Shown here: in pieces, positions 1 through 40,634 of the stretch
Layout: each line of letters starts with the position of its first letter
Numbering within the stretch: position 1 is the first letter of the stretch
Origin: Cellulophaga sp.
GTDB taxonomy: Bacteria; Bacteroidota; Bacteroidia; Flavobacteriales; Flavobacteriaceae
DNA: 40,634 bases
Assembly (NCBI GenBank): GCA_030731855.1
Contig: JANQTG010000154.1
Span: 1,649-42,282 of the forward strand
Direction of reading: 5' to 3'
Position numbers and translations under genes: made by a program
The notes under the pieces: model-generated
Database searches by the model: none
The model's input: the letters and a program-made list of their open reading frames with translations, nothing else
Told to the model about the DNA's origin: nothing

Positions 1-680
1 ACCGCCTTCTGCACCACTTCAAAAACCTTATTTCCATCGCATTTTAGGGTTTTGGAGGGGTATTTTAGTAGCAGCGCGTAATCGTGTGTCGCCATTAAAA
101 TAGTGCGACCAGTTTTATTGATTTCTTGTAAAACTTTCATTACTTCCACACTTGTTTGTGGGTCTAGGTTTCCTGTAGGTTCATCAGCTAAAATAAGCTC
201 AGGATCATTTAATAAAGCTCTTGCAATAGCAATTCGCTGTTGTTCACCACCCGATAATTCGTGCGGAAATTTAAAGCCTTTAGTTTTCATACCTACTTTA
301 TCCAAAACACTTTCTATCTGAGCGTTCATTTTAGAAACGTCTTTCCAACCTGTAGCTTTAAGTACAAATAGAAAATTATGATTAACCGTTCTGTCAGGTA
401 ATAATTTAAAATCTTGAAAAACAATGCCTAGTTTACGCCGCAGAAACGGAATATCTTTCTCTTTTAAGGTTCTTAAATCAAAATCTACAACGCTACCAGA
501 GCCTTCTTTTAAAGGTAAATCGCCGTAAAGTGTTTTCATAAAACTACTTTTACCGCTACCTGTTTTGCCAATTAAATAGATAAATTCTCCTTTTTTAACA
601 TCAATGTTTACCTCGTTTAGTACTAAACTTTCTTTCTGAAAAATGGAAACATCGGTTAATTTTAAAATACTCTCAGTCAT
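1..680 (-). CDS. ftsE: Cell division ABC ATPase FtsE, 3' end cut by window edge
   Basis: ATP-binding subunit of the FtsEX complex, which couples ATP hydrolysis in the cytoplasm to activation of cell-wall hydrolases at the division site. The reading frame starts at the ATG at 680 and runs leftward off the window after 226 codons; the family is usually about 220-230 residues, so only the last few residues are missing. Translating the minus strand gives a Walker A (GKTGSGKSS), the ABC signature LSGGEQQR, and Walker B followed by the D-E-P-T-G-N-L-D stretch that is typical of the FtsE/LolD/MacB group. FtsE is preferred over LolD from overall likeness and length, but the partner ftsX is not visible here. 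It is divergent from the TPR gene at 830. Confidence 0.82.
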   Translation of the reverse strand, partial: MTESILKLTDVSIFQKESLVLNEVNIDVKKGEFIYLIGKTGSGKSSFMKTLYGDLPLKEGSGSVVDFDLRTLKEKDIPFLRRKLGIVFQDFKLLPDRTVNHNFLFVLKATGWKDVSKMNAQIESVLDKVGMKTKGFKFPHELSGGEQQRIAIARALLNDPELILADEPTGNLDPQTSVEVMKVLQEINKTGRTILMATHDYALLLKYPSKTLKCDGNKVFEVVQKA

Positions 681-784
681 AATAAAAATTATTAAGATAA
701 AAGTAACACCTTAAGATGATATTAAACAGAATTTTGTAGAAAATAAAAAAGTATCTTCGCATACTTAGGAACAAAATATGTCGT

Positions 785-799
785 TATAGTATTACTATA
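785..799. promoter_or_regulatory. 15-bp interrupted palindrome upstream of TPR gene
   Basis: TATAGTA, one T, then TACTATA: a perfect 7+7 dyad 30 bp upstream of the ATG at 830 in the ftsE/TPR divergent region. It could be an operator or a small RNA hairpin in the leader; function is inference only. Confidence 0.3.
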
Positions 800-829
800 C
801 GAGATATTTCTTAATTGTTGGAGAACACT

Positions 830-3800
830 ATGTTAAAGAAAAACTTCGCGCTAATGCTAGTCCTATTGGGATCTTTGCATTTTTTGAGCGCTCAAAAATC
901 AAAAATTTTTACCCACGATCAAAAAGAGTACCAACAGGCTTTGGCGCTCTACAATAACGAACAATTTCAAGCGGCGCAAGCTATTTTTGAAAAGGTTAAA
1001 TCCACCACTAAAGATCCAGAAACCGAAGCTAACAGTGCTTATTATGCTGCAAATGCCGCGGTTCGTTTAAATCAGCTAGGTGCTGATAAATTAATGGAAG
1101 ATTTTGTGGCGAATTATCCAACATCCACTAGGCGCAATGCGGCTTATTCTGATGTAGCGGAATATTACTTTGAGACTGGAAAATATCCGTATGCTTTAAA
1201 GTGGTACAAACGAGTAGACCAAAGTGGCTTATCTAAAGCCGAAATGGAAAAGTTTAATTTTAATTACGGCTATGCTTTATTTTCTTCAAAAAATTCACAA
1301 GAAGCCGAAAAATACTTGAATAAAGTAACCAATTCGGCCGTTTACGGATCGCAAGCGAAATATTATTTGGGGTATATTGCCTATCAAAAAGATGATTATT
1401 CAGGCGCAAATGAGCGTTTTGACCAGATTACAGATCAAAAGGTTTTAGAAGAAAAGCTATCCTACTATCAAGCAGATTTGAATTTTAAACTTGGGAAGTT
1501 CGAAGAAGCTATAGAAATTGCCAAAAAACAATTTTCAAAAGCAGATCGTTTAGAAAAATCAGAATTAAATAAAATAATTGGCGAGAGTTATTTTAACTTA
1601 AAACAATACGATAATGCGGTGCCTTATCTTTTAGAATATAACGGTAAAGCGGGCAAATGGAGCAATACGGACTTTTACCTTTTAGGGTATAGCTACTACA
1701 AACAAGGCGATTATTCGAATGCCATTCAGCAGTTTAATAAAATTATTGCAGGCGATAATGATGTTTCTCAAAATGCCTATTACCATTTAGCGGAATGTTA
1801 TTTAAAGCTCGATAAAAAACCAGAGGCTTTAAATGCCTTTAGAAACGCATCTCAAATGGCGTACTCTGAAAAAATTCAGAAAGATGCTTTTTTAAACTAC
1901 GCTCGTTTAAGTTATGAAATAGGCAACGCTTACGAAAATGTACCCAGCGTATTGGCTAATTATTTAGAGAAATATCCCAAAGATGAAAATACCCAAGAAA
2001 TTCAAGATTTATTAGTCGATTCTTATATTACTTCAAGAAATTTTGCAGGAGCCTTAGAACTTTTAGATAACAATAAAAATTTTGGTAGTAAAGCAACTTA
2101 TCAAAAAGTAGCTTTTTACAGAGGTGTTGAATTATTTTTAGCGGCAGATTATACTGCGGCGATGGTAGCTTTTAATAAATCGCTCGATAAACCTGAGGAT
2201 CCAAAATTTGCCGCGAGAGCTACTTTCTGGAAAGCAGAATCTGCCTACAATAGCAATAAATTTGAAGAAGCTTTAGAAGGTTTTAAAGAGTTTCAAAAAA
2301 ATGTGCATGCAAAATCAACTCCTGATTATGCAGATTTTAATTATAATTTAGGCTACACCTATTTTAAACTAAAAGAGTATGAAAATGCGGTAACCTATTT
2401 AACTGCTTATACAAATACGAGCAACGACCCAGAAAAACAACACGATGCCTTTTTACGTTTAGGCGATAGTTATTTTGCATCGAGTAAATACTGGCCAGCT
2501 ATAGAAGCTTATAATAAAGCCTTAGAAGGCCAAGGTAGCGAAAAAGATTATGCGGCTTTTCAAAAAGCTTTGAGTTATGGTTTTGTAGATCGCGTTGCCA
2601 CTAAAATAGAAGATCTGAATGCTTTTGTAACAAAATATCCAAAATCTAACTTAAAAGATGATGTTTTATTTGAACTGGCTAATTCATACGTACGTGCCAA
2701 TAAAGAATCTGAAGGCTTGCGTATTTACGATAAGCTTATTGCGGAGTATAAAAATAGTCCGTTGGTACCACAAGCCATCGTAAGACAAGGTTTGGTTCAT
2801 TATAATTCCAACGAAAGTGAAAAAGCTTTAGCTAAATTTAAAACTGTAGTACGCGATTATCCAAATACACAAGAAGCGATACAAGCCGTAACTACCGCAA
2901 AACTTATTTATGTAGATTTAGGTAGAGTTAGCGAGTATGCCCAATGGGTAAGAGGTTTAGATTTTGTGGAAGTAACCGATACAGAATTGGATAACGCCAC
3001 CTTCACTTCTGCCGATCAAAAATATTTAGAAGGTAAAACCGATCAAGCTATTCGTGGATATCAAAATTATTTAAAAGAGTTTCCAAAGGGTCTTCATACC
3101 TTAAAAGCTAACTTTAACTTAGCACAAATTTATTATGCTAATAACGATAAAGATAATGCCTTAGAAAACTATAAAAATGTAGCAGAAAGGGGAGTTAGTG
3201 AATATTCGGAGCAAGCATTAACCAGAGTTTGTGAAATTTACGTTGGTAAAAACAATTACAAAACGGCGATACCCTTTTTAGAAAAATTAGAGCAAACGGC
3301 CAATATTCAACAGAACGTAACCTTCGCTCAGTCTAATTTAATGAAAGGTTATTTTGAGCAAAACCAATATGCCAAAACTATAGCCTACGCAGAAAAAGTA
3401 TTGGCGACCAGTAAAATAGATAATCGTATAAAGAGTGATGCGCAGATTATGATTGCTCGCTCGGCGATAAAAACCAATGATGAAGCAAGAGCCAAAGCAG
3501 CTTATGCAGAGGTTTTAGTAATTGCTACTGGGGAATTAGCTGCAGAGGCACTGTATTATGATGCTTATTTTAAGCATAAAGAAGGTAAAAACGAAACCTC
3601 TAACGAATCAGTACAACGATTGGCAAAAGATTTTTCTGCCTATAAAGAATGGGGAGGAAAAGGTTTAGTGTTGATGGCAAAAAACTTTGATGCCTTGGGT
3701 GATGCGTACCAAGCTACCTATATTTTAGATAGTGTTATTATAAATTTTGCACAATACCCTGAAATTGTTGCAGAAGCGAAGCAAGAAGCTTTTAGAATAA

Positions 3801-3847
3801 AATCGAAAGAAGCAAAAAGCAACTCATCTGTAAATCCTGAAAATTAA
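830..3847 (+). CDS. Large periplasmic tetratricopeptide repeat protein
   Basis: A 1005-residue protein with an N-terminal signal peptide (basic start MLKKN, hydrophobic stretch, cleavage after about SAQ) and no lipobox cysteine, so probably a soluble periplasmic or outer-membrane-associated protein. Nearly the whole mature chain is built from TPR-like helical hairpins: recurrent patterns such as YYLGYIAYQ.DDY..A, FNYGYALF, and FNLAQIYY.N.D...A. TPR arrays are protein-binding scaffolds. An in-frame TTG at 815 would add five residues, but the ATG at 830 places the signal peptide correctly and is preceded by GGAG at 820-823. It is followed after 25 bp by the barrel gene at 3873, implying co-transcription and probably a physical complex. 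I do not recognise a named gene; the role is unknown. Confidence 0.85.
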   Translation: MLKKNFALMLVLLGSLHFLSAQKSKIFTHDQKEYQQALALYNNEQFQAAQAIFEKVKSTTKDPETEANSAYYAANAAVRLNQLGADKLMEDFVANYPTSTRRNAAYSDVAEYYFETGKYPYALKWYKRVDQSGLSKAEMEKFNFNYGYALFSSKNSQEAEKYLNKVTNSAVYGSQAKYYLGYIAYQKDDYSGANERFDQITDQKVLEEKLSYYQADLNFKLGKFEEAIEIAKKQFSKADRLEKSELNKIIGESYFNLKQYDNAVPYLLEYNGKAGKWSNTDFYLLGYSYYKQGDYSNAIQQFNKIIAGDNDVSQNAYYHLAECYLKLDKKPEALNAFRNASQMAYSEKIQKDAFLNYARLSYEIGNAYENVPSVLANYLEKYPKDENTQEIQDLLVDSYITSRNFAGALELLDNNKNFGSKATYQKVAFYRGVELFLAADYTAAMVAFNKSLDKPEDPKFAARATFWKAESAYNSNKFEEALEGFKEFQKNVHAKSTPDYADFNYNLGYTYFKLKEYENAVTYLTAYTNTSNDPEKQHDAFLRLGDSYFASSKYWPAIEAYNKALEGQGSEKDYAAFQKALSYGFVDRVATKIEDLNAFVTKYPKSNLKDDVLFELANSYVRANKESEGLRIYDKLIAEYKNSPLVPQAIVRQGLVHYNSNESEKALAKFKTVVRDYPNTQEAIQAVTTAKLIYVDLGRVSEYAQWVRGLDFVEVTDTELDNATFTSADQKYLEGKTDQAIRGYQNYLKEFPKGLHTLKANFNLAQIYYANNDKDNALENYKNVAERGVSEYSEQALTRVCEIYVGKNNYKTAIPFLEKLEQTANIQQNVTFAQSNLMKGYFEQNQYAKTIAYAEKVLATSKIDNRIKSDAQIMIARSAIKTNDEARAKAAYAEVLVIATGELAAEALYYDAYFKHKEGKNETSNESVQRLAKDFSAYKEWGGKGLVLMAKNFDALGDAYQATYILDSVIINFAQYPEIVAEAKQEAFRIKSKEAKSNSSVNPEN

Positions 3848-3872
3848 TATCCAATTGCAAAAGAGACACTAT

Positions 3873-5630
3873 ATGCAGTCATACATAAAAATAATTACAC
3901 TTCTTTTTTTATTTTTTTTCCAGTCGATCGTAGCACAAGAAAAAAATAAAGATAGTATCATAGGTACCGAAACCATAACGGTTGTAAAAGCATACAAACC
4001 TACTATTGCCGACGCATTTAAAATTAAATCGGTACCCGTAATTAATGATTCTATTGTTTTAAAAAAGAAGAATATTAATTATACTATTTTTTCAGTTCCT
4101 GTTGCTTCTACTTTTACGCCGGCTAAAGGTAAAGCTGCGACGGTAGATAGGATACCACCACCTGTTTTATTTAATTCTTTTGCTTCTCTTGGTTTTGGTA
4201 CCTATGATAATGCCTTGGCAGAATTTTACACGAGCAGAAGTATTAACCGAGACGAACGTTTAGATATTGGGTTAACACACCATTCATCAAGAGGACAAAT
4301 AGATAGTATTGCCCTAAATAATGATTTTTACGACACAAAATTAACCGCTGGTTATTCTAAGAGCGACACTAATTTAGATTGGGGCACTAACTTAGGTTTG
4401 CAACATCAACAATACAACTGGTATGGGGTGCCTTTAGGTAGTTTATCTGATCAGCAGATTGCCGATATAGATTCGAGACAAAATTATTTTAATGCTGAAC
4501 TTACTGGTCATATTAATATGGAAGATTCCTATTTTGAAAGGGGAGAAGCTTTAGTTCGTCGTTTTTGGGATGCTACAAAATCGGCAGAAAATAGAGCTAT
4601 GCTAAAAGGTATTGGTAATTTTCCTATTCAAGATGAAAATATATTATTGAAACTTAAACTAGATTATCTAGGTGGAAGTTTCCAAAATGCCAGTGTGAAT
4701 AGCGTTGAAAACTTAGGCGGAATTAATTATAGTTTATTTCAAGCAGGAGTAGGACCAAGTATTCAAATTATTAGAGACGATTTGGCAATTAATTTAGGGG
4801 CGAATCTTGTTTTTGGGTTAGATGCAGAAAATAGCGATAGCAATTTTTATGTGTATCCAGATGTAACTGCCAGTTACAGAGTTTTCGATGAAACTCTAAT
4901 TGCGTATGGAGGTATTCAAGGAGAATTAATTCAGAATTCTTTTTACGATTTTGTAGAAGAAAATCCGTTTGTTTCGCCTACCCTAATTATACAACCAACA
5001 GATCAGCAATACAACGCTTATGCTGGTGTTAAAGGGCAATTATTACAAAATTTAAGTTATAATGTTAATATCTCTTATACCACAGAAAATAGAAAGCCAT
5101 TATTTTTATGGAACCCTTTAAATAACCTTCGGGTAGATGATAAAGGCTATACATATAGAAACTCTTTTCAGGTTTTTTATGACGATGTTAAAACCTTAGG
5201 GGTTTTTGGAGAATTAAATCTGACAATAAAAAGAAACTTTAGTTTAGGCGTAAATGCCGAAGCTTTTAATTACAATACCGAGACCGATCGCCCAGCTTGG
5301 AACTTACCTAAATTTACGAGTTCTTTATTTATGGACTATCAAATTACCGATAAATGGTTTTTTGGAGCCTCTGTTTTTTATATGGGCGAGCGTAACGATT
5401 TGTTATCAGAAGTGGTTCAAAATACAACTCCAGATAATTTTCCATCCGAAGAAATTTCTTTAAATGCTTTTTGGGATGTGAATGCGAATTTAGGTTACCG
5501 ATTTAATAATCAGCTTTCCATATTTGTAAAAGGGAACAATTTAACGAATAGCAATTATCAGCGCTGGGCGAATTATCCGGTACAAGGATTACAAGTAATT
5601 GCGGGTGCAACTTATAAGTTCGATTTTTAA
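3873..5630 (+). CDS. TonB-receptor-like outer-membrane beta-barrel protein without evident plug
   Basis: A 585-residue outer-membrane protein. It begins with a signal peptide (hydrophobic FFFQSIVAQ region) and ends in a barrel typical of TonB-dependent receptors: the last strands contain VNANLGYRFN, GNNLTNSNYQ and the terminal YKFDF with a C-terminal phenylalanine, the outer-membrane assembly signal. It is shorter than usual TonB receptors (about 700-1000 residues), and I see no clear plug domain; only a short segment after the signal peptide, ETITVVKAYKP, resembles the stretch around a TonB box. An in-frame TTG at 3855 is possible, but the ATG at 3873 gives a clean signal peptide. It lies 25 bp after the TPR gene, so the two form an operon. 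Substrate unknown; it may be a porin-like or scaffold barrel rather than an active importer. Confidence 0.75.
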   Translation: MQSYIKIITLLFLFFFQSIVAQEKNKDSIIGTETITVVKAYKPTIADAFKIKSVPVINDSIVLKKKNINYTIFSVPVASTFTPAKGKAATVDRIPPPVLFNSFASLGFGTYDNALAEFYTSRSINRDERLDIGLTHHSSRGQIDSIALNNDFYDTKLTAGYSKSDTNLDWGTNLGLQHQQYNWYGVPLGSLSDQQIADIDSRQNYFNAELTGHINMEDSYFERGEALVRRFWDATKSAENRAMLKGIGNFPIQDENILLKLKLDYLGGSFQNASVNSVENLGGINYSLFQAGVGPSIQIIRDDLAINLGANLVFGLDAENSDSNFYVYPDVTASYRVFDETLIAYGGIQGELIQNSFYDFVEENPFVSPTLIIQPTDQQYNAYAGVKGQLLQNLSYNVNISYTTENRKPLFLWNPLNNLRVDDKGYTYRNSFQVFYDDVKTLGVFGELNLTIKRNFSLGVNAEAFNYNTETDRPAWNLPKFTSSLFMDYQITDKWFFGASVFYMGERNDLLSEVVQNTTPDNFPSEEISLNAFWDVNANLGYRFNNQLSIFVKGNNLTNSNYQRWANYPVQGLQVIAGATYKFDF

Positions 5631-5714
5631 CAACTGTTTTTTAAAGTTTCACAACAAATACGTGTAGGAAAAATTCAACTGGCTGTTTTTTAAATACTTA
5701 AAATATCCTATTTA

Positions 5715-5748
5715 CGTTATATACTTAACCCAATCTAAGTATATAATG
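5715..5748 (+). promoter_or_regulatory. Hairpin enclosing the start codon of the OmpA-family gene
   Basis: Positions 5715-5727 pair with 5736-5748 in a 13-bp stem (12 Watson-Crick pairs and one G-U) with an 8-nt loop, 5728-5735. The core arms are TATATACTTA and TAAGTATATA, and the right arm contains the ATG at 5746-5748. In RNA this would sequester the start codon; in DNA it is a strong dyad that could bind a dimeric regulator. Confidence 0.5.
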
Positions 5749-6834
5749 AAGACATTTTACACTACAATCCAATTATTTGTTGGATTAATTTGTTTTTTAG
5801 GACAAAGTCAAAATTTAGTAAAAAACCCTAGTTTCGAGGCCAAAAATAAATGTCCGGATGACTACGGAACGCTTAATATAGATGTAAAAGATTGGAAAAT
5901 TCCAAGCTTAGGAACCACCGATTATTTTAGTACCTGTAGCACAAAATTACCCGTAGAAGATAATTTTATTGGATCTCAACGCCCATTTGAAGGCGATGGG
6001 TATGCTGGAATGTATATGTACGCACCCCAAGATTACAGAGAATATATAACCGCAGCATTAGAAACTACTTTAGAAAAAGGAAAATCTTATAAAATTTCTT
6101 TCATGATAAATTTGGCGGACAAAGTTGAATTTGCCGTCAATACTTTTGATATTTTGTTATCTAAAACTGCTTTTGAAGTAAATACCTCTAAATATATAGA
6201 TTTAGGGTACGTTCCGACAAGTTCAGACATGAACTACAAAGAAATTATGACCAGAGGTTATTACGACAATACAGAAGAATGGACCGAAGTTTCTACTACA
6301 ATTATAGCAAAAGGTAACGAACGTTTTCTTACTATAGGCAATTTTAAAAGTAATGAAGCAACCAACATTCAAGTCGTTAAGAAAACATCGAGAAAATCGG
6401 CTTATTATTTTATTGATATGGTAAGTGTTGAAGCGATGCCTTTCTTTAATTTAAATGAATTGTATGTTATAGATGATATTCTGTTTGATAATGATGAAAC
6501 CAGTATCGAGGTTTCTAATAACGAGCAGTTACAAGGTTTAATAGATTATTTAAAGGCAAAGCCTAATTTGAAAGTAAATCTTTACGGACATACAGATGCT
6601 ATGGGATCTGCAAACTATAACGACGATTTATCTGAAAAAAGAGCAGAAACTATTGCCAATTTTCTAATAAAACAAGGCGTGCCTAAAAGTAAAATAGCAT
6701 GGAAAGGTTTTGGATTAAAAAAGCCAATAGTCGATAATAATCAAGAACAACTTCGTTTTAAAAACAGGCGTGTAGAATTTTTAATTTCTCAGCCCGATAG
6801 TAATTACGCCAATACGGTTTATGAGGATCAGTAG
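5746..6834 (+). CDS. OmpA-family peptidoglycan-associated outer-membrane protein
   Basis: A 362-residue exported protein. A signal peptide at residues 1-20 is followed by a domain starting NLVKNPSFEAKNKCP, a pattern common in Bacteroidota carbohydrate-binding-like (jelly-roll) modules, spanning about residues 22-230. Residues about 240-352 form an OmpA C-terminal domain: YGHTDAMGSANYNDDLSEKRA, split here only for description, then KIAWKGFG and RFKNRRVEFLI. The conserved Asp of HTDAMG and Arg of NRRVEF are the diaminopimelate-binding residues of this family, so it should anchor to peptidoglycan. It has its own 115-bp upstream gap with a striking hairpin over the start codon, suggesting separate regulation from the upstream TPR-barrel pair. 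The ligand of the N-terminal domain is unknown. Confidence 0.85.
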   Translation: MKTFYTTIQLFVGLICFLGQSQNLVKNPSFEAKNKCPDDYGTLNIDVKDWKIPSLGTTDYFSTCSTKLPVEDNFIGSQRPFEGDGYAGMYMYAPQDYREYITAALETTLEKGKSYKISFMINLADKVEFAVNTFDILLSKTAFEVNTSKYIDLGYVPTSSDMNYKEIMTRGYYDNTEEWTEVSTTIIAKGNERFLTIGNFKSNEATNIQVVKKTSRKSAYYFIDMVSVEAMPFFNLNELYVIDDILFDNDETSIEVSNNEQLQGLIDYLKAKPNLKVNLYGHTDAMGSANYNDDLSEKRAETIANFLIKQGVPKSKIAWKGFGLKKPIVDNNQEQLRFKNRRVEFLISQPDSNYANTVYEDQ

Positions 6835-6906
6835 GTGATTTACAAATAATAATGTTTCTTTTGTAACTTTTATATCTTTTAGATACTTATTGTATAAAGC
6901 AAATGA

Positions 6907-8319
6907 ATGCTAAAGAAAGGGTTTTTAAGAAATAATATTGGCAAAAACATACCTATCTATAAATTCCTAATCGGAATTATTTTAGGATTACTCGCTGCGT
7001 TTTTCTTGTACGAAATCCTTTATCTTTTTAGGGAAACTCTTCGAGTTTTTTCGACGTCTGAAGAACATGATATTTGGATATTAACCGATGAAGAAGTTGA
7101 CTTTTATAACCTAATTTTTGCTTTTATTGCAACGATAATGGGACAATCTATTTGTCTTATCTATTGGTTTGATACTCCTAAAACTAATTTTAATGCTAGA
7201 CCAACTAGACTAGGCAGTGTTGTCCATGAGCAGCGATTATTGAACTGGTATTTTCTAAATTGGTTTGCTAAACTAGCTTTTGTTTTTGGTATTATGTTTG
7301 GTTTCCCAGGATTTGCCGGTCATTACGAATTTAGTTTTTTTCCTGATTTTAACTACTTCTTTATCTTAATTATTATTGTTTTATTTCTTCAAACTTGGAA
7401 CGGAATATTATTGGTTTTTAAAGCTAAAGCTTTTAAATGGATGCTGATTTCAGCCCTAATAGTTTCAAGTGTTTCTTATGGTTTATCAAAAATAAACATA
7501 GTAGCGTATAAAGAATTAAATAATCGGGTTATTGAAAAAAGAATATCTTCAAAATATCAATTAAACTTACCAGAAAGTAGCGTTTTTAAAAAGCAGGAAC
7601 AAAAAAATTGGTTACCAAAAGTATCAGTAGTATTTTCCTAAGACTCGACTATTAAAGAGCCAATTTATTTGTTAGGAAATTCCATGCTAGGGCCAAGAGC
7701 AATAGCTTTAAAAATGGATTCCATAAGTAAGGCCAGAAGTAATCCTAAATTTTGGAATGAACAGGCCAATTTTAATTTTCAGATTGATAAAAATATGCCG
7801 ATGCTCCATGTTGAACGGATGAAGGAGGAATTGGGGCATGTCGATTTCAGATGGCTTGATATATTGGTTTTACCAAGGGATAGGAAATTTGAAGACTTTT
7901 ATTATCAATCCATTCAATACTCTTATCTCAGTATTTTTAATCAATACAATATATTATATGAAACCAATAAAGAAAAAGAGTTTTCGAATATTATAAAAAT
8001 TGAGTGTGCAGAAAATCAATACCTAATTAATAATAACATTGTCTCCGTAGAGGCTTTTAAAATTAAATTGCAAAACCTAATGCAAAAAGATAAAAATTAC
8101 GTTATTGAATTTTATTTTGGCGAACAAGTAACTTTTAGTCAATATGTTGGGACTTATTCCACGTTATGGGAATTAGTAAACGAACTTAGAAATATAATGT
8201 CTATTGATATTTATGGACGAGATTATGCTGATTTAGAGGGAGAAGAACGAGAGATAATTTTAGATAGATATCCTTTTCGGTTAATGGAAATGTTTACAGA
8301 TTCTAAAGCCGAAGATTAA
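6907..8319 (+). pseudogene. Membrane protein with ExbD-like C-terminal part, split by one in-frame stop
   Basis: Two open stretches, 6907-7641 (244 codons) and the frame continuing to 8319, lie in the same reading frame and are separated only by a TAA at 7639-7641. Reading through it gives about 470 codons without other stops. The first half has about five hydrophobic segments (residues near 15-37, 72-88, 114-133, 147-168 and 178-193) and then a soluble tail; the second half is soluble. Around 7995-8190 it shows the order seen in ExbD periplasmic domains: a short ENQYLINNN strand pair, VEAFKIKLQNLM helix, then strand and helix LWELVNELRN; this likeness is only suggestive. The fragment after the stop has no good start (TTG 7669 or ATG 7684), supporting a single interrupted gene. 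A recent nonsense mutation, sequencing error or readthrough are all possible. No named family recognised. Confidence 0.7.
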
Positions 8320-8329
8320 CTAAAAAAAT

Positions 8330-8337
8330 TACCTTTG
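8330..8337 (+). promoter_or_regulatory. Promoter -7 element for the MFS gene
   Basis: TACCTTTG matches the Bacteroidota -7 consensus TAnnTTTG exactly and sits 16 bp before the ATG at 8354. No clear TTG is present at the expected -33 distance, so only the -7 half is supported. The transcript leader would be about 10 nt. Confidence 0.4.
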
Positions 8338-8353
8338 CCAACTTATTCAACAC

Positions 8354-9652
8354 ATGGCAAATCCCAATAAATTTTCTTTTATAAACCCTAAAAAAAGCCC
8401 CATTTTTTATGGGTATATAGTCGCTATTTTTGGAACTATTGGCGTTTATTTAAGCATGCCCGGGCAAACTATAGGGGTGTCCGTTTTTACCGATCCTGTA
8501 AAAGATGCCTTAGGCCTTTCAAGAAATCAGTTTAGTAATGCCTACATGATTGGTACTATTATGAGTTCTTTAGTGATTGGCAAAGCTGGTGTATGGTTCG
8601 ATAAGTATGGCGCAAGATATGTGGCATTTTTTGCAGCACTAACATTGGCTTTTTCTTTGTTGTTATGTTCTTGGTCTGTAAGCATGAGCGTCTTTATTCA
8701 AGAGATTCTCCAAATACAGTCATGGTTAATTCCTTTTTGTTTAATGACACTCCTGTTTTTTATGCTTCGATTTTCTGGACAGGGTGTTTTAACCATGGCA
8801 TCGCGGAATGTGATTATGATTTGGTTCGATAAAAACCGAGGAAAAGTAAATGCCGTCAGCAGTGTGGCCATTTCCTTTGGTTTTTCATCTTCGCCACTCT
8901 GGGTTAATTATTTAATAGAAAGTTATACTTGGCAAGGGGCTTGGCAAATTTTAGCTTTGGCGCTGGTCATCTTAAGCGTTTTAATTTTACAATTTTACAA
9001 AAACAAACCAGAAGATCATGGTTTGCTCCCAGATGGTGAGGTAATAACCGAAGAAAAAACAATAAAACGTTCAGCTAAACAATACACTTTGGAAGAAGCT
9101 AAGAAAACACGTGCCTTTTGGATGTATGGTTTAATATTAGCCTTTAATAGCTTTTTTATCACAGGGTTAACCTTCCATATTGTATCTATTTTTAATAGTG
9201 AAGGCTTTCCTAAAGAAGATGCTATTGCTATTTTTTTACCAGCATCAGTTGTTGCCGTAACAGTATCTATTGTTTTTAATTTTTTAAGCGATTATTTAAG
9301 GTTAAAACTCTATTTATATTTAATGATTTTAGGCGGAATTTTTGCATCCGTAGGTTTTCTTTTTCTTTCAACTTGGTTTGGTGTGCCCTTGCTAATTCTA
9401 GGTTTCGGAATTATGAGTGGTTTTTATGCAGTACTTAATGCCATCGTTTGGCCTCGTTTTTATGGAAGAACACATTTAGGGGCTATTACAGGAAAAATTA
9501 TGAGTCTTTTAATTTTAGCCAGTGCATTGGCACCCAGTACTTTTAGCTTGTGTTTTTCTACTTTTGAAAATTATAGATTAATGGGCTATATAGGCTTGGC
9601 ATTTTTATTGTTTTTAGGAATAGCCTCTATAAAAGCAAATAATCCGCAGTAG
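8354..9652 (+). CDS. Major facilitator superfamily transporter
   Basis: A 432-residue inner-membrane transporter with about 12 hydrophobic segments in two bundles and a charged central loop (residues about 218-250). Between segments 2 and 3 it carries the MFS motif A in the form GVWFDKYGAR. The opening FYGYIVAIFGTIGVYLSMPG and the RNVIMIWFDKNRGK stretch recall the oxalate/formate-antiporter (monocarboxylate) branch of MFS, but the substrate cannot be read from sequence. It follows the interrupted gene by 34 bp and has its own -7 promoter element. It is followed after 135 bp by a PepSY-type membrane protein. Confidence 0.85.
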   Translation: MANPNKFSFINPKKSPIFYGYIVAIFGTIGVYLSMPGQTIGVSVFTDPVKDALGLSRNQFSNAYMIGTIMSSLVIGKAGVWFDKYGARYVAFFAALTLAFSLLLCSWSVSMSVFIQEILQIQSWLIPFCLMTLLFFMLRFSGQGVLTMASRNVIMIWFDKNRGKVNAVSSVAISFGFSSSPLWVNYLIESYTWQGAWQILALALVILSVLILQFYKNKPEDHGLLPDGEVITEEKTIKRSAKQYTLEEAKKTRAFWMYGLILAFNSFFITGLTFHIVSIFNSEGFPKEDAIAIFLPASVVAVTVSIVFNFLSDYLRLKLYLYLMILGGIFASVGFLFLSTWFGVPLLILGFGIMSGFYAVLNAIVWPRFYGRTHLGAITGKIMSLLILASALAPSTFSLCFSTFENYRLMGYIGLAFLLFLGIASIKANNPQ

Positions 9653-9787
9653 TATTCTTGATTATTCTTATTAGTCCTTAACAATTAATTTTAGCATTTC
9701 TTTCAGAGAAAATAGGTTTTATATTTTTATCTTTTACAGCCAATATTTAGAATACTATTTTTTATTTACTTCACAGAATACCTTATC

Positions 9788-10354
9788 ATGAATGCAGCCA
9801 ATAGTCGAAAAAACCAAGCAAAAGTTTTACGAATTTTTAGAAAAATACACCGATACACTGGCGCAACTTTATTTCTATTTTTCTTTGTTATTTCGGTATC
9901 AGGTCTTTTACTAGGCTGGAAAAAAAATAGTAATGGATGGTTATTAGCCGATACCCAAAAAGGTACTACTACAGAGTTTTCACAATGGTTGACTTTAGAA
10001 GTGTTGACTCAAAAGGCCCAGGCTGTAATGAAAGATTCTGTTAGTGATGAAACCTTTATTGTTTTAGATCGAATTGATATTCGAAAAGATAAAGGTGTTA
10101 TTAAATTTAATTTTGATGGGTATTATGGGCTACAGCTAGATGGTGGAACAGGAGAATTATTAGAATTTGGAAAACGGAATACCGATTTGGTTGAAAATAT
10201 TCATGATGGGTCTATTTTAGATGCTTATTTTAATATATCAGGCGGATATATAAAGTTGTTTTATACCACCATTATGAGTGTTGCTTTATTAATTTTTACG
10301 ATTACAGGGTTTTGGCTTTGGTACGGGCCAAAACGTATGCGAAATACAACTTAA
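9788..10354 (+). CDS. PepSY-associated transmembrane protein
   Basis: A 188-residue membrane protein with the layout of the PepSY-associated TM family: an N-terminal helix carrying IHRYTGATLFLFFFVISVSG (residues about 21-40), a periplasmic PepSY-like segment (about 65-135), the HDGSILD motif, and a C-terminal membrane helix ending in ITGFWLWYGPKR. The conserved histidines near the membrane (IHRYTG and NIHDG) are shared with relatives found beside ferric-siderophore uptake and reductase genes, and may bind haem or metal. It is the short, single-PepSY form. It sits between the MFS gene and the Cys-cluster gene, all on the plus strand, but gaps of 135 and 79 bp leave operon structure open. Confidence 0.75.
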   Translation: MNAANSRKNQAKVLRIFRKIHRYTGATLFLFFFVISVSGLLLGWKKNSNGWLLADTQKGTTTEFSQWLTLEVLTQKAQAVMKDSVSDETFIVLDRIDIRKDKGVIKFNFDGYYGLQLDGGTGELLEFGKRNTDLVENIHDGSILDAYFNISGGYIKLFYTTIMSVALLIFTITGFWLWYGPKRMRNTT

Positions 10355-10433
10355 AAATAAATATTAGCTCAAAAATATTGATGTAAAACGGATTGTTTTT
10401 TAGTTTATTTTCGCGGAATATTTAAAACTATAA

Positions 10434-11042
10434 ATGTCTATACTAAAGAAGGTTAGATCGGTTAATGCATTATATGCTGGTCTAGATAAAGAGATTGCTA
10501 TTTTTCAATCTAAAACCTCGTTACATTGCAAGGCTGGCTGTGGCAAATGTTGTACACATGCAGAGGTTGATGCTTCTCCTTTAGAATTTATTCCTTGGGC
10601 ATTTAATCTTTTTTTAAATGGTACGGCAGCCACAACTTTAGACGAACTAAATAGTAAAGAAAGTGCCATTTGTCATATTTACGAACCGCTTTCTATTGTA
10701 GATAGTGGTAGCGGAAAATGCAGTGATTATGTATACCGTGGATTAATTTGTCGTTTGTTTGGTTATGGAGCAAATCGCGATAAATTTGGTGAAATGCGTT
10801 TAGCTACCTGTAAAATTATAAAAGAAACTCAAGCAGAAAATTTCGAAGCTGCTCAGAAAGCTATGAAAGAAGGTTTGTATGTGCCCATTTTTACGGATTA
10901 TTACATGAAACTTTCGCAAATAGATTTTAAATTAGGAAACCAAATTGTACCCGTAAACAAAGCGCTAAAAATTGCTTTAGAAGAAGTATTACAGTTTTAC
11001 GCCTACCGCCCGTTCCCAAGAGGCTTTAAGGATTGTGCGTGA
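10434..11042 (+). CDS. YkgJ-type cysteine cluster protein
   Basis: A 202-residue soluble protein with the N-terminal cluster C-KAG-C-GK-CC (residues about 32-40), then further cysteines at CHIYEP, CSDYVYRGLICR and ATCK. This set is typical of the YkgJ/Fe-S or zinc-binding CxxxCxxCC family, whose biochemical role is poorly defined. No signal peptide or membrane helix is seen. It is the last gene of a plus-strand group and converges on the ABC-F gene; the 161-bp gap between them holds heptamer repeats rather than a clear hairpin terminator. Confidence 0.8.
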   Translation: MSILKKVRSVNALYAGLDKEIAIFQSKTSLHCKAGCGKCCTHAEVDASPLEFIPWAFNLFLNGTAATTLDELNSKESAICHIYEPLSIVDSGSGKCSDYVYRGLICRLFGYGANRDKFGEMRLATCKIIKETQAENFEAAQKAMKEGLYVPIFTDYYMKLSQIDFKLGNQIVPVNKALKIALEEVLQFYAYRPFPRGFKDCA

Positions 11043-11079
11043 ATTGTTTTACAGGTGGCAGTTTTTTATGAATGGATAT

Positions 11080-11202
11080 ACCAACAACCATAAACCGACA
11101 ACTGACAACAAATACAGATTTTAAGAGTTATATCTCGGAGTAATTTTAATAGTTTCACTAACTATTAACTATTAACTATTAACTACTAACGACTAACCAC
11201 TT
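11080..11202. repeat. Degenerate 7-bp tandem repeats (two blocks)
   Basis: Block 1, 11080-11114: five units ACCAACA, ACCATAA, ACCGACA, ACTGACA, ACAAATA. Block 2, 11161-11202: six units, three exact ACTATTA then ACTACTA, ACGACTA, ACCACTT. Both fill the gap between the convergent Cys-cluster and ABC-F genes; the last unit abuts the ABC-F stop codon region. Confidence 0.75.
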
Positions 11203-11203
11203 T

Positions 11204-12838
11204 TTACTTCAAATCGATTTCCTTCAAATTCTCAATCCTATTTCTAACCAAATAGGCATCAATAGTTTCAAAATGTTCAATTACACGTTTTTCTTTAAAC
11301 TCAAAAACTTTTTCAGCTAAGCCTTGAAGAAAATCACGATCGTGCGATACTAAAATTAGAGTACCATCAAAACTTAGCAATGCTTCTTTTAAAACATCTT
11401 TCGATTTTAAGTCTAAATGGTTGGTAGGCTCGTCGAGTATTAATAAGTTAACAGGCTCTAGTAATAATTTAACCATCGCCAACCGGGTTTTTTCACCTCC
11501 AGAAAGTACACCAACTTTTTTATCTATAGTATCGCCACTAAACATAAACTGACCCAAAATATTTTTCATTTGAGTTCTTACATCGCCTTGCGCAACTTCA
11601 TCAACCGTTTGAAAAACCGTTAAATCATGATCTAATAACGATGCTTGGTTTTGTGCAAAATAGCCCACTTTTACATTATGCCCTAAAGCACATTTTCCTT
11701 CAAAATCTATCTTACCCATTATAGCTTTAATCATCGTAGATTTTCCCTCCCCGTTTCTGCCCACAAAGCACACTTTTTCGCCGCGGGAAATACTCATATT
11801 AGCATTTTTAAAAACTACTTGTTCGCCGTATGTTTTCGTTAAATCAGTAGCAGTAACAGGGTAATCTCCAGATCGTATTGAAGGTGGGAATTTTAATTTT
11901 AAGGCAGAGGTGTCAATCTCATCAATTTCGATAATTTGTAATTTTTCGAGCATCCGTTCTCGCGAAGTAACTTGGTTGGTTTTAGAATAGGTGCCTTTAA
12001 AACGGTCAATAAACGTTTGGTTGTCAGCAATAAAACGCTGCTGCTCTTGGTACGCTTTAATTTGGTGACTTCTACGATCTTCTCGCAATTGTAAGTAGTG
12101 CGAATAGTTCGCTTTATAATCGTAAATACGCCCCATAGTTACTTCTATGGTGCGGTTGGTAATATTGTCAATAAAGGTTTTATCATGCGAAATCACTACG
12201 ACCGCTTTTGCTTTGTTCAGTAAAAAGTCTTCCAACCAAATTACCGATGCAATATCTACGTGGTTGGTAGGTTCATCCAAAAGAATTAAATCTGGCTTCT
12301 GTAATAATATTTTAGTAAGTTCAATCCGCATGCGCCATCCACCACTAAATTCACTAGTCTGGCGGTGAAAATCTTCACGTTTAAAACCTAAACCAACTAA
12401 TGCTTTTTCAACTTCGGCTTCGTAATTAATTTCTTCGAGCGCATAATATTTTTCTCCTAAATCAGACACCTTCTGAATCAACTTCATATAGGCATCAGAT
12501 TCGTAATCTGTTCTTGTTTCTAAGGCTTTGTTAAGTTCATCCATTTCGTTTTTCATCTCAAAAATTTGAGCAAAAGCTTTCGAGGCTTCTTGAAAAACCG
12601 TACAGTTATCTTCCGTTAATAAGTGTTGCGGTAAATAAGCAATAACAGCATCTTTAGGAAAACGAATATGTCCCCGAGTAGCCTTTTGCTCGCCAGCAAT
12701 AATTTTCATCATAGTAGATTTTCCTGCGCCATTTTTACCCATAAGGGCAATTTTGTCGTTCTCATTAATCACAAAAGAAACATCACTAAAAAGGGTGTCT
12801 CCACTAAATTCAACCGCAATACTATCAACAGAAATCAT
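11204..12838 (-). CDS. ABC-F family ATPase (YbiT-like)
   Basis: A 544-residue soluble protein with two ABC ATPase domains in tandem and no membrane segments, the ABC-F layout of ribosome-associated translation factors. Domain 1: Walker A GKNGAGKST (residues 34-42), signature FSGGWRMR, Walker B LILLDEPTNHVD. Domain 2: Walker A GRNGEGKST, signature LSGGEKTR, Walker B LLILDEPTNHLD. The inter-domain linker is rich in Tyr, Arg and Gln (about residues 240-290), where ABC-F proteins touch the ribosomal P-tRNA. Both catalytic glutamates are present. Subfamily placement near YbiT is by overall likeness and length; it is not a recognised resistance-type ABC-F. A promoter lies just upstream, and 7-bp repeats flank the gene on both sides. 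Confidence 0.88.
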   Translation of the reverse strand: MISVDSIAVEFSGDTLFSDVSFVINENDKIALMGKNGAGKSTMMKIIAGEQKATRGHIRFPKDAVIAYLPQHLLTEDNCTVFQEASKAFAQIFEMKNEMDELNKALETRTDYESDAYMKLIQKVSDLGEKYYALEEINYEAEVEKALVGLGFKREDFHRQTSEFSGGWRMRIELTKILLQKPDLILLDEPTNHVDIASVIWLEDFLLNKAKAVVVISHDKTFIDNITNRTIEVTMGRIYDYKANYSHYLQLREDRRSHQIKAYQEQQRFIADNQTFIDRFKGTYSKTNQVTSRERMLEKLQIIEIDEIDTSALKLKFPPSIRSGDYPVTATDLTKTYGEQVVFKNANMSISRGEKVCFVGRNGEGKSTMIKAIMGKIDFEGKCALGHNVKVGYFAQNQASLLDHDLTVFQTVDEVAQGDVRTQMKNILGQFMFSGDTIDKKVGVLSGGEKTRLAMVKLLLEPVNLLILDEPTNHLDLKSKDVLKEALLSFDGTLILVSHDRDFLQGLAEKVFEFKEKRVIEHFETIDAYLVRNRIENLKEIDLK

Positions 12839-12857
12839 AAATCAATTTTTAAAAGTG

Positions 12858-12884
12858 CAAAGCTAATTAAAAGAGGTGTATCAA
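12858..12884 (-). promoter_or_regulatory. Promoter of the ABC-F gene
   Basis: On the minus strand TTG (12884-12882), a 16-bp spacer and TAGCTTTG (12865-12858) match the Bacteroidota consensus TTG...TAnnTTTG, with the -7 element exact and the spacer slightly short. It ends 19 bp before the ATG at 12838. Confidence 0.5.
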
Positions 12885-12912
12885 TGTTGTTTTTTTAATT
12901 CGAAAAGTTTTC

Positions 12913-12968
12913 AGTATCAAGTACAAAGTATGAAGATATAACATAAGAAACTAGAAATACGAAGAGAG
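12913..12968. repeat. Degenerate 7-bp tandem repeats upstream of the ABC-F gene
   Basis: Units in register: AGTATCA, AGTACAA, AGTATGA, AGATATA, ACATAAG, AAACTAG, AAATACG, AAGAGAG. The first three are clear; later units decay. The 319-bp gap 12839-13157 otherwise holds the ABC-F promoter and the leader of the amidohydrolase gene; no gene was seen in it. Confidence 0.6.
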
Positions 12969-13157
12969 AAAAAAACATAAAATCAAAAACTAAAAAATGC
13001 TTTCACTGAAAATTATCAATGCAAACAAAACAAGACTTATAGGTCAAAAAATAGAAACAGTTTATAATTATTGATAAATGTTGTACTTTGTGCCTATAAA
13101 AATCTAACCATTTTAATTGTATCTCACTTAAGATATTTACACAAAAAAATCAAAATA

Positions 13158-14777
13158 ATGAAAAGAATACTCCTGCTTTTTGCAGTTATTTTAGCAAGTT
13201 GCGAACAAGTTAAAGAACAAGTAGATTTAATCGTAACAAATGCGAATGTTTATACTGTAGACGATGCATTTTCAAAAGTGCAATCTTTTGCGGTTAAAGA
13301 GGGTAAGTTTATAGCTATTGGTACGAGTGAAGAAATATCAGAAAAGTATACTTCTGAACAACTTGTTGATGCTGCGGGTAAAACAATTGTACCTGGGTTG
13401 ATTGATGCACATTGTCATTTTTACCGATTAGGGATTGATCAACAAGAACTCGATTTGGTGGGTACTGTAAGCTACGAAGACATTTTAGAAAAAGTTAAAA
13501 GTTTCCAAGAAACAAATAATAGAGATTTTATCATCGGACGAGGTTGGGATCAAAACGATTGGGAAGTAAAAGAATTCCCTACCAAAGACGCGTTAGATGC
13601 TTTGTACCCAAATACACCAGTAGTTTTACAGCGTATTGATGGGCATGCGTATATCGTAAACCAGAAAGCGCTTGATTTAGCTGGAATCACGGCAGATACT
13701 AAGGCTTTAGGAGGCGAAATTGTAAAAAACAATGGAAAAATAACAGGTATTCTAGTCGATGGCCCAATGGATTTAGTGGATGCTATTTTACCTAAGCCTT
13801 CTAAAAAAGTAATGATTCAGGCCTTAAAAGATGCCCAGAAAATTGCTATAAACAATGGTTTAACAACCGTGAACGATGCAGGTTTATCTCGAGAAGTTAT
13901 TGAACTAATAGACAGTTTGCAGCAAACAGGAGACTTGTCGATGCGCGTGTATGCTATGGTTTCTAATTATCCAGAGAACTTAGATTACTTTTTGAATAAG
14001 GGCATTATTAAAACCGATTATTTAAATGTACGTTCTGTAAAAGTGTATGGGGATGGTGCTTTAGGTTCTCGTGGTGCTGTTTTAAAAGAATCGTATACAG
14101 ATCAACACAATCATTTTGGCGCTATGGTAACCCCTGTAGATGAAATAGAAAGTTTAGCAAAAAGAATTGCGGCAACAGAGTATCAAATGAATACCCATGC
14201 TATAGGCGATTCGGCCAATGTAGTAGTTTTAAAAGCGTATAAAAATGCTTTGCAGGGAAAAAATGACCGACGTTGGAAAGTGGAGCATGCACAAATAATT
14301 GCCCCTTTAGATTTTAATTATTTTGAAGATGGCATTATACCATCTGTACAACCAACTCATGCTACTAGCGATATGTATTGGGCCGAAGATAGGTTAGGAG
14401 CAGAGCGCATAAAAGGGGCTTACGCCTTTAAAACACTTTTAGATAAAGCAGGGATTGTAGCATTAGGTACCGATTTTCCTGTGGAACAGGTAAGTCCGTT
14501 TTTAACTTTTTATGCAGCAGTAGCTCGAAAAGATACCAAAGGATATCCCGAAGGAGGTTTTCAAGCTAATGATAAACTTACTAGAGAAGAAGCTTTAAAG
14601 GGAATGACGATTTGGGCAGCCTATAGTAATTTTGAGGAACAAGAAAAAGGCAGTATTGAAGTGGGTAAATTTGCCGATTTCGTAATACTTGAAAAAGATA
14701 TTATGACCATCCCAGAAGAAGAAATACCAACGACAAAAGCTACGCAAGTATATATTGCGGGTAAAAATTTAAAATAA
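13158..14777 (+). CDS. Amidohydrolase family lipoprotein (YtcJ-like)
   Basis: A 539-residue metal-dependent hydrolase of the amidohydrolase superfamily. The chosen ATG at 13158 gives a lipoprotein signal MKRILLLFAVILASC with the lipobox cysteine at residue 15; a longer frame from 13071 would hide it. Just after comes the beta-sandwich segment DLIVTNANVYTVDD, then the metal-binding DAHCH motif (residues 83-87), the later MNTHAIGDSA and WKVEHAQI histidines and LGTDFPVE aspartate, all expected in this superfamily. The C-terminal GSIEVGKFADFVILEKD is the usual closing sandwich. Relatives are annotated YtcJ-like or AepA-like; the substrate (an amide or ester) is unknown. The protein should be anchored in a membrane facing the periplasm. 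It shares a bidirectional terminator with the converging DUF2911 gene. Confidence 0.85.
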   Translation: MKRILLLFAVILASCEQVKEQVDLIVTNANVYTVDDAFSKVQSFAVKEGKFIAIGTSEEISEKYTSEQLVDAAGKTIVPGLIDAHCHFYRLGIDQQELDLVGTVSYEDILEKVKSFQETNNRDFIIGRGWDQNDWEVKEFPTKDALDALYPNTPVVLQRIDGHAYIVNQKALDLAGITADTKALGGEIVKNNGKITGILVDGPMDLVDAILPKPSKKVMIQALKDAQKIAINNGLTTVNDAGLSREVIELIDSLQQTGDLSMRVYAMVSNYPENLDYFLNKGIIKTDYLNVRSVKVYGDGALGSRGAVLKESYTDQHNHFGAMVTPVDEIESLAKRIAATEYQMNTHAIGDSANVVVLKAYKNALQGKNDRRWKVEHAQIIAPLDFNYFEDGIIPSVQPTHATSDMYWAEDRLGAERIKGAYAFKTLLDKAGIVALGTDFPVEQVSPFLTFYAAVARKDTKGYPEGGFQANDKLTREEALKGMTIWAAYSNFEEQEKGSIEVGKFADFVILEKDIMTIPEEEIPTTKATQVYIAGKNLK

Positions 14778-14791
14778 TCGATTAGATAGAT

Positions 14792-14835
14792 AAAAAAAAA
14801 AGTCCTGAAATTTAAAAACTTCAGGACTCTTTTTA
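14792..14835. terminator. Bidirectional intrinsic terminator
   Basis: Arms 14801-14809 (AGTCCTGAA) and 14820-14828 (TTCAGGACT) form a 9-bp stem, with an A-run on the left and a T-run on the right, so it can end transcripts from both the amidohydrolase and the DUF2911 gene. Confidence 0.85.
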
Positions 14836-14854
14836 TAATAACGCAAGACGTCTT

Positions 14855-15406
14855 TTACATACTTGCACTTACTGGCACTGTAACTAAAACAGTTCCCCAG
14901 CCCATTACTAATTCAGGGCCAGCGGCACCATCATTAAAAGTCATAGAAAATTCTTCAACCGATGTTTTGCCTGTGCTAACACTACCATTTACTCTAACAA
15001 TATCAGCTGACTTATCATAAGAATAAGCGCCCCATTGGTTTAATTTTGAATTTAAAATAACAGTCCATTCTTTTGCTCCAGGAATGGTAAATAAAGAATA
15101 GGTACCTGCTTTAACAGCTGAACCTCCAAAAGTAGCATCCTTGAAAAAAGTAATTTCAACTGCTTCATTGGCGCCAGTTCTCCAAACAGTACCAGCCGGA
15201 GCAAGTTCAGAAACAGAACGACCTTTTAGTTGAGGTCTGCTGTATGTTACTCGTGCTAATTTGTCTACTATCTTGTAGCTACTTGGGTACGATGCAGCAT
15301 CTAAAGGACTTTTGTCTAAACTGCTAAATTTTTGCGCACTAAGGTTTGCTGTAAAAACAAAGCAAACTAAAATTAATGTTGTGCTGATAATTTTTTTCAT
15401 AATCAT
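14855..15406 (-). CDS. DUF2911 family exported protein
   Basis: A 183-residue secreted protein: a signal peptide (residues 1-25, ending NLSAQ) and a single DUF2911 domain recognised by SPLDAASYP, VTYSRPQLKGR, WRTGANEAVEITF, GTYSLFTIPG and WTVILNSKLNQWGAYSYD. The family is common in Bacteroidota; its function is not established. Two ATGs (15406 and 15400) give nearly the same protein. It is transcribed away from asnB across a 236-bp gap with two inverted repeats, and ends at the bidirectional terminator. Confidence 0.85.
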   Translation of the reverse strand: MIMKKIISTTLILVCFVFTANLSAQKFSSLDKSPLDAASYPSSYKIVDKLARVTYSRPQLKGRSVSELAPAGTVWRTGANEAVEITFFKDATFGGSAVKAGTYSLFTIPGAKEWTVILNSKLNQWGAYSYDKSADIVRVNGSVSTGKTSVEEFSMTFNDGAAGPELVMGWGTVLVTVPVSASM

Positions 15407-15513
15407 TGTGTTAAGGTGTTTTGAAGCTAGCAGTATGGCTAACTTTCGAAATGCTAAAGTCGGAACATTTTTTTAAACTTACAAATAAAGAAAATATAGC
15501 ATGTTTAGTTCTC

Positions 15514-15527
15514 TATGTAATTACATA
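15514..15527. promoter_or_regulatory. 14-bp perfect palindrome between DUF2911 and asnB
   Basis: TATGTAATTACATA is a perfect palindrome 116 bp before the asnB ATG. A second dyad, 15577-15586 with 15593-15602 (TTAATGTTTT / AAAACATTAA), lies closer to asnB, just before a weak -7-like CATCTTTG at 15606-15613. Possible operators; not tied to a known regulator. Confidence 0.35.
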
Positions 15528-15642
15528 AAATTACTAAAATATAGTTTTATATTATAAATTGTAATTGTTTTTGCTATTAATGTTTTTTAAATAAAACATT
15601 AAACACATCTTTGCTTTAATATTTATATAAAGTTTATTAATT

Positions 15643-17316
15643 ATGTGTGGAATAGTATGTGCGTTTGATGTAAAAGAGAGTACAGAAGATTTAAGACCTC
15701 AGTTACTTGAAATGTCAAAGAAAATTAGACATAGAGGCCCAGATTGGAGTGGAATATTTGCTAATGACAAGGCAATATTAGCCCATGAACGTTTGGCAAT
15801 TGTAGACCCGGCTTCTGGAAAACAACCTTTATTTAATGAAAGTAAAAATTTAATACTTGCCGCAAATGGTGAGATTTATAACCATAGAGCACTTAGGAAG
15901 CAGTTTGAGGGTACCTATAATTTTCAAACTGAATCGGATTGTGAGGTAATTTTAGCTTTATACCAAGAAAAAGGAGTCCATTTTTTAGATGAAATGAACG
16001 GAATTTTTGGGTTTACAATCTACGACGTAGAAAAAGATGAATATTTTATTGCTCGTGATCATATGGGAATTATTCCTTTATACATGGGTTGGGATAAAAA
16101 TGGTACTTTTTATGTTGCTTCAGAGTTAAAAGCTTTAGAAGGTACTTGTACTAAAATAGAACTTTTTCCTCCTGGGCATTACATGCATAGTTCCGATGGC
16201 GAATTAAAGCAATGGTACACGCGCGATTGGATGGAGTACGATGCTGTAAAAGATAATGAAACCAGTATAGCAGAAATTAAAGTGGCTTTAGAAGCTGCTG
16301 TTCATAGACAATTAATGTCCGATGTACCTTATGGAGTTTTGTTATCTGGTGGCTTAGATTCGTCGGTAACTTCTGCAATTGCAAAAAAGTACGCACAAAA
16401 AAGAATTGAATCAGGAGATACTGCCGATGCATGGTATCCACAATTACATTCTTTTTCTGTGGGTTTAGAAGGTTCACCTGACTTAGCTGCAGCGCGTAAA
16501 GTAGCAGACCATATTGGTACCATTCACCATGAAATTAAATTTACCATTCAAGAAGGTTTAGACGCTATAAAAGATGTTGTGTATAACCTTGAAACTTATG
16601 ATGTAACTACTATTAGAGCCTCTACTCCTATGTATTTAATGGCCAGAGTTATCAAATCAATGGGGATAAAAATGGTACTTTCGGGCGAAGGTGCCGATGA
16701 GCTATTCGGTGGTTATTTGTATTTTCACAAAGCACCTAATGCAAGAGAATTTCATGAAGAAACAGTGCGTAAACTAAGTAAGTTACACATGTATGACTGT
16801 TTAAGAGCGAACAAATCTTTAGCTGCTTGGGGAATAGAAGGTCGTGTGCCATTTTTAGACAAAGAATTTATGGATGTTGCTATGCGCATTAATCCGCAAG
16901 ATAAAATGATTAACGGCGAGCGCATGGAAAAATGGGTAGTTCGTAAAGCTTTTGAAGATATGTTGCCTGCAAGTGTGGCATGGCGTCAAAAAGAACAATT
17001 TTCTGATGGTGTAGGGTATAGTTGGATTGATACCTTAAAAGAAGTCGTTAAAGTAGAAGTAAGTGATGAACAATTAGCGAATGCTAAATTTAGATATCCG
17101 TTACAAACGCCAACCTCAAAAGAAGAGTTTTACTACCGTTCAATATTCGAATCGCATTTCCCTTCAGACGCCGCAGCACTTTGTGTACCTCAAGAAGCAT
17201 CAGTGGCTTGTAGTACTAAAATAGCTTTAGAGTGGGATGAAGCTTTTAAAAACATGAATGACCCTTCTGGTAGAGCTGTGGCAAATGTTCATGCTGACGC
17301 TTATGTAAAAGCGTAA
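15643..17316 (+). CDS. asnB: Asparagine synthetase B (glutamine-hydrolysing)
   Basis: Makes asparagine from aspartate, glutamine and ATP in the cytoplasm. The protein is 557 residues, the normal AsnB length. Cys-2 directly after the initiator Met is the N-terminal nucleophile of the glutaminase domain, with RHRGPDWSG and the NGEIYNH motif following (residues 30-81). The synthetase domain begins near residue 210, with the ATP-pyrophosphatase loop SGGLDSS at 235-241 and later SGEGADELFGGY and EGRVPFLDKEF. These features exclude the simple amidase relatives. It stands alone between a divergent DUF2911 gene and its own terminator. Confidence 0.95.
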   Translation: MCGIVCAFDVKESTEDLRPQLLEMSKKIRHRGPDWSGIFANDKAILAHERLAIVDPASGKQPLFNESKNLILAANGEIYNHRALRKQFEGTYNFQTESDCEVILALYQEKGVHFLDEMNGIFGFTIYDVEKDEYFIARDHMGIIPLYMGWDKNGTFYVASELKALEGTCTKIELFPPGHYMHSSDGELKQWYTRDWMEYDAVKDNETSIAEIKVALEAAVHRQLMSDVPYGVLLSGGLDSSVTSAIAKKYAQKRIESGDTADAWYPQLHSFSVGLEGSPDLAAARKVADHIGTIHHEIKFTIQEGLDAIKDVVYNLETYDVTTIRASTPMYLMARVIKSMGIKMVLSGEGADELFGGYLYFHKAPNAREFHEETVRKLSKLHMYDCLRANKSLAAWGIEGRVPFLDKEFMDVAMRINPQDKMINGERMEKWVVRKAFEDMLPASVAWRQKEQFSDGVGYSWIDTLKEVVKVEVSDEQLANAKFRYPLQTPTSKEEFYYRSIFESHFPSDAAALCVPQEASVACSTKIALEWDEAFKNMNDPSGRAVANVHADAYVKA

Positions 17317-17368
17317 TATTTGTTTTAGAATTACCACTGTTTTCAGTTTTAATTATATTTAGTCCGTA

Positions 17369-17397
17369 AGAAGCGTCCATTTTGGACGCTTCTTTAG
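17369..17397 (+). terminator. Intrinsic terminator after asnB
   Basis: A 10-bp stem (17369-17378 with 17384-17393, arms AGAAGCGTCC / GGACGCTTCT), 5-nt loop and a short T-rich tail 53 bp after the asnB stop. Confidence 0.8.
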
Positions 17398-17403
17398 TTT
17401 TAG

Positions 17404-17626
17404 AAAGTGTATTAGTTTATGTGTTTAGGAGTTTAGAGATGAAGTTGATTTCACCCAATACCTAGTATCAAGTTTAAAAAACCTTAAACATTTCAAACTT
17501 TTACCTAAAACCCAACGCTCAGTACCCAATACCCAACACCCAATTCAAAAAAAGTGTATTAGTTTATGTGTTTAGGAGTTTAGAGATGAAGTTTTTTTAC
17601 CCAAAACCCAGAACCCAGCCATCAAC
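17404..17626. repeat. 43-bp direct repeat enclosing heptamer repeats
   Basis: A 43-bp sequence occurs identically at 17404-17446 and 17551-17593, 147 bp apart. Between and after the copies are 7-bp units: 17453-17473 (ACCCAAT, ACCTAGT, ATCAAGT), 17502-17543 (units such as TACCTAA, TACCCAA twice, CACCCAA) and 17599-17619 (ACCCAAA, ACCCAGA, ACCCAGC). Together with the asnB terminator this fills most of the 428-bp gap before gyrB; no gene is seen in it. Confidence 0.8.
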
Positions 17627-17701
17627 TAATTTTCCACAATATTTGTTGATAACTTGCCTGTTCCTATTTGGTTTAAACACCTAATTTTACTAGGTAATAC
17701 T

Positions 17702-17709
17702 TATATTTG
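17702..17709 (+). promoter_or_regulatory. Promoter -7 element for gyrB
   Basis: TATATTTG is an exact match to TAnnTTTG, 35 bp before the gyrB ATG. No clear TTG is found at the expected upstream distance. Confidence 0.45.
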
Positions 17710-17741
17710 TAAGATTGCTAAAATTATAACGAAACCATTAA

Positions 17742-19748
<2,007 letters not shown>

Positions 19749-19770
19749 AAAAGACTAGTTACACAACATA

Positions 19771-19797
19771 AACTCGCACACCTCGTGCGAGTTTTTT
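19771..19797 (+). terminator. Intrinsic terminator after gyrB
   Basis: Stem 19771-19779 (AACTCGCAC) with 19785-19793 (GTGCGAGTT), 5-nt loop, followed by a T-run. Confidence 0.85.
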
Positions 19798-19822
19798 AGT
19801 TTTAAGCCAAATTTAAAACTTT

Positions 19823-20827
19823 ATGAAATACTTTTTTTTAGCTGTGTTCTTGGGATGTTTCACATTTGGGAAGGCACAATCAAACGTTAACGATATTTTT
19901 GCCGCAGGTGTTGCGGATGCGGAACGGTTTTCTAATGACTATTTTGGTCCCCTTTCCGAAGGCGCTTTATACAGTATATCTAATGGCTGGTATAATTCGG
20001 GAAAAGCGAAACCTCTTTTAGGTTTTGAGATTTCTTTAGTCGGTAATGTTTCTTCTTTTAAAAATAATCAAAAATCATTCGTTCTGAATACGGCTGATTA
20101 TGAAAATCTTCAGTTTGAAGATGGGAACGTATCTAAGCAAGTATCCTCTGCTTTAGGTGATATCGAAGGTATTACTGTTTTTGTGGAAGGTGAAATAGCT
20201 CCGGGTGTTACACAAAGACAGCAATTTGAATTACCATCGGGTTTATCAGGTGAAGGTATAAATTTTGTTCCTTCTGCTTTTATTCAAGCAAGTATTGGTG
20301 TTTTTAAGGGCACAGAGCTAAAAGCACGTTTTTTGCCTAAAATAGCTACTGATGAAGTTTCTGTTGGTTTTTATGGCGTAGGAATTCAGCATGAGTTCAC
20401 GAGTCTTTTACCAGTAGATAAAATTTGGCCAGTGGCTATCTCTGGAGTTATTGGATATACGCATCTTGACGCGTCGTATGATTTTACCAATACAGGTGTT
20501 ATAGCAGGATCTAATCAGAGAATAGAAACAGATATGGATAGTTGGGTATTTCAGGCTATTGTCTCCACAAAATTACCTGTAATTAATTTTTATGGTGGCT
20601 TGGGTTACTTAAGAGGTACATCTACAATTGATTTTTTGGGCACCTATGAAAGTGGCTTTATTACTTCACCTAGCATAGAAGATCCTTTTAGTTTAAATCG
20701 TGAGGTAAGTGGAGTAACCGCAAATATTGGAACAAAATTAAAACTTGGTTTTTTCCGATTGAATGCTGATTATACTTTTGCTGAGTTTAATAGCTTATCC
20801 GTGGGCATTAATTTTGGTTTTAGGTAA
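19823..20827 (+). CDS. Outer-membrane barrel-like protein (DUF6588-like)
   Basis: A 334-residue exported protein with a signal peptide (residues 1-18, ending GKAQ). The mature start, DIFAAGVADAERFSNDYFGP with SNGWYNSGKAKPLLGFE after it, resembles the DUF6588 family of Bacteroidota; I give this from memory of the pattern. The second half alternates hydrophobic and polar residues with many glycines (VGFYGVGIQHEF, AISGVIGYTH, LNADYTFAEF, LSVGINFGFR), consistent with a beta-barrel in the outer membrane and an aromatic residue next to the C-terminus. It stands alone between the gyrB terminator and a terminator shared with the converging lipoprotein gene. Function unknown. Confidence 0.65.
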   Translation: MKYFFLAVFLGCFTFGKAQSNVNDIFAAGVADAERFSNDYFGPLSEGALYSISNGWYNSGKAKPLLGFEISLVGNVSSFKNNQKSFVLNTADYENLQFEDGNVSKQVSSALGDIEGITVFVEGEIAPGVTQRQQFELPSGLSGEGINFVPSAFIQASIGVFKGTELKARFLPKIATDEVSVGFYGVGIQHEFTSLLPVDKIWPVAISGVIGYTHLDASYDFTNTGVIAGSNQRIETDMDSWVFQAIVSTKLPVINFYGGLGYLRGTSTIDFLGTYESGFITSPSIEDPFSLNREVSGVTANIGTKLKLGFFRLNADYTFAEFNSLSVGINFGFR

Positions 20828-20842
20828 TGGTATCAAATAATT

Positions 20843-20881
20843 AAAAAAAGGGATATTAGTTTACGACTTATATCCCTCTTA
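20843..20881. terminator. Bidirectional intrinsic terminator
   Basis: Stem 20849-20856 (AGGGATAT) with 20870-20877 (ATATCCCT), 13-nt loop, A-run to the left and a T-containing tail to the right; lies between two converging genes. Confidence 0.7.
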
Positions 20882-20909
20882 TAAGGCTTTAAATTAGGTG
20901 AAGTACATC

Positions 20910-21269
20910 TTATTCTTTAGTAGCAAAAATAGTACCGTTAGTTTTCTGAAGAGTGGTAACAATTAAGATTACTTGTTCTTCTGGAATATCGGTGCCAGGA
21001 TAAGTTATTGTGTAAATATCATTTTCTTTTTTCCAAGAAAAATCCGTTTTTACAACTAAATTATTGTTTGTATATTCATGATATCTTCCTAAAAAGGCAT
21101 CATTAAATATCCATTCAAATTCTGTTTGAGATTTAGCGTTTTCGGATGTTGTGTTTATTAATACGTTAGTCCAAACACCTATTACTGGATCGTTGTTAAT
21201 AATTGGCTTAGAGCAGTTTGTAAATAATATAATAAAACAAAAGGCTACAATAGTGTAGAGTTTCTTCAT
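20910..21269 (-). CDS. Small lipoprotein, lipocalin-like, function unknown
   Basis: A 119-residue protein with a lipoprotein signal: basic start MKKLYT, hydrophobic core and lipobox FTNC with the acylated cysteine at residue 19. The mature part begins PVIGVWTNVL and has alternating strands (FEWIFNDAFLGRYHEY, TDFSWKKENDIYTITYPG), a pattern seen in small lipocalin-like Bacteroidota lipoproteins. No catalytic motif is visible. It converges on the DUF6588-like gene and is divergent from mdh across 238 bp. I do not recognise a named family. Confidence 0.65.
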   Translation of the reverse strand: MKKLYTIVAFCFIILFTNCSKPIINNDPVIGVWTNVLINTTSENAKSQTEFEWIFNDAFLGRYHEYTNNNLVVKTDFSWKKENDIYTITYPGTDIPEEQVILIVTTLQKTNGTIFATKE

Positions 21270-21462
21270 AATAAGTAGGTTTTATTTGGGATAGTAAAAC
21301 TACAAAAGATGAACGGTTTTCGATAATTCTTTCGATGTATGGACTGTTTAGGTACTAGTTTTTCGTTGTATTGCTTTTTTCTTTAACATTCTTTGCTTAA
21401 TTTTTACGACTATATGTTGTGAAAAAATAATTTTAAAAGGTGTTTTTCTTTTTTAATTTCAG

Positions 21463-21470
21463 TAATTTTG
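21463..21470 (+). promoter_or_regulatory. Promoter -7 element for mdh
   Basis: TAATTTTG matches TAnnTTTG exactly, 37 bp before the mdh ATG; no convincing -33 TTG. Confidence 0.4.
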
Positions 21471-21507
21471 GGTACAATAAAAAATTAAAAGAACTAAAAA
21501 TAAAAAA

Positions 21508-22434
21508 ATGAAAGTAACCGTAGTAGGAGCAGGCGCTGTTGGTGCAAGTTGTACTGAATACATAGCAATAAAAAATTTCGCATCAGAAGTTATTTTGTTA
21601 GACATTAAAGAAGGCTTTGCAGAAGGTAAGGCAATGGATTTAATGCAAACAGCATCGTTAATGGGTTTTGATACCAAAATAACCGGTATTACCAATGATT
21701 ATAGTGCTACAGCTGGCAGTGATATTGCAGTTATTACTTCTGGTATTCCGCGTAAACCAGGAATGACAAGAGAAGAACTAATAGGTATAAATGCAGGAAT
21801 TGTAAAATCGGTAGCGTCTAGTTTAATTGCGCATTCTCCAAATGTTATTTTAATAGTGGTGAGTAATCCTATGGATACCATGACGTATTTAGTACATAAA
21901 ACTACAAAACTAGCAAAGAATAAGATTATTGGAATGGGCGGTGCTTTAGATAGTGCTCGTTTTAAATATAGATTAGCGGAAGCATTAGAAGCGCCAATTT
22001 CTGATGTAGATGGTATGGTCATTGGTGGTCATAGCGATACAGGTATGGTGCCGTTAACTTCACATGCAACACGTAATAGTATAAAAGTGGCAGACTTTTT
22101 ATCAGAAGAAAGACTAGATCAAGTTGCGGAGGATACTAAAGTTGGTGGAGCTACATTAACTAAATTATTAGGAACAAGTGCTTGGTATGCCCCGGGTGCG
22201 GCAGTTTCAAGTATGGTTCAGGCTATAGCTTGTAATCAAATGAAAATGTTTCCTTGTTCTACGCTATTAGAAGGTGAATATGATCTAAATGATATTTGTA
22301 TCGGCGTTCCTGTACTTTTAGGTAAAAACGGTATTGAAAAAATTGTAAATATTCCTTTAAGTAGTGCTGAAAAAGCAAAAATGCAAGAAAGTGCCGATGG
22401 CGTTAAGAAAACTAACGATTTATTAGCCCTATAA
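21508..22434 (+). CDS. mdh: Malate dehydrogenase
   Basis: NAD-dependent oxidation of malate to oxaloacetate in the TCA cycle. The 308-residue protein has the Rossmann glycine motif VGAGAVGAS (residues 6-14), the NAD-choosing Asp-32 at the end of strand 2, the mobile-loop arginines Arg-82 and Arg-88 in PRKPGMTR (Arg at this loop marks malate rather than lactate specificity), the SNPMD motif, Arg-151 and the catalytic His-175 in GGHSDT. It is of the LDH-like MDH type common in Bacteroidota. Monocistronic: own -7 element upstream and a strong terminator 24 bp downstream. Confidence 0.95.
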   Translation: MKVTVVGAGAVGASCTEYIAIKNFASEVILLDIKEGFAEGKAMDLMQTASLMGFDTKITGITNDYSATAGSDIAVITSGIPRKPGMTREELIGINAGIVKSVASSLIAHSPNVILIVVSNPMDTMTYLVHKTTKLAKNKIIGMGGALDSARFKYRLAEALEAPISDVDGMVIGGHSDTGMVPLTSHATRNSIKVADFLSEERLDQVAEDTKVGGATLTKLLGTSAWYAPGAAVSSMVQAIACNQMKMFPCSTLLEGEYDLNDICIGVPVLLGKNGIEKIVNIPLSSAEKAKMQESADGVKKTNDLLAL

Positions 22435-22458
22435 AACGCGTGTAATACCTTATTTATT

Positions 22459-22492
22459 AGGGCAGTTATCATTTTGATGACTGCCCTTCTTT
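22459..22492 (+). terminator. Intrinsic terminator after mdh
   Basis: A 13-bp stem with one G-T pair (22459-22471 with 22475-22487), 3-nt loop and T-rich tail. Confidence 0.85.
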
Positions 22493-22509
22493 ATAAATGC
22501 AAAAATATA

Positions 22510-22540
22510 TTGTCAATTCCTTTCTTAAATGATATATTTG
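22510..22540 (+). promoter_or_regulatory. secDF promoter
   Basis: TTG (22510-22512), a 20-bp spacer and TATATTTG (22533-22540) match the Bacteroidota promoter consensus in full, 39 bp before the secDF ATG. Confidence 0.75.
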
Positions 22541-22579
22541 CACGCTTACAAAAAAAACCAGAAATTAATATAGTAACTA

Positions 22580-25549
22580 ATGCAAAATAAAGGACTTATA
22601 AAGCTTTTCGCTTTTTTGTTTGGATTGGCGAGTATCTACCAATTATCTTACACCTTCATCACTAATAATGTAGAAGAAAAGGCAGCAAGCTTTGCTGAAA
22701 ACAAAATTTCTAGTACAGAAAATAATTATTCAAATCTTAGAAAAGATCTTGAAGCTAAGTATTTAGATTCTGTAGCTGAACAATCAATTTTAGGATTTAC
22801 TTCTTATAGTGATGCAAAGAAAAAAGAACTAAACAAAGGCTTAGATTTAAAGGGTGGTATTAATGTAACGCTGCAAATATCTGTTAAAGATATTTTAAAA
22901 GGCTTGGCGAACAATACAACTAATCCAATCTTTAACAAAGCGATAGCAGAGGCTGATGTTGCCTCAAAAAACAGCAGCGACACGTATGTTGATTTATTTT
23001 TTGATGCTTTCGAAAGGCTCAAAGGAGATACAAAATTGGCATCTCCTGATATTTTTGCTAACAAAGGTTTAAGTGATTTGGTTAATTTCCAAATGACCGA
23101 TGAACAGGTAAAACCAGTAATCAGAACAAAAATTGACGAATCAATTGTTTCGGCTTTTGAAGTTTTAAGAGAACGTATTGATGGTTTTGGAGTAACACAA
23201 CCTAATATTCAACGTGAAGGAACTTCAGGACGTATATTGGTAGAATTACCGGGAGCTAAGGACATTACTAGAGCTCAAGAATTACTTTCGAGCACAGCAC
23301 AATTAGAATTTTGGGAAACCTATAGACCAGACAATCAGTTTTTGAGTAAATATCTATTTGATGTTAACGAAAAATTAAAGACTTTAGTTGAGGTAGATCA
23401 GCCTCAAGAAATGGTAAAAGAAGAATCTGAAATAGATTCTTTATTGTCTGATGTTGCACAAGACTCTATTGATTTTGCTTCTCAAGTAAATCCTTTAGGA
23501 AATTTATTAATTCCTGGTGATCCTAACAGTTACTCTTTTGTAAGGGCATCTACCAAAGATACTGCACAAATTAGCGCGTATTTAAGAATGCCAGAAATCC
23601 GCAGAATGGTACCAAAAGAATTACAGTTTGTTAAATTCTTGTGGGAAAGACCAACAGAAGGTTCTGAAATAGTCGGTTTGTTTGCGGTAAAATCTAACAG
23701 AATGGCTACGCCAAGAATTAGTGGTGATGTAGTTAGTGATGCTAGTGATGTTTTTGATCAAAGAAGTAGACCAGCAGTGAGCATGAGCATGAATACGCGC
23801 GGTGCCAAAGAATGGGAAAAATTAACAAACGAGGCCAACCTTAATAATACAGGTATAGCAATAGTTTTAGATAATAAAGTATACACGGCACCAGGGGTAA
23901 CACAAGTAGGTGGTATTTCAGGAGGACGTTCTGAAATTACTGGTACATTTACCATTAACGAAACAAAAGATATTGCGAATGTTTTAAGAGCAGGTAAACT
24001 GCCGGCGAAAGCAGAAATTGTACAGTCAGAAATTGTTGGACCTTCTTTAGGCCAAGAAGCCATTGATAGTGGTTTCAATTCTTTTGCTATCGCGATGGTT
24101 TTTGTGTTAGCTTGGATGATTTTCTACTACGGCAAAGCTGGTATTTTTGCTGATATCGCCTTACTTTTCAACATCTTATTAATATTTGGGGTACTTACTA
24201 GTATAAAAGCTGTCTTAACACTACCTGGTATTGCAGGTATTGTATTAACTATTGGTATGGCAGTAGATGCGAACGTAATTATTTACGAACGTATTAAAGA
24301 AGAAATCTTAAAAGGTAAAGGAAAATCTTTAGCTATTGCCGACGGTTTCAAAAACGCATTATCATCAATTTTAGATGCGAACATTACCACAGGGCTTACA
24401 GCTATTATATTATTCGTATTCGGGTCAGGACCAATTAAAGGTTTTGCCACTACTTTAATTATTGGTATTTTAACCTCACTATTTACAGCAATTTTTGTTA
24501 CTAGACTGTTAATTGAATGGTATTTAGGGGGTAAAGAAAGAAGATTAGATTTCTACACCGGGGTTACTAAAAATCTATTTAAAAATAGCAACATAAACTT
24601 CTTGTCAAAACGTAAGTTTGCTTACGGGTTATCTTCTGTTTTGGTATTGGTAGGGCTTTATTCATTATTTTTTGGTCCTGGCTTACAGCAAGGTGTAGAT
24701 TTTGTTGGCGGAAGGTCATACCAAGTCCGTTTCGAGAAATCAGTAAATCCATCAGAGATGGCTACAGATTTAAATAAGGTTTTTGGTAGCGGTACCAATG
24801 TGAAGACTTTTGGAGAGGATAACCAAATTATGTTAACGACACCTTACAAGGTAGATGTTGAAGGAATTGAAGTAGATGTAGAGATTCAGCAAAAATTATT
24901 TACAACCTTACAAAAATACCTTCCATCTGGCATTACTTATGATGAATTTACGATTGCCAGCGATACTAAAACGGTTGGTATAATGAAATCTACGAAAGTA
25001 GGACCAACAATTGCAGATGATATTAAGAATAATGCCTTTTTGGCCATTATTGGCTCATTAGCGGTTGTTTTCTTATACATCTTATTCCGTTTCCGCAAAT
25101 GGCAATTCTCATTAGGAGCGGTAGCAGCTGTTTTCCATGATGTTTTAATTGTATTGGGTATATTCTCTATTTTTGGAAAAATTATGCCTTTTAATATGGA
25201 AGTAGACCAAGCGTTTATTGCAGCTATATTAACGGTAATTGGATATTCGTTAAACGATACTGTAATTGTTTTTGACCGTATTAGAGAGATTATATCAGAA
25301 AGAGGTTGGAAAGCTGGTGAGAACACCAACTTAGCTTTAAACAGCACATTAGGAAGAACCTTGAATACTTCTTTAACTACTATTATCGTATTGTTAGCCA
25401 TATTTACTTTTGGAGGAGATTCCTTAAGAGGATTTATGTTTGCGATGATCATCGGTATTGTAGTAGGTACTTATTCATCACTTTTCATAGCAACGCCTGT
25501 AATGTTTGATACATTAAATAGAAAAGAAAAAGAAGGTCAAGAAGTTTAA
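22580..25549 (+). CDS. secDF: Fused protein translocase subunit SecDF
   Basis: Membrane partner of SecYEG that uses the proton motive force to complete protein export. The 989-residue protein joins SecD (residues about 1-640) and SecF (about 660-989) in one chain, a fusion usual in Bacteroidota. SecD shows GLDLKGGINVTLQ near residue 88, the large periplasmic domain (RIDGFGVTQPNIQREG, RILVELPGA) and a C-terminal six-helix bundle with GMAVDANVIIYERIKEE. SecF begins with its own helix, then QGVDFVGGRSYQVRF and SLNDTVIVFDRIREI. The paired Asp-Asn/Arg motifs in DANVIIYERI and NDTVIVFDRI are the proton-path residues of the family. Own promoter and strong terminator; expressed alone. Confidence 0.95.
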   Translation: MQNKGLIKLFAFLFGLASIYQLSYTFITNNVEEKAASFAENKISSTENNYSNLRKDLEAKYLDSVAEQSILGFTSYSDAKKKELNKGLDLKGGINVTLQISVKDILKGLANNTTNPIFNKAIAEADVASKNSSDTYVDLFFDAFERLKGDTKLASPDIFANKGLSDLVNFQMTDEQVKPVIRTKIDESIVSAFEVLRERIDGFGVTQPNIQREGTSGRILVELPGAKDITRAQELLSSTAQLEFWETYRPDNQFLSKYLFDVNEKLKTLVEVDQPQEMVKEESEIDSLLSDVAQDSIDFASQVNPLGNLLIPGDPNSYSFVRASTKDTAQISAYLRMPEIRRMVPKELQFVKFLWERPTEGSEIVGLFAVKSNRMATPRISGDVVSDASDVFDQRSRPAVSMSMNTRGAKEWEKLTNEANLNNTGIAIVLDNKVYTAPGVTQVGGISGGRSEITGTFTINETKDIANVLRAGKLPAKAEIVQSEIVGPSLGQEAIDSGFNSFAIAMVFVLAWMIFYYGKAGIFADIALLFNILLIFGVLTSIKAVLTLPGIAGIVLTIGMAVDANVIIYERIKEEILKGKGKSLAIADGFKNALSSILDANITTGLTAIILFVFGSGPIKGFATTLIIGILTSLFTAIFVTRLLIEWYLGGKERRLDFYTGVTKNLFKNSNINFLSKRKFAYGLSSVLVLVGLYSLFFGPGLQQGVDFVGGRSYQVRFEKSVNPSEMATDLNKVFGSGTNVKTFGEDNQIMLTTPYKVDVEGIEVDVEIQQKLFTTLQKYLPSGITYDEFTIASDTKTVGIMKSTKVGPTIADDIKNNAFLAIIGSLAVVFLYILFRFRKWQFSLGAVAAVFHDVLIVLGIFSIFGKIMPFNMEVDQAFIAAILTVIGYSLNDTVIVFDRIREIISERGWKAGENTNLALNSTLGRTLNTSLTTIIVLLAIFTFGGDSLRGFMFAMIIGIVVGTYSSLFIATPVMFDTLNRKEKEGQEV

Positions 25550-25580
25550 GAATATTAAACCATCTTAAGTAGGATACTAG

Positions 25581-25617
25581 AAAAATCCCAAGAATTAATT
25601 TTCTTGGGATTTTTTTA
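25581..25617 (+). terminator. Intrinsic terminator after secDF
   Basis: A stem of up to 14 bp (25581-25594 with 25601-25614; core ATCCCAAGAA / TTCTTGGGAT), 6-nt loop, ending in a T-run. Confidence 0.9.
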
Positions 25618-25629
25618 CGTTTAATTCAA

Positions 25630-25770
25630 ATGTATTCGACTATTAGCGAGACTTTAACTTTAATAATTATAATAGAATTATTTTTTTTTAAAATTAATAA
25701 TCTACAATCTCATGGTTTAAGTGAAGCAAAAAAATTACTATGGATGTACGAAACAATATTCAAAAAATAA
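25630..25770 (+). other. Possible 46-residue small ORF in the secDF downstream gap
   Basis: An ATG at 25630 opens 46 codons to a TAA at 25768: a hydrophobic stretch LTLIIIIELFFF followed by an amphipathic, charged end SEAKKLLWMYETIFKK. It might be a small membrane protein or a gene remnant, but in AT-rich DNA an ORF this short arises easily by chance. The rest of the 511-bp gap 25550-26060 holds two terminators and otherwise featureless AT-rich DNA. Confidence 0.15.
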
Positions 25771-25934
25771 GCTGTCTTGTCCCCTTACCTTTTCAATTTT
25801 GAATGAATAAAATACCTAATTTGTTTTGGGGTCATTTAAAACTAAAACAGATATAATTTATAGCCAAACACTAGCACATTTTTTATTTTGATATGATTTT
25901 ATAAAGCTTAAATGAACTTTTTAGTGGTGTAATG

Positions 25935-25976
25935 AAACAAAAAAAAGAATATTGAAACTAGTTTACATATTCTTTT
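25935..25976 (-). terminator. Intrinsic terminator of the two-component operon
   Basis: Arms 25943-25952 (AAAAGAATAT) and 25967-25976 (ATATTCTTTT) form a 10-bp stem; read on the minus strand it is followed by a T-run. It lies 85 bp beyond the histidine kinase stop. Confidence 0.6.
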
Positions 25977-26060
25977 ACTAAAGCAAATACAGAAGGTTTT
26001 ATCCTTTATTTTCGGGTTTTAAAACTTAAATAATGCGTACTTAATGTTAATTTTGGTTTT

Positions 26061-27557
26061 TTAGACTTTAGAATAAGCAGGTAAATTAAAAATAAAACTA
26101 CTGCCTTTCATAGGCTTACTCAAAACTATTATTGTAGTCTCGTGTAAATCCATAATCTTTTTTACGATGGCCAATCCTAAGCCATAACCTTGCTTTGAAG
26201 TTTTTGTTTTAATTTGCTTGTATCTATCAAAAATAAACGGTTGTTCCTTTTCTTCAATACCAGCCCCATTGTCTGATATATTTATTTCTATTTGTTTATC
26301 AAATTTTTTAAGACTAAGGGTAACAATACCATTTTGACCAGTGTACTTTATCGCATTTTCAAGCAAATTTTGTAAAGCACGTTCTACGAGACTAACGTCT
26401 GCAAAAACCAAACAATTCTCTTTTGGACAATCTAAGCTTAATTTAATTTCTTTAGTTTCTGCTATAACTTTAAACTTAGCAATTAAATCATACGATAGTT
26501 CAGTTAGTGAAAAAGGCTCTTTGATAGGGGTAATCTGTTCCGCTTCTAATTTGGAATACTCAAATAATTGATTGATTAAGTTAGAAAGCTTATCAATATT
26601 ATTGTGGGTAATTTGTAAATATTCTTCTTTTTCACTTTCAGTAAGGCTATCTTTTTTAATTTGTAAAGTTTCAATATACCCCTTTAAAATCGCTAGTGGT
26701 GTTCGCAAATCGTGAGAAACATTTGCCACAAGTTCTCTTCTAAGTAAATCAACAGAGGTTATTTTATCGATATTATCTACAATAGTATCTGCCATTTCAT
26801 TAAAGGAATGTGCAAATATTTCGATATCTGAATTTTCTGGATTTTGAATTCTAGCATTTAAATCTCCTTCTCTAAATTTAGTTACCGTATTGGTAATTAA
26901 TCTTAAGTTTTTAGTTAAAAACCAGATACTTAATAAAGCGATAAGGGCTGCAAAAATCATCGTCAGTAAAGTAGCGCCTAAACCCAATCGAATAAAGTAC
27001 GATTCTAATAAATTTCCGCTAATACTTTGAAAATCTTTACCTGCTAAAATAATATACACAAAACCTTTTCGCCCATCAACATTATAAGAAGCAGCAGAAA
27101 ATATTTTTTGTTCCTGAGGGTTTCGAGGATCATCACCTTCAATATAAATACTCCCTTTTGTAGCAATAAATTTTCGAATTGGAGCTAAAGCAACAGATGT
27201 TGAAGGCGAATTATCACTATGATCTAGAACTACGGAGTACAAAATTTCGCCTAGGTCGTCGAGTAAATACACTTCAATGCTTCTGTTTACAGCCATCATA
27301 TCGTGCATTAAATCGCCAAAGAGCGGTTTGTTTACAGTACCGTCTTTTAAAAATGGTGAAGCATTAGAAAACTTTTCTTCAATTACATGATTTGCAACAT
27401 TTGCATTTACTTGCTGAATAGTTGCTTTATTATATTTATTGGCATAATATCCGGTAATAAAAATATAGGAAACACCCATAAGTAAAATTATTACGCCAAA
27501 AACAAGCAATAATTTTTTTATAAGTTTCGGTGTTAGTGTTTTACTTTTTGCTTTCAT
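26061..27557 (-). CDS. Sensor histidine kinase (HAMP-containing)
   Basis: A 498-residue membrane kinase. Two membrane helices (residues about 14-36 and 191-214) bracket a roughly 155-residue extracytoplasmic sensor domain. A HAMP linker follows (about 215-267), then the HisKA dimerisation helix with ANVSHDLRTPLA, phosphoacceptor His-282, and the ATPase domain with N box LLENAIKYT, G1 DNGAGI (429-434), and G2 GYGLGLAIV. All key residues are present. Its ATG overlaps the response regulator stop by one base (TAATG), so the two are translated together. The signal is unknown; the sensor domain has no motif I recognise. Confidence 0.92.
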   Translation of the reverse strand: MKAKSKTLTPKLIKKLLLVFGVIILLMGVSYIFITGYYANKYNKATIQQVNANVANHVIEEKFSNASPFLKDGTVNKPLFGDLMHDMMAVNRSIEVYLLDDLGEILYSVVLDHSDNSPSTSVALAPIRKFIATKGSIYIEGDDPRNPQEQKIFSAASYNVDGRKGFVYIILAGKDFQSISGNLLESYFIRLGLGATLLTMIFAALIALLSIWFLTKNLRLITNTVTKFREGDLNARIQNPENSDIEIFAHSFNEMADTIVDNIDKITSVDLLRRELVANVSHDLRTPLAILKGYIETLQIKKDSLTESEKEEYLQITHNNIDKLSNLINQLFEYSKLEAEQITPIKEPFSLTELSYDLIAKFKVIAETKEIKLSLDCPKENCLVFADVSLVERALQNLLENAIKYTGQNGIVTLSLKKFDKQIEINISDNGAGIEEKEQPFIFDRYKQIKTKTSKQGYGLGLAIVKKIMDLHETTIIVLSKPMKGSSFIFNLPAYSKV

Positions 27558-28252
27558 TAAATAATTTCTTCGTTAAATTTATATCCTATACCCCAAGTAG
27601 TTAAAATATAGTGCGGGTTGGCCATATCTGATTCTATTTTAGCTCTTAATCTATTGATGTGCGAATTTACAGTATGCTCGTAGCCACTAAAATTATAACC
27701 CCAGATAATGTTTAAAAGTTCTGTTCTTGAATAATTTCTACCCGGATTATTAGCCATTAAAACTAGTAACTCAAATTCTTTGGGCGATAGTTCTATTTTT
27801 TGGTTATTAAGCTGAACTTTTCTTTTTTCTATATCAATGAATAAATCGTCTATTTTAATGCTTGAAGCATTTTTTTTCTCGCTCTGAACAGCGTTAGTTC
27901 TTCGCATTACTGCTTTTATTCTGGCCAAAAGTTCCCTAATACTAAAAGGTTTGGTGATATAGTCATCGGCGCCAATCTCTAATCCTAAAACCCGATCTAT
28001 TTCTTCAGATTTAGCGGTTAACATAATAATTGGTGTGTTTTTTTCGGCTCTTATTTTTTTACATATTTCAATACCATTCATATTAGGTAATGTTATATCT
28101 AAAATAATGAGATCATAGGTATTTTTCAAAGCCATTTGCAGGCCAAGAAAGCCGTCTAAAGATTTTGAGGTAGTATAGCTTAAATCTGTAAGATGTATCT
28201 CTAGTAATTTTACAATTTCAGGATCATCTTCTATTATCAATATATTTTTCAT
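27557..28252 (-). CDS. OmpR/PhoB-family response regulator
   Basis: A 231-residue transcription regulator. The receiver domain (residues 1-115) has the acidic pair Asp-9/Asp-10, phosphoacceptor Asp-52 in LIILDITLP, Thr-79 and Lys-101 in DDYITKPF. The C-terminal winged helix (about 130-228) has KIELSPKEFELLVLMANNPG and the RTELLNIIWG and HTVNSHINRLRAKIE recognition region. It is first in the operon, followed by its kinase with a one-base overlap. The 309-bp gap upstream (28253-28561) has no gene or strong promoter that I can see; it must contain the operon promoter. Confidence 0.92.
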   Translation of the reverse strand: MKNILIIEDDPEIVKLLEIHLTDLSYTTSKSLDGFLGLQMALKNTYDLIILDITLPNMNGIEICKKIRAEKNTPIIMLTAKSEEIDRVLGLEIGADDYITKPFSIRELLARIKAVMRRTNAVQSEKKNASSIKIDDLFIDIEKRKVQLNNQKIELSPKEFELLVLMANNPGRNYSRTELLNIIWGYNFSGYEHTVNSHINRLRAKIESDMANPHYILTTWGIGYKFNEEII

Positions 28253-28561
28253 AATTGACTACGAATGAAGTTAAAAAGTATCACGTAGATATCACAAAGT
28301 GTTTTTTTGTAATTTCTATATAAACTTTTCGTTCGGTTATACTATGTTAGTAGCTTTACTACTCATCAACTTACATGTTGTAATAAGAAATTATCTTTCG
28401 TTTGTTCAAAATATGATTCAGTTATCTTAATAAAAGTTTTTATGTAACGGCAGATTTCAGCTAAGTTTCGCTTTAAAATTAAAATCAAATATCTAGATTA
28501 ATAATAATTTTTATGAAATTTCAGTAACGTACCCTAGTGAATAATCTTATCTAAGAAGTGC

Positions 28562-29815
28562 TTAGTTGTTATTTTTGAAGACCATTCCAACAGCTCCATT
28601 ATTTGTTTTTGTAAGCTCATAAATGAACGAAGGCTCCAGGCCTTTTTCTTCGCGATGCGATACGTAAATAATAGACGTACTTGTTTCGTTGGCTATTTTA
28701 TGAATCAATTGAACAAAAAGTGCAGCACTTTGATCGTCTAAATTCTCGGTAGGTTCATCTAAAATTAATAAAAGTGGTTGTTTTATCATCGCTCTTGCGA
28801 CCATTACTATTCTTTGGTTGCCTATTGTTAAATCCGAGAATAAAGTGTCTTTATGTGCTTTTAGATCTAAAACTTTTAGCCACTTACTGGCGAGTTGTTT
28901 TTGTTGGGTTGAAGGCATTTGGTAAAGGCCAATAGAATCATTTAAACCAGATATGAGCATGTTTTCGGTGGTATGTTGCCCTTTAAAATTATGGGTTAAC
29001 ATTGGGGCGTAGTATCCAATATTTTTTTTGATGTCCCAAATCGTTTCTCCACTACCTTTTTTATGTCCGAAAAGAAATAATTCTTGACCATAGCCTTTAC
29101 TGTTTTCTCCAGTAATCATTGATAGTAAAGTGGTTTTTCCACTACCATTTACGCCCTTTAACTGCCAAAACTCGCCTTTTGAAATTGACCAGTTTATATT
29201 TTTTAGAATCGGATTATTCTGGAACGATACACTAACATTTTTAAGTGCAATTAAAAGGTCATTTTTGTATTCGGATGTAGATATTGTCTTCGGAATTTTT
29301 TGTAAAAATAATTGCTTTTTAATGCCTTTTTCAAGATTTGAAGTTTGATCTACTATTTTAAATTTCCCATCTGGACTTAAAAACGCCTGATTTTTTATAA
29401 AATTTAAATGGTCATTTTTTCTACTTATCAGTAAGATGATAATAGTATGTAAACTAATATTTTCTAATCTCGATTTTAATTTTTTTCTTGAATCGGTGTC
29501 TAAATTATCAAACGGATGGTCTAAAACTAAATATTCGGGATTACTGGATAACAAAAAATTCAACACATTTTTTTGTTGTTCCCCACTCGACATCGATTTT
29601 AATGATTGATAAGTATCCTTTGTAGTGATTTTTAAGTCGTGTACTTCTTCTTGTCGTATAAATCCCTCTATAAATACTCTAGATAGCACTTTGCCTTCTA
29701 GGTCTTTTAAATAAGCGATTTCTTTTGGATAATTTCCCTCTAAAACCTTAGTAATAAAACGATGGCTATCGACTGAGTTGTCAATAAAAATAGTCCAATG
29801 TTTTGAGGTATTCAT
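28562..29815 (-). CDS. ModF/PhrA-like tandem ABC ATPase with a decayed first half
   Basis: A 417-residue soluble protein with two ABC ATPase halves and no membrane segments. The second half (about 188-417) closely follows E. coli ModF in GSGETIWDIKKNIGY and SIGLYQ; it has an intact Walker A GVNGSGKT (221-228), Walker B LILDE with catalytic Glu-354 and switch His-387, but a weak signature LTIGNQ (329-334). The first half lacks a Walker A: only about 74 residues precede a good signature MSSGEQQ (75-81), and its Walker B reads LVLDH with His-100 in place of the catalytic Glu. ModF is about 490 residues, so the N-terminal half is shortened. It ends a minus-strand run, 15 bp after the GNAT gene. 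Molybdenum transport is not implied; function unknown. Confidence 0.75.
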   Translation of the reverse strand: MNTSKHWTIFIDNSVDSHRFITKVLEGNYPKEIAYLKDLEGKVLSRVFIEGFIRQEEVHDLKITTKDTYQSLKSMSSGEQQKNVLNFLLSSNPEYLVLDHPFDNLDTDSRKKLKSRLENISLHTIIILLISRKNDHLNFIKNQAFLSPDGKFKIVDQTSNLEKGIKKQLFLQKIPKTISTSEYKNDLLIALKNVSVSFQNNPILKNINWSISKGEFWQLKGVNGSGKTTLLSMITGENSKGYGQELFLFGHKKGSGETIWDIKKNIGYYAPMLTHNFKGQHTTENMLISGLNDSIGLYQMPSTQQKQLASKWLKVLDLKAHKDTLFSDLTIGNQRIVMVARAMIKQPLLLILDEPTENLDDQSAALFVQLIHKIANETSTSIIYVSHREEKGLEPSFIYELTKTNNGAVGMVFKNNN

Positions 29816-29830
29816 TTTAAGAAATCGATT

Positions 29831-30349
29831 TTAGAGTTTTACGCGATAAATAGATACCGGATTATTAGCGTATACCGTATCAAAGTCTATCGTCATACCT
29901 AATTGTAAAGCCACTTTTTGAGAGGGAATATTAGTTTTGCTGATAATAGAGATTACCGATTTTGATAGGTTTTTTTCGCGCGCGTAAATTTTACACTGTT
30001 TTGCCGCTTCGGTGGCATAGCCTAAACCCCAGAATTTAGGTAATAGCGAATAAGCGATTTCCAATTCTTTTTCCTGATTTATTTCTTGTACTAATAAACC
30101 ACATAAGCCCACAAGTTCATTAGTAGCTTTCTTTATTAAAGCCATTTTACCACCTAAATTGTTTTCGTAGCGATAAAAAGTACGGTCAAAATCAACTTGG
30201 CAAGCTTCTGTAGGATTTTTTGATAAACCAGACCAGTGTTTTGAAGTATTTTCGTCTTGATGAAAAGGCAACCAAACATTAAAATCTTCTTGTTGAAGTC
30301 TTTGGAAGTTTAACCGTTCTGATGAAATTTGATCTAAGAGATACTTCAT
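29831..30349 (-). CDS. GNAT-family N-acetyltransferase (RimJ/RimL-like)
   Basis: A 172-residue soluble protein of the GNAT fold. It opens with SERLNFQRLQQEDF, the usual start of RimJ/RimL-type enzymes, then strands LVGLCGLLVQ and LEIAYSLLPKFWGLGYATEA, in which the GLGYAT loop replaces the R/QxxGxG/A acetyl-CoA pyrophosphate site. The end KTNIPSQKVALQLGM fits the motif B region. It would acetylate an amino group on a protein or small molecule; the substrate is not readable. It lies 12 bp after the DUF192 gene and 15 bp before the ModF-like gene, in one transcript. Confidence 0.82.
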   Translation of the reverse strand: MKYLLDQISSERLNFQRLQQEDFNVWLPFHQDENTSKHWSGLSKNPTEACQVDFDRTFYRYENNLGGKMALIKKATNELVGLCGLLVQEINQEKELEIAYSLLPKFWGLGYATEAAKQCKIYAREKNLSKSVISIISKTNIPSQKVALQLGMTIDFDTVYANNPVSIYRVKL

Positions 30350-30361
30350 CTGATAACACTT

Positions 30362-30856
30362 TTATTGTCTTGTAAAAACAATACTATCTTTAACTTCTAA
30401 AAGAAATTTTTCAGCTAAACCCGCATTAACCTCTAAAACATATTTTATGGGTACTTGAGACGAAAGTCCATTTTCGTTAAAAGGTTCAGCATTTTCTTGA
30501 AAACTAGCGATCTTTAAATGTTCATCAAGAAAAATAATATCAAGGGGTATTTCTGTATTTTTCATATAAAACGAATGCATTTTAACATCCTCAAAAATAA
30601 ATAACATACCTCTGTTGGCTAACATTTTTTTTCTATACATTAAGCCAGTTTCGGTTTCGTAAGGAGTTTCAGCTATTTCTATGTCAAACCTAGTCACTAC
30701 AGAATCGGTTTTGGATTTATAAATAGTGAGCTCTCCTTCTTTTTTAAATTCGATGGGTGTGGTTTTAATTTCGGCTTTTGTTTCTTCTTTACAACTCGTA
30801 AAATTTAAACTTATAGCTAAGAATGCCAAAAGAGAGAGTATGTTTAATTTTTTCAT
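30362..30856 (-). CDS. DUF192 family lipoprotein
   Basis: A 164-residue protein with a lipoprotein signal (residues 1-21, lipobox FTSC with Cys-22) and a single DUF192 domain: ETGLMYRKKMLANRGMLFIF, MHSFYMKNTEIPLDIIFLD, and VKYVLE-like KYVLEVNAG near the end. The domain's function is not established. The gene lies only 4 bp after lgt, the enzyme that acylates lipoproteins, so it is likely both co-expressed with and modified by Lgt. Confidence 0.85.
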   Translation of the reverse strand: MKKLNILSLLAFLAISLNFTSCKEETKAEIKTTPIEFKKEGELTIYKSKTDSVVTRFDIEIAETPYETETGLMYRKKMLANRGMLFIFEDVKMHSFYMKNTEIPLDIIFLDEHLKIASFQENAEPFNENGLSSQVPIKYVLEVNAGLAEKFLLEVKDSIVFTRQ

Positions 30857-30860
30857 GTTT

Positions 30861-31817
30861 TTATGCTTTTGTTGGTCTAAACATAAAGTAAAGTCCGATA
30901 ATTACAAACGGAACGCTTAGCCACTGACCAATAGATAATAACTCCATAGATTCATCTAGCGAATTTTGACGTTCTTTTACAAACTCTACAAAAAACCTAA
31001 CCGTCCATAAAAGCACTAAAAAAGTACCAAATAAAAACCCAGGTTTATCTTTTTTATCGGTCTTCCAATAAAAATAGTAAAGAATAATAAATACAAAAAT
31101 ATAGCTGATTCCTTCGTACAATTGCGCAGGATGCCGGTAGGGTATTTTTTCTAAAACTTCTGAAAATTTCGGATTATTTTCTATTAATTTATAAGCAATG
31201 CTTGTGGTTTTTGCTTTGGTGATTTGTAACGCTTCACCGCCCGATAAATCATCCGAATTACGGATAAATCGGGTAGCAAATACGAATGACTTATCGACTA
31301 CTTTACCAACAATTTCGGAGTTAAAAAAGTTACCTAACCGCACAAAAAATGCGCCTATAGCAACAGGAATTACAATCCGATCTAAAATCCATAATACTTT
31401 AAATTCTGGATTTTTACGTACATATAAATACATGGCGATTATAATTCCAATAGCCGCTCCGTGACTTGCTAATCCGGTAAATCCTGTGAATTCGTATCCT
31501 TTTATAAAACCTAAAAGTGTACCATTTGCACTTTCTCGTATCGGTAATAATATTTCTAAAATATGATTTTTATAATAAGGCCAATCGTAGAAAAAAACGT
31601 GTCCTAAACGGGCGCCAAGCATGGTAGCTAAAACGGTGTAAATAAATAGAGAATCTAACTGTTCTACGGTTTTTTTCTCTTTTAAAAATATTTTTTTCAT
31701 GATGTACCAACCTACACCAAAGGCGGCAATCCATAAAAGGTTGTAATATTTTATCTGAATGAATCCGATTTTAAAAAGTGTGTCATCTAGATTCCAAGTA
31801 ATACCTAACAAGTACAT
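30861..31817 (-). CDS. lgt: Prolipoprotein diacylglyceryl transferase
   Basis: Inner-membrane enzyme that transfers a diacylglyceryl group from phosphatidylglycerol to the lipobox cysteine of prolipoproteins, the first step of lipoprotein maturation. The 318-residue protein has about seven membrane segments and the family motifs: MLGARLGHVFFYD, GLASHGAAIG with the essential His, FVRLGNFFNSEIVG (Lgt signature), RHPAQLYE, and RFFVEFVKERQ near the C-terminus. An insert of about 40 residues lies between NSEIVG and RHPAQ, as in other Bacteroidota. It follows yidD after 93 bp and precedes the DUF192 lipoprotein by 4 bp. Confidence 0.93.
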   Translation of the reverse strand: MYLLGITWNLDDTLFKIGFIQIKYYNLLWIAAFGVGWYIMKKIFLKEKKTVEQLDSLFIYTVLATMLGARLGHVFFYDWPYYKNHILEILLPIRESANGTLLGFIKGYEFTGFTGLASHGAAIGIIIAMYLYVRKNPEFKVLWILDRIVIPVAIGAFFVRLGNFFNSEIVGKVVDKSFVFATRFIRNSDDLSGGEALQITKAKTTSIAYKLIENNPKFSEVLEKIPYRHPAQLYEGISYIFVFIILYYFYWKTDKKDKPGFLFGTFLVLLWTVRFFVEFVKERQNSLDESMELLSIGQWLSVPFVIIGLYFMFRPTKA

Positions 31818-31910
31818 TCACATTTATTTTAAGAGGCTAAGATAAGAAAATAAAAAAGTAGTCAGCGCTCAGGTTTGCAAAGAAATAAAAAATATGAAGT
31901 GGTGGTGTAT

Positions 31911-32132
31911 CTATGGAACTGGGTCATAGCCACATCCGCCCCAAGGGTTACAGCTAAAAATACGTTTTAAGCCCAACCAACCACCTTTAAATAGTCCATA
32001 TTTTTTTAAAGCCTCAAGCGTGTATTGCGAACAAGTAGGGGAGTAGCGGCAGCTTGCAGGAGTTAAGGGGGAAATAACCAATTGGTAAAAGCGCACTAAA
32101 AAAACAAAAGGAGCAATCAGTATTTTTTTCAT
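31911..32132 (-). CDS. yidD: Membrane protein insertion efficiency factor YidD
   Basis: A 73-residue membrane-associated protein of the YidD family, which helps YidC-dependent insertion of inner-membrane proteins. It shows an amphipathic or hydrophobic start ([17 protein letters not shown]), the conserved [11 protein letters not shown] with paired cysteines, [19 protein letters not shown] and the closing [13 protein letters not shown]. Length and motifs are standard. Unlike in many bacteria, it is not next to rnpA, rpmH or yidC here, but between cysS (28 bp) and lgt (93 bp). Confidence 0.93.
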
Positions 32133-32160
32133 TTTTTCGGCGCTTTTCTATAAAAAAATA

Positions 32161-33642
32161 TTAATTCACACTAAACGTAGTGCCATCTTTACCATCTTTT
32201 AGCTGAATACCCAACGCAGCCAATTGATCTCTTATTTTATCAGACGTGGCAAAGTCTTTATTGTCTCTTGCGTCTTTTCTAAGTTGAATTAATAAAGAAA
32301 CTAAATCTGCTAATTTATCAGTTCCTGAACTACTTTCGTTTTTGTTTTCAATGCCTAAAACATCAAAAATAAAGGCATTTAAAGTACTTTTTAACAGTTG
32401 CTTATCGCTTTCAGTAATGGTTTCTTTGCCTTCTTTTAAAGCGTTGATGTGTTTTACAGCTTCAAATAAATGTGCAATTAGGGTAGGGGTATTAAAATCA
32501 TCATTCATAGCATCATAGCATTTTTGTTGCCATGTACTTACGTCAAAATCGCTCGATGAACTTGTGCTTAAGCCTTCTATGCCGTTCATGGCTTCCATTA
32601 ATTTCAGATATCCTTTTTCTGATGCTAGTAATGCATCATTACTTAAGTCTAAAATACTGGTATAATGCGCCTGCATCATAAAAAAACGAACAACAGCTGG
32701 GGAGAAAGCTTTGGATAATATCGTGTTATCTCCAGAAAAAATCTCATCAGGTAAAATATTGTTACCGGTAGATTTTGCCATCTTTTTACCGTTCATCGTC
32801 AGCATATTAGCGTGTAACCAATATTTAACGGGTGAAACTCCGTTTGTGGCTTCTGCTTGTGCAATTTCACATTCGTGATGTGGAAATTTTAAGTCCATTC
32901 CACCACCATGAATATCAAAAGATTCTCCTAAATATTTAGTACTCATAGCGGTACATTCTAAATGCCAACCAGGAAAACCATCGCCCCAAGGAGAAGGCCA
33001 GCGCATAATATGTTGTGGTTCTGCTTTTTTCCATAAAGCAAAATCTTGTGGACTTTGTTTTTCGTTTTGGGCAGTTAACTCTCGCGTATTAGCGATCATA
33101 TCTTCTAATTTTCTCCCACTTAACTTTCCGTATTCATGCGTTTCGTTAAATTTTGGAACATTAAAATAAACGGATCCATTTATTTCGTAGGCGTATCCTT
33201 TTTCAATAATATCTTTTATAATTTCAATTTGCTCAATTATGTGGCCCGTAGCAGTAGGTTCTATGCTCGGAGGTAAAAAATTAAACTTTTGAAGTATATT
33301 ATGAAAATCTACGGTATAGCGTTGTACTACTTCCATAGGTTCAATGCGTTCTAAACGTGCTTTTTTGGCAATTTTGTCTTCCCCTTCATCAGCGTCATTT
33401 TCTAAATGACCCGCATCGGTAATGTTCCGAACGTAACGTATTTTGTATCCTAAATGTTTTAGGTATCTAAAGATCATATCAAAAGACATGAACGTTCTAC
33501 AATTCCCTAAATGCACATTACTATAAACTGTTGGGCCACAAACATACATTCCTATGGCACCTTCGGTAATAGGTTCTAAAATTTCTTTTTTTCCCGATAA
33601 GGAGTTGTAAACTTTTAGCTTTTGACTTTTATATAATTGCAT
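32161..33642 (-). CDS. cysS: Cysteinyl-tRNA synthetase
   Basis: Class I aminoacyl-tRNA synthetase that charges tRNA-Cys. The 493-residue protein has the zinc-site Cys-35 in YVCGPTVYS, the HIGH motif as HLGN (44-47), the second zinc region [10 protein letters not shown] (Cys-230) with PHHECEIAQ (253-262), and the KMSKS loop as KMAKS (287-291). The C-terminal helical domain contains [18 protein letters not shown], the usual CysS tail. It follows folE after 17 bp and precedes yidD by 28 bp, in one transcript. Confidence 0.96.
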
Positions 33643-33659
33643 TTAGTAGTTATAAAACA

Positions 33660-34340
33660 TTAAAATTTAGTGTCTAACTTAATAAAGTTTAAGAATTCAC
33701 GACGGGTTGCTTCTTCTTTAAATTTACCGCCATATTCGGCAGTAACGGTACTACTTTCAATATCTCGAATACCTCTAGAGTTAACACACAAATGTTTGGC
33801 ATCAATAACACAAGCCACGTCTTCGGTATTTAATACTTTTTGAAGTTCACGAACAATCTGAATATTTAAACGTTCTTGAACCTGTGGTCTTTTTGCAAAA
33901 TAGTCTACAATACGGTTCATTTTTGAAAGTCCTACAACAGTTCCGTTTGATATGTATGCAACATGCGCTCTACCCACTATAGGCAATAAGTGATGCTCGC
34001 AAGTGCTATAAAGCGTAATGTTTTTCTCCACTAACATTTCGCCATATTTATACTTATTATCAAAAGTAGAAGATTTAGGTTTTCTATTCGGGTGTAGGCC
34101 TGAGAAAATCTCGTTAACAAACATTTTAGCTACTCTATTTGGAGTGCCTTTTAGGCTGTCATCGGTTAAATCTAATCCAAGAGTTTCCATTATTTCAGAA
34201 ACATTTTCTCTAATTTTTATTATTTTTTCTTCATCACTTAAATCAAAAGCATTTTCGCGTAAAGGGGTTTCTTCTGAGGTAGCTATGTGGTTTTCACCTA
34301 TATCATCAAAACGCTCGTCTGTAGTACTGTCAATATTCAT
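33660..34340 (-). CDS. folE: GTP cyclohydrolase I
   Basis: Converts GTP to 7,8-dihydroneopterin triphosphate, the first step of folate (and pterin) synthesis. The 226-residue protein has zinc ligands Cys-114 and His-117 in STCEHHLLP and Cys-185 in KHLCVNSRG, and the substrate-binding GRAHVAYIS, GLSKMNRIVDYFAKRPQVQERL and ESSTVTAEYGGKF stretches. Residues 1-40 form a charged, non-conserved leader common in this group. It is the first gene of a seven-gene minus-strand run and has a promoter just upstream. Confidence 0.95.
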   Translation of the reverse strand: MNIDSTTDERFDDIGENHIATSEETPLRENAFDLSDEEKIIKIRENVSEIMETLGLDLTDDSLKGTPNRVAKMFVNEIFSGLHPNRKPKSSTFDNKYKYGEMLVEKNITLYSTCEHHLLPIVGRAHVAYISNGTVVGLSKMNRIVDYFAKRPQVQERLNIQIVRELQKVLNTEDVACVIDAKHLCVNSRGIRDIESSTVTAEYGGKFKEEATRREFLNFIKLDTKF

Positions 34341-34365
34341 TTTCTGTTCATCTCTTAATAAGCTG

Positions 34366-34398
34366 CAAAGATATGCATTATCTAATATTTAAAAGCAA
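34366..34398 (-). promoter_or_regulatory. Promoter of the folE-cysS-yidD-lgt run
   Basis: On the minus strand TTG (34398-34396), a 22-bp spacer and an exact TATCTTTG (34373-34366), 25 bp before the folE ATG. The spacer is at the long end for Bacteroidota. The rest of the 321-bp gap 34341-34661 is AT-rich without a visible gene. Confidence 0.55.
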
Positions 34399-34661
34399 TT
34401 TAGCTATGTTCCAAATCATATTATTATATTTTTTTAGCGTCATATGCTAAGCAGCTTAAGTTGTAGCTTTTGAAATATTTAAAAATTAACAAAATAGTTT
34501 TCTTAAAATATAAATATGGTTTTGTATTTATTTCTTGTAACATTTGACAATCAGTAGTTTAATTAGGATTGAATGGCATTTCATCGATTAAACGCAAATA
34601 AATCCGACCAAAAATACTAAAAGACCGTATATTGAGTTAAAATAGTACAACGATTATTATC

Positions 34662-36089
34662 ATGAAAATATTAGTTTTCTTTTTGTGTTTTATGGGACTA
34701 CAATCCTTATTAAATGCACAAAATACTCCAGACTGCCGAACGGCTATACCTGTTTGTGCAGATGCGCCTTTTATTGGTACCTCGAACGGACTTGGTGATA
34801 TTGAAGATTTTGATCCAGAAGTTATTACCGAAACTGGTTGTTTAGAAAAAGGAAGTGTAAGTTCTGCAAATATTGAGCACAATACTTCTTGGTATGTCTT
34901 TAGAGCTTTAGCTGATGGGCAAATTGGTTTTGATATTGAGTCTAATTCTCTTTTAGCAGAGTGGGATTTTGCTGTTTATGGTGGAAGCTCAGATGTAGAC
35001 TGTGTAGCGATAAGTAACGGCACAGCACAACCTATTCGTTGTAATTATGAAGTAAACAGTACAGATTTTACAGGTTTGGGTGTGAACCCAGAAAACGGAC
35101 AAGTAGGTGCGCCAAGTTTAACTCAAAATTTAAATACTTATGATGAATTGCTTGATGTTACTGCTGGGGAGATTTATTATATCTTAATTAACAACTTTAA
35201 TACTAATTTTGATGGTGATCCAGAAACATTTACGTTTTCTTTTACTGGAGATACAGCAGCTTTAGATTGTGATTTTAGAGATAGATTTTTAGGTCTAGAT
35301 ATTATTGCATGCGAAGGAGATCCAGACATCACCTTAAGCGCCTTACGTTCGCCAGCTGGGAATGATATCGTGAGTATAGTTTGGTCTGTGGATTATACGG
35401 ATCCTAATATACCGGATAACTCAAATTTGTTAAGTGGAGATATCACCACTGCAAGTGAGTTGGTTATACCTACAACTATTGCAAATTCTGGGCGGTATAG
35501 TGTAGTGATTACAACTAGTGCTGGAGGTACTGTTAGTCATTTAGGTGGAATTTTAATAACAATTTTCGGTCCGCCAACACTACAAGAAGTAATTACGTTA
35601 AATACTAATTTAACGAATAATCCTGATCAGAATAATATTGAGATTATTGCTGATGACCCTAGTGGCGTTGGTTCTTTTGAATATGCCATTAATGGAGGAG
35701 AGTTTCAAGACGACCCTATTTTTTTAGATGTACCTCCTGGTTTAAATACTGTAATTATAAATGATAAAAACAGTTGCGGAACTACTTTGCCGATTGAATT
35801 TTTAGTAATTGGCTATCCTAAATTTTTTACACCAAACGGCGATTTAGTTAATGATGACTGGAATATTAAAGGAATTGATGATCCGTCTATTGTGGCACCA
35901 ATAGTGTTTATTTTTGATCGCTACGGAAAATTATTAAAGCAATTAGACGCTTTTAGTGCTTGGGATGGTACTTATATTGGTAATGATATGCCTGCTTCAG
36001 ATTATTGGTTTCGCTTTGAATATAATGAAGCGGAAAGTGGAATAATCGTTGCAAAAACTACTCAGAACCACTTTTCTTTAAAACGATAA
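34662..36089 (+). CDS. T9SS type B sorting domain protein (secreted)
   Basis: A 475-residue secreted protein. It has a signal peptide (residues 1-20, ending LNAQ), an N-terminal domain (about 21-200) with CRTAIPVC, NTSWYVFRA, WDFAVYG and GEIYYILINNF typical of Bacteroidota surface proteins, a middle immunoglobulin-like part (about 205-380), and a C-terminal domain at 385-475 with KFFTPNGDLVNDDWNIKG, FDRYGKLL, WDGTYIGN and DYWF. That last domain is the type B sorting signal (gliding-motility-associated C-terminal domain) read by the type IX secretion system, so the protein should reach the cell surface or medium. Cargo activity unknown; the 320-bp gap upstream holds its promoter. Confidence 0.9.
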   Translation: MKILVFFLCFMGLQSLLNAQNTPDCRTAIPVCADAPFIGTSNGLGDIEDFDPEVITETGCLEKGSVSSANIEHNTSWYVFRALADGQIGFDIESNSLLAEWDFAVYGGSSDVDCVAISNGTAQPIRCNYEVNSTDFTGLGVNPENGQVGAPSLTQNLNTYDELLDVTAGEIYYILINNFNTNFDGDPETFTFSFTGDTAALDCDFRDRFLGLDIIACEGDPDITLSALRSPAGNDIVSIVWSVDYTDPNIPDNSNLLSGDITTASELVIPTTIANSGRYSVVITTSAGGTVSHLGGILITIFGPPTLQEVITLNTNLTNNPDQNNIEIIADDPSGVGSFEYAINGGEFQDDPIFLDVPPGLNTVIINDKNSCGTTLPIEFLVIGYPKFFTPNGDLVNDDWNIKGIDDPSIVAPIVFIFDRYGKLLKQLDAFSAWDGTYIGNDMPASDYWFRFEYNEAESGIIVAKTTQNHFSLKR

Positions 36090-36116
36090 AAGACCTACAA
36101 ATGCAGGTCTTTTAGG
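36087..36116 (+). terminator. Intrinsic terminator after the T9SS protein gene
   Basis: Stem 36087-36096 with 36105-36114 (core AAAAGACCT / AGGTCTTTT), 8-nt loop. The left arm overlaps the TAA stop codon at 36087-36089. Confidence 0.75.
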
Positions 36117-36137
36117 AAAAAATAAAATCTATTTATT

Positions 36138-37637
36138 TTAGAAATTTATAGTGTAGGTTAATGTTGCATTGGTATTTCTAGTGGCAATATCTAAAGTAGG
36201 ACTTGGACCCGTGCTTAAAGTATTGGTTCTTATATCTTGGTTGTTAGAGTTTAGAGCAAAGTCTAATCGACTTGGACCAAAATCATAACCAACACCACCA
36301 GACACTCCTTTTAAATCTCCAATGACGTTATTTGCATAAGGGCTTTGTTCATATCTATACCCACCACGTAAACTAAATCTTTCAATTTTGTATTCTCCAC
36401 CAAGTCTAATGCTTGATACAGCTTGTAATTGATTGCGAATAAATTCATTTTCAGAGGCAAAATTAGGGTCAGATACCGGTCTTAATTCTGCTTTAGACAT
36501 GTCTTGGTAGCTGTAATCTACACTTAGTAAGCCTGTTTTTGCAAAAACTAAAGCCAAACTTCCTGTTAATTTTTCAGGTGTTTTTATAGTGTATCTTTCA
36601 TATAGATTTATTTCATCAAAATCAATAAAGTTGATGTCTATATCTGCTAAATTAGAATTAATACGTTGTGAAAATTCATCATTTAATCGGTTCCAAGTAG
36701 GCGATTGATAACTAGCACCAACTCTAATAAAATCGTTTAATTTTCCTATAGCTCCTAAGCTAAATGAAAATCCGGAACCTTGTGTTCTTAAAAGATTGTC
36801 AAAACTTGCAGACCTTACTGGAGAATCCGCATCATAACCACTTTCTGTAATTAAGGTTAATTGCTCTGAAAAAATACTATGAAAATTTAGTGAAGCTCCA
36901 AGGTATAGGTTTTCTTTATACTGTGTTGCAAAGTTTGCAGTAAATTTATCATTGTAGCCAAAACTAGACTTTCTGTAAGTTTGATTTACACCATTGGCAT
37001 AATTAGTTAAACTAACATAGTCCGTATTGTTATCGTCATTAGGATCTACAGCATCAATAATTCCTCCAAATATTCCTAAAAAAGCTTGTTGCTCACGAAA
37101 CCCTAGGCTAGCACCAATATCCAAGTATGCTTCTTCAATAAATTCACCATCTTGAAGTAATAACTGACCTAATGGTTGTCCTTGCGCAAAGTTTAGAAAA
37201 TATTGATCGATACCTGTTTGCGTAGTATAAGCAGCCGAAACTTGATTATCAAAGTTTTGAATTCGATCATAATTTATCGCAACACTAATTTTTTTCCAAT
37301 GAGAATTTTGGTCCGTGCTTTTAAATACAAATACACCGCCAACTTGGTTGAGTTCTATATTATTTCTATTTACCTCAGGAGAACCTGCGGCGCTATTTTT
37401 GACATTGTAATTACTTCCAGAAAATGAAATTAAACTATTGTTGAAAACAGCTGAACCAGCGGGGTTAACATTTAAAGAAGATAAATCTCCACCTAGCGCT
37501 CCAAATGCACCGCTCATGGCTTGATATCTAGCAGTACCTTGTGTATTGTCAGCGCTATATCGTAAAACATCAGTTATGTTTTGAGCAGCAACTATAGAGC
37601 ATACGAATAGCGTTATTAAAATAAAATATTTTTTCAT
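36138..37637 (-). CDS. OmpP1/FadL-type outer-membrane transport protein
   Basis: A 499-residue outer-membrane barrel. A signal peptide (residues 1-18, ending VAAQ) is followed by LRYSADNTQGTARYQAMSGAFGALGGDLSSLNVNPAGSA, described here in parts: the GARYQAMSG..GALGGDLS..NVNPAG pattern is the N-terminal plug or hatch of the FadL/OmpP1/TodX family. The rest is rich in barrel strands and ends with LTYTINF, a C-terminal phenylalanine. Relatives move hydrophobic molecules such as long-chain fatty acids; the substrate here is unknown, and Bacteroidota members are also labelled 'hemin receptor' without good reason. It lies 31 bp after the Gly/Trp-rich lipoprotein gene, in the same transcript. Confidence 0.8.
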   Translation of the reverse strand: MKKYFILITLFVCSIVAAQNITDVLRYSADNTQGTARYQAMSGAFGALGGDLSSLNVNPAGSAVFNNSLISFSGSNYNVKNSAAGSPEVNRNNIELNQVGGVFVFKSTDQNSHWKKISVAINYDRIQNFDNQVSAAYTTQTGIDQYFLNFAQGQPLGQLLLQDGEFIEEAYLDIGASLGFREQQAFLGIFGGIIDAVDPNDDNNTDYVSLTNYANGVNQTYRKSSFGYNDKFTANFATQYKENLYLGASLNFHSIFSEQLTLITESGYDADSPVRSASFDNLLRTQGSGFSFSLGAIGKLNDFIRVGASYQSPTWNRLNDEFSQRINSNLADIDINFIDFDEINLYERYTIKTPEKLTGSLALVFAKTGLLSVDYSYQDMSKAELRPVSDPNFASENEFIRNQLQAVSSIRLGGEYKIERFSLRGGYRYEQSPYANNVIGDLKGVSGGVGYDFGPSRLDFALNSNNQDIRTNTLSTGPSPTLDIATRNTNATLTYTINF

Positions 37638-37668
37638 TTCAAAGTAATTTAAGAATTATAAAACTAGA

Positions 37669-38937
37669 TTAATTTCCTCTACTGCTTCCTCTGCTGCTTC
37701 CGCCAGAAGATCTTGAAGAACCACCAGAAGAACTTCCGCTACTTCTACTACTGCTACCTGATGATCTGTAGCTTCCGCTGCTAGAAGAGCTACTACTTGA
37801 ACTTCTTACTGCTGGTGATGAGCTTCTAGAGCTACTTCCAGAACTTCGGTAGTTTCCGCTGCTAGAACTTCTTGTACTAGTGCTTGGTGTGTAGGTTCTA
37901 GAAGAAGTACCTCTTGAACTTCTATAAGTATTCGATGAGTTTCCTCTTTGGTAAGTATTTGATGAACCACTATTGCCTCTACTATACGCAGTATTATTTC
38001 TAGAGCTATTGTTATAATTAGGCTGAACTCTAGAACTTCTTGCAGTTCTGTAACTCGTATTTCTATTGGTCGAAGTGCCAGATCTATATGCCGTTGAACT
38101 TCTTGAATCTCTGCTAGTAGTTCTATAACGATTGTTAGCTGAAGCATTAGAACTCCCTCTTAAAGCAGTATTGCTGTAAGATGATCTGCCTAAAGCATTA
38201 TTTGTTCTGTAGTCGCCTCGTCTACCTCTTGTGAATGCGAAATTTCTACCATTGTAAAAATTATTATTCCAGCCCCAGTTGTTCCAGCCGCCATTCCAGT
38301 TGTTCCAGCCAAATCCGCCACCCCAACCGAAGCCTCCGCCCCAGCCGAAGCCACCATTCCAGCCTCCGCCCCAACCCCAGTTGTTCCAGCCGCCACCCCA
38401 ACCCCAGTTGTTGAAGCCACCGCCCCAACCCCAATTGTTCCAGCCGCCGCCCCAACCCCAGTTGTTGAAGCCACCGCCCCAACCCCAGAATGGGTCCATG
38501 CCCCAGCCTCCAAAGCCATTATCATAATAATTTATAGAAACGCTAGTGGGGTTTTGTCCCCAGCCACCTTGACCATTATAATCATTAAAATTACCATCAT
38601 AATTATCATTTTGGTTTATGTTACCAGAGCCGTCATCAAAGTTTTGACTATAATAACCATCAACATCGGTGAAAATTTCACTATCAAGTAATTCTTGGTA
38701 TTGACCAGCTCTTCTTCCAAAATAGTCAGCATATTGGTTGCTTTGATTTTGTTGTTGAACTTGCACCTGTCTAGGATTGTTTTCTACAATAACTCGATTG
38801 TTATTGCTTGAATATATACCATCGTTATCGTAATAAGATGATTGTTGATAAGAACCGCAAGAAGCCAAAAACAAAGACGTTAAGGCAATAAAAAATAAGG
38901 TTCTAATTTTGCTGTGGGGTAGGGTATGTGTCATCAT
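37669..38937 (-). CDS. Gly/Asn/Trp-repeat lipoprotein with Ser/Arg-rich tail
   Basis: A 422-residue protein of low complexity. It has a lipoprotein signal (basic segment, hydrophobic LFFIALTSLFLASC, lipobox Cys-27), a Gln/Asn/Asp-rich stretch (about 31-130), a glycine-tryptophan block (141-225) and a Ser/Arg/Gly-rich tail (236-422). Residues 154-189 are four tandem copies of a nine-residue unit, GGG-F/W-NNWGW, alternating F and W; shorter GGGFGW units follow. ATG at 38937 or 38934 both serve. No enzyme motif is visible; such a composition suggests a disordered or adhesive surface or envelope protein. It is first in a two-gene unit with the FadL-type barrel, and divergent from proS. Similar proteins are seen in other Flavobacteriaceae, as I recall. 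Confidence 0.75.
   Translation of the reverse strand: MMTHTLPHSKIRTLFFIALTSLFLASCGSYQQSSYYDNDGIYSSNNNRVIVENNPRQVQVQQQNQSNQYADYFGRRAGQYQELLDSEIFTDVDGYYSQNFDDGSGNINQNDNYDGNFNDYNGQGGWGQNPTSVSINYYDNGFGGWGMDPFWGWGGGFNNWGWGGGWNNWGWGGGFNNWGWGGGWNNWGWGGGWNGGFGWGGGFGWGGGFGWNNWNGGWNNWGWNNNFYNGRNFAFTRGRRGDYRTNNALGRSSYSNTALRGSSNASANNRYRTTSRDSRSSTAYRSGTSTNRNTSYRTARSSRVQPNYNNSSRNNTAYSRGNSGSSNTYQRGNSSNTYRSSRGTSSRTYTPSTSTRSSSSGNYRSSGSSSRSSSPAVRSSSSSSSSSGSYRSSGSSSRSSGSSSGGSSRSSGGSSRGSSRGN
38371..38478 (-). repeat. Four tandem 27-bp repeats inside the lipoprotein gene
   Basis: This 108-bp stretch encodes the nine-residue units at residues 154-189 and is built of 27-bp copies, arranged as a near-identical 54-bp pair (F-type then W-type). 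It is G-rich on the coding strand in an otherwise AT-rich window, with many GGGG runs. Confidence 0.8.
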
Positions 38938-38951
38938 TAAAAATTTAATTG

Positions 38952-38979
38952 TTGAACAATGTAAAAATAGTTAGATTTA
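38952..38979 (+). promoter_or_regulatory. Probable proS promoter
   Basis: TTG (38952-38954), a 17-bp spacer and TAGATTTA (38972-38979), seven of eight bases (five of six fixed positions) of the Bacteroidota -7 consensus, 50 bp before the proS ATG. Confidence 0.45.
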
Positions 38980-39029
38980 CCGAATTATTTTAATAATAAA
39001 GTCACAAGATTTGTGCCAAACTGTTAAAT

Positions 39030-40505
39030 ATGAGTAAAAACTTAACGAAAAGAAGCGAAGATTATTCTAAATGGTATAACGATTTAGTGGTTCAGGCAGA
39101 TTTAGCTGAAAATTCTGGTGTAAGAGGTTGTATGGTAATAAAACCTTACGGATACGCTATTTGGGAAAAAATGCAAGCCGCTTTAGACAAAAGGTTTAAA
39201 GAAACTGGACATGAAAATGCCTATTTCCCCATTTTTATACCTAAATCTTATTTAAGCAAAGAAGCGAGCCATGTAGAAGGTTTTGCAAAAGAATGTGCGG
39301 TGGTTACCCATTACAGACTTAAAAATGCAGAAGATGGGAGTGGTATTATTGTAGATCCAGATGCTAAATTAGAAGAAGAACTAATTGTTAGGCCTACGTC
39401 TGAAACCATTATTTGGGATACGTATAGAAGATGGATTCAATCTTACAGAGATTTACCCATTTTAATAAACCAATGGGCAAATGTTGTGCGCTGGGAAATG
39501 CGTACAAGATTGTTTTTGAGAACAGCTGAATTTTTATGGCAAGAAGGCCATACAGCACACGCGACAGAATCAGAAGCGATTATTGAAGCAAAACAAATGA
39601 TGGATGTATATGCGGAGTTTGCTGAAGAATTTATGGCAATGCCGGTAATTAAAGGCACAAAAACTGAAAGTGAGCGTTTTGCGGGAGCTTTAGATACCTA
39701 TTGTATAGAGGCCTTAATGCAAGATGGTAAAGCTTTGCAAGCGGGTACTTCACATTTTTTAGGACAAAATTTTGCTAAGGCGTTTGATGTTAAATACGCT
39801 ACAAAAGAGGGTACACAAGAATATGTTTGGGCAACTTCGTGGGGAGTTTCTACGCGCTTGATGGGTGCTTTAGTGATGACGCACAGTGATGACAATGGTT
39901 TAGTTTTGCCTCCAAAGTTAGCGCCTATTCAAGTAGTAATTGTGCCTATTTACAAGGGTTTAGATCAATTAGATTTAATTTCGGAAAGAGTACAGCCTTT
40001 ACTTAAAGAATTAAGGGCAAAGGGTGTTTCTGTTAAGTTTGATGATAGAGATACCTATAAACCTGGCTTTAAATTTGCAGAATATGAGCTAAAAGGTGTG
40101 CCGGTGCGTTTAGCGATTGGTCAAAGAGATATGGACAACAATACTTTTGAAGTTGCTCGTCGTGATACTTTAGTAAAAGAAACCGTAAATTCTGATGTGG
40201 TTATTGAGAAAATTGAATTTCTTTTAGAAGATATTCAACAAAATATTTTTAAAAAAGCACTTGATTTTCGTGATAATCATATTACTGAAGTCAATAGTTA
40301 TGAAGAATTCAAAACAGTTTTGGAAACTAAAGGTGGTTTTATTTCGGCGCATTGGGATGGTACAGTCGAGACAGAAGAGCAAGTTAAAAACGAAACAAAA
40401 GCAACTATACGTTGTATTCCCATAGATGTAATTCTTGAAGAAGGTACCTGTATGATTAGCGGAAAACCCTCTAAAAATAGGGTGTTATTTGCGAAGGCAT
40501 ATTAA
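39030..40505 (+). CDS. proS: Prolyl-tRNA synthetase, archaeal/eukaryotic type
   Basis: Class II aminoacyl-tRNA synthetase charging tRNA-Pro. The 491-residue protein is of the shorter archaeal/eukaryotic-like type: class II motif 2 is seen around [22 protein letters not shown] with LWQEGHTAH after it, motif 3 around [19 protein letters not shown], and [12 protein letters not shown] earlier. There is no large editing insert between motifs 2 and 3 as in E. coli ProS. The C-terminus has the anticodon-binding domain ([30 protein letters not shown]) and a zinc-binding-type tail ending near RVLFAKAY with a terminal tyrosine, characteristic of this type. A tRNA-Glu gene follows. Confidence 0.95.
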
Positions 40506-40529
40506 TTTTAAAAAAAAATTAATTACCTA

Positions 40530-40559
40530 TTGCAATAGTTAAAAATAGTTGTATTTTTG
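40530..40559 (+). promoter_or_regulatory. Promoter of the tRNA-Glu gene
   Basis: TTG (40530-40532), a 19-bp spacer and TATTTTTG (40552-40559): a full match to the Bacteroidota consensus, 22 bp before the tRNA start. Confidence 0.8.
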
Positions 40560-40581
40560 CATCCGCAATTGCACAAGCGAT

Positions 40582-40634
40582 GGTCCGTTCGTCTAGGGGT
40601 TAGGACGCCAGGTTTTCATCCTGGTAACAGGGGT
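40582..40634 (+). tRNA. tRNA-Glu (anticodon TTC), 3' end cut by window edge
   Basis: The acceptor 5' strand GGTCCGT, D-arm TCTAGGGGTTAGGA, and anticodon stem CCAGG / CCTGG around loop TTTTCAT with anticodon TTC are visible, followed by the variable region and the start of the T-arm (CAGGGGT). About 20 bases of the T-arm and acceptor lie beyond the window. Confidence 0.93.

Follow-up and report, generated by a model that had tools for sequence, protein, structure and literature searches.

A single reading frame within the window (i.e., the whole 40,634-nucleotide stretch of Cellulophaga sp. DNA analyzed here) most likely represents one inner-membrane protein gene that a recent nonsense mutation has split with a single stop, apparently a case of ordinary, ongoing gene loss and not of a new decoding trick. 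As the initial annotation had described, positions 6907-8319 of the forward strand form one frame (470 codons with the internal stop counted), in which TAA at 7639-7641 is the only stop before the final TAA at 8317-8319. From ATG 6907, 244 codons lead up to the internal stop, and 225 codons follow it, the first possible start among them (TTG 7669) lying nine sense codons past the stop and the first ATG at 7684. At the base composition of the window, 225 open codons have a chance of ~2e-8, so the second stretch is coding. The parts of the frame are these:

6907..7638, forward strand: N-terminal half, with ~5 membrane helices as read from the sequence and from a model of a homologue, ending in a linker past the last helix
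7639..7641, forward strand: internal stop TAA, whose alignment column has a sense codon in 17 of the 21 homologues and is gapped in the remaining 4
7642..8319, forward strand: C-terminal half (225 codons and the stop), corresponding to two ExbD/TolR-like domains in intact homologues
7669..8319, forward strand: longest open reading frame able to restart past the stop, from TTG 7669, with its first ATG at 7684

Such an arrangement is by itself no demonstration of a broken gene, since pairs of open stretches in one frame, each 120 codons or longer and parted by one stop, number 16 in the 270,640 bases considered from this genome (the window and 20 sampled stretches), three of them within the window; homologues spanning the stop are needed. 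The parting stop is TAA in 14 of these 16 pairs. The window's two other pairs, on the minus strand with stops at 30362 and 29831, appear by eye to be ordinary adjacent genes, with an ATG 4-5 codons past the stop. No clear split gene was found among the 15 other pairs, 12 of which were judged by eye and three by Pfam searches of the downstream part; two of these three downstream parts carry a nearly whole domain near the N-terminus, and the third matches TonB_C weakly, at its far end.

Homologues spanning the stop were found repeatedly. The C-terminal half matches 7 of 100 relatives' genomes, its own included; two of the other matches, to open frames of 478 codons in G013 and 491 in G043, span most of it, while the remaining four are weak and partial, in open reading frames of 186-207 aa. 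In G013, a genome of the same genus, an intact 466-aa homologue runs straight through the stop position, with 47% identity to the window overall (56% over the N-terminal half and 37-38% over the C-terminal half). Using the G013 protein as query against 397 family genomes drawn from a larger group, we obtained matches at 26 places in 25 genomes, of which 21 had E < 1e-7. One of these is the window, and the 20 further copies are without exception open frames of 399-491 aa. Among the five remaining rows, three lie in open reading frames that adjoin ExbB-like ones and are matched only near their C-terminal end (in one of them, L033, Pfam confirmed an ExbD with a MotA_ExbB neighbor), another is a 323-aa open reading frame, and the last, in G023, is a 56-residue fragment with three stops, near a contig end and adjoining an mpl-like gene, which is seemingly a relic. 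In the alignment of 21 homologues, the column of the stop holds a sense codon in 17 and a gap in the four most divergent; no homologue in it starts near TTG 7669, and the internal stop was found in none of the relatives' copies examined. Separately, one otherwise open homologue (approximately L019:1386-2630, minus strand) stops ~70 residues short of where most others end, and is possibly truncated too.

A similar picture came from a second, named collection of contigs, which overlaps the first (its L091 seems to be the same as G043). A search of it with the C-terminal half found no relative, and a search with the alignment of the N-terminal half yielded 28 loci, of which 22 are open, two are cut by contig ends, and four are interrupted. 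Four of the open loci (L092, L094, L097, and L099) have no tblastn match (E up to 0.01) to the window's C-terminal half but align over their whole length with the remaining family members. With intact homologues spanning the stop, this is one broken gene and not two: the possibility that homologues would always be two separate proteins, which would have made these two ordinary genes of an operon, is thereby ruled out, and what was found fits two of the options of the initial annotation, a very recent nonsense mutation and a base-call error.

The intact protein is predicted, from sequence and from a structure model, to have about five membrane helices followed by two ExbD/TolR-like domains. In the model of an intact Allomuricauda homologue (L078; mean pLDDT 72, pTM 0.63), long helices occupy roughly the first 200 residues and are followed by two domains, the main elements of each being strand-strand-strand-helix-strand-helix-strand; the internal stop sits between the last helix and the first ExbD-like domain. 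Foldseek matches to ExbD/TolR chains have probability 1.00 and lie at ~2 Angstrom over 64-75 columns, with E no better than 0.022, and a best E of 0.0016 was obtained for the family profile against ExbD chains of the PDB, which it matches at the second domain. Pfam ExbD (PF02472) is found in 16 of 21 family members and NCBIfam ExbD_2 in 4 of 21. The earlier suggestion of a membrane-anchored protein with an ExbD-like soluble half is thus borne out, also by the true ExbD of L033 (Pfam ExbD 2e-18, adjoining a MotA_ExbB gene), which matches positions 8101-8289 of the window with 27% identity over 63 residues (E 2.9e-6). Searched alone against Pfam, the C-terminal half of the window did not match ExbD at E up to 1. 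Its Pfam match to VP5 (E 0.015) is below the cut-off, weak, and to an unrelated family, and was taken as chance.

The family therefore shares the ExbD-like periplasmic fold of ExbD/TolR (PF02472), the C-terminal half of the window included, but differs from these proteins in three respects. First, it has two such domains after ~5 membrane helices, against one domain after one helix. Second, the window protein has no acidic residue in what we read as its last helix (residues 177-196, with neither D nor E), while true ExbD carries an aspartate in its membrane helix, according to PMC12204202. Third, the ExbB/TolQ gene expected alongside a true ExbD/TolR stator subunit was not found within the window, where the ExbB-like protein of L033 gave no tblastn match at E up to 1. 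Judged by the missing aspartate of its last helix, the protein resembles ExbD outside the membrane without being a motor subunit.

How long ago the frame was interrupted can be gauged from changes on the window branch against those on the branch of the intact G013 copy. After the stop, 12-15 changes fall on the window branch and 15-20 on the G013 branch (five outgroups), while before the stop the counts are 21-24 and 8-28, the window branch being the more changed with four of the five outgroups. Of the columns on which the outgroups are unanimous, the window differs from them at 4 of 73 behind the stop (G013 at 5) and at 17 of 145 before it (G013 at 8). Nothing in these comparisons points to relaxation past the stop, and the N-terminal half is, if anything, the more changed. 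Old decay, which had already been thought unlikely from the uninterrupted frame, is ruled out by this lack of excess change, and a C-terminal half no more changed than in G013 means that the lesion is young or the base an error; a very young lesion, a base error, and use by readthrough fit it alike. Taken over its whole length, the C-terminal half scores highest in the coding frame (0.13 vs −0.14 and −0.02), though another frame does better in two short windows (7717 and 7807). That no second stop has appeared bounds the divergence since the lesion at < ~0.08 substitutions per site, a figure that assumes a C-terminal half free of constraint since the stop and counts new stops only.

A young allele fits what Belinky et al. 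2021 (PMC7918605) report of in-frame stops, namely that these are widespread among bacterial genes and for the most part short-lived. The present case resembles such young nonsense alleles: it has a single in-frame stop that is seen in one genome only, relatives are intact, and the sequence behind the stop has not decayed; no difference from them was found in a comparison made from one genome of the species. As in a young pseudogene, the full-length gene is intact in relatives and the lesion is, among the genomes examined, private to one lineage.

Four homologues of the second collection are also interrupted. That of Psychroserpens burtonensis DSM 12212 (L096:3956-5363), a deposited strain genome, has two in-frame stops, TAG 4637 and TAA 4715: an N-terminal half of 227 codons ends at the TAG, the TAA follows 26 codons on, and the frame is then open to its end. 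These stops, at codons 228 and 254, lie in the same linker as the window stop (codon 245); in alignment columns they are at 241 and 268, with the window stop at 250, so that the first is within 10 columns of it. In Psychroserpens, 5 of 23 genomes are matched, i.e., L096, three open copies (465-498 codons), and a weak match. The L096 C-terminal half has identities of 0.57 and 0.55 to two relatives, vs 0.53 and 0.47 for the intact L125, and is by this measure not accelerated either. The three other interrupted copies come from metagenome bins and may reflect errors: L085 (coverage 6.49 by its title) has one stop and a frameshift near its end, L098 has its frame broken in the N-terminal half near a contig end, and L101, in a Flavobacterium bin (coverage 2.15 by its title), has a frameshift at a run of eight A (L101:3543-3550), in the same linker, which is probably an assembly error. 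By plain count, the lesions of three copies (the window, L096, and L101) all fall within one linker.

The main rival to a recent nonsense mutation is a base-call or consensus error, the gene being uninterrupted in the living organism; we consider this a secondary possibility, with perhaps a fifth of the weight. It would account for a single-codon lesion with no sign of decay behind it in a draft assembly (246 contigs, 90% completeness), and two of the other interrupted copies, L101 and L085, come from low-coverage bins. Against it, the rest of the 40.6-kb window has long open reading frames and by eye no further suspicious break, the 15 other pairs in 270.6 kb include no clear split gene (three by Pfam, the rest by eye), and two stops interrupt the same gene in P. 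burtonensis DSM 12212; with a deposited strain genome affected, such alleles probably occur in nature.

Rather improbable, in our view, is an adaptive version of events, in which stops arise repeatedly in the linker because detaching the periplasmic domains is useful, either with the truncated membrane part kept or with leaky full-length synthesis as an on/off switch. We give still less credence to programmed or leaky UAA readthrough that yields some full-length protein, which the initial annotation had listed among its options. A C-terminal half without relaxation would be expected of it, and Belinky et al. 2021 (PMC7918605) argue that in-frame stops of bacteria are often read through; but the leaky codon named in their discussion is TGA and not TAA, the stop is not conserved and occurs in none of the relatives examined, and the RNA downstream of and around it has no unusual fold (z 0.16 and −1.01). 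Moreover, with 14 of 16 same-frame pairs parted by TAA, general UAA suppression would extend many proteins. Equally far-fetched is a functional split into two cooperating proteins, the second made from TTG 7669 or ATG 7684: a start codon does lie 9 codons past the stop, but no homologue in the 21-homologue alignment begins there, in homologues a membrane helix comes before these domains and the second part would be without it, and no exact AGGAGG stands before TTG 7669 (the single exact AGGAGG before a TTG in the window, at 13709, is no more than chance). A genome-wide reading of TAA as sense is unlikely, since most of the sampled pairs are parted by TAA and resemble ordinary genes.

We thus return to a recent nonsense mutation in one gene as the best explanation. 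Provided that the base is real and termination at the internal TAA efficient, the product would be a membrane part without its periplasmic domains, and the C-terminal part would either not be made or be started without a membrane anchor, so that the allele would most likely be loss-of-function, i.e., a null. The gene itself is most likely dispensable. It is present in only 2 of 18 genomes of the genus (that of the window and G013), and such frequent absence in relatives suggests that its loss is tolerated. In the window, the order is OmpA, the gene, MFS, PepSY, and YkgJ-like; in G013 it is OmpA, PepSY, the gene, and YkgJ-like, i.e., the same neighborhood with the gene in a different slot. Pfam identified PepSY_TM in one neighbor and CxxCxxCC (below the cut-off) in another, the latter of which we take to be YkgJ-like. 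In seven genomes of the genus, OmpA and YkgJ-like genes are present without the gene, and tblastn (E up to 1) finds no relic of it between them either; of the other regions fetched, G017 is without the YkgJ-like gene and G007 without OmpA.

For annotation, the locus should be treated as one interrupted gene and not as two proteins, with little consequence beyond that. The more useful by-product is the family itself, a patchily distributed set of membrane proteins with tandem ExbD/TolR-like domains (from the L078 model and the 21-member alignment), for which Pfam and NCBIfam searches of 21 members gave no model past the ExbD part, apart from weak single matches. A Mur-ligase gene, presumably mpl, lies near the family gene in at least 16 of 53 loci (L014, L016, L017, L019-L023, L025-L027, L032, L096, and L125-L127; in L014 the Mur ligase domains were identified by Pfam), and an Amidase_3 gene in at least 4 of 53, both counts being lower bounds since the loci are unequal in length; neither gene is in the window. 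By analogy with ExbD/TolR and from the Mur-ligase neighbor, our guess would be a role in sensing or tethering at the cell wall or envelope. As for the MFS gene beside the interrupted gene (window region 5746-11042), it has no match in the 10 other regions of the genus that were fetched, and an MFS gene 73% identical to it lies directly before the family gene in an uncultured Flavobacteriaceae bin (L076).
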